From NCBI RefSeq assembly GCF_001019715.1, contig NZ_BBXJ01000001.1, positions 186,001 through 250,000 on the forward strand: DNA of 64,000 nt, given 5' to 3'. The DNA is from Rodentibacter caecimuris (GTDB lineage Bacteria > Pseudomonadota > Gammaproteobacteria > Enterobacterales > Pasteurellaceae). Within the stretch, counting starts at the first letter, position 1, and each line of letters opens with the position of its first letter. Below the pieces are notes generated by a model, which searched no databases, had not been told where the DNA came from, and saw only the letters and a list, made by a program, of their open reading frames with translations. Positions 1 to 64,000 of this stretch are shown here, piece after piece. The position numbers and the translations under genes are program-made.

Positions 1-338
1 CTGTAAACCTTGCTTTCTGTACGATTGAGATCCGCCTGAGAAAGCATTCGGCTTTCTTGTAATGCAATATGTACGTCTTCTAAATCTAATTCTGTAACTT
101 TACCTTTAATAGGTGCGGTTTCCAGATATAAATCTTGAATTAATTTAGCCGCACTTTGTACAAGTTTTTCGTGGTGAGGTTTAGGGCTTTCTTCATTTGA
201 TTTGATGGTAAACGTGAAGTTATTTCGAGAAATATTGAGATTAAATTCTGTTTCAATCAACTTAAGATGATCGTCAAATGCACCGCAAAGTGATTGAAGA
301 CGTGTATTGTCTTGGGGTTCGAGAGTGAATGTTGTCAT
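1..338 (-). CDS. PhoH-like ATPase (YbeZ type), N-terminal part only
   Basis: The ATG is at 338 on the minus strand and the frame stays open to the window edge, giving 112 codons of the N-terminus. The start reads MTTFTLEPQDNTRLQSLCG, with FDDHLKLIE and a later LVQSAAKLIQDLY stretch, which resembles the N-terminal region of YbeZ/PhoH-like proteins. The P-loop ATPase domain lies outside the window, so the assignment rests on the leader alone. YbeZ acts with the endoribonuclease YbeY in ribosome and RNA quality control in E. coli. Confidence 0.75.
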   Translation of the reverse strand, partial: MTTFTLEPQDNTRLQSLCGAFDDHLKLIETEFNLNISRNNFTFTIKSNEESPKPHHEKLVQSAAKLIQDLYLETAPIKGKVTELDLEDVHIALQESRMLSQADLNRTESKVY

Positions 339-395
339 TAAGATTGCTTATGGTTAATTTTTATTTAGTTGGAGATTATTTTAATCAATTATTGG

Positions 396-423
396 AAAGT
401 GCGGTCAAAATTAACCGCACTTT
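396..423. terminator. Inverted uptake-sequence pair, putative terminator after gshAB
   Basis: AAAGTGCGGT and ACCGCACTTT face each other with an 8-nt loop. Two DNA uptake cores thus form a hairpin between the end of gshAB and the phoH-like gene. The T run is on the plus-strand side, so its strength for the leftward gshAB transcript is uncertain. Confidence 0.5.
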
Positions 424-433
424 TTAACAACGT

Positions 434-2713
434 TTAACGCACTTTCAGTTCCGGAAATAACATTTCCAGCACATTCAAAGTGACACGACGGGATTTGCCG
501 GCATAAGGGAAAATATGCATCATCATCATCGGATTGAAGTTTGCTTCAATCACACCCCATGATTGCAAATTATTTTCCGCCGGTTTGGTTAGATCAGGAA
601 TAATCAAATCCACACCGCAAACGGCAGCGCCCATCGCTTTGGCAATCCCAACCGCAAGTTGTTTATAACTTTCATGCATTTGTTCCGTCATATCGATAGA
701 ATCGCCGCCGGTACTAATATTTGAATTAGCCCGTAACTGCACAATAAGATCCCTTGGCGGAATAGAATCGACCGTCCATCCTTGCTCTTTTAATTGAAGT
801 TTCTCAATATCACCCAAAGCAATTTTTTTCAATGGGGTACGGCTGCCGTCGCCACGTAAAGGATGATCGTTTTTCATTTCGACCAATTCTTTCACAGTAT
901 GTTCGCCATCACCGACGACATTCGCCGGTACTCGTAATAATACCGCCAAGGTTTGCCCGCCCAGTACAAAGAAACGATATTCGGTACCGACTAAATAATC
1001 TTCTATCATAATTTCGTTATCTTCACGGAAAGCAATTTCTACCGCTTTGGCAAAATCATCGCGGTTTTGTACACCTTGTTGGAAAATCGTAATTCCCAGA
1101 CCAAAATTCGTAGATTTCGGTTTAATCACCACTGCACGGTTCTCAAAAAGTGGGAAACTTTCAACCGCACTTTTCACATCCGTAAATTCAACACTTTGCG
1201 GCACATTAAAACCGGCTTTTGCCAACACTTTTTTGGTAACCACTTTATTTTCCATAATTAATGGCGAAATATAGCGATCATGTGAAGTCATATTGCCATT
1301 TTTCACATATTCAAGATGATCACCGTATTGCAAACTGAGGAATTGATCACGCTCGTCTAAAATCTCGAGCTTCAGCCCTTTTTGAATTGCATCAAACATT
1401 AATGCCTGTGTCGAAAGTTCCATATTGTCAAAACCAGATAAGGCATAGAAACGTTCGAACACATTTTTCTTATTGCCTTTCGCAATATCCGCCCCTAATT
1501 TCTGATAGCCCCCGAATTGATCAATAGCGACGACAACGTTGGCACAGAGCGTGTCACGCGGATTCGCAAATTGTGCAAATTTTTCTTTTGCGATAGCTTT
1601 AATTTCATCACCGGCTTGAAGTGCTTCAAGCATATTCAGCATTTGAAGTAATACTAACTCCCCTTCGACAGCGTAAGCCGTTGGTGATAAAGGATCTTCC
1701 CAAGACACTTCGGCAAGACGGGTTTTGCCTAATTCGATGTCACCTTGATCAGCCGTATGATCCAACCATGCCATCAATAAAATGAAATAATGGATGAATT
1801 TCGCATCTTCCAATGTAATGCCATACGGTGCAAAAGGATTGAGATCAAAGAGTCGGAACTCAAGATATTGGATACCCGTTTTGAGTAAGTCACGGGCTTT
1901 TGCCGCACCACGCAAACGCACATTAGAATAGAATTCTTTTTCTGCAATCAACTTGCCGCTATTTACCCAATGCTCAAGGCTGTCAACGTAGGACTGTAAA
2001 CTATTAAAAGAAACTTTGATTTCAGGTTCATTCACATAACCGAAAGGGCTCGAACGCAAGCTACGCACATATTGATTGGGTTGAAGCGGTGTTCCGTCAC
2101 GGAAATAATTTTCATCAACGGTTGGCGTAGCAGAGAACAAATAAAGCAGAATCCATTGATAGCGAAGGAAATTTTTCGCAATTTTCAGATATAAATCATT
2201 CTGAAAATCCACCGCACTTGTTTGTTTCGTTTGAGCTTCAAAAAGTGCTTGAACAAATGCCGGATCCAATTGGAAATTATAGTGAATACCACTGACCATT
2301 TGTTTATATTTGCCGTAGTTTTTCACTAAATGTTCACGATATGCCACATCTTCCGGATTATCCAATTGCGCAACCTTAATTTGCTTTTCCGGTGGCAACC
2401 CTGCCGGCATACTGAATGGGAAAATATATTCATTTTCGGGAAGCGTACGCAATGTCACTTCATGAATAGCAGAAAGCCAACGTAATGCATTTTCTAATGT
2501 TTTACTTGGCGGCGTAACCAGCTCCAGTTGGCTTTCAGCAAAATCCGTTTGAATATAAGGATGAAAACTACGATTACCAAAGGCTTTCGGATGTTCGGTG
2601 GTGACAATAGAACCGTCTGCGTAAACACGCTGGCTTTCTTTTTCAATACCGAATAAACCTTGTTGGAAAAGTAATTCAAGATGATGTTGTTTAATTATGT
2701 TCTGGATATTCAT
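434..2713 (-). CDS. gshAB: Bifunctional glutamate-cysteine ligase / glutathione synthetase
   Basis: 759 residues. Makes glutathione in the cytoplasm in two ATP-dependent steps, joining glutamate to cysteine and then adding glycine. The N-terminal part (about 1-440) is a gamma-glutamylcysteine ligase domain with GLFGIEKESQRV near residue 20 and ESQLELVTPP near 60. The C-terminal part (about 490-759) is an ATP-grasp domain with VIKPKSTNFGLGI and GVIEANFNPMMMMH. The length matches the GshF/GshAB fusion family. The fusion is known in some Pasteurellaceae and streptococci, while E. coli uses two separate genes. It stands alone, with hairpins or gaps on both sides. ATG start. Confidence 0.95.
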   Translation of the reverse strand: MNIQNIIKQHHLELLFQQGLFGIEKESQRVYADGSIVTTEHPKAFGNRSFHPYIQTDFAESQLELVTPPSKTLENALRWLSAIHEVTLRTLPENEYIFPFSMPAGLPPEKQIKVAQLDNPEDVAYREHLVKNYGKYKQMVSGIHYNFQLDPAFVQALFEAQTKQTSAVDFQNDLYLKIAKNFLRYQWILLYLFSATPTVDENYFRDGTPLQPNQYVRSLRSSPFGYVNEPEIKVSFNSLQSYVDSLEHWVNSGKLIAEKEFYSNVRLRGAAKARDLLKTGIQYLEFRLFDLNPFAPYGITLEDAKFIHYFILLMAWLDHTADQGDIELGKTRLAEVSWEDPLSPTAYAVEGELVLLQMLNMLEALQAGDEIKAIAKEKFAQFANPRDTLCANVVVAIDQFGGYQKLGADIAKGNKKNVFERFYALSGFDNMELSTQALMFDAIQKGLKLEILDERDQFLSLQYGDHLEYVKNGNMTSHDRYISPLIMENKVVTKKVLAKAGFNVPQSVEFTDVKSAVESFPLFENRAVVIKPKSTNFGLGITIFQQGVQNRDDFAKAVEIAFREDNEIMIEDYLVGTEYRFFVLGGQTLAVLLRVPANVVGDGEHTVKELVEMKNDHPLRGDGSRTPLKKIALGDIEKLQLKEQGWTVDSIPPRDLIVQLRANSNISTGGDSIDMTEQMHESYKQLAVGIAKAMGAAVCGVDLIIPDLTKPAENNLQSWGVIEANFNPMMMMHIFPYAGKSRRVTLNVLEMLFPELKVR

Positions 2714-2842
2714 AGTAAGTCCCTTTAGAAAATGTCCTAGTATTATGGTTGGATTCTTCAGAAAAATAAATAAGAAAATTGAATAGAACGAAAATATTAA
2801 TTTATATAAAAAATGCGCTCATTTCTGACCGCACTTTTCTGA

Positions 2843-3556
2843 CTATTTTATTAATTTTCTCATTCGAATATTCAACACTTCTACTACTAGGGAAAAACCC
2901 ATTGCGAAATAAATATAGCCTTTTGAGATATGTATATCAAGGCTTTCTGCAATGAGGCTGATTCCCACTAAAATTAAAAATGCCAAAGCAAGAATTTTTA
3001 ACGTTGGGTGAGTGTCCACAAAATCACCGATTGGTTTTGCGGCAAATAACATCACACCGACAGCAAAGATGATCGCTAAAATCATCACCGGTAAATGCTC
3101 CGCCATACCGACGGCAGTAATCACCGAATCAAGGGAAAACACAATATCTAATATGGCTATTTGAATCAATACACCAAAATAACTGACTTTCTTTTCATTT
3201 TCATTTTTATGATGATCTTCAGGATGAAGTGCTTCTTTAATTTCACCGATACTTTTTATAACCAAGAACAAGCCGCCCAAGAATAAAATTAAATCCCGCC
3301 CTGAAATCTCTTGATTGAACAAAGTAAACAGCGGTTCGGTTAATTTCATCATCCAAGCAAGCGACATCAAAAGTAAAATTCGGGTGATCATCGCTAAAGA
3401 TAAACCGATAACCCGACCGGACTGACGTTGATGTGCCGGTAAACGTCCTACTAAAATACTAATAAAAATAATATTATCGATCCCTAACACAATTTCAAGT
3501 GCGGTTAATGTCGCAAGAGAAAGCCAAGCCTCGGGATCACTAAGCCATTCAAACAT
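2843..3556 (-). CDS. TerC-family integral membrane protein
   Basis: 237 residues with about seven hydrophobic segments. Two TerC signature stretches each carry an acidic residue inside the membrane: LEIVLGIDNIIFISI near residue 20 and DIVFSLDSVITAV near 140. A histidine-rich loop (EDHHKNENEKK) sits between them. TerC proteins are linked to metal handling, notably manganese export or loading of exported enzymes. The exact substrate here is not known. ATG at 3556 follows AGGAAC at good spacing. Neighbours are gshAB and uvrC, all leftward. Confidence 0.85.
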   Translation of the reverse strand: MFEWLSDPEAWLSLATLTALEIVLGIDNIIFISILVGRLPAHQRQSGRVIGLSLAMITRILLLMSLAWMMKLTEPLFTLFNQEISGRDLILFLGGLFLVIKSIGEIKEALHPEDHHKNENEKKVSYFGVLIQIAILDIVFSLDSVITAVGMAEHLPVMILAIIFAVGVMLFAAKPIGDFVDTHPTLKILALAFLILVGISLIAESLDIHISKGYIYFAMGFSLVVEVLNIRMRKLIK

Positions 3557-3625
3557 AATTTGTTCCTATAAAAATTCAAAAAGCGGATCATAATCACTTT
3601 ATGAAGAAAAGCAATGAGTATTTCA

Positions 3626-5452
3626 TCAATTCCTCAAGGTTTCATAGATCGTTTCCGCCAATTTTCTTGAAATTCCCGGCACGGAAGCGATCTCATCGAC
3701 GGTGGCATTTTTCACGCCTTGCAAACCACCAAGGTATTTCAATAGGGCTTGACGGCGTTTCGCCCCAACTCCCTCAAGACTTTCCAAACCGCTGTGGGTA
3801 AAGGCATTTTGGCGTTTTTTGCGGTGTCCGCTAATGGCGTGATTATGGCTTTCATCACGAATATGCTGGATTAAATGCAGCGCTAAACTATCATCGGGTA
3901 AATGAATTTCTCGATTTTGTTTGCTGATAATCAGTACCTCTTGCCCTGCTCGGCGATCGACGCCTTTTGCCACACCAATTAAGTGCGGCCGATTTTTATC
4001 CCATTTTACATTCAACTGCTGAAATACAGCTAACGCCCGATTAAGTTGCCCTTTTCCGCCATCAATAAAGATTACATCAGGGATTTTCTCCTCTTCTAAA
4101 TCTCGATCATAGCGTTTTTTGAGCGCTTGTTCCATTGCCGCATAGTCATCACCACCGGTAATGCCCTCAATGTTAAATCGCCGATAATCGGATTTTAGCG
4201 GGCCTTCTTGATTGAACACCACACAAGATGCCACCGTTTGATTTCCCATCGTATGACTAATATCAAAACATTCCATTCGCTTAATTTCCGACACGTTAAG
4301 TAACTCGCATAAGGCTTGATAACGCTCGGACATTCGTGAGGATTGCTTGAGTTGGCTGGCAAGCGCCACTTTCGCATTCACTTGTGCCAACTGTAAATAT
4401 TTTCCTTTATCCCCTTTCACGCTTTCTTGGATCGTAACTTTTCTACCGGCTTGCTCGGTAAGGAGTGTTTCCAATTCTGTTTTTTCAGCGAGTTTTCGAT
4501 CCACAATAATACTATTGGGAATAGTTCTGCCCTGATGTCCCTGTAAATAAAATTGCCCAACAAAAGTTTCCGTCAACTCGGAAAGATCCGTATTTGCCGG
4601 TACTTTCGGGAAATAACTGCGATTGCCCAATACTTTTCCTTGGCGGATAAACATTACTTGCACACAGGCTAAACCATGTTGATAAGCGATCGACATAATA
4701 TCCATATCGTCCAATCGCTCATTAGAGACAAACTGTTTTTCGATGACCGATCGCACCGCTTGGATTTGATCGCGATAACGTGCCGCTTGTTCAAAATCCA
4801 AACTTTGGCTTGCTTGATCCATTTTGCCGATCAAATAATCCAGCACTTGTTGATCTTTGCCTTGTAAAAATAAACGGGCCAATTCCACTTGTTGAGAATA
4901 CTCTTCGTCGGTTACATAGCCGGCTACACAAGGCGCAGAACAACGCTCAATTTGATATTGCAAGCAAGGGCGGGAACGATTGGCATAGACAGAATTTTCG
5001 CACTGACGCACCGGGAATAATTTTTGGATCAAAGATAAGGTTTCCCGTACCGCCCCGGCGTGGGGATAAGGGCCAAAATATTCACCGGCAATTTTTTTTG
5101 CACCGCGATAAGCGGTAATACGCGGATGACGCTCTTTCGTCAATAAAATAAAAGGATAGGATTTATCATCACGCAGCAACACATTATAACGGGGCTGATA
5201 CTGTTTGATGTAATTATGCTCTAATAACAGCGCTTCCGTTTCAGAAGAAGTGATCGTGGTGTCAATATGATGAATAGCGGCGACCAACGCTTCCGTTTTC
5301 TTACTACTGAGATTGGATCTAAAATAACTCGATAGACGCTTTTTTAAATCCTTCGCTTTCCCCACATAAATAACCTGATCTTTATCGTCATACATACGAT
5401 AAACGCCGGGTTCATGAGAAACATTGGTCAGGAATTTTTTTGCATCAAACAT
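3626..5452 (-). CDS. uvrC: Excinuclease ABC subunit C
   Basis: 608 residues, normal for UvrC. It cuts DNA on both sides of a lesion once UvrB is loaded. The N-terminal GIY-YIG nuclease shows GVYRMYD and [14 protein letters not shown] in the first 45 residues. A cysteine cluster lies near 150-175 ([13 protein letters not shown]) and the UvrB-binding UVR helix near 205-235 ([13 protein letters not shown]). The RNase H-like second nuclease has [12 protein letters not shown], and helix-hairpin-helix motifs end the protein. The ATG lies 1 base past the kdsB stop, so the two genes are probably co-transcribed. Confidence 0.97.
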
Positions 5453-5453
5453 C

Positions 5454-6218
5454 TTAATTCGCCGCTAAAATCGACCGCACTTTTTCTAAATCTTCCATCG
5501 TATCTACGCCCACAGCAGGCACTTCCTTCGCCAGTTCCACATGAATTCTCTCCGCATTCCATAGCACCCGTAGCTGTTCCAATTTTTCTAAATTTTCCAA
5601 CACGGTAGGTTCCCACTGCACATATTTCTTGATAAAACCGGCACGGTAAGCATAAATACCGATATGACGCAAATATACATCCGTCAATGCTACCTTCGCG
5701 ACATCTTGCAAGCCCATAAATCGGTCGCGGTCATAAGGTATGACCGAGCGGGAAAAATACAGCACATAGCCTGATTTATCCGCCACCAGTTTAACCACAT
5801 TTGGATTAAACAGTTCTTCCGCTTCGTGAATTTTCACTGCAAGGGTTGCCATATTCACGTTAAATTTTGCTAAATTTTCCGCCACTTGGCGAACAATCAC
5901 CGGCGGAATAAGCGGTTCATCGCCTTGGATATTCACAATAATTTCATCATCAGGAATAGCAAGTTTTTCCACCACCTCGGCTAAACGCTCTGTGCCTGAA
6001 TTGTGATGTTCCGATGTCATACAAACTTCCGCCCCAAAACCTTGTGCAATTTTCTCCACATTTTCGTTATCGGTCGCAATAATCACGCGACTTGCCCCTG
6101 ATTGTCGGGCTTTTTCAAATACGTGTTGAATCATCGGTTTTCCGACAATTTCTGCGAGAGGTTTCCCCGGTAAGCGGGATGAAGAAAAACGAGCAGGGAT
6201 AATGACAGTAAATGACAT
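5454..6218 (-). CDS. kdsB: 3-deoxy-manno-octulosonate cytidylyltransferase
   Basis: 254 residues. Activates KDO with CTP to CMP-KDO, the donor for the inner core of lipooligosaccharide. The nucleotide-binding signature [15 protein letters not shown] is at the N-terminus, [10 protein letters not shown] is near residue 100, and a [11 protein letters not shown] tail is present. ATG at 6218. It follows the Trm112-like gene after 51 bases and leads directly into uvrC. The order lpxK-Trm112-kdsB is also seen in E. coli. Confidence 0.96.
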
Positions 6219-6269
6219 AAAATATTCCTTGTTATCTTAATAATCCTAAAGAGTTCATAGCCGAAAAGG

Positions 6270-6449
6270 TTAATCAGCAAGCTTTTCCGCTTTTTCTGCA
6301 AGCAATATCGGCACGCCGTTTTCAATAGGATAAGCTAAATGTTCATAGCGACAAATGAATCGTTGATTTTCGGCATCATATTGCAAGCGGGCTAAGCAAC
6401 GAGGGCAAGCGATTACGTCAAGCAATTTTGGGTTGATTCGCTCAGGCAT
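6270..6449 (-). CDS. Trm112-family small zinc-ribbon-like protein (YcaR type)
   Basis: 59 residues from the ATG at 6449 ([11 protein letters not shown]). The N-terminal CPRC pair ([10 protein letters not shown]) and the phrase [11 protein letters not shown] are typical of YcaR. The second metal pair is partly lost, since ICRYEH has one Cys. Its start overlaps the end of lpxK by 8 bases, indicating coupled translation. Longer upstream starts would run deep into lpxK and add an unrelated sequence, so the short form is preferred. The role is not established. The conserved place between lpxK and kdsB suggests a link to envelope synthesis or RNA modification. Confidence 0.85.
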
Positions 6450-7440
6450 TTTTGTATTGTTCCACCAATTTGTCAATTTTCTTCCAAAAGTGCGGTAAAT
6501 TTTCGCCTTGTTTTTCAAGCTCTGATATTTCCGCCTCTACCGGCACATACCACCAATTTTCTTTTGCAAACTCTCGGCATTTTACCGCATCTTTTTCCGT
6601 CATAAAGAGCGGTTGGTTTTGTGAGAATTTTTCTAACTGTGCGACTTCAAAATGTTGATGATCCTGAAAACCTTGAGTTTGTAGTAATTTGATTCCTAAT
6701 TTTTCCAACATTGTAAAAAATCGTTGCGGATGCCCAATTCCCGCAATGGCAGCTCCGGAGGAAAATTCATTTAACAAGCGTTTTTCATTGGTTTTTAAAT
6801 TAATGGCATAGCGAGGAAGTAAGCTCATCACCACATCGGAATACTGATTTTTCCCCCCGTTAGTGATAATCAGATCTACGTTTTTTAATCGGGCGGGTAA
6901 TTCCCGCAACGGCCCGGCAGGCAATACAAACCCATTGCCAAGCCCCCGTTCGGCGTCCATTACCACAATTTCAACATCCCGTTGTAACTTATAATGTTGT
7001 AACCCATCGTCTGAAATAATGATGTCGCAATCAGCTTGGTTCAAGAGTAATTCAATCGCTTGCCGGCGATTTGGCGAAATAACAACAGGTACACCGGTAC
7101 GTTTAGCAATAAGAACCGGTTCGTCTCCTCCTTCAAAAGGAGGCGTATCTGCTGTCACCAACAACGGATACGTTTTAGCGTGGCTACCATAACCACGAGA
7201 AATCACACCGACACGCCATCCGCGTTTTTTCATCTCTTCTGCCAACCACACTACAACCGGCGTTTTGCCATTGCCGCCAACGGACAGATTTCCGACAATC
7301 ACAACGGGCTTCGCGGCACGATAAACAGCAATGAAACCTAAAGAAAACAACATTCGGCGAGTTTGACTAATTAACCAAAATAACAGCGAAAATGGTAGAA
7401 GAAGCCAAGCAAGTTTGGAGTGAGAATACCAAAATGGCAT
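6442..7440 (-). CDS. lpxK: Tetraacyldisaccharide 4'-kinase
   Basis: 332 residues from the ATG at 7440, preceded by AGAGGA. An upstream TTG at 7455 adds five residues but lies inside that ribosome-binding region, so it was rejected. LpxK is a membrane-associated kinase that phosphorylates the lipid A disaccharide at the 4' position. An N-terminal membrane anchor ([15 protein letters not shown]) is followed by the P-loop [15 protein letters not shown] and [12 protein letters not shown] near residue 155. The stop overlaps the Trm112-like gene, and msbA lies upstream. Confidence 0.96.
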
Positions 7441-7470
7441 AAATGTTCCTCTCAAAAGTGCGGATAAAAT

Positions 7471-7494
7471 AACGCGAGTTTTTTAACCCGCGTT
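7471..7494 (-). terminator. Hairpin between msbA and lpxK, possible attenuator
   Basis: AACGCGAGTT and AACCCGCGTT pair around a T4 loop. Read leftward, the hairpin is followed by ATTTTAT. It sits inside the otherwise continuous msbA-lpxK run and could reduce, rather than end, transcription into lpxK. Confidence 0.45.
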
Positions 7495-7565
7495 TTAGCG
7501 TCTTTGGGCTTTTATTTTTGACCTGCGTTATCGGCAAAAATTACTCTAGCCCTTAACATTCAAAG

Positions 7566-9314
7566 CTAACCGCTAAACTGCATACTATGCAGCTGTTTGT
7601 ACGCCCCGTCCAAAGCAAGTAGTTCATGATGACTACCCCGTTCGCGAATTTCCCCATGTTCGACCACAAGAATTTCATCCGCATTTTCAATCGTAGATAA
7701 ACGGTGCGCAATCACTAATACCGTCCGATCTTTTTTCAATTCATCAAGTGCCGATTGAATCGCTCGTTCGGATTCCGTATCAAGGGCGGAAGTCGCCTCG
7801 TCTAAAATTAACACCGGTGAATTACGAAGTAAGGCACGGGCTATCGCCAAACGCTGACGCTGCCCGCCAGAAAGGCTTGCGCCGTTTTCCCCAATCATGG
7901 TATCAAACCCATTTGGTAATTTTTCGATAAACTCTAACGCATAAGCTGCTTTTGCCGCAGCGATAATTTCCTCACGTGAATATTTATCACTTGCCGCATA
8001 AGCGATGTTATTTGCAACCGTATCATTAAATAGATGTACTTGCTGTGAAACGACCGCACAATTTTCACGTAAATTTGATAGGCGATAATCTTGAATATTC
8101 ACACCATCAAGCAAAATCTCGCCTTGTTCAACATCATAAAAACGGGTAACAAGATTGGCGATAGTAGATTTCCCCGAACCGGAACGCCCCACCAAAGCAA
8201 CGGTTTTTCCGGCAGGAATCTTGAATGAAATATGATTTAAGGCAAGCTCGGCTTTATCCTGATAAGCAAAACTCACATTTTTAAACTCTAATTCGCCTTT
8301 TGCCGGTTCCGCTTTATAAGTACCGTTATCTTTTTCCGCCTCTAAATCCAAAATTGCAAACAACGTTTGGCAAGCCGCCATTCCACGTTGAAATTGGGAA
8401 TTTACATTGGTTAAGGATTTAAGCGGGCGCATCATCGCTAACATAGATGAAAAAACCACAGTAAAAGAACCCGCACTTAGATTATCATCGGCAATTAATG
8501 GCGTCGTGGCTAAATAAAGCACGGCGGCTAACGCAAGAGAGGCGATAATTTGTACCACAGGATCAGAAATCGCATCGGCAGTGACCATTTTCATGCCCTT
8601 GCGACGCATATCATTACTCACGTGATTAAAACGCTCTTCTTCCACATTTTGACCGCCAAAAGATAAAACGACTTTATGTCCTTTCAACATTTGTTCGGTG
8701 GTAGATGTCAATTCGCCCATTGAATCTTGTAGATTTTTACTGAGTTTGCGGAAGATTTTTGACACCATACGAATCAATAGGGCAATAATCGGCCCGATAA
8801 TGAAAAGCACCAACGTTAATTCCCAACTGGTATAAAACATCACAACAAGTAAGGAAATGATATAAGCCCCTTCACGCACAATGGTAACAAGGGAATTAGA
8901 AGAGGAATTGGCGATCATTTCGGAATCGTAAGTAATACGGGAAAGCAATTTTCCGGAGGGATTACGATCAAAAAAGCTGACCGGCATAAACATTAAATGT
9001 TTAAATAAGCGGCGACGCATTGTCATCACAACCTTGCCGGAAACCCATGCCAAGCAATAGTTGGAAATAAAGCTACTCAGTCCGCGTAGAAAAATCATGC
9101 CGACAACAACAAACGCCATCGTTTTTAAAAAAGCATGATCGGTTTTACCAAATCCATCGTCAAGCAAGGGTTTCAACAAATAAATTAAGCCGGAATCCGC
9201 CAAAGCATTTAGCACAAGGGCGACTGCCGCAACTACCAGCCCGGATTTAAAGGGCTTAATCATTGGCCACAAACGCTTAAACGTTTGTACTGTGGAAAGA
9301 TCTTTATCTTGCAT
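7566..9314 (-). CDS. msbA: Lipid A export ATP-binding/permease protein
   Basis: 582 residues, the standard MsbA length. A half-size ABC exporter that flips core-lipid A across the inner membrane. The first 320 residues hold six membrane spans. The ATPase domain shows Walker [10 protein letters not shown], signature [14 protein letters not shown], Walker [13 protein letters not shown] and the switch histidine in [16 protein letters not shown] at 9314. It lies 42 bases downstream of comEC and upstream of lpxK, the same arrangement as ycaI-msbA-lpxK in E. coli. Confidence 0.97.
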
Positions 9315-9356
9315 ATTAATTAATTATCTTCAAAAAAATTCGCCGCATTGTACCTT

Positions 9357-11738
9357 TTATTCGGGTAAGAATCCAATCGGACGGGCATACCAAGGCGAAA
9401 AAGCATTTTTTTGGCGTGAGATTTTCCATCCGTTATCATAAAAACTAACACGAATTTGCCCCGAAACAGCCGTATTTTCGACCGCACTTTGATGTCGTTT
9501 AAGACGTTCAATAACGGTTGGATGGGGAAATTTCCAAGGATTCCAACGCCCGCTTGAAATAATCGCAAAATCCGGTTTGGTGTGTGAAACCAAAATCTCG
9601 CCTGTAGAAGTTTTGCTACCATGATGTCCGACTTGTAACACATTGATTTTGCCTAAAGTGCGGGCAAAAATGTGCTCGTTTTTCGTCTCTGCATCGCCGG
9701 TAAGCAAGACACGATATTTGCCATCTTCTAATAAAATGACACAAGAATTCGGATTATCCGCCCGTATAACGACTTTCTGCGGTGAAAGAATACGAAAATG
9801 AATCCCCTGCCATTCCCATTCTTTTCCGGCAATACAAAAATCCCGATGAATTTCACCATAGCTTTTTTCAGACGAAGTGATGAATTCTGCATTTGGATAG
9901 TTTCTTAAAATGACCTTTGCCCCACCGGAATGATCGTTATCGTCGTGGCTTAAAATAAGTTTATCCAAAGTTATTCCTTCTCGCCGTAAATAAGGCAAAA
10001 TTTCCAATTCGGCCATTGAACCGCCTTGCCACGCCGAACCGGTATCGTACAAAATCGCCCGACTATTTTTTACAATTAAAGTTGCCAGACCTTGCCCCAC
10101 ATCTAAGGTATCCAACTGCCAAATCGGTTTCTGATATTGTCGAATCGTAACAAACAATAAAGATGAAACGGCAATACCGACAGAACCCCAAACGGCTTGT
10201 TTTTTGTAAATTGTCGGCAATGCTCTATTAGTCTCTAATGTAAAATATTTCGCTGATTTTATTTTCCAAGCCTTTTGCAAAAGGCTTTTTTCACGGTAGA
10301 TTCCAACAATAATCAGAAGAAAAAACAGGCTGAAAAAGGCGGTTAAAATGAGTGATAAATTCAATGAGACACTCAGCCAGTTTCCCTGAAAAAAGGCAAT
10401 AAGTTGCGTAATACCCTCTGCCAAACTATTTGCCAATTGCCAAGAATACAGCGCCCCATTGCTTAGCACGGCAAATAAGATCACAGGGATAAGAAAAAAA
10501 CTATATAAGGGGACGGCCAGCAAATTGGCGAAAAAACCGCTCAGTGATATTCCATTAAATAAAATAAGTTGTAACGGCGTAAATAACAGCAATAAACCGA
10601 ACTGCAAATGAAATAAGCCCAAAATCCACCGCACTTTAGGTAAAAAAGGGTTAAACCGCCATTGAAACAAAGAAAGAGGTAGGTAACGATACCAAATAAT
10701 GAGACAAAATACCGCCCCTATCGAAAGCCAAAAACTCGTTGAAAGAGGCATAAGAGGATCACACAGTAGAAGAAAGGCGATAATTAAGATAAAAAGCCGG
10801 AAAGCCGAATAATAACGGCGTTGTGATTGTATTATTAAAACTAAAAACAAAGCGGAAATTGCCCGAAAAGTGGGGACATTAAAGCCAGCCAGATAAGCAT
10901 AAAATAAGGCAAACAAAGCCCCTAACCACAGCGGGAAAACAGGGTGAATATACTTTGTCGGCAGGAAAAACTGTGCCAATCTGACCAATAACAACCCTAT
11001 TCCCATAGCTAATCCGATATGTAAACCGGAAATCGCAATTAAATGTCCCGTATTCGTCTGTTGATAAATTTGCCATGTCGTTTGATCCAACCATGCCCGT
11101 TCCCCAAAAGCTAAGGCGATCAGTAAACCTTGTAAAGAAAGCGTTTCAGTTTGTTTTAATGCCTGCCATAATTTTTTTTCACGCCATGAAAGATTGCTGT
11201 CGATTTTGACCGCACTTTTTAAATGCCCCGTCGCCGTCACACCTTGAGAAAAATACCATTGTTGGCGATCAAATCCTCCAAAATTTAATCTTGCAGAAAG
11301 TGGTTTGACAGAAACTTCGCCTTGCCATTTTTCGCCTAAAAAAGGCTTTGCTTGCGCTTTCCAATTAAGAAAAATTCGTTGTTCCTTGTTATTTAGTATC
11401 GTACGGGCAATCACCGTTTGGTATTCCTGCTGATGTAACACCCTTTCAATTTGTAAAAGTAAATTTTGTTTTTCAGGCAAGATTTCATTGGCTTGTTGTA
11501 ATAAATTCAACGCAGCAGAATGTGTATAACCGAATGCCAAAATAACAACATTCAATGTGATGCAACAATGAAACAGCCATATTTTTTTGAACCAATAGAA
11601 GAAAAAGGCGGTCAGAGTGAAAATTAAATGACATAGTAACGTCGGTTTCCAACCGATCAGCATAAAATCGGGTAGGAATATTAACGATAACGAAGCACAA
11701 ATCAGACTTATTGCCAAGGTAAACAAATTTAAAGGCAT
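9357..11738 (-). CDS. comEC: DNA uptake channel ComEC/Rec2
   Basis: 793 residues from the ATG at 11738. Moves one strand of incoming DNA across the inner membrane during natural transformation. Many membrane spans surround the competence domain (IAISGLHIGLAMGIGL), and the C-terminal metallo-beta-lactamase-like domain shows LSHDDNDHSGGA and VGHHGSKTS. A TTG at 11798 has a good AGGAG upstream and would add 20 residues. However, a CRP-S type site at 11813-11834 and a TTTGCTAAT box at 11795-11787 put transcription start near 11780, downstream of that TTG. The shorter form also fits the roughly 790-residue Rec2 family better. Confidence 0.93.
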   Translation of the reverse strand: MPLNLFTLAISLICASLSLIFLPDFMLIGWKPTLLCHLIFTLTAFFFYWFKKIWLFHCCITLNVVILAFGYTHSAALNLLQQANEILPEKQNLLLQIERVLHQQEYQTVIARTILNNKEQRIFLNWKAQAKPFLGEKWQGEVSVKPLSARLNFGGFDRQQWYFSQGVTATGHLKSAVKIDSNLSWREKKLWQALKQTETLSLQGLLIALAFGERAWLDQTTWQIYQQTNTGHLIAISGLHIGLAMGIGLLLVRLAQFFLPTKYIHPVFPLWLGALFALFYAYLAGFNVPTFRAISALFLVLIIQSQRRYYSAFRLFILIIAFLLLCDPLMPLSTSFWLSIGAVFCLIIWYRYLPLSLFQWRFNPFLPKVRWILGLFHLQFGLLLLFTPLQLILFNGISLSGFFANLLAVPLYSFFLIPVILFAVLSNGALYSWQLANSLAEGITQLIAFFQGNWLSVSLNLSLILTAFFSLFFLLIIVGIYREKSLLQKAWKIKSAKYFTLETNRALPTIYKKQAVWGSVGIAVSSLLFVTIRQYQKPIWQLDTLDVGQGLATLIVKNSRAILYDTGSAWQGGSMAELEILPYLRREGITLDKLILSHDDNDHSGGAKVILRNYPNAEFITSSEKSYGEIHRDFCIAGKEWEWQGIHFRILSPQKVVIRADNPNSCVILLEDGKYRVLLTGDAETKNEHIFARTLGKINVLQVGHHGSKTSTGEILVSHTKPDFAIISSGRWNPWKFPHPTVIERLKRHQSAVENTAVSGQIRVSFYDNGWKISRQKNAFSPWYARPIGFLPE

Positions 11739-11786
11739 TGGGAATAAGAGTAATGAATGAAATGTGCGCACACTATGTATTTTTAA

Positions 11787-11792
11787 ATTAGC
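11787..11792 (-). promoter_or_regulatory. Candidate -10 box of comEC
   Basis: Leftward GCTAAT preceded by TTT. The predicted transcription start (about 11780) lies about 42 bases from the centre of the CRP-S site, the class II activation distance. Inferred from geometry only. Confidence 0.4.
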
Positions 11793-11812
11793 AAACAATC
11801 TTTTCTCCTAAA

Positions 11813-11834
11813 TTTTGAGATCTTGATCGCAAAA
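11813..11834. promoter_or_regulatory. CRP-S (Sxy-dependent) competence site of comEC
   Basis: Read leftward, TTTTGCGATC, AA, GATCTCAAAA. This differs at only two positions from the palindromic CRP-S consensus TTTTGCGATC-N2-GATCGCAAAA, which needs both CRP and Sxy in Pasteurellaceae. It carries the GCGATC half that separates CRP-S from ordinary CRP sites. Its position in front of comEC fits competence control. Confidence 0.8.
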
Positions 11835-12001
11835 TAAAATTTTAGTGAGGAAATTTTGTTTGCTAAAAGGGGCAACATCTGATATTTATATCGCCCTCAA
11901 AAAGGTGGGTTTCTCAATAAAAATTGAGAGCAAATTATTAATGATAATGACAGGAAGTCGTGAAGTTCACGCTTAAATTCTGTTTGTATTAGGAGTGAGA
12001 T

Positions 12002-12439
12002 ATGTCAAAAGCAACGTTAAGCTTATTAGAGCTGGCAGGCGTAAAACCATATCAACCAAAAAAAGATGAAGAATATATGAATGAAAATCAACTTCTTCAC
12101 TTTAAAAAAATCTTAACGGCTTGGCACGAACAAATCGTGGAAGAGGCATCACGTACGGTTGCTCATATGCAAGATGAAGCGGCTAACTTTCCGGATCCTG
12201 CGGATCGCGCGACTCAAGAAGAGGAATTCAGCCTAGAATTGCGTAATCGTGATCGCGAACGTAAATTAATGAAAAAAATTGAAGCCACATTGAAAAAATT
12301 GGATACCGATGATTTCGGCTACTGTGATTCTTGCGGTGAAGAAATTGGGATTCGCCGTTTAGAAGCCCGTCCGACAGCAGATTTGTGTATTGACTGTAAA
12401 ACCCTTGCAGAAATTCGCGAGAAGCAAGTTGCGGGTTAA
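12002..12439 (+). CDS. dksA: RNA polymerase-binding transcription factor DksA
   Basis: 145 residues. Enters the secondary channel of RNA polymerase and, with ppGpp, adjusts rRNA and amino-acid promoters. The coiled-coil tip has the essential acidic pair in DPADRA (D65, D68). The zinc finger has C108, C111, C129 and C132. ATG after AGGAGTGAG. It is divergent from comEC. The leader 11890-11990 holds two short palindromes (CTCAAT/ATTGAG at 11913-11928 and CGTGAAGTTCACG at 11959-11971) of unknown use. A terminator hairpin follows. Confidence 0.97.
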
Positions 12440-12456
12440 TTTACCATTCATTTAAA

Positions 12457-12485
12457 AAAAGTGCGGTTGTTTTGACCGCACTTTT
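12457..12485 (+). terminator. Uptake-sequence hairpin terminator after dksA
   Basis: AAAAGTGCGGT, a 7-nt loop, then ACCGCACTTTT. An inverted pair of uptake cores with flanking A and T runs, directly after the dksA stop. Confidence 0.75.
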
Positions 12486-12499
12486 CGCGTTTTAAAAAC

Positions 12500-12512
12500 G
12501 GAGTCTATTATT
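12500..12512 (+). promoter_or_regulatory. pcnB: Ribosome-binding site and AUU start of pcnB
   Basis: GGAG at 12500-12503 is followed after six bases by ATT at 12510, in frame with pcnB. No ATG or GTG lies nearby in frame. The only standard alternative, TTG at 12531, has no Shine-Dalgarno sequence. E. coli pcnB also starts at AUU. Confidence 0.75.
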
Positions 12513-13970
12513 CTTACTTATATTAAAAATTTGTTTGGCAAAAAGAAAAAAGTGCTACCGCAAAATGCACACCAAGCAAAAGCTCATTCTAGACGAGTTG
12601 AGCAACCTACTGGGCAATATGTAAATAAAAAAACAGCCAATCAGTCTCATCGTTATGATAAAAGTGTGATTAAGGCGACAAACTTTGGTATTCATCCACG
12701 TATGTTTAGCCGTAATGCACTCTCGGTGGTTGAAAAATTACAACGCCAAGGATTTGAAGCCTATATTGTTGGCGGTTCTATTCGAGATATGTTATTGGGT
12801 AAGCATCCAAAAGATTTTGATGTCGCCACCAATGCCCGTCCGGAACAAATCCAAAATATTTTCCAACGCCAATGTCGATTGGTCGGTCGCCGTTTTCGTC
12901 TCGCGCATATTATGTTTGGTCGCGATATTATTGAAGTGGCGACTTTTCGTGCCAATCACAACGACGCACGTAATGAACGCCAAGCAAAACAAAGCCATGA
13001 GGGAATGCTCCTGCGTGATAACGTATACGGCACCATTGAACAAGATGCGGAGCGCCGTGATTTCACGATAAATGCCCTTTATTACAATCCTCAAGATAAT
13101 ACATTACGCGATTATTTTAACGGGATTGAGGATTTAAAGGCAGGTAAATTACGCTTAATTGGCGAGCCGATAACCCGTTATCAAGAAGATCCCGTACGAA
13201 TGCTACGTGCCATCCGTTTTATGGCAAAATTGGATATGTTTCTTGAAAAACCAAGCGAACAACCTATTCAAGAATTGGCTTATTTGCTAAAAAATATTCC
13301 GCCGGCACGTTTATTTGATGAAAGTTTAAAATTATTACAAACCGGTCATGGCGTAAAAACCTACCGTTTACTCCGCCAATACGGCTTGTTTGAACAACTA
13401 TTTCCCAGCCTCCTGCCTTTTTTTACGGAAAAAGAAGACAGTTTTGCCGAACGCATGATGGTTACTGCGCTCAACTCAACGGATGAACGTGTCGCTGATA
13501 AATTGCGTATTAATCCGGCATTTTTATTTGCTGCATTTTTCTGGTATCCATTACGTGAAAAAGTGGAAATATTAAAAAATGAAGGCGGATTAAATAACCA
13601 TGATGCCTATGCCCTTGCCGGCAATGAAATATTGGATTTATTTTGTCAAACCTTAGCTGCACCGCGCCGTCATACCACAGTGATTCGTGATATTTGGTTT
13701 TTGCAGTTACAATTGCTTAAACGCACCGGTTCTGCACCTACACGCGTGATGGAACATCCTAAATTTCGCGCCGCTTTTGATCTATTAGCAATGCGCGCAG
13801 AAATTGAAGGCGGAGATACCATTGAGCTTGCTAAGTGGTGGCACGAGTATCAATTCAGTAATCATGATCAGCGTAATCAACTTGTAAAAGAACAACAATC
13901 TTTACACCCAAAACCGAAGAAAAAATACTTTCGTTCCCGTAAACGCCATAAACCCAGACCGATAGAATAA
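12510..13970 (+). CDS. pcnB: Poly(A) polymerase I
   Basis: 486 residues if translation begins at the ATT at 12510. Adds poly(A) tails to RNA 3' ends and so promotes decay. The proposed N-terminus I-L-T-Y-I-K-N-L-F lines up with the E. coli start I-F-T-R-V-A-N-F, which is itself read from AUU. The nucleotidyltransferase core shows IVGGSIRDMLLGKHPKDFDV, then RRFRLAHIMFG and RRDFTINALYY. The tail (KPKKKYFRSRKRHKPRP) is strongly basic, as in the family. folK starts 1 base after the stop, as in E. coli. Confidence 0.95.
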   Translation: MLTYIKNLFGKKKKVLPQNAHQAKAHSRRVEQPTGQYVNKKTANQSHRYDKSVIKATNFGIHPRMFSRNALSVVEKLQRQGFEAYIVGGSIRDMLLGKHPKDFDVATNARPEQIQNIFQRQCRLVGRRFRLAHIMFGRDIIEVATFRANHNDARNERQAKQSHEGMLLRDNVYGTIEQDAERRDFTINALYYNPQDNTLRDYFNGIEDLKAGKLRLIGEPITRYQEDPVRMLRAIRFMAKLDMFLEKPSEQPIQELAYLLKNIPPARLFDESLKLLQTGHGVKTYRLLRQYGLFEQLFPSLLPFFTEKEDSFAERMMVTALNSTDERVADKLRINPAFLFAAFFWYPLREKVEILKNEGGLNNHDAYALAGNEILDLFCQTLAAPRRHTTVIRDIWFLQLQLLKRTGSAPTRVMEHPKFRAAFDLLAMRAEIEGGDTIELAKWWHEYQFSNHDQRNQLVKEQQSLHPKPKKKYFRSRKRHKPRPIE

Positions 13971-13971
13971 T

Positions 13972-14457
13972 ATGATAACCGTATATATTGCTCTAGGTAG
14001 CAATTTAAATACCCCCTCTAAACAACTTAATAGCGCGTTAAAAGCGATAGAAAACTTGCCGCAAACCCGTTTCATTGCGGTAAGTTCGTTTTATCAAAGC
14101 AAACCGCTCGGCCCACAAGATCAGCCGGATTATGTCAATGCAGTGGCAAAAATAGAAACCGCCCTTCCCCCATTATCATTATTAGATGAATTACAACAAA
14201 TCGAAAATGAACAAGGGAGGGTGCGTTTGCGCCGCTGGGGTGAACGAACATTGGATTTGGATATTCTACTTTATGGTAATGAAATTATTCAAAACGAACG
14301 TCTCACAGTGCCTCACTATGATATGCATAATCGGGAATTTGTCGTGCTACCCTTGATGGAGATCGCACCTAATCTAACCCTTCCCGATGGAAAGGATATC
14401 ACGGAGTTAGGCGCATATTTCACCCATCATTCAATGAAAAAAATCAACATTATCTAA
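13972..14457 (+). CDS. folK: 6-hydroxymethyl-7,8-dihydropterin pyrophosphokinase
   Basis: 161 residues. Transfers pyrophosphate from ATP to the pterin in folate synthesis. The start YIALGSNLNTPSKQL, the middle QSKPLGPQDQPDYVNAV and the HPPK signature RRWGERTLDLDILL are present. Translationally linked to pcnB, since only one base separates the genes. The gene is complete, and the following 40 bases to the convergent Sel1 gene hold no clear hairpin. Confidence 0.95.
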   Translation: MITVYIALGSNLNTPSKQLNSALKAIENLPQTRFIAVSSFYQSKPLGPQDQPDYVNAVAKIETALPPLSLLDELQQIENEQGRVRLRRWGERTLDLDILLYGNEIIQNERLTVPHYDMHNREFVVLPLMEIAPNLTLPDGKDITELGAYFTHHSMKKINII

Positions 14458-14499
14458 CCATTGCATAAAGTTGACTTTTATTTGTCGCCCCCTTCAATA

Positions 14500-15480
14500 T
14501 TAGGGAGTTGTATTTAGCCTACGGTATTCATCACAAGCGTTCTGCAGAGCATTATCACAAGCTTTGCCAAACCACTCTTTTGCTTGAGATTTATTTTGAC
14601 GAACACCATATCCGTTTTCATAAATCACTCCCAAATTATATTGCGCATCCTGTGCACCTTGCTCTGCCGCTTTTTTATACCACTTCACTGCTTGGTGGTA
14701 ATCCTGTTTCACACCATATCCATTGGCATACATCCCAGCAAGATTATATTGCCCATCAACATCTCCTTGCTCTGCTGCTTTTTTATACCATTTCACGGCT
14801 TGGTGATAATCCTGTTTTACACTTTGTCCGTTTTCATACATCCATGCTAAATTATTTTGAGCTTCTGCAAACCCTTGCTCTGCTGCTTTTTGGTACCAAT
14901 TCATCGCTTGATCATAATCCTGCCTCACACCGAGTCCGTAATAATACATCCATGCTAAATTCGATTGAGCCTCTGCAAGTCCTTTTTCTACCGCCTTTTG
15001 ATACAGTATCACTGCTTGATGATAATCCTGTTTTACACCTAACCCATTGGCATACATCATACCTAAATTAGTCTGGGCTCTTTCATATCCTTGTTCTGCT
15101 GATTTCCGATACCATTTCACAGCTTGGTGATAATCCTGCTCCACAACCTGTCCGTAGAAATACATCACACCTAAATTATTTTGAGCCTTTGCATCGCCTT
15201 GTTCTACTGCTTTTTGATACCACTTGAGTGCTTGCTGATAATCCTGTTTTACGCCATGTCCCTGGTAATACATCACTCCTAGACCATTTTGTCCCCTAGC
15301 ATCCCCAAGCTCTGCCAAGGATTTAAATAAATCAAAAGCATTTTTGTAATCTTTTTGTTCATCAGCAATTTTCGCTTGTTTATACAAGCTATCTGCCGAA
15401 TTAGTATGAGTTAATGCGTTAATACTTGTGCTTGAAAAAGTGAAAAGTGACGCAACTAGCAAGATTTTTTCTAATTTCAT
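14500..15480 (-). CDS. Secreted Sel1-repeat protein (seven repeats)
   Basis: 326 residues with a signal peptide (MKLEKILLVASLFTFSSTSINA). Seven 36-residue Sel1/TPR-like repeats follow, each of the form AQ-NLG-MY--G-GV-QDY-QA--WY-KAAEQG, and a short tail with two cysteines (KACDNALQNACDEY). Such proteins act as scaffolds or inhibitors, and some are involved in host contact or beta-lactamase binding. No specific role can be read from the sequence. The gene is convergent with folK and has no operon partner. The matching 108-base DNA period suggests repeat number may change by recombination. Confidence 0.9.
   Translation of the reverse strand: MKLEKILLVASLFTFSSTSINALTHTNSADSLYKQAKIADEQKDYKNAFDLFKSLAELGDARGQNGLGVMYYQGHGVKQDYQQALKWYQKAVEQGDAKAQNNLGVMYFYGQVVEQDYHQAVKWYRKSAEQGYERAQTNLGMMYANGLGVKQDYHQAVILYQKAVEKGLAEAQSNLAWMYYYGLGVRQDYDQAMNWYQKAAEQGFAEAQNNLAWMYENGQSVKQDYHQAVKWYKKAAEQGDVDGQYNLAGMYANGYGVKQDYHQAVKWYKKAAEQGAQDAQYNLGVIYENGYGVRQNKSQAKEWFGKACDNALQNACDEYRRLNTTP
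14600..15330 (-). repeat. 108-bp tandem repeat coding for Sel1 units
   Basis: Phrases such as GGTGATAATCCTGTTTTAC recur every 108 bases across the gene, for example near 14695, 14800, 15020 and 15128. Copies are similar but not identical. Boundaries are approximate. Confidence 0.75.
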
Positions 15481-15829
15481 TGAATTTCCTCTTAAAAGTG
15501 TAGATAAGGGCTATGTTTTATTGTTAAAGGATAACGTAAGCACAGGTCCATAAGGTCAATTATCCCCCCTAAACTTCTTTACATTGAGTTAAATTACAGG
15601 CAAATTTACCAGTATGTCCGACATATTAAAGTGCATTTTACGACTTTAATTAACCTTAACCCGACTTGCTCATGATAAAAACGTTTTATTTCATATAGAA
15701 CTCACCAAGCAGTAAACTCGAACTTAATAACGACTGTATGAAAATCTCCACTAAATAAAATTCGGATAGGAATTTTAAAATTTTTTAATTGATTTAACGT
15801 TTTGTATAACAACGACGTAACAAAAAAAA
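15481..15829. other. Gene-free stretch upstream of the Sel1 gene
   Basis: About 350 bases, AT-rich, with no supported open frame, RNA gene or strong repeat. It must carry the Sel1 gene promoter near its left end. Nothing else was recognised. Confidence 0.5.
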
Positions 15830-15854
15830 ACCGCACTTGGGCTAAAAGTGCGGT
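15830..15854 (-). terminator. Uptake-sequence hairpin terminator after the DUF496 gene
   Basis: ACCGCACTT and AAGTGCGGT around a 7-nt loop. Read leftward the stem is followed by a run of nine T residues, a strong intrinsic terminator shape. Confidence 0.8.
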
Positions 15855-15859
15855 CGTTT

Positions 15860-16213
15860 TTATGCCGTAATTTTATTTGATTTTTTTAATAATTCGGCGT
15901 GAGATTTCTTTTGGTCTTTCATTTTTCCACTGATTTCACGGCGTTGCGTAGAAAGTTCTGCACTACGAATAGTGTAATCATCAATACGTGTTTCATAATC
16001 ATCACGCATATTTTCAATAATGGCACGTACATCTGCAATATCCATATCATCACGAATATATTGATTTAAGTTATCAAGTAGTAACACCCGTTTTTGATTG
16101 TCACGAATTTTACGGCTGATGTCTTCAATATCACGTTTCAGCTTGTTTTTTAAACGATACATACGCACATATTCCAACACGTCTTGAAAAGATTGTTTAT
16201 TTACGGTTTCCAT
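15860..16213 (-). CDS. DUF496 family protein (YeeX type)
   Basis: 117 residues, highly charged and helical. The N-terminus ([20 protein letters not shown]) and the block [19 protein letters not shown] match E. coli YeeX closely. Probably a coiled-coil cytoplasmic protein, function unknown. ATG at 16213, divergent from serC, with its own terminator. Confidence 0.85.
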
Positions 16214-16394
16214 AGTTGCTCTCCCAACAAAATTATTGGCTGTAATTTAGCTTTTTTTTCCCTATTCGTCAAAACCTTAAATTTAAATTTTCCGACCGAT
16301 ACAAAAAAAGCAAAGATTTTTCTAAAAAACGTTGATTATCCAATTTTATAGTGATAAAACGTGGAGCATTATTTTCTAAAAATGAGGCAATACG

Positions 16395-17480
16395 ATGTCA
16401 CAAGTCTTCAATTTTAGTGCCGGTCCGGCAATGATTTTTCCTGAAGTATTACACCAAGCACAATCAGAACTGACTAACTGGTTGGAACAAAATGTTTCCG
16501 TGATGGAAGTTAGTCACCGTGGTAAATATTTTATGGAACTCATCACTGAAGCGGAAAAAGATTTGCGTGAAGTGTATAACATTCCTGATAACTACCGAGT
16601 ACTCTTTTTACAAGGCGGTGCACGGGGTCAATTTGCCGCACTACCAATGAATTTGATTGGTAAAAAAGGCAAAGCACTTTACTTAAACAGTGGGCATTGG
16701 TCTGCTACTGCGGCAAAAGAAGCCCGTAATTTTGCGGAAATTGATGAAATTAGCATTGTTGAGAATGTTGATAAAACCCATATTACCCACCTTGATTTTT
16801 CTGATATCGCCGATCAATATGATTACGTCCATTATTGCCCTAATGAAACTATTAGCGGCGTAGAAATTTTTGACGTACCAAAGGTTGGAAATGCCGTACT
16901 TGTCGCGGATATGTCTTCTAATATTCTTTCTCGTGAAATTGATATTAGCAAATTCGGCATAATTTATGCCGGCGCACAAAAAAATCTCGGCCCAGCTGGG
17001 ATCACATTGGTGATTGTACGTGAAGATTTAATTGGCAATGCACGCAAAGAAACGCCTTCTATTTGGAACTATGCCATACAATCCGGCGCAGATTCTATGA
17101 TCAATACCCCACCAACTTTTGCATGGTATTTATGCTCTTTAGTATTTAAACATATTAAAGCACTCGGTGGCTTGAAAGTGCTTGCCAAGCGAAATGAACT
17201 AAAGGCTAAAACCCTTTATGATTATATAGACTCCAGCAAGCTCTATCGAAATGTTGTGGCAAAAGAAAATCGCTCCACAATGAATGTTACCTTCGTTACC
17301 GGTAACCCGGAATTGGATGCAAAATTCGTAGCAGAAGCAACAGCTGCCGGCTTACAAGCCCTAAAAGGACATAAAGTATTAGGCGGTATGCGTGCCTCTA
17401 TTTATAATGCAATGCCGTTAGAAGGCGTGGAAGCACTCATCAAATTTATGCAAAAATTTGAAGCCGAAAATTTATCTTAA
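16395..17480 (+). CDS. serC: Phosphoserine aminotransferase
   Basis: 361 residues. A PLP enzyme making phosphoserine from phosphohydroxypyruvate and glutamate. It also serves pyridoxine synthesis. The N-terminus has FNFSAGPAMIFPEVL, and the PLP lysine lies in IYAGAQKNLGPAGIT. C-terminal LKGHKVLGGMRASIYNAMP is a family hallmark. ATG at 16395. hisC follows after 77 bases that include a weak GC hairpin. Confidence 0.97.
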   Translation: MSQVFNFSAGPAMIFPEVLHQAQSELTNWLEQNVSVMEVSHRGKYFMELITEAEKDLREVYNIPDNYRVLFLQGGARGQFAALPMNLIGKKGKALYLNSGHWSATAAKEARNFAEIDEISIVENVDKTHITHLDFSDIADQYDYVHYCPNETISGVEIFDVPKVGNAVLVADMSSNILSREIDISKFGIIYAGAQKNLGPAGITLVIVREDLIGNARKETPSIWNYAIQSGADSMINTPPTFAWYLCSLVFKHIKALGGLKVLAKRNELKAKTLYDYIDSSKLYRNVVAKENRSTMNVTFVTGNPELDAKFVAEATAAGLQALKGHKVLGGMRASIYNAMPLEGVEALIKFMQKFEAENLS

Positions 17481-17508
17481 GCACAATAATCTGTTTTACA
17501 TCAAATAC

Positions 17509-17526
17509 GGGCGTGCTAATACGCCC
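17509..17526 (+). terminator. Short hairpin between serC and hisC
   Basis: GGGCGT, six bases, ACGCCC, then TTATG. The stem is short and the T run poor, so it may be only a partial stop. Confidence 0.4.
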
Positions 17527-17557
17527 TTATGTTTCAATATAAATTCAATATAAAATT

Positions 17558-18667
17558 ATGCAATACATCAACATCGCCAATCAAGGCGTAAAATCCCTCT
17601 CACCTTATCAAGCGGGTAAACCGATTGAAGAGCTTGAACGTGAACTCGGTATTTCTAATATCGTTAAACTTGCCTCTAATGAAAACCCATTCGGTTTTCC
17701 CGAAAGTGCGAAACAAGAAATTATCAAACAGCTAGATCAACTTACCCGTTATCCCGATGCAAATGGCTTTGAGCTAAAACAAACCATTGCAAAAAAATTT
17801 GGTGTTCAGCCGAATCAAATTACTCTAGGCAACGGTTCAAACGATTTGCTTGAACTCTTCGCCCATACTTTTGCCTGTGAAGAGGACGAAATCATTTATT
17901 CACAATATGCTTTTATCGTTTATCCTCTTGTTACAAAGGCGATTAATGCTACCGCAAAAGAAATTCCGGCAAAGGATTGGGGACATAATTTAACGGGATT
18001 TTTAACCGCACTTTCCGACAAAACCAAATTAATTTTTATTGCGAATCCGAACAATCCGACGGGGAATTTTCTAACAGAGCAAGAAATCGATGCGTTCTTG
18101 GCAAAAGTACCGGAAAACGTACTGGTCATATTAGACGAAGCCTATACGGAATTTACCCTGCCCGAAGAACGGGTCAATTCTTTCGGTTTATTGAAAAAAT
18201 ATCCAAATCTCATTGTTTCCCGTTCACTCTCGAAAGCCTATGGATTAGCCGGTTTACGGATTGGCTATGCAGTGTCCAATCCTGAAATTGCCGATTTATT
18301 AAACCGTGTTCGTCAGCCGTTTAATTGCAATAGTTTAGCGCTTGCCTCAGCGATCGCAGTGATGAACGATGATGCCTTCATTGAAAAAGTGGCAGCAAAT
18401 AACCGTGCTGAAATGGCTCGTTATGAATATTTCTGCCAACAATACGGCTTGGATTATATTCCCTCAAAAGGCAATTTCATTACAGTTGACTTCAAAAAGC
18501 CTGCTCTGCCAATTTATGAGGCGTTATTGCGAGAAGGCGTGATTGTCCGCCCAATTGCAGGCTACGGAATGCCGAATCATTTACGCATTAGTATTGGATT
18601 ACCTCATGAAAACGACAAATTTTTTACCGCACTAATTAACGTGCTCAATTTAACTCAAGCTAACTAG
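17558..18667 (+). CDS. hisC: Histidinol-phosphate / aromatic aminotransferase
   Basis: 369 residues. A PLP fold-type I aminotransferase. It shows KLASNENPFGFPESA near residue 38, NPNNPTGNFL near 165, the aspartate in LDEAYTEF and the PLP lysine in SRSLSKAYGLAGLRIGY. The family acts on histidinol phosphate, and many members also accept aromatic amino acids. It is not inside a his operon. Placement after serC suggests a second HisC copy (HisC2), possibly serving aromatic amino acids. tpx follows after 9 bases. Confidence 0.92.
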   Translation: MQYINIANQGVKSLSPYQAGKPIEELERELGISNIVKLASNENPFGFPESAKQEIIKQLDQLTRYPDANGFELKQTIAKKFGVQPNQITLGNGSNDLLELFAHTFACEEDEIIYSQYAFIVYPLVTKAINATAKEIPAKDWGHNLTGFLTALSDKTKLIFIANPNNPTGNFLTEQEIDAFLAKVPENVLVILDEAYTEFTLPEERVNSFGLLKKYPNLIVSRSLSKAYGLAGLRIGYAVSNPEIADLLNRVRQPFNCNSLALASAIAVMNDDAFIEKVAANNRAEMARYEYFCQQYGLDYIPSKGNFITVDFKKPALPIYEALLREGVIVRPIAGYGMPNHLRISIGLPHENDKFFTALINVLNLTQAN

Positions 18668-18676
18668 GAGCTTTTT

Positions 18677-19174
18677 ATGACAGCAGTAACAATGATGGGA
18701 AATCCCATTGAAATTAAAGGCAATTTTCCACAAAAAGGTGAAAAAGTCGATAATCTTATCTTAACCAATAAAGATCTGGCGGATGTCACCTTAGAAAGTT
18801 TTGCAGGAAAACGCAAAGTATTAAATATTTTCCCAAGTATTGATACCGGCATTTGTGCGACATCGGTACGCGTATTCAACCAACGTGCGGCAAATTTGGA
18901 AAATACCGTCGTATTATGTATTTCAGCGGATCTCCCTTTTGCTCAAGCCCGTTTTTGTGGTGCTGAGGGCATTGAAAATGTGCAAACACTTTCTACTTTC
19001 CGTCATAAAGATGTTCATGAGAACTTAGGTATAGATATTGCAACAGGCCCGATTGCCGGTTTAACCGCCCGCTCTGTGATCGTGTTAGATGAAAACAACA
19101 ATGTATTACACAGCGAATTGGTGTCTGAAATTAAAAGTGAACCGAATTATGATGCAGCAGTAGCAGTATTATAA
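18677..19174 (+). CDS. tpx: Thiol peroxidase
   Basis: 165 residues. A periplasmic/cytoplasmic 2-Cys peroxiredoxin that removes organic peroxides with thioredoxin. The peroxidatic Cys is C60 in [12 protein letters not shown] and the resolving Cys is C94 in [15 protein letters not shown] at 18677 after AGGAG, only 9 bases past the hisC stop, so the genes probably share a transcript. An uptake-sequence hairpin closes it. Confidence 0.96.
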
Positions 19175-19200
19175 AAAACGGTTGTAGTATATAGAAAACA

Positions 19201-19230
19201 AAAAGTGCGGTTAAAATTGACCGCACTTTT
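19201..19230. terminator. Bidirectional uptake-sequence hairpin between tpx and serS
   Basis: AAAAGTGCGGT, 8-nt loop, ACCGCACTTTT. It lies between two convergent genes with A/T runs on both sides, so it can serve both. Confidence 0.75.
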
Positions 19231-19249
19231 TACTAGCTGAATATCGGTA

Positions 19250-20548
<1,299 letters not shown>

Positions 20549-20787
20549 TTAGTATTTGTTTGAAATGAGAGTGCTCGTATTCTAGCGTGGATTGATAAAA
20601 TAAACCAGTTAAAAGCCAAGAGATAGCAAGGATTTTATAAAAATTAAAAAATTTTAAAGCGTCATTTTTCACTTTTAAACACCGTGATTTTATTTTTGAT
20701 CCAGTTCACACTTTTATCATTCCCCACTATTAATTTTTTATAAAAAGAGTAAAGTAAAGATAGTTTTTATCACTATAGGAGCTTAAT

Positions 20788-21006
20788 ATGTTTCCCGAAT
20801 TCAGAGACTTAATCACTAAACTTAAAAATAATGATGCTTACTTTGAGCGTCTATTTAACAAGCATAATGAATTAGATCAAGATATTAAAAATAAAGAAGA
20901 AAACATTCAGCTTGCAACCCATACGGAAATTGAAATCTTAAAGAAAGAAAAACTACGAATTAAAGATGAGCTTTATGCTTACTTGAAAAAGAAGGCGATA
21001 GAATAA
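20788..21006 (+). CDS. DUF465 small helical protein (YdcH type)
   Basis: 72 residues. It starts MFPEFRDLITKLKNNDAYF and continues with LFNKHNELDQDI and IEILKKEKLRIKDELYAYLKK. This matches the DUF465/YdcH family of small, highly charged helical-hairpin proteins. Function unknown. ATG after AGGAGC. Monocistronic, ended by an imperfect uptake-sequence hairpin. Confidence 0.85.
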   Translation: MFPEFRDLITKLKNNDAYFERLFNKHNELDQDIKNKEENIQLATHTEIEILKKEKLRIKDELYAYLKKKAIE

Positions 21007-21011
21007 AAAAC

Positions 21012-21042
21012 AAAGGTGCAGTCAAATTTAACCGCACTTTTT
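21012..21042. terminator. Imperfect uptake-sequence hairpin after the DUF465 gene
   Basis: AAAGGTGCAGT pairs with ACCGCACTTT with a mismatch, followed by a T run. One arm is a degenerate uptake core. Shared by convergent genes. Confidence 0.6.
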
Positions 21043-21043
21043 T

Positions 21044-21847
21044 CTATACAAACACCATCCATAATGGCAAACAAATGCCGATAAACAGCAAAATAAATAA
21101 TGTGTTCAGGCTTAATGCCCATTTTTGGAAACTATGAATAACTAAAATCGCTGCAATCACAAAATGACAAATAAAATAAATGGCGTAGGCAAAAATACTC
21201 TCCGAATTGAACCCATTTTGCAAACCGATAAAGATCAAGAAAATAAATATTGCCAAAGCATTTAAAGCCAGTAAAACAATCATTAATAGAGGTAACAAGG
21301 CAATAAAATTTTGCAAACGGTTTTTCGCTATCACTAACGCTAAATTCACCAATATCACCCCGGATAAAATCTGAGCGATAGGATTATATTCGGCAAAGGC
21401 TGCCAAAGGTAGCCGGCTAAATAACATAAAATAGCCCAATCCGCCTAAACCAGCCATTAAGATTGCCATCAATAAAAAACTATGGCGGGCTTTCTCAACT
21501 TTTGATTGTTTCCAAATGAAATACACCACAGATAAACCGCACAGGCTCATTATATTGATAAAGGTATGGCGATAATCGGGTAAAAGACTCACCACCATCC
21601 ATACGATCCAATAGAATGCAAAAGCTACATTCACTTTAACCAACCGCCCTCGCTGTCCGGGACAAATTTCACCTTTATAAAACACCAATAAAGAAAATAA
21701 TTGTGCCACCAACACCGCTAATCCTAAATGAGGAATTGCCTGTGTTTGAGATTTTAACGCAAAGATAAAAAACTCAACAACCAACAGCAGACAAAGAGTC
21801 AGTATCGAGAATAGCTGCACGGAAAATTTGGAGGATTGTTCTGACAT
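21044..21847 (-). CDS. Polytopic membrane protein of unknown function
   Basis: 267 residues with about eight strongly hydrophobic segments and short loops. Charged loops include EICPGQRGRLVK near residue 60 and KQSKVEKARHS near 115. I do not recognise the family. No catalytic or binding motif is evident. ATG at 21847, divergent from the TRIC-like gene. An exporter or membrane-stress protein is possible, but nothing in the sequence supports a choice. Confidence 0.75.
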   Translation of the reverse strand: MSEQSSKFSVQLFSILTLCLLLVVEFFIFALKSQTQAIPHLGLAVLVAQLFSLLVFYKGEICPGQRGRLVKVNVAFAFYWIVWMVVSLLPDYRHTFINIMSLCGLSVVYFIWKQSKVEKARHSFLLMAILMAGLGGLGYFMLFSRLPLAAFAEYNPIAQILSGVILVNLALVIAKNRLQNFIALLPLLMIVLLALNALAIFIFLIFIGLQNGFNSESIFAYAIYFICHFVIAAILVIHSFQKWALSLNTLFILLFIGICLPLWMVFV

Positions 21848-21945
21848 AATTGAAAAATATAGAAAAATAATGCGCCATTATGCTAAAAATTCACGATGTT
21901 TTAAAGTAGAATGGACACAATTTTGACCGCACTTTAGGAACTCAA

Positions 21946-22608
21946 ATGTTACTCAGTATTTTATATATTATCGGCATTACCGCCGAGGGTATGACCGGGG
22001 CATTGGCAGCCGGCAGAGAAAAAATGGATATTTTCGGGGTGATTATTATTGCCTCTGTAACCGCTATCGGAGGTGGTTCCGTACGCGATGTGCTATTAGG
22101 TCACTATCCTTTAGGCTGGGTCAAACATCCTGAGTATTTTTTAATTGTGGCAAGTGCGGCAGTCATTACGGTTTATGTTGCCCCGTTTATTAACCACTTT
22201 ATGCGTTACTTCCGCACCATTTTCTTAGTATTGGATGCCATGGGATTAGTCGTATTTTCTATCATCGGTGCCCAAATTGCCATAGATATGGGGCATGGCG
22301 TCACGATTGTCTGTATCGCAGGTTGCATCACTGGTGCATTTGGCGGTGTATTACGGGATTTACTCTGTAACCGTATTCCCCTGGTATTCCAAAAAGAACT
22401 TTATGCCAGTGTTTCCCTTTTCGCTACTCTTACCTACTACTCACTCAGTACACTCCAAATAGAACACACCGTTGCAGTATTAATCACCCTAATCACGAGC
22501 TTTACACTACGGGTTTTAGCGATTCGTTTTGCATGGGGACTACCGGTATTTAACTATCAAGAATTATCACCGGAAGAACAAGATAAGTTACCGAAGAAAA
22601 CAAAATAA
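21946..22608 (+). CDS. UPF0126 / TRIC-like membrane protein (YadS/YicG type)
   Basis: 220 residues, about seven membrane helices. Two internally related halves show the glycine-rich signatures [19 protein letters not shown] (near residue 45) and [19 protein letters not shown] (near 130). The family is structurally related to trimeric intracellular cation channels. In bacteria it is linked to potassium or glycine movement, and the substrate here is not known. ATG at 21946, no operon partner. Confidence 0.88.
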
Positions 22609-22669
22609 TCGAAGTAGCCAGCCAAATATTATGGCTAGGCTATTTGTATTAACCGAGAAATAAAAAACA

Positions 22670-22690
22670 GGGAGTTATCTAAAATTCCCT
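22670..22690 (+). terminator. Short hairpin downstream of the TRIC-like gene
   Basis: CAGGGA and TCCCTG pair around an AT-rich loop. A second inverted repeat, AGCCA/TGGCT, lies at 22617-22640. No clear T run follows either, so terminator function is tentative. Confidence 0.35.
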
Positions 22691-22776
22691 GCCTCACCTA
22701 AGAGTTTGCGAATAAAAAATAAGCTATTTTTTACTCCACTCCGCTCCGCTCTTCAAGCTATCGATTGAAAAAATTT

Positions 22777-22788
22777 GTAAGAAACGAA
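22777..22788 (+). promoter_or_regulatory. Motif shared with the ECF sigma gene, candidate -35
   Basis: GTAAGAAACGAA, 53 bases before the msrAB start, differs at one position from GTACGAAACGAA at 25437-25448 in front of the ECF sigma gene. TCTAA follows at 22801. This suggests a common sigma-dependent promoter, but it is inferred from two sites only. Confidence 0.4.
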
Positions 22789-22841
22789 CGCTTTTCCAGT
22801 CTAAAACAATATTACTTGGATATTAAAAAGGAGAATCGACA

Positions 22842-23909
22842 GTGAAATTGTCAAAAATCTTTCTATTTTTAACCGCACTTTGTGCCACAAGCCAATCTAT
22901 TTTGGCTGTCGAAAAAACCATATCAACGCAAAATATGGAGCAAAAAGCCATGATTAAACCTCAACAAAATATACGTGAAATTTATTTAGCCGGTGGTTGT
23001 TTTTGGGGTGTAGAGGCATATATGGAACGCATTTATGGCGTGAAAGAGGCGGTTTCGGGTTATGCCAATGGCAATACCGATAAAACCAGCTATGCGCTTT
23101 TAGCTGTTACCGATCACGCCGAAGCGGTAAAAGTCACTTACGATGCAAACCAAATTTCACTCGATAAATTGTTGCAATACTATTTCAAAGTGATCGATCC
23201 AACCAGTGTGAACAAACAAGGCAATGACAGAGGTCGTCAATATCGCACCGGGGTTTACTATCAAGATGCCACAGATAAAACAGTGATCGACCAAGCAATT
23301 TCCACACTTCAAACGAAGTATAAAAATAAAATTCAAATTGAAGTAGAACCGCTGAAAAACTATACGGAAGCGGAAGAATATCACCAAGATTATTTGAAAA
23401 AAAATCCGAATGGCTATTGTCATATCGACATTACACAGGCAGACGAACCGATGATTAATGAAAAAGATTACCCAAAACCAAGCGATGAAACACTCAAAGC
23501 AAAATTAACACCATTGCAATATTCGGTGACACAAAATAAGAATACTGAGCGTTCTTTCAGCAATGAATATTGGGATAATTTCCAACCGGGTATTTATGTT
23601 GATATCACCACCGGTGAACCGATGTTTTCATCCAATGACAAATTTGAATCAGACTGTGGTTGGCCGAGTTTCACCCACCCAATAGCCAAAGAGGTGGTGC
23701 ATTATCAAACCGACAACAGCTTTAATATGCAACGCACCGAAGTATTGAGTCGCAGTGGTAATGCGCATTTGGGACACGTTTTTGATGACGGCCCAAAAGA
23801 TAAAGGCGGTTTGCGTTATTGCATTAACAGTGCCTCGATCAAATTTATTCCCTTGGCTGAAATGGAAAAAGCCGGATACGGGTATTTAGTGAAAACGATT
23901 AAAAAATAA
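22842..23909 (+). CDS. msrAB: Exported methionine sulfoxide reductase A/B fusion
   Basis: 355 residues from GTG at 22842 after AAGGAG. It repairs both stereoisomers of oxidised methionine. A signal peptide ([22 protein letters not shown]) places it in the periplasm. The MsrA domain has the catalytic GCFWGVE near residue 53. The MsrB domain (about 215-345) has [16 protein letters not shown] and the catalytic RYCINSAS. The usual MsrB zinc CxxC pairs are absent ([13 protein letters not shown]). The Neisseria homologue PilB also carries a thioredoxin domain. Here that function is encoded separately downstream. Confidence 0.95.
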
Positions 23910-23967
23910 TGTTAATAGGATATGTGAACGCTGTTCACTCACCTTTAAAATATCAGGAAATTAAACT

Positions 23968-24609
23968 ATGTTAGACCAACAACTTCTTATCGGTACAGTA
24001 TTTTTAGCTGGGATTGCTTCTTTTCTTTCCCCTTGTATTTTTCCGATCATCCCTATTTATTTTGGTATTCTCAGTAAGGGAGGGAAAAAAGTCCTTAATA
24101 CCTTTTTATTTATCTTAGGACTTTCGCTTACCTTTGTGAGCCTTGGCTTTAGCTTTGGCTTTTTGGGGAACATTTTATTCAGTCATACCACTCGTGTGAT
24201 TGCCGGTGTCATCGTGATTATTCTTGGTATCCACCAACTTGGGATCGCCAAAATCGACTTACTTGAACGTACTAAATTAGTGGCGATCAAAACATCGGGA
24301 AAATCGACCGCACTTGAGGCATTCGTACTGGGCTTAACCTTTAGTCTTGGCTGGACGCCCTGCATTGGCCCAATCCTCGCCTCGGTTCTTGCGCTTTCCG
24401 GTGATGAAGGTTCGGCAATTTACGGTGCCTCTATGATGTTTGTTTATGTGCTTGGCTTGGCAACTCCTTTTATGCTGTTTTCACTCTTCTCCGATAGTTT
24501 GCTTAAACGGACTAAAAGCTTAAATAAGCACTTAGACAAATTCAAAATTGGCGGTGGAATTTTAATTATTGTGATGGGATTTTTATTAATCACCAATAAC
24601 TTAGCCTAG
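23968..24609 (+). CDS. ccdA: CcdA-type thiol electron transporter
   Basis: 213 residues, six membrane helices. It passes electrons from cytoplasmic thioredoxin across the inner membrane. The paired cysteines lie in FLSPCIFPIIPIYFG (helix 1) and LGWTPCIGPILAS (helix 4). It lies 58 bases after msrAB and before a periplasmic thioredoxin-like gene, so its likely job is to re-reduce that thioredoxin, which then recycles MsrAB. Cytochrome c maturation is the other known CcdA role, but no such genes are nearby. Confidence 0.93.
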   Translation: MLDQQLLIGTVFLAGIASFLSPCIFPIIPIYFGILSKGGKKVLNTFLFILGLSLTFVSLGFSFGFLGNILFSHTTRVIAGVIVIILGIHQLGIAKIDLLERTKLVAIKTSGKSTALEAFVLGLTFSLGWTPCIGPILASVLALSGDEGSAIYGASMMFVYVLGLATPFMLFSLFSDSLLKRTKSLNKHLDKFKIGGGILIIVMGFLLITNNLA

Positions 24610-24635
24610 CGGTCTCGCTATGCGACTTTATGAAC

Positions 24636-24690
24636 CAAGCCACACAGTGGAATATGGCTTGAATTAAATAAAACCATACTGCTTGTATGG
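24636..24690 (+). other. Two hairpins between ccdA and the thioredoxin gene
   Basis: CAAGCCA/TGGCTTG (24636-24661) and CCATAC/GTATGG (24674-24690) lie just before the thioredoxin ribosome-binding site. Neither has a T run. They could set mRNA stability or relative expression within the operon. Confidence 0.4.
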
Positions 24691-24712
24691 CTGAACAAAA
24701 AGGAAAAAATAA

Positions 24713-25183
24713 ATGAAAAAATTACTCTCAATCTTATTAATGATATTTAGCTTTCAGGCTTTCGCAAAAACCAACTTGGCAGACGTACCACTCAAGGATT
24801 TAAACAATCAACCTGTTACGCTTGACCAATACAAAGGAAAACCGGTGTATGTGAAAATGTGGGCGTCATGGTGCCCTATCTGCTTAGCCGGCTTGGCGGA
24901 AATTGACGATTTAAGTGCCGAACAACATCAAAATTTTGAAATCATTACTCTTGTTTCCCCCTCTCATAAAGGAGAGAAAGCAACGGCAGATTTCATTGAA
25001 TGGTACAAAGGGTTAGAATACAAAAATATTACGGTGTTACTTGATGAAAAAGGGGAAATCATTGACCGAGCCCGTGCACGCGGTTATCCTTTTAATGTAT
25101 TTTTAGACGGTGATTTAAATATCAAAAAAACCGTACCCGGCCATCTAAATACAGAGAAAATTCGTCAATTTGCCGAACAATAA
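24713..25183 (+). CDS. Periplasmic TlpA/DsbE-like thioredoxin
   Basis: 156 residues. A signal peptide (cleavage after SFQAFA, about residue 18) precedes a thioredoxin fold with active site WASWCPIC (C54, C57). The cis-Pro loop is in RGYPFNVFLDG. It resembles the N-terminal thioredoxin domain of Neisseria PilB, which reduces the Msr domains of the same protein. Here the same activity is a separate gene in the msrAB-ccdA block, so it most likely shuttles electrons from CcdA to MsrAB. AAGGAAA precedes the ATG. Confidence 0.9.
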   Translation: MKKLLSILLMIFSFQAFAKTNLADVPLKDLNNQPVTLDQYKGKPVYVKMWASWCPICLAGLAEIDDLSAEQHQNFEIITLVSPSHKGEKATADFIEWYKGLEYKNITVLLDEKGEIIDRARARGYPFNVFLDGDLNIKKTVPGHLNTEKIRQFAEQ

Positions 25184-25238
25184 TATAGGATAAGTGCGGT
25201 TAAAATTTTTAAAATTACGTCTTTCCCATAATGTGACA

Positions 25239-25282
25239 AATACCTGTTTTCGAGATCATACAACCGACACAGGTATTTTTAT
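25239..25282 (+). terminator. Terminator after the msrAB-ccdA-thioredoxin block
   Basis: AATACCTGT (25239-25247) and ACAGGTATT (25269-25277) form a perfect 9-bp stem with a 21-nt loop, followed by TTTATTTG. A single uptake core lies just before it at 25192. The rest of 25184-25489 is AT-rich and gene-free. Confidence 0.65.
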
Positions 25283-25436
25283 TTGTCGTAAAAGAGATTA
25301 GGATGGCTAATTATCGCTCAATCTGTAACAAATTTATTAAATATTAATAGAAAATACCGATTACTGCCAAAGATTAGATAGATAATGGGTTGAATATCTC
25401 TATTTTTTTAATTATTCTGTGGGGGCTCATTCACTG

Positions 25437-25448
25437 GTACGAAACGAA
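25437..25448 (+). promoter_or_regulatory. Motif shared with msrAB, candidate autoregulatory -35
   Basis: GTACGAAACGAA, 41 bases before the sigma gene ATG, nearly identical to 22777-22788 before msrAB. ECF sigma genes commonly drive their own promoter. Inferred. Confidence 0.4.
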
Positions 25449-25489
25449 GAAACTTTTCATTTCTTACTGATTTTTTGAAAGGAATAACA

Positions 25490-26038
25490 ATGCCTAAGCA
25501 CATTTCCGAACAGGAATTAAATACTATTCGGCAACAAATGTTGAAGTTTGCCGAATTACAATTACACAGCCATGAACTTGCAGAAGATCTTGTGCAAGAA
25601 TCCTTTTTAAGTGCGTTTAAAAATATCGATCATTTTAAACGTAAGGCAGCATTTAAAACCTGGATGTTTGCCATTTTAAAGAATAAAATTATTGATTATT
25701 TGCGTCAAAAAGGACGCATTGTTTTGGAAAGTGAAATAGAAGATGAAGATTCACCAAATGCATTTTTTGATGAAGTCGATCATTGGAATTTAACCTATGC
25801 GCCGAGTAATTTAAAAGAGTATGAAGAAAAGATTTATGCCGAAGAATTTTGGCTAATTTTTGAAGCCTGCTTAACTTATCTACCTGCGCAGCAAGCTCGA
25901 GTTTTTATGATGCGTGAAGTTTTAGAATTATCATCAGATGAAATTTGCCAAGAAGCCCGATTAAGTAAGTCTAATTTACACACTATACTTTATCGTGCAC
26001 GCTTACAACTGCAACATTGTCTTTCTCGAAAATTATAA
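25490..26038 (+). CDS. ECF-type RNA polymerase sigma factor
   Basis: 182 residues from ATG at 25490 with GAAAGGA in front. A TTG at 25475 overlaps that ribosome-binding site and is rejected. Region 2 shows ELAEDLVQESFLSAFKNIDHFKRKAAFKTWMF split by a short turn, with the core-binding AEDLVQE and the -10 reading helix. Region 4 shows LPAQQARVFMMREVLELSSDEIC and an HTH ending in LHTILYRARLQLQ. A small zinc-finger gene follows at once, the usual anti-sigma layout. Its likely target is the upstream periplasmic repair block. Confidence 0.92.
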   Translation: MPKHISEQELNTIRQQMLKFAELQLHSHELAEDLVQESFLSAFKNIDHFKRKAAFKTWMFAILKNKIIDYLRQKGRIVLESEIEDEDSPNAFFDEVDHWNLTYAPSNLKEYEEKIYAEEFWLIFEACLTYLPAQQARVFMMREVLELSSDEICQEARLSKSNLHTILYRARLQLQHCLSRKL

Positions 26039-26047
26039 GGAGCCTTT

Positions 26048-26227
26048 ATGCGTTGCCGTCAAGCTACAAGAATCATTTCAGATTCCCATGAACGTTCGCT
26101 AACTCTGCAAGAGAGGGGGGGATTACGTCTTCATTTGGCGATTTGCTCTCATTGTCGTAATTTTAAACAAAATTGTGACGAGCTAAGCCAATTAATGAAG
26201 TCATTTGCGAATAATTCAAGAAAGTAA
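26048..26227 (+). CDS. Short zinc-finger anti-sigma factor candidate
   Basis: 59 residues, starting MRCRQATRIISDSHERSL. ATG at 26048 with AAGGAG overlapping the sigma stop (9 bases between genes). It holds the ZAS-type pattern H-x3-C-x2-C in HLAICSHCRNF (H29, C33, C36), with a possible fourth ligand at C3, and no membrane segment. That pattern and the position right after an ECF sigma gene indicate a cytoplasmic, redox- or zinc-sensitive anti-sigma factor. A run of seven G (26115-26121) sits inside the gene. A terminator follows 4 bases after the stop. Confidence 0.82.
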   Translation: MRCRQATRIISDSHERSLTLQERGGLRLHLAICSHCRNFKQNCDELSQLMKSFANNSRK

Positions 26228-26231
26228 AAAA

Positions 26232-26252
26232 GCGGAAGTTTTAAACTTCCGC
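26232..26252. terminator. Terminator after the sigma/anti-sigma pair
   Basis: GCGGAAGTTT, TA, then AACTTCCGC. A near-perfect stem between convergent genes, usable by both strands, although the T runs are short. Confidence 0.6.
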
Positions 26253-26259
26253 ATAAATA

Positions 26260-26817
26260 TTACTTCATCAATTCTGTTATTAACGCAATCACTGTCTGAA
26301 TATCTGCGTTAGACAACTTGCCTTCTTTCACAAATTTTACTTTACCCTTTTTATCCAACACAATAATCGCGCTGTCTTTGGCATTTAAATGCCACGCGTT
26401 TTTTACCGTACTTTTATCATCCAGTACCACTTGGCTGTGCGGGTTTTCTATTTTACCCTTTTCCGCACTACTTTTCACAAACATTCCCGTGCCGACAATA
26501 GCATCATCAGCATTGATAATTGTCGTAGTTTGATAGTCGGATGAAGAAAAACGCGCTGCTTTGATGGCATCAATCATTGATTGATTTTTTTCTTTCGCCG
26601 CCGTTCTTCCTGCCAGATGATGAATCACCCGAACTTTCCCCGCTAATGAGGAAGACGCCCAAGTTTGGAATTTGGTCTCTTTTCCTACAAGTAGGATCTC
26701 GCCATATTCCGCGACTTTTACTGCCGGTAATGGTTGTTCAAGTTGTAAGTTATGCGCAAACGCAAAACGGCTGAGCATCAGTAGACCTAATACAAAAATC
26801 AAAATTTGTTTTTTCAT
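26260..26817 (-). CDS. ytfJ: YtfJ-family periplasmic protein
   Basis: 185 residues from the ATG at 26817 behind AAAGGAAA. The upstream start at 26838 would spoil the signal peptide (MKKQILIFVLGLLMLSRFAFA). The body shows KVRVIHHLAGRTAAKEKN, TTTIINADDAIVGTGMFV and SAIIVLDKKGKVKFVKEGKLS, matching YtfJ, a thioredoxin-fold family without the CxxC site. Function unknown. It sits convergent to the sigma operon, next to periplasmic redox genes. Confidence 0.85.
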   Translation of the reverse strand: MKKQILIFVLGLLMLSRFAFAHNLQLEQPLPAVKVAEYGEILLVGKETKFQTWASSSLAGKVRVIHHLAGRTAAKEKNQSMIDAIKAARFSSSDYQTTTIINADDAIVGTGMFVKSSAEKGKIENPHSQVVLDDKSTVKNAWHLNAKDSAIIVLDKKGKVKFVKEGKLSNADIQTVIALITELMK

Positions 26818-26990
26818 TTGTTTTCCTTTAAAAATCATTTAAAAAACGACCGCACTTTTGGCGAATCTCACATTTTTTCCGGTTAAAAACATACAGTTTT
26901 TCTCCAAATCCTATTTATTAAGCATTTAATCTTCCTCGTTTTTCGGATAAGCTACGCACCATTATTGTTGTATTTTTAAAGGAACATACT

Positions 26991-28244
26991 ATGTTAGAAC
27001 AGATGGGAAAACAAGCCAAAGAAGCGGCTTTTGTGTTAGCACAATTAAGTACCGCAGAAAAAAACAATGCCTTAAATATTATTGCCGAACAATTAGAACA
27101 GCAAGCAGATCGTATTTTAACCGAGAATGCAAAGGATATTGAACTGGCAAAGCAAAACGGACTGTCTGAAGCGTTGATTGATCGTCTTCAACTCACTCCG
27201 GAACGCTTACAAGGCATTGCCAATGACGTACGTCATGTGATTTCGCTTGCCGATCCTGTGGGTAAAATTATTGATGGGGGAACATTGGATAGCGGTTTAA
27301 AAATCGAACGTATCCGCACGCCGATTGGGGTAATCGGTACTATTTATGAGGCACGTCCAAATGTTACTATTGATGTGGCAAGCCTTTGTTTAAAAACGGG
27401 CAATGCCGTCATTTTACGAGGGGGAAAAGAAACCCAATTTTCCAATAATATTTTAGTGAAGGTGGTGCAAAACGCCCTTGAGCAAGCTGGGTTACCTAAA
27501 TTTGCCGTGCAAGCGATTACCGATCCTAATCGTGATCTCGTCATGCAATTATTAAAACTTGATCGCTATGTGGATATGATTATTCCGCGTGGTGGGGCAA
27601 ACTTACACGAGCTTTGTAAACAACACGCTACCATTCCGGTGATTATCGGCGGCGTGGGCGTTTGTCATACTTTTGTGGAAGAAAGTGCGGATCAAAATCA
27701 GGCTGTTCTCGTTATCGACAATGCGAAAACCCAACGTCCAAGCACTTGTAACACCCTAGAAACCCTACTCGTGCAAGATTCTATCGCCGCTGAATTTTTA
27801 CCTAAACTTGTGGCTCAACTTACAGCGAAAAACGTAAAATATCACGCAAAATCAACCGCACTTGAAATATTAAAACAAACCGGAGCAACGGTAGATGAAA
27901 TCACCGAGCAACAATTACGTGAAGAATGGGGCTCTCTTGATTTAAATGTGGTGATAGTAAAGGATATTCAGGCAGCAATTGCCCATATTCGTGAATACGG
28001 CACGCAACATTCCGAAAGTATTTTAACCGCCTCTCAAACCGTGGCGCAGAAATTTGTAAGCCAAGTGGATGCCGCTGCGGTTTATGTGAATGCGAGTACC
28101 CGCTTTACGGATGGCGGACAATTTGGCTTAGGGGCGGAAGTCGCCGTCAGCACCCAGAAACTCCATGCACGCGGTCCAATGGGATTAGAAGCACTTACTA
28201 CCTATAAATGGGTCTGTGAAGGAAATTACACCACAAGAAAATAA
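26991..28244 (+). CDS. proA: Gamma-glutamyl phosphate reductase
   Basis: 417 residues. NADPH-dependent second step of proline synthesis, giving glutamate semialdehyde. An aldehyde-dehydrogenase fold with [16 protein letters not shown] near residue 140 and the catalytic cysteine in [12 protein letters not shown] near 245. C-terminal [20 protein letters not shown] is typical. No proB is adjacent. ATG at 26991. The transcript ends in an uptake-sequence hairpin. Confidence 0.97.
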
Positions 28245-28254
28245 TCTTTATTTC

Positions 28255-28284
28255 AACCGCACTTATCAGCAATAAAGTGCGGTT
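28255..28284 (+). terminator. Uptake-sequence hairpin terminator after proA
   Basis: AACCGCACTT, 10-nt loop, AAGTGCGGTT, then ATTTTT. It ends 17 bases before the next ATG. Confidence 0.75.
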
Positions 28285-28301
28285 ATTTTTAGGAGAATTC
28301 T

Positions 28302-28955
28302 ATGAAAAAACTGATTATGTTACTCAGTATTATCGTCGCTTTGGTCGGCGTAGCTTTTGTGCAAACATCAGCAACAGCTGACAATGCCGATGACGGTAAA
28401 CGAAATTTTGTGGTTTCGATTATCGCAAAATATTTCCCATTTGAAGCGGAGGATTTAACGGCATGGTACGATAAAAATATCGTTTATGCAGATAATCCGA
28501 CCGATCATAGCGTGACGTTTAAACTAGATGAAAAAGAAATCACTCTTGCTGCTCATCAAACGCAAAAGCTCATCTTAGAACCGGGGCAACATCATTTAGC
28601 ATTATCTGACGGCAAAGTGGTTGAACTAACACAAAAAGCAGGAACAAATCGCTCTATTTTAAACCCGACCGCGTCGCCTTATTTCTTTTGGAAAACAGTT
28701 TACGGATCGGTCAATCTGCCTATTGAATATAAAATGATCACAATAGATGGGAAATCCTATGAAGGCCCTATTGAGATCAGCAATGAATATTTGATTACAC
28801 GTATAGGCAATCAACCTTGGCGGTTCGGTTTGGACGAGCCAATCCCCGAGACGGTTGCGGTAAACAATGATCGTAATAATTACACCTTAATTTTTAGCAA
28901 AGCCTATCGATTGCCGGATTTTATTAAAGCCTACCCAATGTTATCCGCACAATAA
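28302..28955 (+). CDS. Exported protein of unknown function
   Basis: 217 residues with an N-terminal signal peptide or anchor (MKKLIMLLSIIVALVGVAFV). I do not recognise the family. A central stretch, LAAHQTQKLILEPGQHHLALSDG, looks like a beta-sandwich of the kind found in PEGA or carboxypeptidase-regulatory-like domains. There are no cysteines or obvious catalytic motifs. AGGAG precedes the ATG. It lies between proA and catalase with terminators on both sides, so it is probably its own unit. Confidence 0.75.
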   Translation: MKKLIMLLSIIVALVGVAFVQTSATADNADDGKRNFVVSIIAKYFPFEAEDLTAWYDKNIVYADNPTDHSVTFKLDEKEITLAAHQTQKLILEPGQHHLALSDGKVVELTQKAGTNRSILNPTASPYFFWKTVYGSVNLPIEYKMITIDGKSYEGPIEISNEYLITRIGNQPWRFGLDEPIPETVAVNNDRNNYTLIFSKAYRLPDFIKAYPMLSAQ

Positions 28956-29010
28956 ATAAAACCAAAGTGCGGTCAGAAAAAATTTTATTTTCTAACCGCA
29001 CGTTAATAAA

Positions 29011-29045
29011 AAAACAGTTGATGCCGTTTTGACATCAACTGTTTT
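29011..29045. terminator. Bidirectional terminator after catalase
   Basis: AAAACAGTTGATG, 9-nt loop, CATCAACTGTTTT. A perfect 13-bp stem with A and T runs, shared by convergent genes. A second, uptake-core hairpin lies just before it (about 28966-29001). Confidence 0.8.
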
Positions 29046-29067
29046 TCTTAAAAAGGTTACAAAGCTA

Positions 29068-30588
29068 TTATAATAAACCGCCTTGACCTAACGCAGGATC
29101 GGTATCACGAGCTTTCAACGCATCTTCTACCGTTAAACCTAATGCTTTCGCAACACCTTCACCGTATGCCGGATCACACCAGTGGCAGTTACGGATATGA
29201 CGATATTTAATAAAATCAGGCGCATCGCCCATAGCAGCAGCCGTATTGTTAAATAAAGCTTGTTTTTGTTCTGCTTTCATTAAGTTAAACAATGCACGCG
29301 GTTGGCTGAAATAATCGTTATCATCTTGGCGATAATCCCAGAATGCTGCGTCACCGTTAATGCGAAGTGGCGGCTCTGCGAAATCCGGTTGTTGTTGCCA
29401 TTGATTAAAGCTGTTTGGCTCATAGTGCGGTAAGCCGCCATAATTACCATCGACACGACCTTGACCATCACGTTGGTTGCTGTGAACAGGGCAACGAGGG
29501 CGGTTAACCGGAATTTGACGGTAGTTCACGCCTAAACGATAACGTTGTGCATCCGCATAGTTGAACAAACGGGCTTGTAACATTCTATCCGGACTTGCAC
29601 CGATTCCCGGTACTAAGTTGCTCGGTGCAAATGCGGATTGTTCCACATCGGCAAAGAAGTTTTCAGGATTACGATTAAGTTCGAATTCACCGACTTCAAT
29701 TAACGGATAATCTTTTTTCGGCCATACTTTGGTTAAATCAAACGGATGGTAAGGTACTTTTTCCGCGTCTGCTTCAGGCATAACTTGGATAAACATTTTC
29801 CATTTCGGGAAATCGCCACGTTCAATCGCTTCATATAAATCACGTTGATGGGTTTCACGATCATTTGCGATTAACTCTGCCGCTTCTTCATTCGTAAAGT
29901 TTTTGATACCTTGTTGAGTATGGAAATGGAATTTCACCCAAAAACGTTCGCCCGCTTCGTTCCAGAAGCTATAAGTGTGCGAGCCGTAACCGTGCATATG
30001 ACGATAGCTTGCCGGAATACCACGATCACTCATCACAATAGTTACTTGGTGTAACGCTTCAGGTAACAATGTCCAGAAATCCCAGTTATTGGTCGCTGAA
30101 CGCATATTAGTACGAGGATCACGTTTTACCGCTTTGTTTAGATCAGGGAATTTACGCGGATCACGTAAGAAGAATACCGGTGTATTGTTACCCACCATAT
30201 CCCAGTTACCTTCTTCCGTATAGAATTTTAATGCAAAACCGCGAATATCACGTTCCGCATCTGCCGCACCGCGTTCACCTGCTACAGTAGTGAAACGTGC
30301 GAACATTTCAGTTTTTTTACCCACTTCGCTGAAGATTTTAGCACGGGTATATTTGGTGATGTCATGAGTTACGGTGAACGTACCAAAGGCACCTGAACCT
30401 TTTGCGTGCATACGACGCTCAGGAATAACTTCACGGACGAAATCCGCTAATTTTTCATTAAGCCATAAATCTTGCGCAAGTAATGGTCCTCGAGGGCCGG
30501 CTGTTAAGCTGTTTTGGTTATCGGCAACAGGTGCGCCGTTTCCCATTGTTAAAGGTGTTGAATGAGAAAATGGACATTTTGACGTCAT
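29068..30588 (-). CDS. katA: Heme catalase (HktE type)
   Basis: 506 residues, a small-subunit clade catalase that breaks down hydrogen peroxide. The active-site histidine is in [12 protein letters not shown] near residue 58 and the asparagine in [12 protein letters not shown]. The haem-binding tyrosine is in [14 protein letters not shown] near 345. The H. influenzae homologue is called hktE. No OxyR site was identified in the 160-base upstream gap, which holds only one uptake core. Confidence 0.96.
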
Positions 30589-30785
30589 GAGATGCTCCTC
30601 TTTATTAAGTTGAAGTAAATTTCCTTCGCATTATATAGAAAGGTTTCAACTATTAAAATCTATTAAATTAATCAAAAAAACCAATTTAATAAATTTCCCC
30701 ACAAAAAACCTCACTTTTGTATTCCCTAAATCCATAAAGTGCGGTTTGTTTTCTTACTATTTTACAGCTACTTTTAAAATGAAAC

Positions 30786-32864
30786 CTAAACAGGACGAAT
30801 ACTCTCAATATCTAATTTCGCATCAAATTCTTTTTGTAGGAGAAGGAGTTTTTTATCCTGTTGAAGTTCATCACGGGCTTGTTCCCGTAAATCTTGATAA
30901 ATTTTTTTACGATAAACCATTGGCGTTGCACTATCCCGATCATCCAATTGAATATCAATGGTTATCAATTTTTCATAAAATTGGCTCAGTGCTTCTGCCA
31001 ATAAATGAATACTACGTTCTTGGCGTAAATGCGCTTTTGTTGAATGAAGCCCCAGATAGATTTTTTCTTCGGTTTTATCCAATAAAAAGCAGTTTAATGC
31101 CAATTCTTTCGAAAAACCTCTCACTCCCGAACTTTCCACAATATTAGCCCATTCATCTTGGGTTTGTGTCATTTCAATAATACGGGAATTCAACTCCGGA
31201 GTAATATCTTTCAGTATGGCTTGTTTAATATCGGAAGGTGCAATGGTTAGCGTCTCTTTTGCCAATTCGGGATTACTCCACTCCCACCGATAATTTTCCG
31301 CCTCAATAATTTCCCGCTCTTCCTGTTCCAAGTCAGAATGATCTTCCACTATGTTCATCATAGTTTGAACATTTTTGGGTATCTCCGACACGTTTTTTGA
31401 ACCTGACTGCACTACTTTTTTGGGAGGTGTCATTTCACGCACGGGAAGTGCGGTCATTTTTCGCTGTATTTTTTGTTCATCAAGTGTTTGTACCTGATGT
31501 ATTGCCTTATTCACCGCCTCATCCATTTCTTTTTGACGGGCTTGTCGTTCACTCGTTTCAATTTGATCAAGTTGTTTTAAGGCTTCTAATGCCGCCAGTC
31601 CGACAAAATTTGTTTCTTTATGCTTCGAGGAAGTAGGTTGAACGGATTTCGTTTTCTTATAGTTGGATTTAATATTTTGCGACAACACCGGCATATCAAT
31701 ATAATTGCCCGAATTCTCAGCCGCACCTTTTCCAACAGAAAGTGCCGCCTCGGCAGATAAATTCGCCTTAGGTGTTGCCGTAAGAAACTTTGGGTGAAAT
31801 GCCAATGCCCTCAATAATGTCATTTCCACGCCTACACGATAATTCGGTGCAGCACTCAGTTCTTTTCTACCGGAAACAATCACTTGATAGAAAAATTGAA
31901 CATCTTCCGGTGAGATATATTTTGCAAGAAATGTGAGGTGTTCGTTTTCACTCGCCGTATTTTGTGGCAATAGCTGCATTAACGCAATTTGGTGAAGTTT
32001 TTCCGCCACTTCCGCCAATAATTGATCCCAATCACCGGCTTTTTCAGAAACAGTTTGAAGCACTCTCATCAAACGTTCACCGTTTCCCTGATGCAGGGCA
32101 TAAATAATATCAATGGCTTGAGTATCATCAAGTAAGCCTAACATTGCATTCACCACGTTTACCGTAACATGGCGATCCCCCATTGCAATAGCTTGATCCG
32201 TTAAGCTTAAACTATCGCGAATTCCACCCTGAGCCGCTTTCGCCAATTTATCTAAAGCCAATGGCTCAAAAGGAATATTTTCTTGGGTGAGAATATATGC
32301 AAGATGTTGTGAAATTTGCTGTTCATCCAGCGCTTTCAGATGAAATTGCATACAACGGGATAAAATTGTTACCGGCAGTTTTTGCGGATCCGTGGTAGCA
32401 AGCAAAAATTTTACATACTCAGGCGGCTCTTCCAAGGTTTTAAGCAGGGCATTAAAAGAATGACGCGATAGCATATGCACTTCATCAATTAAATACACTT
32501 TAAAACGCCCAACCACCGGTTTGTATTGCACGTTATCCAGTAACTCGCGCGTATCTTCCACTTTTGTCCGTGAAGCCGCATCAATCTCAATAAGATCAAT
32601 AAATGAGCCTTGCTCAATGGCTTTGCAATTTTCACATTCGCCACACGGATGATCCGTAATACCGTTTTTAATGCAATTTAAGCCTTTAGCGAAAAGGCGG
32701 GCAATAGAAGTCTTTCCCACGCCGCGCGTACCCGAAAACAGGTAGGCATGATGAAGTCGCTGCTCTTTTAATCCATTAGAAAGTGCGGTAATAATATGCC
32801 CTTGTCCGACTACCTCATCAAAGGTTTGGGGACGCCATTTTCGGGCTAAAACTTGATAACTCAT
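30786..32864 (-). CDS. dnaX: DNA polymerase III subunits tau/gamma
   Basis: 692 residues. The clamp-loader ATPase that also ties the replisome together. Walker A is GTRGVGKTS near residue 46. The zinc module has C64, then CGECENC. Walker B is LIDEVHML. The long charged linker (about 370-550) and the C-terminal polymerase-binding domain indicate a full tau. An in-phase A-AAA-AAC heptamer at codons 489-491 could allow a shorter gamma. apt lies 12 bases upstream, so the two are co-transcribed. Confidence 0.96.
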   Translation of the reverse strand: MSYQVLARKWRPQTFDEVVGQGHIITALSNGLKEQRLHHAYLFSGTRGVGKTSIARLFAKGLNCIKNGITDHPCGECENCKAIEQGSFIDLIEIDAASRTKVEDTRELLDNVQYKPVVGRFKVYLIDEVHMLSRHSFNALLKTLEEPPEYVKFLLATTDPQKLPVTILSRCMQFHLKALDEQQISQHLAYILTQENIPFEPLALDKLAKAAQGGIRDSLSLTDQAIAMGDRHVTVNVVNAMLGLLDDTQAIDIIYALHQGNGERLMRVLQTVSEKAGDWDQLLAEVAEKLHQIALMQLLPQNTASENEHLTFLAKYISPEDVQFFYQVIVSGRKELSAAPNYRVGVEMTLLRALAFHPKFLTATPKANLSAEAALSVGKGAAENSGNYIDMPVLSQNIKSNYKKTKSVQPTSSKHKETNFVGLAALEALKQLDQIETSERQARQKEMDEAVNKAIHQVQTLDEQKIQRKMTALPVREMTPPKKVVQSGSKNVSEIPKNVQTMMNIVEDHSDLEQEEREIIEAENYRWEWSNPELAKETLTIAPSDIKQAILKDITPELNSRIIEMTQTQDEWANIVESSGVRGFSKELALNCFLLDKTEEKIYLGLHSTKAHLRQERSIHLLAEALSQFYEKLITIDIQLDDRDSATPMVYRKKIYQDLREQARDELQQDKKLLLLQKEFDAKLDIESIRPV
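31392..31398 (-). promoter_or_regulatory. Candidate -1 frameshift heptamer in dnaX
   Basis: Leftward TCA-AAA-AAC holds A-AAA-AAC in the zero frame at codons 489-491, between the linker and the tau tail. A -1 slip would give 19 further codons and a stop, about 510 residues. A 6-bp stem (ACTATG/CATAGT, 31348-31364) lies 27 bases downstream, farther than usual. Confidence 0.4.
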
Positions 32865-32876
32865 TGGTTTGTATTG

Positions 32877-33419
32877 TTAATGACCTTCAAAATTAACTAA
32901 AGTATAGCAATCCACGCCTAAATCATTTAAACGTTTCTCACCGCCCAGTTCAGGCAAATTAATCACAAATGCCGCATGATTAACCTTTCCGCCTAAACGC
33001 TCGACAAGTTTAACCGTTGCTTCTACGGTTCCGCCTGTTGCAAGTAAATCATCAATAATTAATACATTATCATCCGGAGAAATTGCATCAGCATGTATTT
33101 CTAAGGTGTCTTGTCCATATTCCAATTGATAAGATTGAGAAATTGTTTCACGGGGTAACTTTTTAGGTTTACGCACTAATTCAAAAGGTAAAGCCAACGC
33201 AATCGCAACCGGTGCACCAAAAATAAAACCGCGAGATTCCGTACCTAGTACTTTAGTAATATTTTTATTGCGGTATTGTTCAACGATCAGATCAATACTC
33301 GCTTTAAAGGCCTCCGGAACTTCTAGCAATGAGGTAATATCGCGAAAGATAACTCCCTCTTTTGGGTAGTTAGGAATAGATTTTATAGAAGATTTAATCA
33401 GTTCAAGTTGTTTATTCAT
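32877..33419 (-). CDS. apt: Adenine phosphoribosyltransferase
   Basis: 180 residues from the ATG at 33419. The TTG at 33431 would add four residues with no better ribosome-binding site. Salvages adenine with PRPP to AMP. The PRPP loop is [20 protein letters not shown] near residue 120, and [11 protein letters not shown] is near 60. Length and layout match the E. coli enzyme. dnaX follows after 12 bases, the same neighbour as in E. coli. Confidence 0.96.
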
Positions 33420-33540
33420 AAAAGGACTCAATGATAAAGTGAGATAATATCAATATTTTTGAGTTCAAATTCTATCATAAAACGCTGGAAAAAATGGAAA
33501 TTTCCTGACCGAAAGAGGTATAAAAATCGTCATAAAAGAA

Positions 33541-33574
33541 AAGGCTAAATGAAATTACCATCTCATTTAGCCTT
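33541..33574 (-). terminator. Terminator after the NlpC/P60 gene
   Basis: AAGGCTAAATGA, 10-nt loop, TCATTTAGCCTT. A perfect 12-bp stem lying past the stop of the leftward lipoprotein gene. Confidence 0.7.
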
Positions 33575-33606
33575 AAAAAATAGGTTAAAAACGACCGCAC
33601 TTTACT

Positions 33607-34158
33607 TTACATAATGCGACGTGATTGGGTATAAGTTCTTGTCCAATAGTTTTCATCTAAAGAGCTAATGGTAACACCTTGGCTCGAACTGGCATGCATA
33701 AATTGATTATTGCCGATATAAACCCCCACATGGTTATTACCACGGAAGAAAACAAGATCGCCTTTTTGTAATTCATGTTTATTAATTTTATGCCCTAAAT
33801 GACGCAGTTCCGCAGTAGAACGAGGGAGTTTAATACCGTAAGCATTCAGAAAGGTGGTCTGCATAAATGCCGAACAATCAATACCACGCTTACTCGTACC
33901 GCCCATTCTATAGCGTGTTCCCGCCCACTCTGTATAAACACCGGCAAGCGCTTTATCACCAATTAAACCGGAATGAGGACGGTTTGTTCTTAATGTGTGA
34001 CGAATACTACGATCACCCTTTTCTAATTTACTAATTAATCCGGTGAGTTGTGCATCATCGCTCTCTGAAATTTTATTATGATAGGCATTATTGCTTCCGC
34101 TTGAACAGGCGGTGGCGAGGGTAACAATCCCGGTAAGCATTAAAAATCGCTTTAACAT
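33607..34158 (-). CDS. NlpC/P60 family lipoprotein (MepS/Spr-like)
   Basis: 183 residues. A lipoprotein signal ends in LATAC, with C18 as the lipid-bearing residue. The NlpC/P60 domain has the catalytic cysteine in RGIDCSAFMQ near residue 95, the histidine in NHVGVYIG and HASSSQG as the third element. Such enzymes cleave D,D cross-links or peptide stems in peptidoglycan during growth. ATG at 34158 with a weak ribosome-binding site. It stands alone between terminators. Confidence 0.92.
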   Translation of the reverse strand: MLKRFLMLTGIVTLATACSSGSNNAYHNKISESDDAQLTGLISKLEKGDRSIRHTLRTNRPHSGLIGDKALAGVYTEWAGTRYRMGGTSKRGIDCSAFMQTTFLNAYGIKLPRSTAELRHLGHKINKHELQKGDLVFFRGNNHVGVYIGNNQFMHASSSQGVTISSLDENYWTRTYTQSRRIM

Positions 34159-34283
34159 ACTAAAAAAATTGAAAATAATTAAAAGATATAAAAATAAGAT
34201 TTTCGGGATACTATCAGATATAAAGGAAAATAGACAGTTAAAATTGAATTTTTACACTAATTTATGCTATGGCTTCTAAAAAT

Positions 34284-34309
34284 AAAGGCAATCCATAGAG
34301 ATTGCCTTT
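34284..34309 (-). terminator. Terminator of the pyruvate dehydrogenase operon
   Basis: AAAGGCAATC, 6-nt loop, GATTGCCTTT, with A/T flanks. It lies 18 bases past the lpdA stop. Confidence 0.75.
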
Positions 34310-34326
34310 TAATCATGAAAAACTAA

Positions 34327-35751
34327 CTATTTTTTCTTTGCTTTTGCATTAGGAAGATCGGTAATCGACCCTTCAAAAACTTCAGCAGCCAATCCAACCG
34401 ATTCGTGTAATGTTGGGTGAGCATGGATAGTTAATGCGATATCTTCCGCATCACATCCCATTTCAATAGCAAGACCAATTTCACCTAACAATTCACCACC
34501 GTTTGAACCAACGATCGCACCGCCAAGAATGCGATGTGTATCTTTATCAAAGATAAGTTTTGTCATCCCTTCCGAACATTCGGATGCAATCGCACGACCC
34601 GATGCTGCCCATGGGAATTTCGCGACTTCGTAATTTAAACCTTCCTGTTTACATTCTTTTTCGGTTTTACCAACCCAAGCAACTTCCGGTTCAGTATAAG
34701 CAATTGATGGAATGACTTTCGGATCAAAGTAATGTTTTTGTCCCGCAATCACTTCAGCGGCAACATGACCTTCGTGAACCCCTTTATGGGCTAACATTGG
34801 TTGTCCTACGATATCACCGATCGCAAAAATATGCGGTACATTAGTACGCATTTGTTTATCCACTCGAATGAAACCACGCTCATCAACTTCAACACCGGCT
34901 TTACCCGCATCAATTAATTTGCCGTTAGGCACACGACCGATCGCCACGAGAACTGCATCATAACGTTTAGTATCATTGCAAGCTTTACCTTCCATTGAGA
35001 CATAAATACCGTCATCTTTAGCTTCAACAGCGGTGACTTTGGTTTCAAGCATTAGCTTAAATTTTTTCTCGATTTGTTTGGTATAAATAGCGACAACATC
35101 TTTATCCGCAGCAGGAATAACTTGGTCAAACATTTCAACTACTTCAATCTCTGAACCCAATGCGTGATAAACCGTTCCCATCTCTAAACCGATAATACCG
35201 CCACCCATGATGAGTAATTTTTTCGGTACTTCTTTTAATTTAAGTGCATCGGTTGAATTCCAAATACGCGGATCTTCGTGTGGAATGAAAGGTAACTCAA
35301 TTGGACGTGAACCTGCCGCAATAATCGCATTATCAAATTTTACCGTCGTCGGGTTACCGTCACGATCACGGGCAACTAAAGTATTCGGATCGGTAAAAGC
35401 GGCTAAACCCTCTACCACAGTTACTTTACGTTGTTTCGCCATACCCGCTAAACCACCGGTTAATTTTGCAACAACCGCATCTTTACCCGCACGAACTTGG
35501 TCTAAATCAATTTTAGGCTCACTAAAATAAACACCATTTTTTCCAGCATGTTTTGCTTCTTCAATGACTTTAGCAACGTGTAATAAGGCTTTAGATGGAA
35601 TACAACCTACATTCAAACACACACCACCAAGCGTAGAATAACGTTCAACAAGTACTGTTTCTAAGCCAAGATCCGCACAACGGAATGCAGCAGAGTAGCC
35701 TGCCGGCCCGGCACCAAGTACAACGACTTGGGTTTTAATTTCTTTACTCAT
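34327..35751 (-). CDS. lpdA: Dihydrolipoamide dehydrogenase (E3)
   Basis: 474 residues. An FAD enzyme that re-oxidises lipoamide in the pyruvate and oxoglutarate dehydrogenase complexes. The FAD motif VVLGAGPAGYSAAF is at the N-terminus, the redox disulfide is in GGVCLNVGCIPSKALL, and the NAD fold has GGGIIGLEMG. The catalytic His-Glu is in HAHPTLHES. It is last in the aceE-aceF-lpdA run, 97 bases after aceF. Confidence 0.97.
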   Translation of the reverse strand: MSKEIKTQVVVLGAGPAGYSAAFRCADLGLETVLVERYSTLGGVCLNVGCIPSKALLHVAKVIEEAKHAGKNGVYFSEPKIDLDQVRAGKDAVVAKLTGGLAGMAKQRKVTVVEGLAAFTDPNTLVARDRDGNPTTVKFDNAIIAAGSRPIELPFIPHEDPRIWNSTDALKLKEVPKKLLIMGGGIIGLEMGTVYHALGSEIEVVEMFDQVIPAADKDVVAIYTKQIEKKFKLMLETKVTAVEAKDDGIYVSMEGKACNDTKRYDAVLVAIGRVPNGKLIDAGKAGVEVDERGFIRVDKQMRTNVPHIFAIGDIVGQPMLAHKGVHEGHVAAEVIAGQKHYFDPKVIPSIAYTEPEVAWVGKTEKECKQEGLNYEVAKFPWAASGRAIASECSEGMTKLIFDKDTHRILGGAIVGSNGGELLGEIGLAIEMGCDAEDIALTIHAHPTLHESVGLAAEVFEGSITDLPNAKAKKK

Positions 35752-35848
35752 TTTTACCTCGTAAAAACGTTGAAATTATTGACCGCTCTTTTGAGCAATC
35801 AGGAACATTTAAAAAAACGCCCCTCAATCGTACGAGAGGCGTTATTTA

Positions 35849-37747
35849 TTACATAATTAAGCGACGTAAATCCGCTAATACAGAACCAATGTAGCTAATG
35901 AAACGTGCTCCGTCAGCCCCATCAATCACACGGTGATCGAAAGATAATGACATTGGGAGAATTAAACGAGGAGTAAATTCTTTACCATTCCATACCGGTT
36001 CCATAGAAGATTTAGAAACACCTAAAATAGCGACTTCCGGCGCATTTACAATCGGAGCAAAATGCGTTGTACCGATACCGCCTAAGCTGGAAATGGTAAA
36101 ACAGCCGCCTTGCATATCGGAGGCAGAAAGTTTACCTTCACGTGCTTTTTTCGACACTTCCATTAATTCACGGGAAAGCTCAATAATCCCTTTTTTGTTT
36201 ACATTTTTGAACACAGGTACGACTAAGCCATTTGGCGTATCAACCGCCACACCGATGTTAATGTATTTTTTCAAGATCAAGCGTTGTGCATCTTCCGTGA
36301 TAGAGCTATTGAAACGCGGATACGCTTCTAATGCTTTCGCCACAGCTTTCATGATGAACACAACCGGCGTGATTTTTACACCTAGTTTTTGTTTTTCAGC
36401 TAATACGTTTTGTTCTTTACGGAACGCTTCTAAATCGGTGATATCCGCTTTATCAAAGTGAGTTACGTGTGGAATCATCACCCAGTTACGGTGTAAGTTT
36501 GCACCGGAAATCTTATTGATACGGCTTAACTCCACTTCTTCTACTTCACCAAATTTGCTGAAGTCCACTTTCGGCCATGGTAATAAGCCTAAGCCTGTGC
36601 CATTTGCCACACCCGTACCAGCCGCAGCAGAGGCGGTCGTTCCACTTTCATAAGCTTTAACCGCAGTCTTCACATAAGCTTGAATATCTTCTTTAACAAT
36701 ACGCCCTTTACGACCTGAACCTTTTACTTTATCTAAGTTCACGCCAAATTCACGAGCTAAACGACGGATTACCGGAGTAGCGTGCGCATAACCTGTACTT
36801 GCTACAACTTGTTCTTGGCTTAAACCTGATACATTGCCACTTTGGGCTGCCGGAGCCGGTTGAGCGGCTGATGTTGATGCAGATTGTGGTGCAGACACTG
36901 CAGCTTGAGCTTGAACCGGCGCAGCCCCCGCCACTTCAAATCGCATAATTAATGAGCCAGTAGAAACTTTATCACCTGATTTCACTAAAATTTCTTTTAC
37001 TACACCTGCAAACGGTGCAGGGACTTCCATTGAAGCTTTATCGCCTTCAACCGTAATTAAAGATTGCTCTTCGGAAACTGTATCACCTACCGCAACCATA
37101 ATTTCAGTGACATTCACTTCATCGCCACCGATATCCGGCACGTTCACATCTTTAATTGCCGATGTTGCCGCTGCAGCAGCTGGTGTCGTTTCTTGAACCG
37201 GGGCAGAAACAGCTGGTGCTGCACCTGCCACTTCAAATTTCATAATTAATTTTCCGGTAGAAACTTTATCCCCCACATTGATTAAAATTTCTTTTACCAC
37301 ACCTGCGATTGGTGCCGGCACTTCCATAGAAGCTTTATCACCTTCTACATTGATGATAGATTGATCCACTTCAACTGAATCCCCTACTTTCACCATAATT
37401 TCAGTAACATTTACTTCATCAGAACCAATATCAGGCACATTGACTTCGACTACGCTTGCTACCGCTGCTTCAACATCTTGTACAGGTGCTGATGCCGGAG
37501 CCGATTCAGCAACTTCCGCAGAATCCAATAGCAACATTGGTGTGCCTGTAGTAACTTTATCACCCACCTTCACTAAAACTTCTTTTACCACGCCAGCTTC
37601 CGGTGCAGGTACTTCCATTGAAGCCTTATCGCCTTCCACATTAATAATACTTTGATCTACTGTAATGGTATCACCGACTTTAACCATTACTTCCGTTACA
37701 GTAACTTCATCGCTACCAATATCAGGAATTTGAATTTGTTTTGACAT
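35849..37747 (-). CDS. aceF: Dihydrolipoamide acetyltransferase (E2), three lipoyl domains
   Basis: 632 residues from the ATG at 37747 after AAGGAAC. An upstream start at 37774 lies before that site and is rejected. Forms the core of pyruvate dehydrogenase and passes acetyl groups to CoA. Three lipoyl domains (about 1-75, 100-175 and 205-280) each carry the lipoyl lysine in [13 protein letters not shown]. Alanine/proline-rich linkers separate them. The E3-binding domain has [14 protein letters not shown]. The catalytic domain ends with [15 protein letters not shown]. Confidence 0.97.
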
Positions 37748-37808
37748 TTTTTGTTCCTTATAAAGTGCGGTCAAATTCGCAAAGATTTTTGACCGCAGTT
37801 CCTATCGA

Positions 37809-40466
37809 TTACGCATAAAGCGGGTTGATACGATCCACATTCAAACCGAATTTCTCAATAGCATCCGCAACAACTTGATTTGTTACAGTACCTTCTTTTG
37901 CCAATTGAGAAAGCGCGGCAACAACAACATAGCGCGCATCGACTTCAAAGTGCTCACGTAAGTTCGCACGGCTGTCTGAGCGACCGAAACCGTCAGTACC
38001 TAATACGTGATAATGTTTAGTCGGTACAAATGCACGAATTTGATCCGCATAACCTTTAACATAGTCTGTGGATGCCACTGTCGGTAAGTCTGCCAATACC
38101 TGTGCAACATAAGGTACGCGTTGCTCTGCTGTTGGGTGTAATAAATTCCAACGAGCCGCATCGTTACCTTCACGAGCCAATTCATTAAATGACGGTGCGG
38201 AGAATACATCTGAAGTCACACCATAATCATTTGCCAGGATTTGAGCCGCTTCACGAACATGACGCATAATCGCACCGGAACCTAACAATTGAACATGACC
38301 TTTGCCTTTACCTTTCACCGTTTCAAATTTATATAAACCTTTACGGATACCTTCTTCAGCACCTTCAGGCATTGCCGGTTGTTCTGTCACTTCATTCAAT
38401 GTAGTGATGTAGTAAAACACATCTTCTTGTTTTTCACCGTACATACGTTGAATACCGTCTTGAATGATTACAGCAACTTCAAAGGCAAATGACGGATCAT
38501 AAGTTACACAGTTCGGAATCACACCCGCTTGAATATGGCTGTGACCGTCTTCGTGTTGTAACCCTTCACCGTTTAGTGTTGTACGGCCTGATGTACCACC
38601 AATCATGAAACCACGTGCAAGTTGGTCGCCAGCCAGCCACATCATATCGCCTACACGTTGGAAACCGAACATGGAGTAATAAATGAAAAACGGAATCATT
38701 GGTTGGTTATTTACCGAATATGAGTTTGCTGCGGCTAACCAAGATGCCGTCGCACCTAATTCATTGATCCCCTCTTGTAAAACTTGACCATCGGTTGCTT
38801 CACGATAGTAAGCAACTAAATCACGGTCTGAAGGAACATAGTTTTGACCATGTGGATTGTAAATACCCACTTGACGGAATAAACCTTCCATACCGAAAGT
38901 ACGCGCTTCATCTGCGATGAGTGGCACAATCGTTTTACCGATATTTTTGTCTTTTAATAAGGTGTTTAATACACGGGTAAATGCCATAGTGGTTGAGATA
39001 CCACGAGGTTGCGCATCTAATAACGCTTTGAAGTCATCTAATGCCGGAACTTTATATTCCACATCAAACTTAGGTTTACGTGCAGGCACATATCCGTTTA
39101 ATGCTTTACGGTGACCGTGTAAATAGTTGTATTCTTCGGAACCTTCAGGGAATTTAATGTATTCTAAATTCTCAACTTGTTCATCGGTTAATGGTAACTG
39201 GAAGTAGTCACGGAAACCTTTAAGGCTTTCATAAGACATTTTTTTAGATTGGTGGGCTGTATTTTTACTTTCAGCTTCAGGAATTTTATAGCCTTTAACC
39301 TGTTGCGCTAAAATAACAACCGGTTTTGTTGCATTTTGTGCTTTTGCATAAGCTGCATAAAGTTTTTCCGCATCATGTGCACCACGGCGTAACGCCCAAA
39401 TTTCATCGTCTGTCATGTCAGCAACTAATGCCGCAGTTTCCGGATAACGACCGAAGAAATGTTCACGTACGTAAGCACCATCTTTCGATTTAAATGTTAA
39501 ATAGTCACCATCTACCACTTCCATCATGAGTTGGGTTAATTTACCGGAAGTATCTTTCTCCAACAATTTATCCCAGTCACTACCCCATAGCACTTTAATG
39601 ACTTCCCATCCTGCACCAGTGAATAAACCTTCCAACTCTTGAACAATTTTACCGTTACCATTTACAGGGCCGTCTAAGCGTTGAAGGTTACAGCTGATTG
39701 TGAAAATTAAATTATTTAAGCCTTCACGCGCGGCAAATGTTAGCGCACCTTTAGACTCAATTTCATCCATCTCTCCATCACCTAAGAAGGCATACACTTT
39801 TTGATCTTTTGTATCTTTTAAACCACGGTTATCTAAATATTTTAAGAAACGAGCTTGGTAGATTGCATTAACAGGACCTAATCCCATTGAAACGGTAGAG
39901 AATTGCCAGAATTCAGGCATTAATTTCGGGTGAGGATATGAGGATAAACCATCAGCAAATGCTTCTTGGCGGAAATTATCCAATTGCTCTTCCGTTAAAC
40001 GACCTTCTAAGAAAGCACGTGCATACATACCCGGTGCCGCATGGCCTTGGAAGAAAATGAGGTCTCCGCCATTTTTCTCTGTTGCAGCCTTAAAGAAATG
40101 GTTGTAGCACACTTCATACATGGTTGCAGCAGATTGGAAAGTTGAAATATGACCGCCCAAGTCGAGATCTTTTTTCTGACTACGTAAAACCATTGCAATC
40201 GCATTCCAACGTACTGCAGAACGAATACGACGTTCAATTTCATGGTTACCCGGGTAAGCCGGTTGCTCGGACACAGGGATGGTATTCACATAATCTGTGG
40301 TCACGCCTGTTGGTAATGATACACCGTTAGTACGCGCCTGACCTATTACTTGTTCAATAATATATTGCGCGCGCTCAACACCTTCTTCACGAATCAAAGA
40401 ATCTAATGATTGTAGCCAATCTTGAGTTTCGATTGGATCTACGTCATTTTTTAAAATCTCAGACAT
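37809..40466 (-). CDS. aceE: Pyruvate dehydrogenase E1 component
   Basis: 885 residues, the homodimeric E1 type. Decarboxylates pyruvate with thiamine diphosphate and acetylates the E2 lipoyl arms. The ThDP motif is in FLGDGEMDEIES near residue 225. RRIRSAVRWNAIAMV is near 85 and SFNELAREGNDAARWNLL is in the C-terminal part. It is first in the operon. No pdhR regulator gene stands in front, unlike E. coli. The divergent neighbour is mgsA. Confidence 0.98.
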   Translation of the reverse strand: MSEILKNDVDPIETQDWLQSLDSLIREEGVERAQYIIEQVIGQARTNGVSLPTGVTTDYVNTIPVSEQPAYPGNHEIERRIRSAVRWNAIAMVLRSQKKDLDLGGHISTFQSAATMYEVCYNHFFKAATEKNGGDLIFFQGHAAPGMYARAFLEGRLTEEQLDNFRQEAFADGLSSYPHPKLMPEFWQFSTVSMGLGPVNAIYQARFLKYLDNRGLKDTKDQKVYAFLGDGEMDEIESKGALTFAAREGLNNLIFTISCNLQRLDGPVNGNGKIVQELEGLFTGAGWEVIKVLWGSDWDKLLEKDTSGKLTQLMMEVVDGDYLTFKSKDGAYVREHFFGRYPETAALVADMTDDEIWALRRGAHDAEKLYAAYAKAQNATKPVVILAQQVKGYKIPEAESKNTAHQSKKMSYESLKGFRDYFQLPLTDEQVENLEYIKFPEGSEEYNYLHGHRKALNGYVPARKPKFDVEYKVPALDDFKALLDAQPRGISTTMAFTRVLNTLLKDKNIGKTIVPLIADEARTFGMEGLFRQVGIYNPHGQNYVPSDRDLVAYYREATDGQVLQEGINELGATASWLAAANSYSVNNQPMIPFFIYYSMFGFQRVGDMMWLAGDQLARGFMIGGTSGRTTLNGEGLQHEDGHSHIQAGVIPNCVTYDPSFAFEVAVIIQDGIQRMYGEKQEDVFYYITTLNEVTEQPAMPEGAEEGIRKGLYKFETVKGKGKGHVQLLGSGAIMRHVREAAQILANDYGVTSDVFSAPSFNELAREGNDAARWNLLHPTAEQRVPYVAQVLADLPTVASTDYVKGYADQIRAFVPTKHYHVLGTDGFGRSDSRANLREHFEVDARYVVVAALSQLAKEGTVTNQVVADAIEKFGLNVDRINPLYA

Positions 40467-40775
40467 AGGTTTTCCTTATCTGTTAATTAAGTGAAAATTA
40501 GTTCAGCTAAAAGCCAAACACGAATATAAGAAATGCTTGTTTCGGCTTTTACAAGCATTTAACAAATTTCATAAATTTTAGAAGATTTTTTGAAATAAAG
40601 ATAGTAAATTTTCATTGAACTTACTTTTTCTCGTTTTCTGTTTTATCCCATTTACCTAAAGTGCGGTACTTTTTCAGAGCATTTTAATTAACTCATTAAA
40701 CTATGAGTAAAATCATTGCTTCTGTATAATCTTTACGCTAGAGTTCCTACAATTTTTAATACAAGGACTTTCTTT
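40467..40775. other. Promoter region between aceE and mgsA
   Basis: About 300 AT-rich bases between divergent genes, holding one uptake core near 40658. It must carry both promoters. No PdhR, CRP or FNR site could be named with confidence. Confidence 0.5.
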
Positions 40776-41234
40776 ATGAAATCAACAACCAGAACGCTCA
40801 ATCAACACAAACACATCGCCCTTGTAGCACATGATAATTGCAAACAAAACCTTATTCGGTGGGTAGAAAAGCACAACATTGCACTAAGTTCCCATCGGCT
40901 TTACGCGACCGGCACAACGGGACATTTATTGGCACGAGAAACGGGCTTAACAATTCAACCTTTATTAAGCGGGCCGATGGGTGGCGATCAGCAATTAGGC
41001 GGACTTATTGCAGAAAAGAAAATTGATCTTATTATTTTCTTTTGGGATCCAATGAATGCAGCCCCCCATGATCCTGATGTGAAAGCCTTAATGCGCATTG
41101 CAACCGTGTGGAACATTCCGGTCGCCATTAATCAAACCACAGCAGATTTTTTACTCACATCTCCGCTTTTTGAGCAAAATATAGAAATTGAAATCCCAGA
41201 CTACGAAAATTATTTAAAAGAACGTTTAGGATAA
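40776..41234 (+). CDS. mgsA: Methylglyoxal synthase
   Basis: 152 residues from the ATG at 40776, with AAGGAC 7 bases before it. The longer frame from 40716 lacks such a site, and 152 is the E. coli length. Converts dihydroxyacetone phosphate to methylglyoxal when phosphate is short. The catalytic aspartate is in [14 protein letters not shown] near residue 70, and the phosphate site is in TGTTG near 48. [18 protein letters not shown] is typical of the family. A strong terminator follows. Confidence 0.96.
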
Positions 41235-41268
41235 AACTCAGTAAAAGTTAACCGCACTTTAAAGTACA

Positions 41269-41299
41269 AAAAGGAGATAAATTATCTTTATCTCCTTTT
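41269..41299. terminator. Bidirectional terminator after mgsA
   Basis: AAAAGGAGATAA, 7-nt loop, TTATCTCCTTTT. A perfect 12-bp stem between convergent genes. A lone uptake core lies just before it. Confidence 0.75.
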
Positions 41300-41327
41300 G
41301 CTATCGTCAATGTGAATTTAATCGACC

Positions 41328-42806
41328 TTAATGCTGCATCGCTGCCCCCATTAACAGCATAAAAATCACGCTAACGACTTGTTCTTCCGGCACAGATTGA
41401 CCATTTAATTTCAACTCCCCATTTTCAAGCACCAGTTTCATCGTCACGGATTTTTCATTATTTACGGCAATGCCTTTGCTCACGACTTCTGCTGCCATTT
41501 CCTCAATTTTAGCCTTAATACTTGCTTTATCTTCTTCCGGGAAGAATTTCGTCATAAGGTTTTCAGCCGTTGCTTTATCCACCTGAATATCGACAACAAA
41601 ATCCGTAAATTGTTTATATAAATGACCGTGCATAACATCAAGCTTAGGGTCTTTAGCTAAAGCAATATTCATATCTAACGCCACTTTTCCTTGATTATCG
41701 GAAATTGAGATCGGGTTCAATTTAATTTGTGGTTGGTTATTGAAAATAGCCATACCATATTGCTTAGCCCATACTTCAATAATTTGATTTACTCCCCCTG
41801 TATTCCCTTCTTTTAATACACTAATAAGAGATTCAAACAAAGCATTAATCGCATTGGCTTCAAAATGATTTAATTCAATATTGTAGGCTATCTTACCCAA
41901 ATCTTTATTATCAATTATTAGGGCATCTATATTGTTTGTAGCTTTCAGGCTTAAAAAATCGCCTTCTAAATTCACCTCAGATGTACTTTTTACACCTTTT
42001 TCCACAACAGACATCGTTGTTCCATTTTTATCCAGACTTGTCATCTCTATACTGTCAATAGAAGACGTCCCTTTTCCGGTGTAAAGATATGACCATTTCG
42101 TTGGGGCAAAAGTCGTACTAAATTTGATCCCTTTCCAGTGAAATTTCTCAGATTCAAAATTGTTTGAATCAGTATGATTTTCTGCCTCGGCGTTACCCGC
42201 CAAATCAAATGTTATATTAGAAACTGAAGCATCATACTGACCGGAAAGATCTTTATTGACATCAAAGTCAATATCCACATCGGACCAAGCCAATTTATTT
42301 TTGGCTGACTTAGGATCAATAAACTCACCACCTAATACTTTTAATATGCCTTTTGTAGCTAAGGCATAGCTTGTTGCGGCTTGATACTGAATCGGTTTGT
42401 CTGATTTGGTGATATCAAACAATAGCTGTGTCATTTCGTTTTTACCAACCGTCCCTTCCACAGCAAACATTGCCGGCATAAAATTAAATTTTATCAGCTG
42501 ATTAAGAGGCAACGGTCCATGATAAAGTGTCGATGAAAAAGGAATTATCCATTGTTTTTCTTCTTTCGCTAACGAAATGACAATTTCATCTTCAACTTGA
42601 GAACTGAAAAAACCACGCTCAAATTGTTTATTTTTAAATTCAACATTGAAAGAATCCGATCCTCCCAATGCACGGAATTTTTGATTGTTCAATTCAATTT
42701 GGCGTTTATATTCCGATTCAGCGGTTTGACCGGTAAACCAAGTACCACCAACCCAAGCAGCTCCTAGTACAGCAATTACGCCAATAGCAATTTTTGATTT
42801 TTTCAT
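41328..42806 (-). CDS. DUF945 (YdgA-like) exported protein
   Basis: 492 residues from the ATG at 42806 with AAAGGA in front. The N-terminal extension to 42899 is rejected because it would precede the membrane anchor (KIAIGVIAVLGAAWVGGTWFTG). The body is rich in beta structure, with FERGFFSSQVEDEIVIS, LYHGPLPL and repeated GILKVLGG-like stretches typical of YdgA/DUF945. Function unknown. Probably anchored in the inner membrane and facing the periplasm. Divergent from dnaK. Confidence 0.85.
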   Translation of the reverse strand: MKKSKIAIGVIAVLGAAWVGGTWFTGQTAESEYKRQIELNNQKFRALGGSDSFNVEFKNKQFERGFFSSQVEDEIVISLAKEEKQWIIPFSSTLYHGPLPLNQLIKFNFMPAMFAVEGTVGKNEMTQLLFDITKSDKPIQYQAATSYALATKGILKVLGGEFIDPKSAKNKLAWSDVDIDFDVNKDLSGQYDASVSNITFDLAGNAEAENHTDSNNFESEKFHWKGIKFSTTFAPTKWSYLYTGKGTSSIDSIEMTSLDKNGTTMSVVEKGVKSTSEVNLEGDFLSLKATNNIDALIIDNKDLGKIAYNIELNHFEANAINALFESLISVLKEGNTGGVNQIIEVWAKQYGMAIFNNQPQIKLNPISISDNQGKVALDMNIALAKDPKLDVMHGHLYKQFTDFVVDIQVDKATAENLMTKFFPEEDKASIKAKIEEMAAEVVSKGIAVNNEKSVTMKLVLENGELKLNGQSVPEEQVVSVIFMLLMGAAMQH

Positions 42807-42994
42807 AAGCATCCTTTTGATAATAAAATATAAAAATTGTGCAAATTCTACCGCACTTTTTCTTCTTCTCCATCTTTTTATCAAAAATTTACAAATCACC
42901 CCTTGAAGTTTTATGCTTCGTTCTTATCTTACAAGGCAAGGACGGAAACGACCGTATTTTGAAGTAAGAAAAATAAAAAATTTTTAAATTTTCT

Positions 42995-43022
42995 CTTGAA
43001 ATACGAAGAAGTATCCACATCT
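42995..43022 (+). promoter_or_regulatory. Sigma-32 type heat-shock promoter of dnaK
   Basis: CTTGAAA (-35), 13-base spacer, CCACATCT (-10), one change from CCCCATNT. It lies about 50 bases before the dnaK ATG. Confidence 0.8.
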
Positions 43023-43073
43023 TACAACTCGTAATAAATTACACTGAATTAAAAATTTAATTAGGAGAACAAA

Positions 43074-44969
43074 ATGGGAAAAATTATTGGTATTGACTTA
43101 GGAACAACCAACTCTTGTGTGGCTGTAATGGATGGCGACAAACCTCGTGTCATTGAAAATGCTGAAGGTGATCGTACGACTCCGTCAATTATTGCTTATA
43201 CAAATGATAATGAAACATTAGTCGGTCAACCGGCAAAACGTCAAGCGGTAACCAATCCAAAAAACACATTGTTTGCAATCAAACGTTTAATTGGTCGTCG
43301 TTTTGAAGATGAAGAAGTAAAACGCGATATTGATATTATGCCGTTTGCCATTACTAAAGCAGATAACGGCGATGCTTGGGTTGAAGTCAAAGGTGAAAAA
43401 TTAGCGCCTCCACAAATTTCTGCCGAAGTATTGAAAAAAATGAAAAAAGCAGCGGAAGATTTCTTAGGCGAATCCGTTACTGAAGCGGTTATTACCGTTC
43501 CGGCATACTTTAACGATGCACAACGTCAAGCAACCAAAGACGCTGGTCGTATTGCAGGATTAGATGTAAAACGTATCATCAACGAACCGACAGCTGCGGC
43601 ATTAGCTTACGGTTTGGACAAAGGTACGGGTAACAAAACTATCGCTGTTTATGACTTAGGTGGCGGTACATTTGACTTGTCAATTATTGAAATTGATGAA
43701 GTCGGCGGCGAGAAAACTTTCGAAGTATTGGCAACCAACGGTGATACCCACTTAGGCGGTGAAGACTTCGACAACCGTATTATTAACTATTTAGTGGATG
43801 AATTCAAAAAAGAGCAAGGCGTTGATTTACGTAATGACCCGCTTGCAATGCAACGCTTAAAAGAATCTGCTGAAAAAGCGAAAATTGAGCTTTCTTCTGC
43901 TCAACAAACAGATGTAAATCTTCCTTACATCACAGCGGATGCAACAGGCCCTAAACACTTAAACATTAAATTAACCCGTGCGAAATTAGAATCACTTGTT
44001 GAAGATTTAGTGGCTAAATCGCTTGAGCCTGTTCGTATTGCATTAAAAGATGCGGGCAAATCTCCATCTGAAATTGATGATGTGATTTTAGTGGGTGGTC
44101 AAACCCGTATGCCGCTTGTTCAACAAGAAGTGGAAAAATTCTTCGGCAAAGCACCACGTAAAGACGTCAACCCGGATGAAGCCGTTGCGGTCGGTGCGGC
44201 AGTGCAAGGCGGTGTATTAGCCGGTGATGTTACCGATGTATTATTGTTAGACGTTACCCCATTATCACTCGGTATCGAAACCATGGGTGGTGTGATGACG
44301 ACCTTAATTGAGAAAAATACCACGATTCCAACGAAGAAATCACAAGTGTTCTCAACGGCGGAAGATAACCAAAGTGCGGTAACTATCCATGTGTTACAAG
44401 GCGAACGTAAACAAGCATCAGCGAATAAATCTTTAGGTCAATTTAACCTAGAAGGTATTAATCCTGCACCTCGTGGTATGCCACAAATTGAAGTGACCTT
44501 CGATATCGACGCAGACGGTATTATCCATGTATCTGCAAAAGATAAAGGTACCGGCAAAGAACAACAAATCACGATTAAAGCGTCTTCCGGTTTAAGTGAT
44601 GAAAAGATTCAACAAATGGTTCGTGATGCTGAAGCAAATGCAGAATCAGACCGTAAATTTGAAGAATTGGTTCAAGCCCGTAACCAAGCCGATCATTTAA
44701 TTCACAGCACACGCAAACAATTAGATGAAGCGGGGGATAAACTCCCTGCAACAGATCGCGGTGTGATCGAAAGTGCATTAAGTGACTTAGAAACGGCTGC
44801 AAAAGGCGAAGATAAAGTGGTAATTGAAGCGAAAATTCAAGTTCTTGTCGAAGCAGCACAAAAACTCGCACAAACTGCACAGCCTCAAGGCGAGCAAACT
44901 CAAAGCAACAGCACCCCAAACGATGACGTTGTTGATGCCGAGTTTGAAGAAGTGAAAGATAACAAATAA
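43074..44969 (+). CDS. dnaK: Chaperone DnaK (Hsp70)
   Basis: 631 residues. ATP-dependent chaperone. The phosphate loop [13 protein letters not shown] is at the N-terminus, [12 protein letters not shown] is near residue 195, and the linker [16 protein letters not shown] is near 390. The tail ends [15 protein letters not shown], the usual C-terminal co-chaperone tag. AGGAG precedes the ATG. dnaJ follows after 212 bases that contain a hairpin. Confidence 0.98.
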
Positions 44970-44989
44970 TTTATTTGTTAATACTAACA

Positions 44990-45012
44990 AGGGCGTTGTA
45001 AAACGCCCTTTT
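44990..45012 (+). terminator. Hairpin terminator after dnaK
   Basis: AGGGCGTT, GTA, AAACGCCCTTTT. A GC-rich stem with T run. It probably stops part of the transcript before dnaJ, setting DnaK above DnaJ. A wide uptake-core pair follows at 45033-45094. Confidence 0.75.
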
Positions 45013-45138
45013 CGTGTATATACCTGATAGCAAAGTGCGGTTAAATTTTTAACTGTTTTTCACGGAAAAATATTTCAAATTTTGACCGCACTTTAAATCT
45101 CTCTAGCTCCCTATTAGTTAGTAAAAAGGGGGGGAATA

Positions 45139-45204
45139 ATGGTAGAAACCATTCGGAGAAAGATAAAACGGAACAAACCTAATGGCAAAACAAGACTATT
45201 ATGA
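45139..45204 (+). CDS. Possible 21-codon upstream ORF overlapping the dnaJ start
   Basis: ATG at 45139 reads [21 protein letters not shown] and stops at 45204, inside dnaJ and out of its frame. A5G7 lies just upstream as a G-rich ribosome-binding site. Strongly basic, no known family. It could control dnaJ translation or be chance. Confidence 0.3.
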
Positions 45205-46336
45205 ACTCCTCGGCATTCAAAAAGGTGCTGACGAAAAAGAAATTAAGCGTGCATATAAAAAACTCGCAATGCAATATCATCCTGATAGAACTAAGGGTGA
45301 TAAAGCGAAAGAAGAAAAATTCAAAGAAATCCAAGAAGCTTATGAAGTTTTAGGCGATAAAGAAAAGCGTGCGGCTTACGATCAGTACGGACACGCTGCC
45401 TTTGAACAAGGTGGTTTTGGCGGCGGCGGTGGATTCGGTGGCGGATTTGGCGGTGCAGATTTCGGTGATATGTTCGGCGATATTTTTGGAGATATTTTTG
45501 GTGGCGGTGCCCGTACCCGTCAGCGTGTAGTGCGTGGTGAAGATTTACGCTATGATCTTGAAATCAGCTTAGAAGAAGCAGTAAAAGGCACCACCAAAGA
45601 CATTCAAATCAACACGCTTGCTCATTGCGATAACTGTGATGGTACAGGGGCGGAAAAAGGCTCAAAAGTTGAAACCTGTCCAACCTGTCACGGCGCGGGG
45701 CGTGTTCGCCGGCAACAAGGTTTCTTTGTATCTGAAAGTATTTGTCCGACTTGTCACGGTTCCGGCAAGAAAATTGAAAAACCTTGCCACGTTTGCCATG
45801 GGGACGGTCGCATTCATAAAAAAGAAAGTCTTTCCGTTAAAATTCCGGCAGGCGTGGATACAGGTAACCAGCTTCGTTTGCCAGGTAAAGGCGCTGCCGG
45901 CGAAAGCGGTGCTCCGGCGGGTGATCTTTATGTCGTAATTCATGTGAAAGAACATCATATTTTTGAACGCGACGGAAACAATCTTTATTGTGAAGTCCCG
46001 ATTAGCTTTGCGACTGCCGCACTCGGCGGTGAAATTGAAGTCCCAACCTTAGATGGTCGAGTAAAACTCAAGATTCCTGCCGAAACCCAAACCGGAAAAT
46101 TATTCCGAATGCGCGGCAAGGGGGTAATGTCTAATCGTAACGGTTATGCAGGCGATTTAATCTGTCGTATTGTGGTCGAAACACCGGTGAATTTAAACAG
46201 TAAACAAAAAGAATTACTGAAAGAACTTGAAGAAAGTTTGCAAGGCAAAGGGTTAAGCAAACATAGCCCGAAATCCTCCGGCTTTTTAGACGGCGTGAAG
46301 AAATTCTTTGATAATTTAGGGAAATCGGATAAGTAA
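45182..46336 (+). CDS. dnaJ: Chaperone DnaJ (Hsp40)
   Basis: 384 residues. It brings substrates to DnaK and stimulates its ATPase. The J domain has [10 protein letters not shown] (HPD near residue 33). A glycine/phenylalanine stretch follows (about 75-110). Four CxxCxGxG zinc repeats lie at about 145-210: [24 protein letters not shown] and [11 protein letters not shown] at 45182, with only a modest GGAAC in front. A terminator follows. Confidence 0.98.
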
Positions 46337-46348
46337 AAATTTAAGCAA

Positions 46349-46375
46349 AAAAGCCCGCACTTTGCGGGCTTTTTG
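46349..46375. terminator. Bidirectional terminator after dnaJ
   Basis: AGCCCGC, ACTTT, GCGGGCTTTTT with an A run in front. It serves both dnaJ and the convergent transporter gene. Confidence 0.85.
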
Positions 46376-46412
46376 TTAAGTCATCATAAATATGATGTTT
46401 CTATTCAACATA

Positions 46413-47741
46413 TTATTCTTTCAATTTCAACCATTTACTACTTAATGTTCCCGCTGTCATTGCACCGTTAACATTTAATGCTGTACGTCCCATATCAATG
46501 AGCGGTTCGATTGAAATTAATAAACCGACTAACTCAAGCGGTAAACCTAAGGTTGAAAGCACAACAATCGCTGCAAAAGTTGCTCCACCGCCCACACCGG
46601 CAATACCAAAAGAAGAAATCGCCACTACTAAAACAAGTGTCGCAATATAGCTTACCGTAAAAGGATCAATGCCTACCGTTGGCGCAACCATAACAGCCAA
46701 CATCGCAGGATAAATTCCTGCACAGCCATTTTGTCCGATTGTCGCCCCAAAAGTGGCTGAGAAATTCGCAACAGCAGGGTTATTGCCCAACTTATCCGTT
46801 TGGGTTTCGATATTAAGCGGGATAGTCGCAGCACTGGAACGGGAACTAAAGGCAAAACTCAATGCCGGCATGACTTTTTTATAATACTGAATCGGGCTAA
46901 TACCAGATAAGAAAAGTAACAAGCCGTGAATAACAAACATCAAGAAGATCGCAATATAAGAAGCGACAATAAAACTTCCCAAATTCAGAATATCCGCCCA
47001 TTTTGATGTCGCTCCCACTTTAATCATCAAAGCAAATACACCATAAGGCGTTAAACGGATCACAAAACGAACTAGGCGTGAGACTAATTTATTTAAGGTT
47101 TCCACTCCCTGAGCAATGCGATCACCCAACTCCTGATTTTCTTTACGTAAACTCAACGCCGCGACGCCTAAAAATGCAGAGAAGATCACCACACTAATAA
47201 TTGAGGTTGGATTTGCGCCCGTTAATTCAGCAAAAGGATTTTTTGGAATGAAAGAAAGTAGCATTGCCGGCACACTTAAGGCATTAATTTGATCCGCACG
47301 ACCTAATACTTTGGTTTGAGCGGCAAGCTCACGTTCACCGGCGACTAAGCCTTCTGCCGTTAAACCGAATAGTTGTACCATAATAATACCGATAAATGCG
47401 GCGATCGCCGTAGTAACGAGTAATACGGAAAGTACACTAAAGCTGATCTTACCTAAAGCGCGCGCCTCATTTAAACGGGTGATAGCCGATAAAATTGACA
47501 CAAAGACTAATGGCATCACGATCATTTGTAATAAACGGACATAGCCTCCACCCACAAGATTAATCCAATCCAATGCGGTTTTAATCGTCTCCTCAGCACC
47601 AATATTTTGCAGCAATGCCCCTGATGCTAAACCAAGCGCTAAGCCGACAAAAACGGTTTGTCCTAATTTTTGTGTCTTTTTATAAAGATAGCCTAACAAT
47701 ACAAGAATCAGTACAAAAATGATTAAAGTAAGAAATAACAT
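46413..47741 (-). CDS. tcyP: L-cystine uptake transporter (TcyP/YdjN type)
   Basis: 442 residues of the dicarboxylate/amino acid:cation symporter family. About eight helices and two re-entrant loops. The serine-rich signature is SFAFSSRSSAATIPLNIE near residue 300, followed by NFSATFGATIGQNGCAGIYPAM. The first helix and GGGYVRLLQMIVMPLVFVS resemble TcyP more than GltP or SstT. Likely role: cystine import, which would feed glutathione synthesis. Monocistronic. Confidence 0.85.
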   Translation of the reverse strand: MLFLTLIIFVLILVLLGYLYKKTQKLGQTVFVGLALGLASGALLQNIGAEETIKTALDWINLVGGGYVRLLQMIVMPLVFVSILSAITRLNEARALGKISFSVLSVLLVTTAIAAFIGIIMVQLFGLTAEGLVAGERELAAQTKVLGRADQINALSVPAMLLSFIPKNPFAELTGANPTSIISVVIFSAFLGVAALSLRKENQELGDRIAQGVETLNKLVSRLVRFVIRLTPYGVFALMIKVGATSKWADILNLGSFIVASYIAIFLMFVIHGLLLFLSGISPIQYYKKVMPALSFAFSSRSSAATIPLNIETQTDKLGNNPAVANFSATFGATIGQNGCAGIYPAMLAVMVAPTVGIDPFTVSYIATLVLVVAISSFGIAGVGGGATFAAIVVLSTLGLPLELVGLLISIEPLIDMGRTALNVNGAMTAGTLSSKWLKLKE

Positions 47742-47843
47742 ATTAATATTCCCCTATAAATTTGAATTGCGATATTAGATAGACTTTCTCATAAAAGATC
47801 TAATCGTTTTTTGTTATAGCTTATAATCTTATGGAATATCATT

Positions 47844-48899
47844 TTAAACAACGGATACCGCTTTAATTTGTACATAAACATTCATACCAACCGTAAAGCG
47901 TAATTCATTTTGTGCCCATTTACTGATACTTGCCCAAATCTTATGCCCTTCGACTAATAGTGCAATATCGACGCGTGAATCCTGTATATCAATTTGTGCA
48001 ATTTGCCCCTGTAAAATATTGCGAATACTGGTTTGTTGCGATTTCTGTAAGGCGATTGAAACATCAGAACTATAAATACAAATCCGTACAAGCTCCCCCA
48101 CCTCCGTATTGACTTGATTAATCCAAAGTGATTGTTCGCCAAGTGAAAGTGCGGTCATTTTATAAGGCGGATTGTGTAAATGCACAGGTAAAGCTAAAAC
48201 ACTACTCTGCTCATTTTCCTCTTTCCATGGTGCAAAAATAGAACTGTTCCAAATTCGTTCCACAGAATCATAGGTTTTTACTTTTCCGTTTTCCATTAAT
48301 ACCACGAGATCCGCAAGTCGTAATAATTCATCTAAACTATGCGTAACATACAAAATAGGAATATTAATTTCTTGAGAAAGTCGCTCCAAATACTGCATTA
48401 ATTCCCGCTTACGCGGCATATCTAAGGCTGAAAGCGGTTCATCCATCAACAATATTTCCGGATCTGTCAGCAAAGCCCGACCAATAGCAACACGCTGCTT
48501 TTCACCACCGGAAAGCGTGAGCGGATAGCGTTTTAATAAATGTCTGATACCAAGCAACTCAACAATGTAATCAAAATCCTCTTTCTGTATATTTTTCATC
48601 CCATAACATAAATTGCCTTTCACGTTATAGTGAGGAAACAAACGGGCATCTTGAAATACATAGCCAATTTTTCTTTGGTGAACCGCTATATTTACTTGAG
48701 TTTCAATATCCACTAAAGTGCGGTCATTTAACCGGATAAATCCTTCATCAGGTTGAATTAATCCGGCCACAAGATTAATTAAAGAGGTTTTACCTGAACC
48801 GGATAAACCGAAAACGGCAGTTACCCCTTGTTCAGGAATTGATAAATTCACTTGTAAGGCAAGTTGCCCCAACTGTTTTTTTACATTAATTTGCAACAT
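47844..48899 (-). CDS. modC: Molybdate ABC transporter ATP-binding protein
   Basis: 351 residues. The ATPase of molybdate import. Walker [13 protein letters not shown], signature [14 protein letters not shown] and Walker [13 protein letters not shown] are present. The C-terminal Mop/TOBE domain (about 285-350) binds oxyanion. The ATG at 48899 overlaps the end of modB by 14 bases, so translation is coupled. Confidence 0.95.
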
Positions 48900-49614
48900 T
48901 TCCCCGCCCTAATTTTTTCTGCATATATTTGCTTAACCACTCCGAAGCAAGCAATGAAATTAATGAAAGGATAATGGCGAATACACATAAACGGGCTGCT
49001 TGCGCCTCTGCTCCTGGCGTTTGAATAAAAGAGTACATGGCAAGAGGAATGGTTTGGGTCTCACCTGCAATATTAGAGACAAAAGTAATGGTCGCACCAA
49101 ACTCCCCTAATGAACGGGCGAAACCTAATATTAATCCGGCTAATACTCCCGGTAGTGAAAGGGGAAAAGTGATCGAAAAAAATACACGCCATGGAGAAGC
49201 CCCCAAAGTTTGCGCCGCCTGTTCAAACCGAACATCAATACTTTCAAGGGAAAGACGAATCGCCCGAACGACTAAAGGAAAAGCCACCACCGCCGAAGCA
49301 AGTACCGCCCCTTTCCAACTAAACCCAAAAGATAACCCAAACCATTGATATAGATACTGTCCGATAAATCCATTTCGCCCCATTGCTACCAACAATACAT
49401 ACCCAATGACAACCGGCGGTAACACTAAAGGTAAATGAATAATGCCACTCACTAAGGACTTACCATAAAAATTTTTACGCGCCAACAACCATGCTACAAA
49501 GATCGCAAGGGGTAAGCTCCAACACATGGCACTAAATGCCACACTTAAGCTCAAGCGAATTGCATCCGTTTCTAACGGACTAAGGTTAAATAGGGAAAGA
49601 AATTGAGTGAGCAA
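48886..49614 (-). CDS. modB: Molybdate ABC transporter permease
   Basis: 242 residues from a TTG at 49614, with AAGGATAGGCAG in front. No ATG or GTG fits nearby. Five to six membrane helices, with the permease EAA loop in [21 protein letters not shown] and the oxyanion-type feature [12 protein letters not shown]. It lies between modA (39-base gap) and modC (overlap). Confidence 0.94.
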
Positions 49615-49653
49615 ACTGCCTATCCTTATAACATTAATATCTTGCTTAACATT

Positions 49654-50460
49654 TTAACAAAAGGGGAAAAAACTTACCCTTTCTTTAGTTTGATTTATTT
49701 CACGGAAAAAACCGTAGCTTTCCAGCACATTTTTCGCTGCTTCAGAATTGAGATATGTTAAGAAATCACGGGAATCCGAATGATCATGGCCTTTCAAAAT
49801 CGCCATAGGATAAACCACCGGTTTATAACTCTCTAATGGAAATATCCCTACAGTTTTCACCTTTTGGCTCACTTTCGCATCTGTGCTATACACAATACCA
49901 TAAGGCGTTTCAGCTCTTTCAACTAACGCTAACGCACCACGCACATCTTTAGCCCGAGCCAAGCGAGCTTTCACTTTATCCCACAGATTTAATTTGATTA
50001 AAGCTTCTTCCGCATATTGCCCTGCAGGAACATGTGCCGGATCCCCCACTGATAAATAACTATCTTTTAATGCTTCAATCCACTCGCCTTTAGCAATATC
50101 AATCTTTTCGATCGCACTTTTTGTCGGAGCAATCAAGACCAATTTATTTCCCGCCAATACTTTTTCCGACTCTTTCACCGTTAAATCCTTCTCAGAAAGA
50201 TATTTCATCCATTTATTACTGGCTGAAATAAAAATATCTGCCGGAGCGCCTTCTTCCACTTGTTTTGCTAAGGTTGAAGAGGAAGCAAAAGAAAATACCA
50301 CTTCATTTTTAGGGTTTTGTTTCGCATAATCTGCTGCGACCTGCTGTAACGCATCCGTCATTGAGGCTGCGGCAAACACGGTAACTTTCGCCGAAGCAGC
50401 CAAAGAAAGGCCAAAACCGAAAATAAAAAGTGCGATTGAAATTTGAGTTGATTTTTTCAT
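49654..50460 (-). CDS. modA: Molybdate-binding periplasmic protein
   Basis: 268 residues from the second of two adjacent ATGs (50460), which has better spacing from AGGAG. A signal peptide (KKSTQISIALFIFGFGLSLAASA) precedes the mature start KVTVFAAASMTDALQQVA. The oxyanion-binding serines are in AAASMTD and FASSSTLAKQVEEGAPADIFISAS. DVRGALALVERAETPYGIVY is typical. The C-terminal REINQTKERVSFFPFC tail is slightly longer than usual. Confidence 0.95.
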   Translation of the reverse strand: MKKSTQISIALFIFGFGLSLAASAKVTVFAAASMTDALQQVAADYAKQNPKNEVVFSFASSSTLAKQVEEGAPADIFISASNKWMKYLSEKDLTVKESEKVLAGNKLVLIAPTKSAIEKIDIAKGEWIEALKDSYLSVGDPAHVPAGQYAEEALIKLNLWDKVKARLARAKDVRGALALVERAETPYGIVYSTDAKVSQKVKTVGIFPLESYKPVVYPMAILKGHDHSDSRDFLTYLNSEAAKNVLESYGFFREINQTKERVSFFPFC

Positions 50461-50481
50461 CATTTCTCCTATGTCAAATAA

Positions 50482-50505
50482 CGTTATTTACTTTATTATA
50501 TATCG
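50482..50505. promoter_or_regulatory. ModE box at the modA promoter
   Basis: CGTTATTTA, six bases, TATATATCG, a 9-6-9 palindrome matching the known ModE operator layout CGTTATATT-N6-TACATAACG. It lies 21 bases before modA and should repress mod when molybdate is plentiful. Confidence 0.75.
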
Positions 50506-50534
50506 AAATAAAGAATAGCGATACGTAAAAATGT

Positions 50535-50558
50535 GGTTTTATCATAAAATATATAACG
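50535..50558. promoter_or_regulatory. Second, weaker ModE box near modE
   Basis: GGTTTTATC, six bases, TATATAACG. The right half is perfect and the left matches 6 of 9 positions. It lies 24 bases before the modE ATG and suggests autoregulation. Confidence 0.45.
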
Positions 50559-50582
50559 CTCTATTGTTATGAAGGAATCCCT

Positions 50583-51350
50583 ATGAAAAATACTGAAATT
50601 TTACTCACAATAAAACTGCAACAAATGCTCTTTATTGATCCCAAGCGGGTTCGCTTACTCAAAGAAATTCAACAATGCGGTTCAATTAATCAAGCGGCAA
50701 AAAATGCGAAAGTCAGTTACAAAAGTGCGTGGGACCATCTTGAAGCAATGAATAAGCTCAGCCCCTCCCCTTTACTGAAACGCAATACGGGAGGAAAAAA
50801 TGGCGGCGGTACAAGTTTAACAAGCTATGCAGAACGTTTACTGCAACTTTACGATCTACTAGAGAAAACCCAAGAGCATGCCTTCAAAATTTTGCAAGAT
50901 GAATCCGTACCGCTTGATAGTCTGCTTACCGCCACTGCACGTTTTTCCTTACAAAGTAGTGCACGGAATCAACTCTTTGGCAAGGTTGCACGCCAACGAA
51001 TGATGGATACCCGCTGTATTGTTGATGTAAACGTAGAGGGATTGCCAATCCCCTTACAAGTATCAATTACCACAAAAAGTGCTTCACGTTTAAAATTAAT
51101 GACAGAAAAAGAAGTGATGCTGATGTGTAAAGCACCTTGGGTGAAAATGACGAAACAGCCTTTGGAAAATCAGGCAAATCAATTTCCCGTTAACATAAAA
51201 TCAATCAATGAAGAGGAAGCTATTTTAGTTTTTGATGATAGCGGAATGGAATTTTGTGCAACAATCACCCAACCAAACCAATGGAAAATTGATCAACAAA
51301 TTTGGTTGCATATCGATCCGGAACAAATTATTTTGGCGACATTAGAATAA
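50583..51350 (+). CDS. modE: Molybdate-dependent transcription regulator
   Basis: 255 residues. An N-terminal winged helix of LysR-like type (about 20-115: LLKEIQQCGSINQAAKNAKVSYKSAWDHLEAMN) is followed by two Mop domains. The first Mop opens with SARNQLFGKVARQ near residue 120, and the second covers about 195-255. Binds DNA when loaded with molybdate. Divergent from modABC, with two ModE-like boxes between. Confidence 0.96.
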   Translation: MKNTEILLTIKLQQMLFIDPKRVRLLKEIQQCGSINQAAKNAKVSYKSAWDHLEAMNKLSPSPLLKRNTGGKNGGGTSLTSYAERLLQLYDLLEKTQEHAFKILQDESVPLDSLLTATARFSLQSSARNQLFGKVARQRMMDTRCIVDVNVEGLPIPLQVSITTKSASRLKLMTEKEVMLMCKAPWVKMTKQPLENQANQFPVNIKSINEEEAILVFDDSGMEFCATITQPNQWKIDQQIWLHIDPEQIILATLE

Positions 51351-51363
51351 GCTCTAGTGAGAA

Positions 51364-51386
51364 AAACGGCTGAATATCAGCCGTTT
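51364..51386. terminator. Terminator between modE and the DUF1266 gene
   Basis: AAACGGCTGA, ATA, TCAGCCGTTT followed by GTTTTTTTT. A strong 10-bp stem between convergent genes. Confidence 0.85.
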
Positions 51387-51392
51387 GTTTTT

Positions 51393-52400
51393 TTAGTTTT
51401 CCCCTACCGGAAGTGAATCGAAATAAGCTCTTAATTCATCCAGCGATGTGCCGGCAAGAGGACTATGCTGCTGGGAGAGATATTGAGAAACCGCATAAAC
51501 ACGTTCTTTTAACATATTATACGCAAAACTTGGTTTTGCATTTTCTAACCAATCTAAGTAACTAACCAGATAGGAATATCCCAACTCTTGCCAGTTTGCA
51601 TAGTTTGCAGCCGTAAACGCTGCTACGTTACGCGAAATAGCACGTAACTCTTCCGCTTCAATGTAACCAGCAACATAGCTATGACGAGCTACCCAGATAG
51701 TGCGAACCAAATCAAAACCAGAAACGTTGATTTTTTCAGCGTCCATATCTTTATTGTCAAAGCCCAGTTCAACAATAGATTGAATTAAATCCTCAGCATT
51801 CGAATAAGCCATTAATGACATTTCCGCTCCCTCCACTGCACCATCCCATAGAGCTGCAATCTGTTCCCTTGCCTCTTCCGAACTGTTAATATCCCAAGAA
51901 TTCGAAAGTGAAGATTTTACCGTTGATTCTGCTTCGTTATAAATCCCATAGAAATCGTTCAGAGCGAAAGAATCACCATATTGCACGCTCAGTTCACGGC
52001 GATGAAGCGGATTATTTTTTAATTCTGCTAAAGACTCTTTGTCATCATGTAAAATCAATGAACTTTCATAAAAACCATCAATTAAAAATGCATATTTTTC
52101 TTCGTCATTTTGTAATGGAGCTTTGGGTTCCAGTAGGATCAATAAACCAAAAAACGGTTCACCTACACTCTGATTAGCGGACTGAAAAACCACCCAGCCC
52201 GTAAACATTTTTACTAAACCATAGATCACCAAAACACTACTTAAGATCCATAAAATCCATTTATTTTCAATGGAAGAAAAATAGTTTAAAAACTCGTTAA
52301 TAATTAAACCTCCACCAATCACAACGGAAACTAATCCCTTTAGTAGTGAAGCTGTCCCTTTTTTTAAATCCTGAAATTTTAATTTTTTAGCGATACTCAT
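51393..52400 (-). CDS. DUF1266 domain protein with two membrane helices
   Basis: 335 residues from the ATG at 52400 behind GAGGAAATT. The N-terminal anchor has two helices (LLKGLVSVVIGGGLIINEF and WILWILSSVLVIYGLVKMF). The soluble part (about 145-330) matches DUF1266: WDINSSEEAREQIAALWDG, FDLVRTIWVARHSYVAGYI and YANWQELGYSYLVSYLDW. E. coli relatives (YbeR, YbeU types) have no known function. The DNA is AT-rich. It heads a small patch of accessory genes. Confidence 0.8.
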   Translation of the reverse strand: MSIAKKLKFQDLKKGTASLLKGLVSVVIGGGLIINEFLNYFSSIENKWILWILSSVLVIYGLVKMFTGWVVFQSANQSVGEPFFGLLILLEPKAPLQNDEEKYAFLIDGFYESSLILHDDKESLAELKNNPLHRRELSVQYGDSFALNDFYGIYNEAESTVKSSLSNSWDINSSEEAREQIAALWDGAVEGAEMSLMAYSNAEDLIQSIVELGFDNKDMDAEKINVSGFDLVRTIWVARHSYVAGYIEAEELRAISRNVAAFTAANYANWQELGYSYLVSYLDWLENAKPSFAYNMLKERVYAVSQYLSQQHSPLAGTSLDELRAYFDSLPVGEN

Positions 52401-52515
52401 AATTTCCTCATTTAATTGATAGTAAACAAAAAACCTCAAAAATTATACGAAACAAAATAAAGTATTTCTAGTGTGATTGAAGTATTTATAAAAAATAATA
52501 ATGACCTATCCTTAA

Positions 52516-52923
52516 TCACCCTCCAAATCGTTTTTTTAGACTACGCATAGCAGAATCTACAACCTCTTCATGTTTATCATTCGCTAATTTTTCTAAAATA
52601 TGCTTAGGACATTTTGCATTAATTGCTACCCTCATACGTACGGTATAATCTTTATCATTTGATAGTAATTCAAAGGTTTCAAGTAAAATTCGGCGTTTTT
52701 CAGCCACCATACATCGAACATCAGAATCTTTACTATATGCTAATTTTGCTAATACCGCAGGAGAAACTAAATATTGAACAACGATATATTCCAAATCAGG
52801 GTATTTTTCAATAACATCCAGCCAAATCTGCTCATCTTCAACTCTTGGGAAATAAGGAGAACCCATTTCTTCATCCAAAACCATCTTAAACTCTTCTGCT
52901 GTTTCTATTATTATTATTCTCAT
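52516..52923 (-). CDS. Small HEAT-like repeat protein
   Basis: 135 residues from the ATG at 52923 (AAGGAAA upstream). Helical repeats of HEAT type appear in the second half: AVLAKLAYSKDSDVRCMVAEK, ETFELLSNDKDYTVRMRVAIN and KHILEKLANDKHEEVVDSAM. The N-terminus (ETAEEFKMVLDEEMGSPYF) is unassigned. Such proteins often serve as binding scaffolds, and some act as immunity proteins. No partner toxin is evident. Function unknown. Confidence 0.7.
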   Translation of the reverse strand: MRIIIIETAEEFKMVLDEEMGSPYFPRVEDEQIWLDVIEKYPDLEYIVVQYLVSPAVLAKLAYSKDSDVRCMVAEKRRILLETFELLSNDKDYTVRMRVAINAKCPKHILEKLANDKHEEVVDSAMRSLKKRFGG

Positions 52924-53089
52924 CAATGTTTTCCTTTTTGTTTACAAAATTATTAATATTAATAATTACACTCTTTCATCAATTTAACTCTAAACCCTTA
53001 TTAGTCGTATAAATTAATTCTTAGGCAAAATTTATATAAAAAATAGCCTCACGGCTCCCAAGAAAAAGTAGATAAAATGAAAAAAACAA

Positions 53090-53466
53090 TCAAAACAAAA
53101 TAAGCACATCAAAAATAAAATAACTTTCTGAACCATTAAAGTATTTTCTTAATATCGCTTTTCGTAATTTAGGATAAAGCACATACCACTGAATATAAAA
53201 ACCGAAAGTAGCAAAAATAGTCAAAATAAATGCAGAGAAGGGATTAAAAATGCAGCGCCACCAAAACCAACTAGAGATAAAATGAAAATAAAAAGACTAC
53301 CTAAAGGAAAGCTTAGTGTAAAAAGCACTAGTGCATAACCAATATAATATTCTCCGATAAATAATGGTTCTCCACTTAAATGAGCATGCTCAATGGCACG
53401 ATATAGTAAAAATATAATGACTACACACCAACAAAATAAAGGAAAATAAGAGAATATCTTTTTTAG
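53090..53466 (-). pseudogene. Frameshifted remnant of a small membrane protein gene
   Basis: Two reading frames continue one another. The first (53463-53221) reads KKIFSYFPLFCWCVVIIF, through GEPLFIGEYYIGYALVLF, to SLVGFGGAAFLIPS. The second (from about 53230 to 53090, shifted by -1) reads AFILTIFATFGFYIQWYVLYP to FIFDVLILF. No ATG, GTG or TTG precedes the first: the codon before AAA-AAG is CTA, just after the torD stop. Loss of start and a frameshift together mark it as dead. About 120 residues, three to four membrane helices, family not recognised. 52924-53089 holds nothing else. Confidence 0.7.
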
Positions 53467-54041
53467 TCTATATCACCATATCTGTTATGTTCCTCTAACT
53501 CATCCGCCATTGCAGCCAAAATTTCTCGCGTTAAATACGCTAAAGAGCGATAAAACGGTAAGGTAGCATAGGTTTCTATTTGAGTTAAAAATTTCGCTGC
53601 ACAAGGCAATAAGAAAGCTTCAAATAGGGTTCGTTGCGCAGAAATGGAATCAACATTATCTTCTAACCAAGAAGCCGTTAGCAAAAGTAACGCAAAATGA
53701 TCCGCACTTTCCAGTTCCGGCATACTGCGCTCATCACGAAAAGCGATAAAATCCGCTAAATCAATATCATAAGCTGAAATCGCTGTGGCAACATGACCTT
53801 CTGTACCAAACAATTTTTGATATTCTTGATTTAACAAGGTGAGATCGATTTTTAACTGAAGATTATCTAACGCAGCTTGACTTTCTTTATCCGCATCTAA
53901 TGCCCACACTTGGTTTAAGCCTTTTTGTTGCAACCAATCAAAAACACCGGCAAGCACCGGATCTGTCGGAGCACGATAAAATAAGTTGCCGAATAAACGG
54001 CTAATTAAAGAAAAATTATTTAGTGTTTTTTCTGTAGTCAT
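53463..54041 (-). CDS. TorD/DmsD-family molybdoenzyme chaperone
   Basis: 192 residues, all helical. The pattern LISRLFGNLFYRAPTD at the start, LNQEYQKLFGTEGHVATAISAYDID near 75-100 and LLPCAAKFLTQIETYATLPFYRSLA fits the TorD/DmsD family. These proteins hold the twin-arginine leader of molybdenum enzymes and help insert the cofactor. No client reductase gene is in the window, though modABC is 3 kb away. Its ATG overlaps the oxidoreductase stop by 4 bases. Confidence 0.82.
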   Translation of the reverse strand: MTTEKTLNNFSLISRLFGNLFYRAPTDPVLAGVFDWLQQKGLNQVWALDADKESQAALDNLQLKIDLTLLNQEYQKLFGTEGHVATAISAYDIDLADFIAFRDERSMPELESADHFALLLLTASWLEDNVDSISAQRTLFEAFLLPCAAKFLTQIETYATLPFYRSLAYLTREILAAMADELEEHNRYGDID

Positions 54042-54649
54042 ACTGCTTTTCCATTTAAAAGTGCGGTTAATTTTTCCAATGTTTTTTGCTCAACAACATC
54101 AAGCATTGTACGACGTGCTTCATCATCAATTAAATGAATATCACCAAATAGCTCATAGGTTACCTTTTCAATACCGCAATAATTAAATAAACCGTTCACT
54201 AAACAATGATCCAAGGATTTATCAATACCAAATTCTTTATACTTATCAACATTGCTACCAAGTGTGATGAATTGCTGCATTTGTTTCCCTTTAAGCAAAC
54301 CAACGGATTCTCCATTTTCTGTTTTGTAAGCAAAACCATGACTTAATACCCGATCCAGATAACCTTTTAAAAGCGCTGGAAATCCCATCCACCAAAGGGG
54401 ATAAACAAGCGTAATTAAATCGGCTTGGCGAATAAGATCGTGTTCATATTTGACTTCCTCGGGAATGATGCCGCTATTCACTGCTTGTAATTCTTCAAAA
54501 GAGATTATCGGATTAAAATCCATGGTATAGAGATTACGGAATTGGGTTTCTACCCCAAGCATTTGACTGGTTTTCGCCACACAATCCGCCACTGCACGCC
54601 CAAAGCTACCTTTAGAATTAGGATGCGCAAAAATAATAAGATGATTCAT
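54038..54649 (-). CDS. Flavodoxin-like NAD(P)H oxidoreductase
   Basis: 203 residues. A flavodoxin-fold quinone reductase of the NQO1/MdaB/KefF group. It begins LIIFAHPNSKGSFGRAVAD and has the FMN/FAD-contact phrase YPLWWMGFPALLKGYLDRVLS in the middle. FITLGSNVDKYKEFG forms the second cofactor loop. Four-base ATGA overlaps at both ends tie it to nfeD upstream and torD downstream. The physiological acceptor is not known. Confidence 0.85.
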   Translation of the reverse strand: MNHLIIFAHPNSKGSFGRAVADCVAKTSQMLGVETQFRNLYTMDFNPIISFEELQAVNSGIIPEEVKYEHDLIRQADLITLVYPLWWMGFPALLKGYLDRVLSHGFAYKTENGESVGLLKGKQMQQFITLGSNVDKYKEFGIDKSLDHCLVNGLFNYCGIEKVTYELFGDIHLIDDEARRTMLDVVEQKTLEKLTALLNGKAV

Positions 54650-55104
54650 TCTGTTATTACCTTTTCCACAATAAGCGTGATACCCTCTACACGCACCACT
54701 TTGACAAGATCATTCACCATAAGACGTTCCCCTTGAATGCGCCAAGTCGTATCGTCAAATGCCCCTCTGCCAATACCGTTTGCCGCAATTTCCCGCACGG
54801 TTCCCTGTTTACCGAGCATAGCGTGATCCCTTTGATTTAATGTACTTTGAGCCTGATCCCGATTGTCTTTATTATATTGATAGCGCCACCAAATCACCGA
54901 CAAAATACACGCCAAAACCGCATAAAAAATTGCCAATCCTGTTAAGGCAAAATTCGGAAAAATAAATTGCACAAGTGCAGTCACTAAAGCGGCCAATCCC
55001 CACCAAAGCAAAAACACACCAGGGATGATCACTTCAGCAATCAGTAAAACAAAACCGAGTACCAACCAATGCCATAATGACCACGAGGTTAACCATTCTG
55101 TCAT
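54646..55104 (-). CDS. NfeD-family membrane protein (YbbJ type)
   Basis: 152 residues. Three membrane helices (WHWLVLGFVLLIAEVIIPGVFLLWWGLAALVTALVQF, with breaks at glycines, then LAIFYAVLACILSVIWW). A C-terminal OB fold follows: GKQGTVREIAANGIGRGAF to LMVNDLVKVVRVEGITLIV. NfeD proteins pair with SPFH proteins, here QmcA just upstream. Probable job: assisting membrane microdomain organisation. A 4-base overlap with the oxidoreductase gene follows. Confidence 0.88.
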   Translation of the reverse strand: MTEWLTSWSLWHWLVLGFVLLIAEVIIPGVFLLWWGLAALVTALVQFIFPNFALTGLAIFYAVLACILSVIWWRYQYNKDNRDQAQSTLNQRDHAMLGKQGTVREIAANGIGRGAFDDTTWRIQGERLMVNDLVKVVRVEGITLIVEKVITE

Positions 55105-55123
55105 ATTGCCTCCTTTGATAGAA

Positions 55124-55151
55124 AAAGTGCGGTCAATTTTAACCGCACTTT
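55124..55151 (-). terminator. Uptake-sequence hairpin between qmcA and nfeD
   Basis: ACCGCACTTT/AAAGTGCGGT stem. Read leftward it ends in TTTTTC, so it looks like an intrinsic terminator inside the operon. It may reduce expression of nfeD and the genes behind it. Confidence 0.6.
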
Positions 55152-55168
55152 GAAAAAATTAAATGCCT

Positions 55169-56083
55169 TTAGGCTTTGTTATCGCCTTTTAATAATTCTG
55201 CAATACCTGCCACAGAACCAATTAAGTTGCCCGCCTCTAATGGCATTAATACCACCTTGCTATTTTTTGAACCGCCAATTTCTTTTAGTGCTTCCGTGTA
55301 TTTTTGGGCAATGAAGTAATTGATTGCTTTCGTATCACCACTTGCGATGGCTTCAGATACCATTTGTGTTGCTTTCGCTTCCGCCTCTGCCGCACGCTCA
55401 CGGGCTTCCGCTTGCAAGAAAGCTTCTTGGCGTTCCCCTTCGGCTTTTAAAATACGTGCTTGTTTTTCCCCTTCCGCACGTAAAATTTCCGCTTGTCGAA
55501 TCCCCTCTGCTTCCAATACTTCCGCACGTTTATTACGTTCAGCTTTCATTTGAGCATTCATAGAATCAATCAATTCACGTGGCGGACGAACATCACGAAT
55601 TTCAATACGGGTTACTTTGATCCCCCACGGATTCGTTGCTTCATCAACAATAGCGAGCAAACGGCTATTAATAGAATCACGTTGCGATAACATTTCGTCC
55701 AACTCCATCGATCCGAGTACAGTACGAATATTCGTCATGGTTAAATTAATAATCGCCTGTTCAAGATGATTAACCTCATAAGCTGCGCTGCGTGCATCAA
55801 TCACTTGAACAAAACATACCGCATCAATGGCAACATTAGCGTTATCTTTAGAAATAACCTCTTGTGATGGAATATCTAATACTTGTTCCATCATATTAAT
55901 TTTGCGACCGACACGATCCACAAAAGGCACAACGATATTTAAACCGGGCATTAATGTTCGCGTGTAGCGCCCAAAACGTTCAATCGTCCAGTTATATCCC
56001 TGTGGAACAGTTTTAATAGTTGAAAATAAAATAACAATAATGAGTACAAGAAACACTAATGTTGCTAGGGTTAATCCATCCAT
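55169..56083 (-). CDS. qmcA: SPFH/stomatin-family membrane protein QmcA
   Basis: 304 residues. One N-terminal helix ([18 protein letters not shown]) and the SPFH domain ([24 protein letters not shown] onward). A long charged coiled coil follows, rich in [25 protein letters not shown] type repeats (about 190-245). Assembles into large rings or cages in the inner membrane, sometimes bound to FtsH. Followed by its partner nfeD. Confidence 0.92.
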
Positions 56084-56204
56084 TCTGACGTCCTCTATTC
56101 GGTTTTAAACGAAAAAAGTCTATCAAATTAGACCACACTTTGTATAGCGAAATATAAGGAATATGGCAGTTTTGTTTTTTATCGGCAATACAGGTAAAAA
56201 ACAA

Positions 56205-56226
56205 AAAGCGGGCTTTCGCCCGCTTT
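56205..56226 (-). terminator. Terminator after sstT
   Basis: AAAGCGGGC, TTTC, GCCCGCTTT. A 9-bp GC-rich stem directly behind the sstT stop. Confidence 0.8.
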
Positions 56227-56238
56227 AACATCAGTGAG

Positions 56239-57483
56239 TTATGCGTTGTTTTTTCGTTCTTCTTCCATACATACCGCAGCGGTAAATAAAACGTCGGTTG
56301 ATGAATTCAGCGCGGTTTCAGTTGAATCTTGCAAAATACCGATCACAAAACCGACACCAATCATTTGCGCCGCCACATCGTCAGAAATACCAAATAAGCT
56401 ACAAGCTAACGGGATCAGTAATAATGAACCGCCGGCAACCCCTGAAGCGCCGCAAGCGCAAAGTGCAGCAACCACACTTAATACCACGGCGCTGATAAAG
56501 GATACTTCTATACCAAGCGTATATACAGCCGCTAAAGTTAATACCGTAATGGTAATCGCTGCCCCCGCCATATTAATGTTTGCACCAAGCGGAATCGCGA
56601 CGGAATAGGTTTCTTCATCAAGATTTAAACGTTTTGCCAAATTGATATTCACCGGAATATTTGCCGCTGAGCTACGGGTGAAAAATGCGGTTACACCACT
56701 TTCACGCACACAAGTCCAAACTAATGGATACGGATTTTGGCGAGTTTTCCAATAAACTAAAATAGGATTAAGCACAAATGCAGTAAAGAGCATGACACCA
56801 ATTAAGACGGCTAATAAATGGAAATAACCACTTAAGGCCTTTAAGCCTTTATCAGATAAGGTTTCCGCCACTAAACCAAATACCCCCAGAGGTGCAAATG
56901 AAATAATGACGTGGACGATTTTAGAGATACCTTCTGCAAAATCCGCTACCACTTGTTTTGTTACCTCAGAGGCATAACGAAGTGCTAACCCCAAACCGAT
57001 AGACCAAGCCAATACACCAATAAAGTTTGCTTTAAAGATCGCATTGAGTGGATTATCCACGACATTAAGCACTAAAGTTAATAATACTTGGGAGACCGAT
57101 TGTGGCGCAGAAGTAACATCTTCTTTCACTGATAATGCCACTTCCGAAGGAAAAAGCATACTGGCAATCACTGCGGCGAATGCAGCTAAGAAAGTGCCTA
57201 AAAGGTAAAGCACAATAATTTCTTTCATATTGCTTTTCGAACCGACTTTTTTATTGGCTAACGCCGCCATAACAAGGAAGAAAATTAAAATCGGTGCGAC
57301 CGCACGTAGTGCTTTAACAAAAATCTGTCCCAATATTCCAACACTTGCTGCCAGTTCAAATCCTAATGTTTGTTCAATACTTGGGTTCACTAGTGCAACA
57401 AGGATTCCGAGTACAAGACCAACTGCAATTCGCTTTACCAAATTGCCTTGAAAAAGAAAATAAAATAAACGTGATACATTCAT
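56239..57483 (-). CDS. sstT: Serine/threonine:sodium symporter
   Basis: 414 residues. Same superfamily as TcyP but a distinct branch: [19 protein letters not shown] at the start, [20 protein letters not shown] near residue 60, and the signature [20 protein letters not shown] near 270 followed by [18 protein letters not shown]. Matches SstT length and signature. ATG at 57483, divergent from the UmuD-like gene. The 57484-57670 gap holds no other gene. Confidence 0.94.
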
Positions 57484-57671
57484 AATAAAGCTTAAATAAA
57501 ATTAAGGTTAAACTTCAGATCATTACTGATCCCCATAGGCTAGCTAAAGATAACTTAAATTTCTTCTAAAAGAAATGTTTTCTTACTCTTTTATGACACT
57601 TTAACCGTTTTCAAATATTCACTATATTTTTTCTAACATTTTGCTTTATAGAAAATTTTTCCATTCCCACA

Positions 57672-57701
57672 TTGACAGACTGTATGTAATAACAGTATAT
57701 T
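57672..57701 (+). promoter_or_regulatory. SOS promoter with LexA box in the spacer
   Basis: -35 TTGACA (57672-57677) and -10 TATATT (57696-57701), 18 bases apart. The LexA box CTGTATGTAATAACAG (57680-57695) fills the spacer and fits CTG-N10-CAG exactly. A second, one-mismatch box CTGTATAAATAACCAC lies at 57707-57722. LexA bound here would block RNA polymerase. Confidence 0.85.
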
Positions 57702-57741
57702 AATAACTGTATAAATAACCACTCAATTCAAAGGAAACAAG

Positions 57742-58188
57742 ATGATGAACCGCACAGATATGATTGCTCAAAATGATATGGCATTTTCTTATCATCCTAT
57801 GCCGTTTTTTAATGATGTTGGGGAAAGATTCACATTTAGTAAAAAGCTTGATTTGAACCTCTACTGTATCAAGCGCCCTCAGCAAACCTGCTTTATCCGT
57901 GTAACGAATCCGAACATGTTGGCTTGGGGAATTGAACAGGGTGATATGTTAATCGTCGAAAAAAATGAACAACTTTGTAGCGGCGATCTTGTTGTATTAA
58001 AAAGCGGAAGCGAATTTCATATATATGAGTTCATCACCTATGACGATGAGTTTGTCTTTATGGCACTAGACTCAAAAATGCAGAATATAAAAACAAAAAA
58101 CTGGGCAAACTTACCCCTTGTCGGAACCGTAACCAATACCATTCATCAAATTCAATCAAAGCGCAATACGTTAAAATTTGCAGCTTAA
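57742..58188 (+). CDS. UmuD/LexA-like S24 protein lacking the catalytic pair
   Basis: 148 residues. The S24 fold is clear: CFIRVTNPNMLAWGIEQGDML, then VEKNEQLCSGDLVVLKSGSEF. In UmuD the nucleophile lies in SGDSM, and here the matching residue is N58 (TNPNM). The catalytic lysine of UmuD (EFTVKKL) is replaced around Y95 (EFHIYEF). The N-terminal linker with the Cys-Gly cut site is also shortened. So it should not cleave itself, although it keeps an SOS promoter. No umuC follows. A terminator closes the single-gene unit. Confidence 0.82.
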   Translation: MMNRTDMIAQNDMAFSYHPMPFFNDVGERFTFSKKLDLNLYCIKRPQQTCFIRVTNPNMLAWGIEQGDMLIVEKNEQLCSGDLVVLKSGSEFHIYEFITYDDEFVFMALDSKMQNIKTKNWANLPLVGTVTNTIHQIQSKRNTLKFAA

Positions 58189-58197
58189 TCAGAAACA

Positions 58198-58228
58198 AAA
58201 AAGTGCGGTTAAAATTGACCGCACTTTA
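58198..58228 (+). terminator. Uptake-sequence hairpin after the UmuD-like gene
   Basis: AAAAAAGTGCGGT, 8-nt loop, ACCGCACTTT. It lies 10 bases past the stop. The rest of 58229-58411 holds a short CGCCA/TGGCG hairpin near 58340 and no gene. Confidence 0.7.
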
Positions 58229-58411
58229 ATTAAACTCCGGTATTATGTAGCAGTTGCACAAACTTGGATTTTATCTCATAGCTAGGGCGGCATACCGGTG
58301 TCCATAAAAAATCAAATAATTTCAAAAATTTGTATGGTGAACGCCAGCGTGGCGTCCCTGCATTTTCTTTAAATTGCGCATTTGCTACATGATGCCGTTA
58401 AACGCCAATGG

Positions 58412-59365
58412 TTAATCATAAAGATCTTCACCATCTTTACGTGTTCTTAATAATTGTAAAATCCAAACATATTGTTCAGGACTCGGCGTAACAAAGGATT
58501 CAATCTCTTTATTCATTGCTCGGGCTGATTGCAATTCTTCGCTAAGGTTCATTGCCGGGTGAATTTCCATTTCATACTTACCGCTTTCCGAGTTATAACG
58601 AGGGAACATTGGGATTACCACAGCCTTTGCGAGTTTAGCCATTTTATTTAGGCCCGGTAAAGTTGCCTTATAAGTACCAAAAAAATCTACAAAGATGCTT
58701 TGCTCTGCACCAAAATCTTCATCCGGCAAGTAATATCCCATTTCTCCTTTGCGAATATCATTCAAAAAAGCCTTAATACCATTTTGACGGGCATGCATTT
58801 TTCCCCCAAAACGCTGGCGGGTTATTGTCCAAAGCCAGTCCACTAAAGGATTACGATGCGGGTTATACATGGAAGTCATTGGCATTCCATGAGTATGTAA
58901 AATAATGCCGGAAGCATCAATCGCCCAACCGTGCGGTACCATTAAAATAATGTTATAGCCCTCTGCTTTGGCTTTTTGGATATGCTCAATACCAATAAAT
59001 TTACTACGTTGTTGTAGATGTTTTTTAGAACGTAGTGCAATCTCTCCAATACCAAACATCACCTGCGCAACGACTGCAAACATTTTATCAATCACTTGTT
59101 CACGCTGTTGTTCTGTCCAATCAGGGAAACAATAGCTCAAGTTAATTTGAGCCCGTTTTCGCTGCTTTCTTGCTTTATATCCAATCCATACACCTAATTT
59201 TGCCGCAAATTTATCACGCAAACGAAACGGTATAAATGCCAATAAAAGTAAAAAGAAAATACCGAGCCAAATGCCCCAGTATTTCGGTTTTAAATATGAC
59301 CACGAAAAGTGAGGCTCATAGCCCACACGTGCGGTTAAACGTAAATTTTGTTGAGAATCTGTCAT
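58412..59365 (-). CDS. lpxM: Lipid A late acyltransferase
   Basis: 317 residues from the ATG at 59365. A GTG two codons earlier is possible. Adds a secondary acyl chain (myristate) to lipid A at the inner membrane. One N-terminal helix, then ARKQRKRAQINLSYCFPDWTEQQRE. The HX4D active site is in VPHGWAIDASGI near residue 145, with RRNPLVDW-type and YLPDEDFGAEQSIFVDFFGTYKATLPG blocks. Closest to E. coli LpxM (MsbB) in these blocks. Confidence 0.92.
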   Translation of the reverse strand: MTDSQQNLRLTARVGYEPHFSWSYLKPKYWGIWLGIFFLLLLAFIPFRLRDKFAAKLGVWIGYKARKQRKRAQINLSYCFPDWTEQQREQVIDKMFAVVAQVMFGIGEIALRSKKHLQQRSKFIGIEHIQKAKAEGYNIILMVPHGWAIDASGIILHTHGMPMTSMYNPHRNPLVDWLWTITRQRFGGKMHARQNGIKAFLNDIRKGEMGYYLPDEDFGAEQSIFVDFFGTYKATLPGLNKMAKLAKAVVIPMFPRYNSESGKYEMEIHPAMNLSEELQSARAMNKEIESFVTPSPEQYVWILQLLRTRKDGEDLYD

Positions 59366-59401
59366 AATCACTAAAAAAACAATGGCGGAATTGACCGCAC
59401 T

Positions 59402-60169
59402 TTAAGAACTAAACCATCCTTGATCGTATGCCATTTTTGCTGTCATTAATAACGACATCACGACTACCATAGGGCGAATAAGCGTTTTTCCTTTTGTCAT
59501 AACCATTCTCGCCCCGACATTTGCACCCAAAATACTCCCAACCATCATTACAATACCTATAGTCCATGAAATTTGCCCGCCAACGAAAAATAACATAAAA
59601 GACGCAAGGTTTGAGGTAAAGTTCATCACTTTCGCATGTGCTGTCGCTTTCGCAATATTGAAACCCAATAACATCACACAAGCCAAGCTCATTATAGAGC
59701 CGGTTCCCGGCCCGAAAAAACCATCATAAAATCCTAAAAATGGGCCAATCAACACACCAAAAACAATATAAGTGAAACGTTGTTTACGATCTCCATCACC
59801 CAATTTAGGCGTAAAGAGAAAATACAGTCCAATCGCTAAAATTAAGAATGGCAAAATTTTCTTAAACACAGCCGCATCAAGCCATTGAATTAAGATTGTG
59901 CCTAAGGCCGAACCAAGAAAAACACAAACTAAAATAAACCAAAATTCCCGTAAATTGACCGCTCTTTTACGTAAAAAATAGAGACTGGCAGAAAATGCGC
60001 CTCCCATTGCCTGCAATTTATTTGTCCCCAGTGCAACCGCAGGCGGAATCCCCGTCATTAGCAAAGCAGGAATAGTAATCAAGCCGCCCCCGCCGGCAAT
60101 CGCATCAATAAATGCCGCCACAAATGCCACTATAAATAAAATTGCTAGAATGTTTGTGCCCAATTCCAC
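59402..60169 (-). CDS. TSUP-family membrane transporter (YfcA type)
   Basis: 255 residues from a GTG at 60169, with GGGGAA in front. Eight predicted helices in two similar halves. The TSUP signatures are FIDAIAGGGGLITIPALL near residue 20 and GFYDGFFGPGTGSIM near 145. The family exports or imports small anions such as sulfite, sulfoacetate or thiosulfate. The substrate here is unknown. It lies in the leftward run aroC-mepA-TSUP-lpxM. Confidence 0.88.
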   Translation of the reverse strand: MELGTNILAILFIVAFVAAFIDAIAGGGGLITIPALLMTGIPPAVALGTNKLQAMGGAFSASLYFLRKRAVNLREFWFILVCVFLGSALGTILIQWLDAAVFKKILPFLILAIGLYFLFTPKLGDGDRKQRFTYIVFGVLIGPFLGFYDGFFGPGTGSIMSLACVMLLGFNIAKATAHAKVMNFTSNLASFMLFFVGGQISWTIGIVMMVGSILGANVGARMVMTKGKTLIRPMVVVMSLLMTAKMAYDQGWFSS

Positions 60170-60196
60170 TTTGTCTTCCCCATATTAAATTCCGTT

Positions 60197-61057
60197 TTAT
60201 TCTAACCATTCACTTCGATTCGGTGAATTCAACACTTGTTGGCATAGGAAAGGCTCAGGAGGAATCACTTTCAGTTTGCTTGCTCCCGTATTCGGTTTTA
60301 CCGGTTCAAACCAAGAATACAGTTCATCACCACAACCGTCTCCTGCTGGAACGGGAGATTGATTTTCACAATATGCCGCATCAGCCGGACATTTTAAACG
60401 AACATGAAAGTGTGAGTCATGCCCAAACCAAGGGCGAATTTTGTGTAACCAGCCACGATCATTGCTTGCCGTTTGACATAACTTTAGTTTAATTGCCGGA
60501 TTCACGAAAATACGGGTCACGCTATGATCCTGAGCGGCAAGTTTAATCAGTGTAGCATGATTGTTATGCCATATACGCTCATCGACACGCTGTGCTTTTC
60601 TATCAACCACTAACAAGCCTTTTCCATCTGAATTTAATGCATCTACATCCGACATATCACCCATGCGTAACCAAATATCCGCATCCAATCCCATCTGATG
60701 ACTTGCATGTCCGGTCAAGAAACGTCCTCCTCCCGGCATCGCAATATCACCAACAAGCATTGTCGGTAATCCCTCAGCTTTCACTCTTTCGCCCAAACGC
60801 TTAAGGTAGTGAATCATCTCCGGATGTCCATAATAGCGGTTGCGATTCATACGGATCACTTGATAACCGTCACCTTTTGCCGGTAAAGCTTTGGCTCCGA
60901 TAATACAACCGTTGGAATAGCTTCCGATTGGCTGCGCGTTTCCGCTCTCACTTGGGATCGGACGCTTAATTTTTTGCCAATCTTGAGGGGAAGCCTGAAC
61001 TGATAGAGAAAAAAGTGCGGTCAAAACAACCGCTGTTTTTAATATTATTTTATTCAT
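60197..61057 (-). CDS. mepA: Penicillin-insensitive murein endopeptidase
   Basis: 286 residues with a signal peptide (MNKIILKTAVVLTALFSLSVQA). A LAS-type zinc peptidase cutting D-Ala-mDAP cross-links in peptidoglycan. Metal ligands are in TGHASHQMGLDADIWLR (His and Asp near residues 115-125) and in DSHFHVRLKCP near 215. Several cysteines in the mature protein fit the known disulfides. It lies 41 bases after aroC, as in E. coli. Confidence 0.94.
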   Translation of the reverse strand: MNKIILKTAVVLTALFSLSVQASPQDWQKIKRPIPSESGNAQPIGSYSNGCIIGAKALPAKGDGYQVIRMNRNRYYGHPEMIHYLKRLGERVKAEGLPTMLVGDIAMPGGGRFLTGHASHQMGLDADIWLRMGDMSDVDALNSDGKGLLVVDRKAQRVDERIWHNNHATLIKLAAQDHSVTRIFVNPAIKLKLCQTASNDRGWLHKIRPWFGHDSHFHVRLKCPADAAYCENQSPVPAGDGCGDELYSWFEPVKPNTGASKLKVIPPEPFLCQQVLNSPNRSEWLE

Positions 61058-61098
61058 TTTTTAGCTTTTGATTTGTGTAGGAACAAACAAGGAAATGT

Positions 61099-62172
61099 TT
61101 ATCGACACTGCGCTTTAAAACGCAATAAATGATCCAATAATACGATCGCAACCATGGCTTCCGCAATCGGCACAGCACGAATCCCCACACAGGGATCATG
61201 ACGACCTTTGGTTATCACTTCCACTGCTTCACCGGCAAGATTCACAGAACGCCCCGGAATAGTAATACTTGAGGTAGGCTTTAGAGCAATTGTTGCAATA
61301 ATCGGCTGACCGGAACTAATACCGCCTAAAATTCCACCTGCATGATTACTTTCAAAACCCGTTGGTGTCATTTCGTCTCGATGTTGGCTACCGCGCTGTT
61401 CCACCACTGCAAAACCATCACCAATTTCAACCCCTTTTACAGCATTAATGCTCATTAAGGCATGAGCAAGATCCGCATCAAGGCGATCAAACACCGGTTC
61501 GCCTAGTCCTAACGGTACATTTTCAGCAATCACGGTGAGCTTCGCCCCAATGGAATCCCCTTCTTTTTTGAGTTCTCGGATCAATTCATCAAATTTTTCA
61601 ACCGCACTTTCATCGGGGCAAAAAAAAGGATTACTCTCCACTTTTTCCCAATCAATCTTCCCCACTGTTTGCTGAGCAATTTTTACATCGCCGATTTGAC
61701 TTAAAAAACCGCGTACTTCAACGCCGAATTGTTCCCGTAAATATTTTTTCGCAATCGCCCCGGCTGCAACCCTCATAGCCGTTTCACGTGCGGAAGAACG
61801 TCCACCGCCACGATAATCACGAATGCCGTATTTTTGTTGGTAGGTAAAATCCGCATGTCCGGGACGGAAGCGATCTTTAATTTCACCATAATCTTGAGAA
61901 CGTTGATCGCCATTTTTGATAATCATGCCGATACTCGTTCCCGTAGTTTTTCCCTCAAATACACCGGATAAAATTTGAATTTCATCCGCTTCACGACGAG
62001 GGGTGGTATAACGTGAAGTACCCGGTTTACGGCGGTCTAAATCCGGCTGAATATCCGCTTCGGACAATGCCATATTGGGCGGGACACCGTCCACAATACA
62101 ACCAAGTGCAATACCATGTGATTCACCAAAGGTTGTCACACGGAAAAGTTGTCCTATTGTATTACCTGCCAT
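61099..62172 (-). CDS. aroC: Chorismate synthase
   Basis: 357 residues. The final step of the shikimate pathway, needing reduced FMN. The family signatures [29 protein letters not shown] and [18 protein letters not shown] are present, as is [16 protein letters not shown] in the C-terminal part. ATG at 62172, 18 bases past the stop of the MscS-family gene. Confidence 0.98.
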
Positions 62173-62190
62173 ATTTTACCTCTCATTTTT

Positions 62191-64000
62191 CTACGACTTT
62201 TTCTTAGATAATGTTGTTGTATTGACATCGACGAAAGGAATTTCTTCACCCGTATCATTATTTTTAATAAAGACATCAAGTTGATTGAACGCAATATCAA
62301 TATTATTTTCAGCAAAGAGTTCATTAATACGGCGATTTAATGCATCTACTGTATTGGTTCGTTCAGAAAGCTGGCCGACATAAACACGTAACTCGTGATC
62401 GAGTGTACTCGCACCAAAAGACAAGAATAGTGCTCGCGGCTCAGGATCTTTTAAAACTGCCGATTGTTCGTTTGCTGCCTGAAGGAGTAATTTTTGCACT
62501 AATTCTAAATTCGAACCGTAAGCCACGCCGACAGTCACAACCAAACGGGTCATCGTACTGGAAAGCGCCCAGTTAATCACTTGACCGGTTACAAAAGATT
62601 TATTCGGGACAATCACTTCTTTGCGATCAAAATCAATCAAGGTAATCGCACGAATACGAATTTTCGCTACCGTGCCGCTTACCCCATTAATCGTTACAGT
62701 ATCGCCCACACGGATCGGACGCTCAAAGAGCAAGATAATCCCGGAAACAAAGTTAGCAAAAATTTCTTGCATACCGAAACCAAGCCCTACGGAAAGTGCG
62801 GCAAATAACCATTGTAATTTTGACCACGACATTCCCAATGTGGCAAACGCCCACGCTCCGCCTACCGCTACAATCACATAGGTTAATAAAGTTGTGATGG
62901 TATAAGGTGTGCCTTGCGATAATTTCAAACGTGAGAAAAGCAAAACTTCCAAAATACCCGAAATATTTCTTACAAGCACATAGGTAATACCTACAATAAT
63001 AAGGGCAACAAGCAGATTAAATAATGAGATACTTTCAGTAACATTTACCCCATTCACTGAAGAAATTTGTTGCCATAATGTAATATCACGCAAGTAACTT
63101 GCTACCGTCACAAGATCCGACCAGATGAAATAGAAAACCGCAAATAATGCCGACCAAATAAATAAATCTGCAAAGCGTAGCAATTGACTTCTTACTTCAT
63201 TTAGCGCTAAACCTTCTTCTTGGTCTGTGAGCACAACTACATCATCCGAAGGTACACCATCATTAAATTCTTCCAATTTTTGGCGACGTTTTTCCATCAG
63301 ACGGCGATGTGCCAAGTGACGCGATGACACGGTAATACCACGATAAATGACATTGCGTAAAATAAACCAAATACACCAAACAATATAAGAATTGATAATA
63401 TGTTGAATTAAATTCAGTGCGGTATAGTAATACCCGAGTACAATCAACAGAATCAAGCCAATAGGAACCAACTGTAATAAGATCTGAATGGTTTTTACAA
63501 TCACATTATTACGTTCCGCTTGATTTTCTTCATAAGCGCGAAGGGCTCGATTAAAGCGAGGAGCAATAATCACTGTACAGAAAATCAAAGAGGCAATCGT
63601 ATTAAGCTCGCCCAATACATCATTGGCTAACCCATTATCCATGACATTACTGAATACTGATGTATTCAATAATAGAACAACGGCAACAATAATGCGTTTT
63701 ACCACACCTCGGAATTTCTCGGCATCTTCTTGTGCAAATCCAAAATGGCGTACGAAAATTCCGTTTGGACGATAAATCGCAAACCACACATTGAAGAACC
63801 ACCAGTATCCTGCCATACGGAATGACCAATCCCAAAATTCCTGCGGATTACGGAAAAAGAAAAAGCCGATCATTTGACAAATTGCGAGAAACCAAAGTGT
63901 ACCGGATAAATTAAGTAGTCCGGTTAAAACCAGCGCTATCGGTGTATGCCATTGGCTATCAGCACGCAGGGTATTAATTTCACCGTTAATCACCGCCAAA
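62191..64000 (-). CDS. Large MscS-family mechanosensitive channel (MscK-like), C-terminal part
   Basis: About 600 residues are in the window. The frame continues past position 64000 and the in-window first codon is not a real start. Several membrane helices precede the MscS core: WLFAALSVGLGFGMQEIFANFVSGI (pore helix), FERPIRVGDTVTINGVSG (beta domain) and IDFDRKEVIVPNKSFVTGQV. The number of upstream helices points to the MscK/KefA class rather than short MscS. Opens under membrane tension to release solutes. It lies upstream of aroC in the same direction. Confidence 0.9.
   Translation of the reverse strand, partial: LAVINGEINTLRADSQWHTPIALVLTGLLNLSGTLWFLAICQMIGFFFFRNPQEFWDWSFRMAGYWWFFNVWFAIYRPNGIFVRHFGFAQEDAEKFRGVVKRIIVAVVLLLNTSVFSNVMDNGLANDVLGELNTIASLIFCTVIIAPRFNRALRAYEENQAERNNVIVKTIQILLQLVPIGLILLIVLGYYYTALNLIQHIINSYIVWCIWFILRNVIYRGITVSSRHLAHRRLMEKRRQKLEEFNDGVPSDDVVVLTDQEEGLALNEVRSQLLRFADLFIWSALFAVFYFIWSDLVTVASYLRDITLWQQISSVNGVNVTESISLFNLLVALIIVGITYVLVRNISGILEVLLFSRLKLSQGTPYTITTLLTYVIVAVGGAWAFATLGMSWSKLQWLFAALSVGLGFGMQEIFANFVSGIILLFERPIRVGDTVTINGVSGTVAKIRIRAITLIDFDRKEVIVPNKSFVTGQVINWALSSTMTRLVVTVGVAYGSNLELVQKLLLQAANEQSAVLKDPEPRALFLSFGASTLDHELRVYVGQLSERTNTVDALNRRINELFAENNIDIAFNQLDVFIKNNDTGEEIPFVDVNTTTLSKKKS

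Follow-up and report, generated by a model that had tools for sequence, protein, structure and literature searches.

What does a UmuD-like protein do when it cannot cut itself and has no UmuC beside it? The question is raised by a gene of Rodentibacter caecimuris that lies in the 64-kb window analyzed here (positions 186001 to 250000 of contig 1 in a 2.72-Mb genome). We refer to this gene and its relatives as orphans, and the features of the locus are collected in Table 1.

Table 1. Features of the orphan locus, numbered by position in the window
Feature	Positions	Strand	Basis or remark
Sigma-70-like promoter, TTGACA-N18-TATATT	57672..57701	+	11/12 matches
TTGACA hexamer	57672-57677		18-nt spacer to TATATT
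TATATT hexamer	57696-57701
LexA box, CTGTATGTAATAACAG	57680..57695	+	Fills the 18-nt promoter spacer exactly
Degenerate second LexA box, CTGTATAAATAACCAC	57707..57722	+	6/8 core bases; 27 nt after the first box
Likely ribosome-binding site, AAAGGAAA	57730..57737	+	Sequence
Orphan UmuD-like pseudoprotease, 148 amino acids	57742..58188	+	PF00717, phrog_811, predicted fold
Arm motif SYHPMPFFND, residues 16-25	57787..57816	+	Aligned with UmuD arm (LPLF)
Shortened variable linker, residues 26-34	57817..57843	+	Cleavage-site region missing
Codon of Asn58, catalytic Ser position	57913..57915	+	Alignment to UmuD'
Codon of Tyr95, catalytic Lys position	58024..58026	+	Alignment; 76 of 77 named loci have Tyr here and one has Phe
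C-terminal Phe-Ala-Ala, ssrA-like tail	58177..58185	+	Family-wide tail counts

A sequence-only reading had assigned the S24 fold to the product, and our searches agreed. Homology to the S24/UmuD core was found with PF00717 (Peptidase_S24; 1.3e-16, above the cutoff), and there were matches to PHROG 811 (phrog_811, UmuD-like protein; 4.3e-18) and to the PDB sequence of UmuD' (7e-07). When the first predicted model was compared by Foldseek, the best PDB matches were UmuD', UmuD, and LexA, with the fold match to UmuD' 1ay9. Structures of UmuD and LexA on the RecA filament (PDB 8gmt and 8gms) were also among the sequence or fold matches. The curated UmuD model NF007621 failed (61.6 bits against a cutoff of 110), as did the HumD model NF051876 (31 bits against 120). 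By family-defining features the protein would not be called a UmuD; it appears to behave like a UmuD locked in the full-length form. AlphaFold models were confident in the core (block means of about 85 to 92) and unsure in the arm, where block means for residues 11 to 30 were 43 to 46 with 27 sequences and 51 to 60 with 65 sequences. Residues 22 to 24 form a strand in the 65-sequence model, which weakly hints at arm docking. The nearest named relatives of the protein, from Rodentibacter species, are 95 and 94% identical to it, which places the genome in Pasteurellaceae.

Several sequence features suggest that self-cleavage has been lost. Pairwise alignment to UmuD' placed N58 on Ser60 and Y95 on Lys97, in the usual UmuD residue numbering. 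A profile alignment with 21 canonical UmuDs put a 7-residue gap on the cut-site stretch, CGFPSPA. The replaced Ser, the Tyr around the Lys position, and the shortened self-cleavage linker had all been proposed from the sequence, and each held. The loss also proved to be general, because none of 77 named Pasteurellaceae loci keeps the catalytic Ser or Lys. Homologues of this lineage with both residues intact would have counted against the sequence-only reading, and this outcome favors it. Their Ser position is occupied by Asn (60 loci), Asp (9), His (6), or Ala (1), with a gap in one broken-frame copy (L132). The linker between the arm and the LDLN start of the core could be parsed in 68 of 78 orphans. 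It is 10 to 19 residues long, and none of the 68 contains CG or AG, the cut site before FPSPA. Canonical UmuD linkers have 19 residues in all 20 that could be parsed (of 21), and 19 contain [CA]G. The canonical set includes several near-copies and was chosen by motifs, so its unaltered catalytic residues cannot be counted as independent evidence. Judged from sequence, the loss of Ser, Lys, and cut site together should make self-cleavage impossible. LexA of the same genome has both Ser and Lys intact, so their loss is not general to S24 proteins in that genome. These results support the view that the orphan descends from UmuD, is a pseudoprotease, and has a LexA-type promoter. The same genome also carries two near-identical S24 repressors, probably in prophages, at positions 1112446 and 1328060 of contig 1 (L134 and L135); L135 is cut by a TAG stop.

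The perfect LexA box inside a promoter, as proposed in the sequence-only reading, was confirmed at its coordinates. It is the sole perfect CTGT-N8-ACAG in the window (0.42 expected by chance). However, 33 of 100 shuffled windows contained at least one such site, so the box by itself is weak proof. Promoter-like sites were no commoner in the window than in shuffles (2 against a mean of 3.8). Across the genome, one-mismatch LexA boxes numbered 27 per strand, no more than the 29 of a reversed-pattern control, and box scanning alone is therefore uninformative genome-wide. LexA-box-like sites at positions 2435284 to 2436635 of contig 1 repeat at multiples of 108 bases, and they are therefore probably part of a tandem repeat and not operators.

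Comparison with relatives removed the objection that the box arose by chance. The best box within 200 bp upstream matched 8/8 core bases in 52 of 77 relatives, 7/8 in 24, and 6/8 in 1, so 76 of the 77 have at least 7/8. The corresponding counts in 1373 control windows were 3, 39, and 478. Nicoletella semolina (L124), a species without DinB, has a box of only 6/8. A TTGACA-like hexamer (5/6) starts 0 to 14 nt before the box in 65 of the 76 box-bearing relatives, compared with 106 of 1540 controls. The second near-match that the sequence-only reading had noted is present, but it reaches only 6/8 core bases. Two boxes that each reach 7/8 or better are present in 54 of 77 relatives, and 52 of their 66 spacings are 24 to 28 nt, so the near-match looks like a decayed second operator. 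We infer from these features that the orphan is under SOS control and would be induced by DNA damage. Directly after the orphan, at 58200-58227 of the window, is an inverted pair of AAAGTGCGGT, the Haemophilus uptake signal. On the minus strand, the pair was scored as a hairpin resembling a terminator.

The orphan is nearly universal in its family. A match (E <= 1e-6) was found in 138 of 140 Pasteurellaceae genomes. Because the sequences compared are related, neither this count nor the other counts among relatives given here are made up of independent cases. Two of the 138 copies are damaged, one with a broken frame beside a run of N (G424) and one with its 5' part replaced (G410). G410, from the genus that includes Aggregatibacter, has transposase- and resolvase-like ORFs in place of the 5' part of dinB as well as that of the orphan (L170; contig 36, positions 114500 to 120500). 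SstT neighbors the orphan in 56 of 77 loci. In the two genomes without a match (G025 and G166), SstT has no adjoining orphan in the stretches inspected. Both keep DinB and LexA, so the gene is dispensable there, and we rejected LexA loss as the cause of orphan loss. LexA matches were found in 137 of the 140 genomes; G478, G486, and G034 keep the orphan and had no LexA match at the cutoff used. Mean pN/pS was 0.11 for the nearest relatives (3 pairs), 0.13 for 8 Rodentibacter sequences (28 pairs), and 0.10 for 5 Haemophilus sequences (10 pairs). At about 0.1, these values indicate purifying selection on the coding sequence.

This distribution bears on whether the gene is a functionless, decaying relic of umuDC. 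The missing UmuC and the lost active site are what a relic would show. However, the near-universal occurrence, the low pN/pS, and the conservation of arm, core, tail, and promoter all oppose it, as does an orphan in a sister family whose genome carries a canonical umuDC elsewhere. Conservation together with a pN/pS of about 0.1 led us to reject a relic or pseudogene, and we give this disfavored idea next to no credence. A mobile gene was also rejected, because no phage record matches and SstT is the usual neighbor. A plasmid search returned at least 5000 records; all those listed had less than 60% identity, and 9 of the best 10 are annotated umuD. A defense system was rejected because there was no PADLOC match. 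One record titled Pseudomonas stutzeri NCTC11607 (L062; CABDVE010000001.1) holds an orphan 77% identical to ours in a Rodentibacter gene order, and its label is probably wrong.

To place the orphan among UmuDs, we searched 394 genomes of the order and 369 of the class. We inspected 23 outside-family matches in 22 stretches (L053-L055, L139-L148, and L152-L161) and left out 20 class-level matches; L144 and near-copies of the L079 type add little. Because the search was of samples, further orphans may exist. The best outside-family matches in the order sample were two orphans of the sister family f10, with canonical UmuDs close behind. One (L053; G045, contig 1, positions 1466269 to 1466685) keeps Ser and has Tyr at the Lys position, and the other (L152; G070) has Gly and Tyr at these positions. 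The two share the arm YRPVAFFND, and each has one or two LexA boxes. An ordinary umuDC (L054) is present in G045 as well, and its Ser, Lys, and cut site are intact. Since a sister-family orphan coexists with canonical umuDC, the orphan looks like a separate gene and not an umuDC remnant.

We built a tree from 27 of the 78 orphans, the 2 f10 orphans, 15 of the 21 canonical UmuDs (near-copies dropped), and the LexA of our genome. It separated the f10 and Pasteurellaceae orphans from the 15 canonical UmuDs with support of 100/97; long branches were flagged, and LexA was placed among the canonical UmuDs, so the tree cannot be taken as rooted. The orphan looks like an old separate branch. The two f10 sequences, and they only, suggest that Lys may have changed to Tyr first, and that Ser and the cut site were lost and the tail acquired afterward. 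L053 is a possible intermediate state.

We considered which partners are available to the orphan. No umuC adjoins it in the window or in the flanks of its relatives. As the sequence-only reading stated, none is adjacent; the sole PF00817 gene of the genome encodes a DinB elsewhere. This DinB has 355 residues, and about 52 nt upstream of its start is a LexA box with one mismatch to WACTGT-N8-ACAGTW. A PF00817 polymerase was found in 134 of 140 family genomes (our DinB was inspected directly, and the others were sorted by score and length). Canonical umuDC was found in 2 of the 140 (G495 and G465), on contigs other than the orphan's. The same reading had suggested that the orphan pairs with cut UmuD, and this rarity makes that unlikely as a general role. 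The umuDC loci of these two genomes (L172 and L173) are extra to the orphan and were probably acquired.

Six genomes had no PF00817 match: Haemophilus influenzae HI-5290 (G460), H. aegyptius (G461), G276 of the same genus, H. ducreyi (G018), Lonepinella koalarum (G475), and N. semolina (G314). A search with DinB found a C-terminal remnant of at most 43 residues in G460, G461, and G276 (L178, L179, and L177; E values of 7.4e-6, 0.025, and 4.1e-11, respectively). Nothing was found by this search in G018, G475, and G314, with G458 as a positive control. All six keep the orphan. With damaged copies counted as present, 132 of the 140 genomes have both genes, 6 the orphan only, 2 DinB only, and none neither. 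Therefore, DinB is not the sole partner of the orphan or the sole reason for keeping it, and the pattern suggests a partner found in every one of these genomes. Table 2 of PMC2734928 lists H. influenzae Rd KW20 as having dinB and lacking umuC and umuD, whereas HI-5290 has only the dinB remnant; either a strain difference or an error in that table would explain the discrepancy.

These counts bear directly on the idea that the orphan is a manager of DinB, having kept only the second role of UmuD, which is to bind DinB (Pol IV) and suppress -1 frameshifts. DinB is the only Y-family polymerase of our genome and has its own LexA box. Furthermore, UmuD and RecA act on DinB to lower -1 frameshifts, as sections of PMC3901139 describe. 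The dinB gene lies within about 4 kb of the orphan in 6 of 77 loci, all in Aggregatibacter, and a shared role in that genus would fit this arrangement. Against this, the orphan persists in all six genomes without an intact Y-family polymerase (three with a remnant and three with none), two genomes have DinB without the orphan, and there was no co-loss among the 140. DinB as sole partner is ruled out, and we consider a role confined to managing it unlikely.

Part of the protein ahead of the core is strictly conserved. The arm consensus, SYxPxPFFxD, is nearly invariant: S16 is kept in 71 of 77 loci, Y17 in 75, P19 in 76, P21 in 75, and D25 in 75, and a variable linker follows. In the profile alignment, PMPFF was aligned with the canonical LPLF arm, to which it is similar but not identical. 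Experiments on the arm of E. coli UmuD are described in parts of PMC5342242. There, full-length UmuD disrupts the interaction between Pol III alpha and beta, and UmuD' hardly does so. UmuD missing 7 N-terminal residues retains this disruption, whereas UmuD missing 17 has weaker alpha binding and weaker alpha-beta disruption. The arms of UmuD T14A L17A F18A bind the globular domain weakly. UmuD is also included among clamp partners in sections of PMC3290774. Part of PMC4045847 argues that one cold-sensitivity effect of UmuD'C with the clamp does not come from physical interaction between them. Because the orphan is uncuttable and keeps the arm, it would be expected by homology to remain in the form that binds alpha and the clamp. 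In UmuD itself, the motif may serve in arm docking, in binding alpha, or in binding the clamp.

The arm also bears on a different explanation, in which the orphan is a decoy for the RecA filament. An uncuttable S24 domain would occupy the filament, slow LexA cleavage, and so provide negative feedback on SOS. Such a role would not depend on a polymerase and would agree with a gene under SOS control, and the solved structures of UmuD and LexA on the filament (above) speak for it. However, it leaves the strict conservation of the arm motif unexplained, and we judge it distinctly improbable, a little more so than DinB management.

At its other end, the window protein finishes in FAA, and this Ala-Ala end is common in the family. 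Among 78 orphans, 55 end in [LYFVIMW]AA, 58 in AA, and 73 in A. The corresponding numbers among 515 other ORFs of at least 150 amino acids, taken from the window and locus flanks and including many mutual homologues, were 3, 13, and 72. None of the 21 canonical UmuDs and neither f10 orphan (L053 and L152) ends in AA. The end is lacking in 20 of 78 orphans, 15 of which finish in SA, PA, VA, QA, or IA. Residues preceding the tail are mostly variable. According to sections of PMC7652416, a terminal Ala-Ala is the key element for ClpXP in the ssrA tag and likewise in other cellular substrates. In E. coli UmuD, residues 15 to 29 direct degradation by Lon and/or ClpAP, as part of PMC9382460 states, and part of the matching stretch is missing from the orphan. 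We infer that the protein's action may now be ended by ClpXP turnover in place of self-cleavage.

That the orphan is a conserved, LexA-boxed, uncuttable UmuD-like protein is nearly certain from its sequence. New relative to the sequence-only reading are its conservation across the family, its arm motif and Ala-Ala tail, and its persistence without an intact Y-family polymerase. That reading had offered two roles, a damage-induced checkpoint formed by the uncut protein or a regulator of LexA-like partners. The first appears to fit best, and the conserved arm motif makes it more specific; the second is weaker.

We propose that DNA damage would cause LexA to leave the promoter box and the orphan protein to be made. 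Having no Ser, Lys, or cut site, it should remain uncut and retain the N-terminal arm that ordinary UmuD discards. Through this arm it would most likely bind alpha and the beta clamp in the manner of full-length E. coli UmuD, and replication might thereby be slowed or disciplined during DNA repair. DinB, where present, may also be restrained. Since self-cleavage could not end this action, the off-switch would be re-repression by LexA together with rapid ClpXP removal through the hydrophobic-Ala-Ala tail. Action on Pol III and the clamp with ClpXP removal is the best-supported reading of these sequences. Even so, the proposal of a permanently full-length UmuD on Pol III alpha and the clamp (and on DinB if present), turned off through LexA and probably ClpXP, is tentative, and we rate it as quite possible rather than probable. 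The fuller scheme, in which the orphan is a family-wide, stand-alone replication checkpoint able to work without any translesion polymerase, self-cleavage has been swapped for an ssrA-like tail, and the steps occurred in order, is more doubtful.

Whether uncut UmuD has a checkpoint role of its own is difficult to establish in E. coli, because UmuD', UmuC, and DinB are present alongside it. There are bacteria in this family, including an H. influenzae strain, that have only the uncuttable form, and some species have no intact Y-family polymerase. In these bacteria, the checkpoint idea could be approached directly through one gene. If the proposal is true, the orphan would clearly exemplify how a switch based on self-cleavage can turn into a pseudoprotease and gain another off-switch. 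The family also contains many human and animal pathogens. We found no description of a Pasteurellaceae UmuD-like protein in the open-licence literature, subscription papers being outside the scope of the search. An H. influenzae gene annotated impA, after a plasmid UmuD homologue, may be this orphan.

Several known proteins resemble the orphan in part. It shares with UmuD (NF007621/PRK10276, PHROG 811) the S24 core, the LDLN core start, and the LexA-type promoter, and its N-terminal arm motif aligns with the UmuD arm. Unlike UmuD, it has no Ser, Lys, cut site, or UmuC, mostly ends in [FYW]AA, and scores well below the curated UmuD cutoff. The f10 orphans of the same order likewise have LexA boxes, the arm, and Tyr at the Lys position. 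They differ in having Ser (L053) or Gly (L152), a longer linker, and no Ala-Ala tail, and G045 has canonical umuDC as well.

UmuDAb of Acinetobacter is, like the orphan, a UmuD homologue with a new role in the DNA damage response, as described in sections of PMC4807011 and PMC11332147. It is the precedent for a UmuD relative turned regulator, and a DNA-binding repressor of this kind is another conceivable role for the orphan. However, parts of PMC4807011 report that UmuDAb represses only with its N-terminal domain. The orphan has about 34 residues ahead of the core, in which no Pfam DNA-binding domain was found, and its host keeps an ordinary LexA with Ser and Lys. We therefore think a repressor very improbable.

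Noncleavable UmuD made in the laboratory (S60A and UmuD 8 S60A) resembles the orphan in its locked form with the arm. According to sections of PMC5342242, E. coli UmuD 8 S60A binds tightly to the C-terminal part of alpha and disrupts the alpha-beta interaction. Those variants were engineered, with only Ser60 (and arm length) changed, and were made beside UmuC. In the orphan, by contrast, the locked state would be natural and family-wide.
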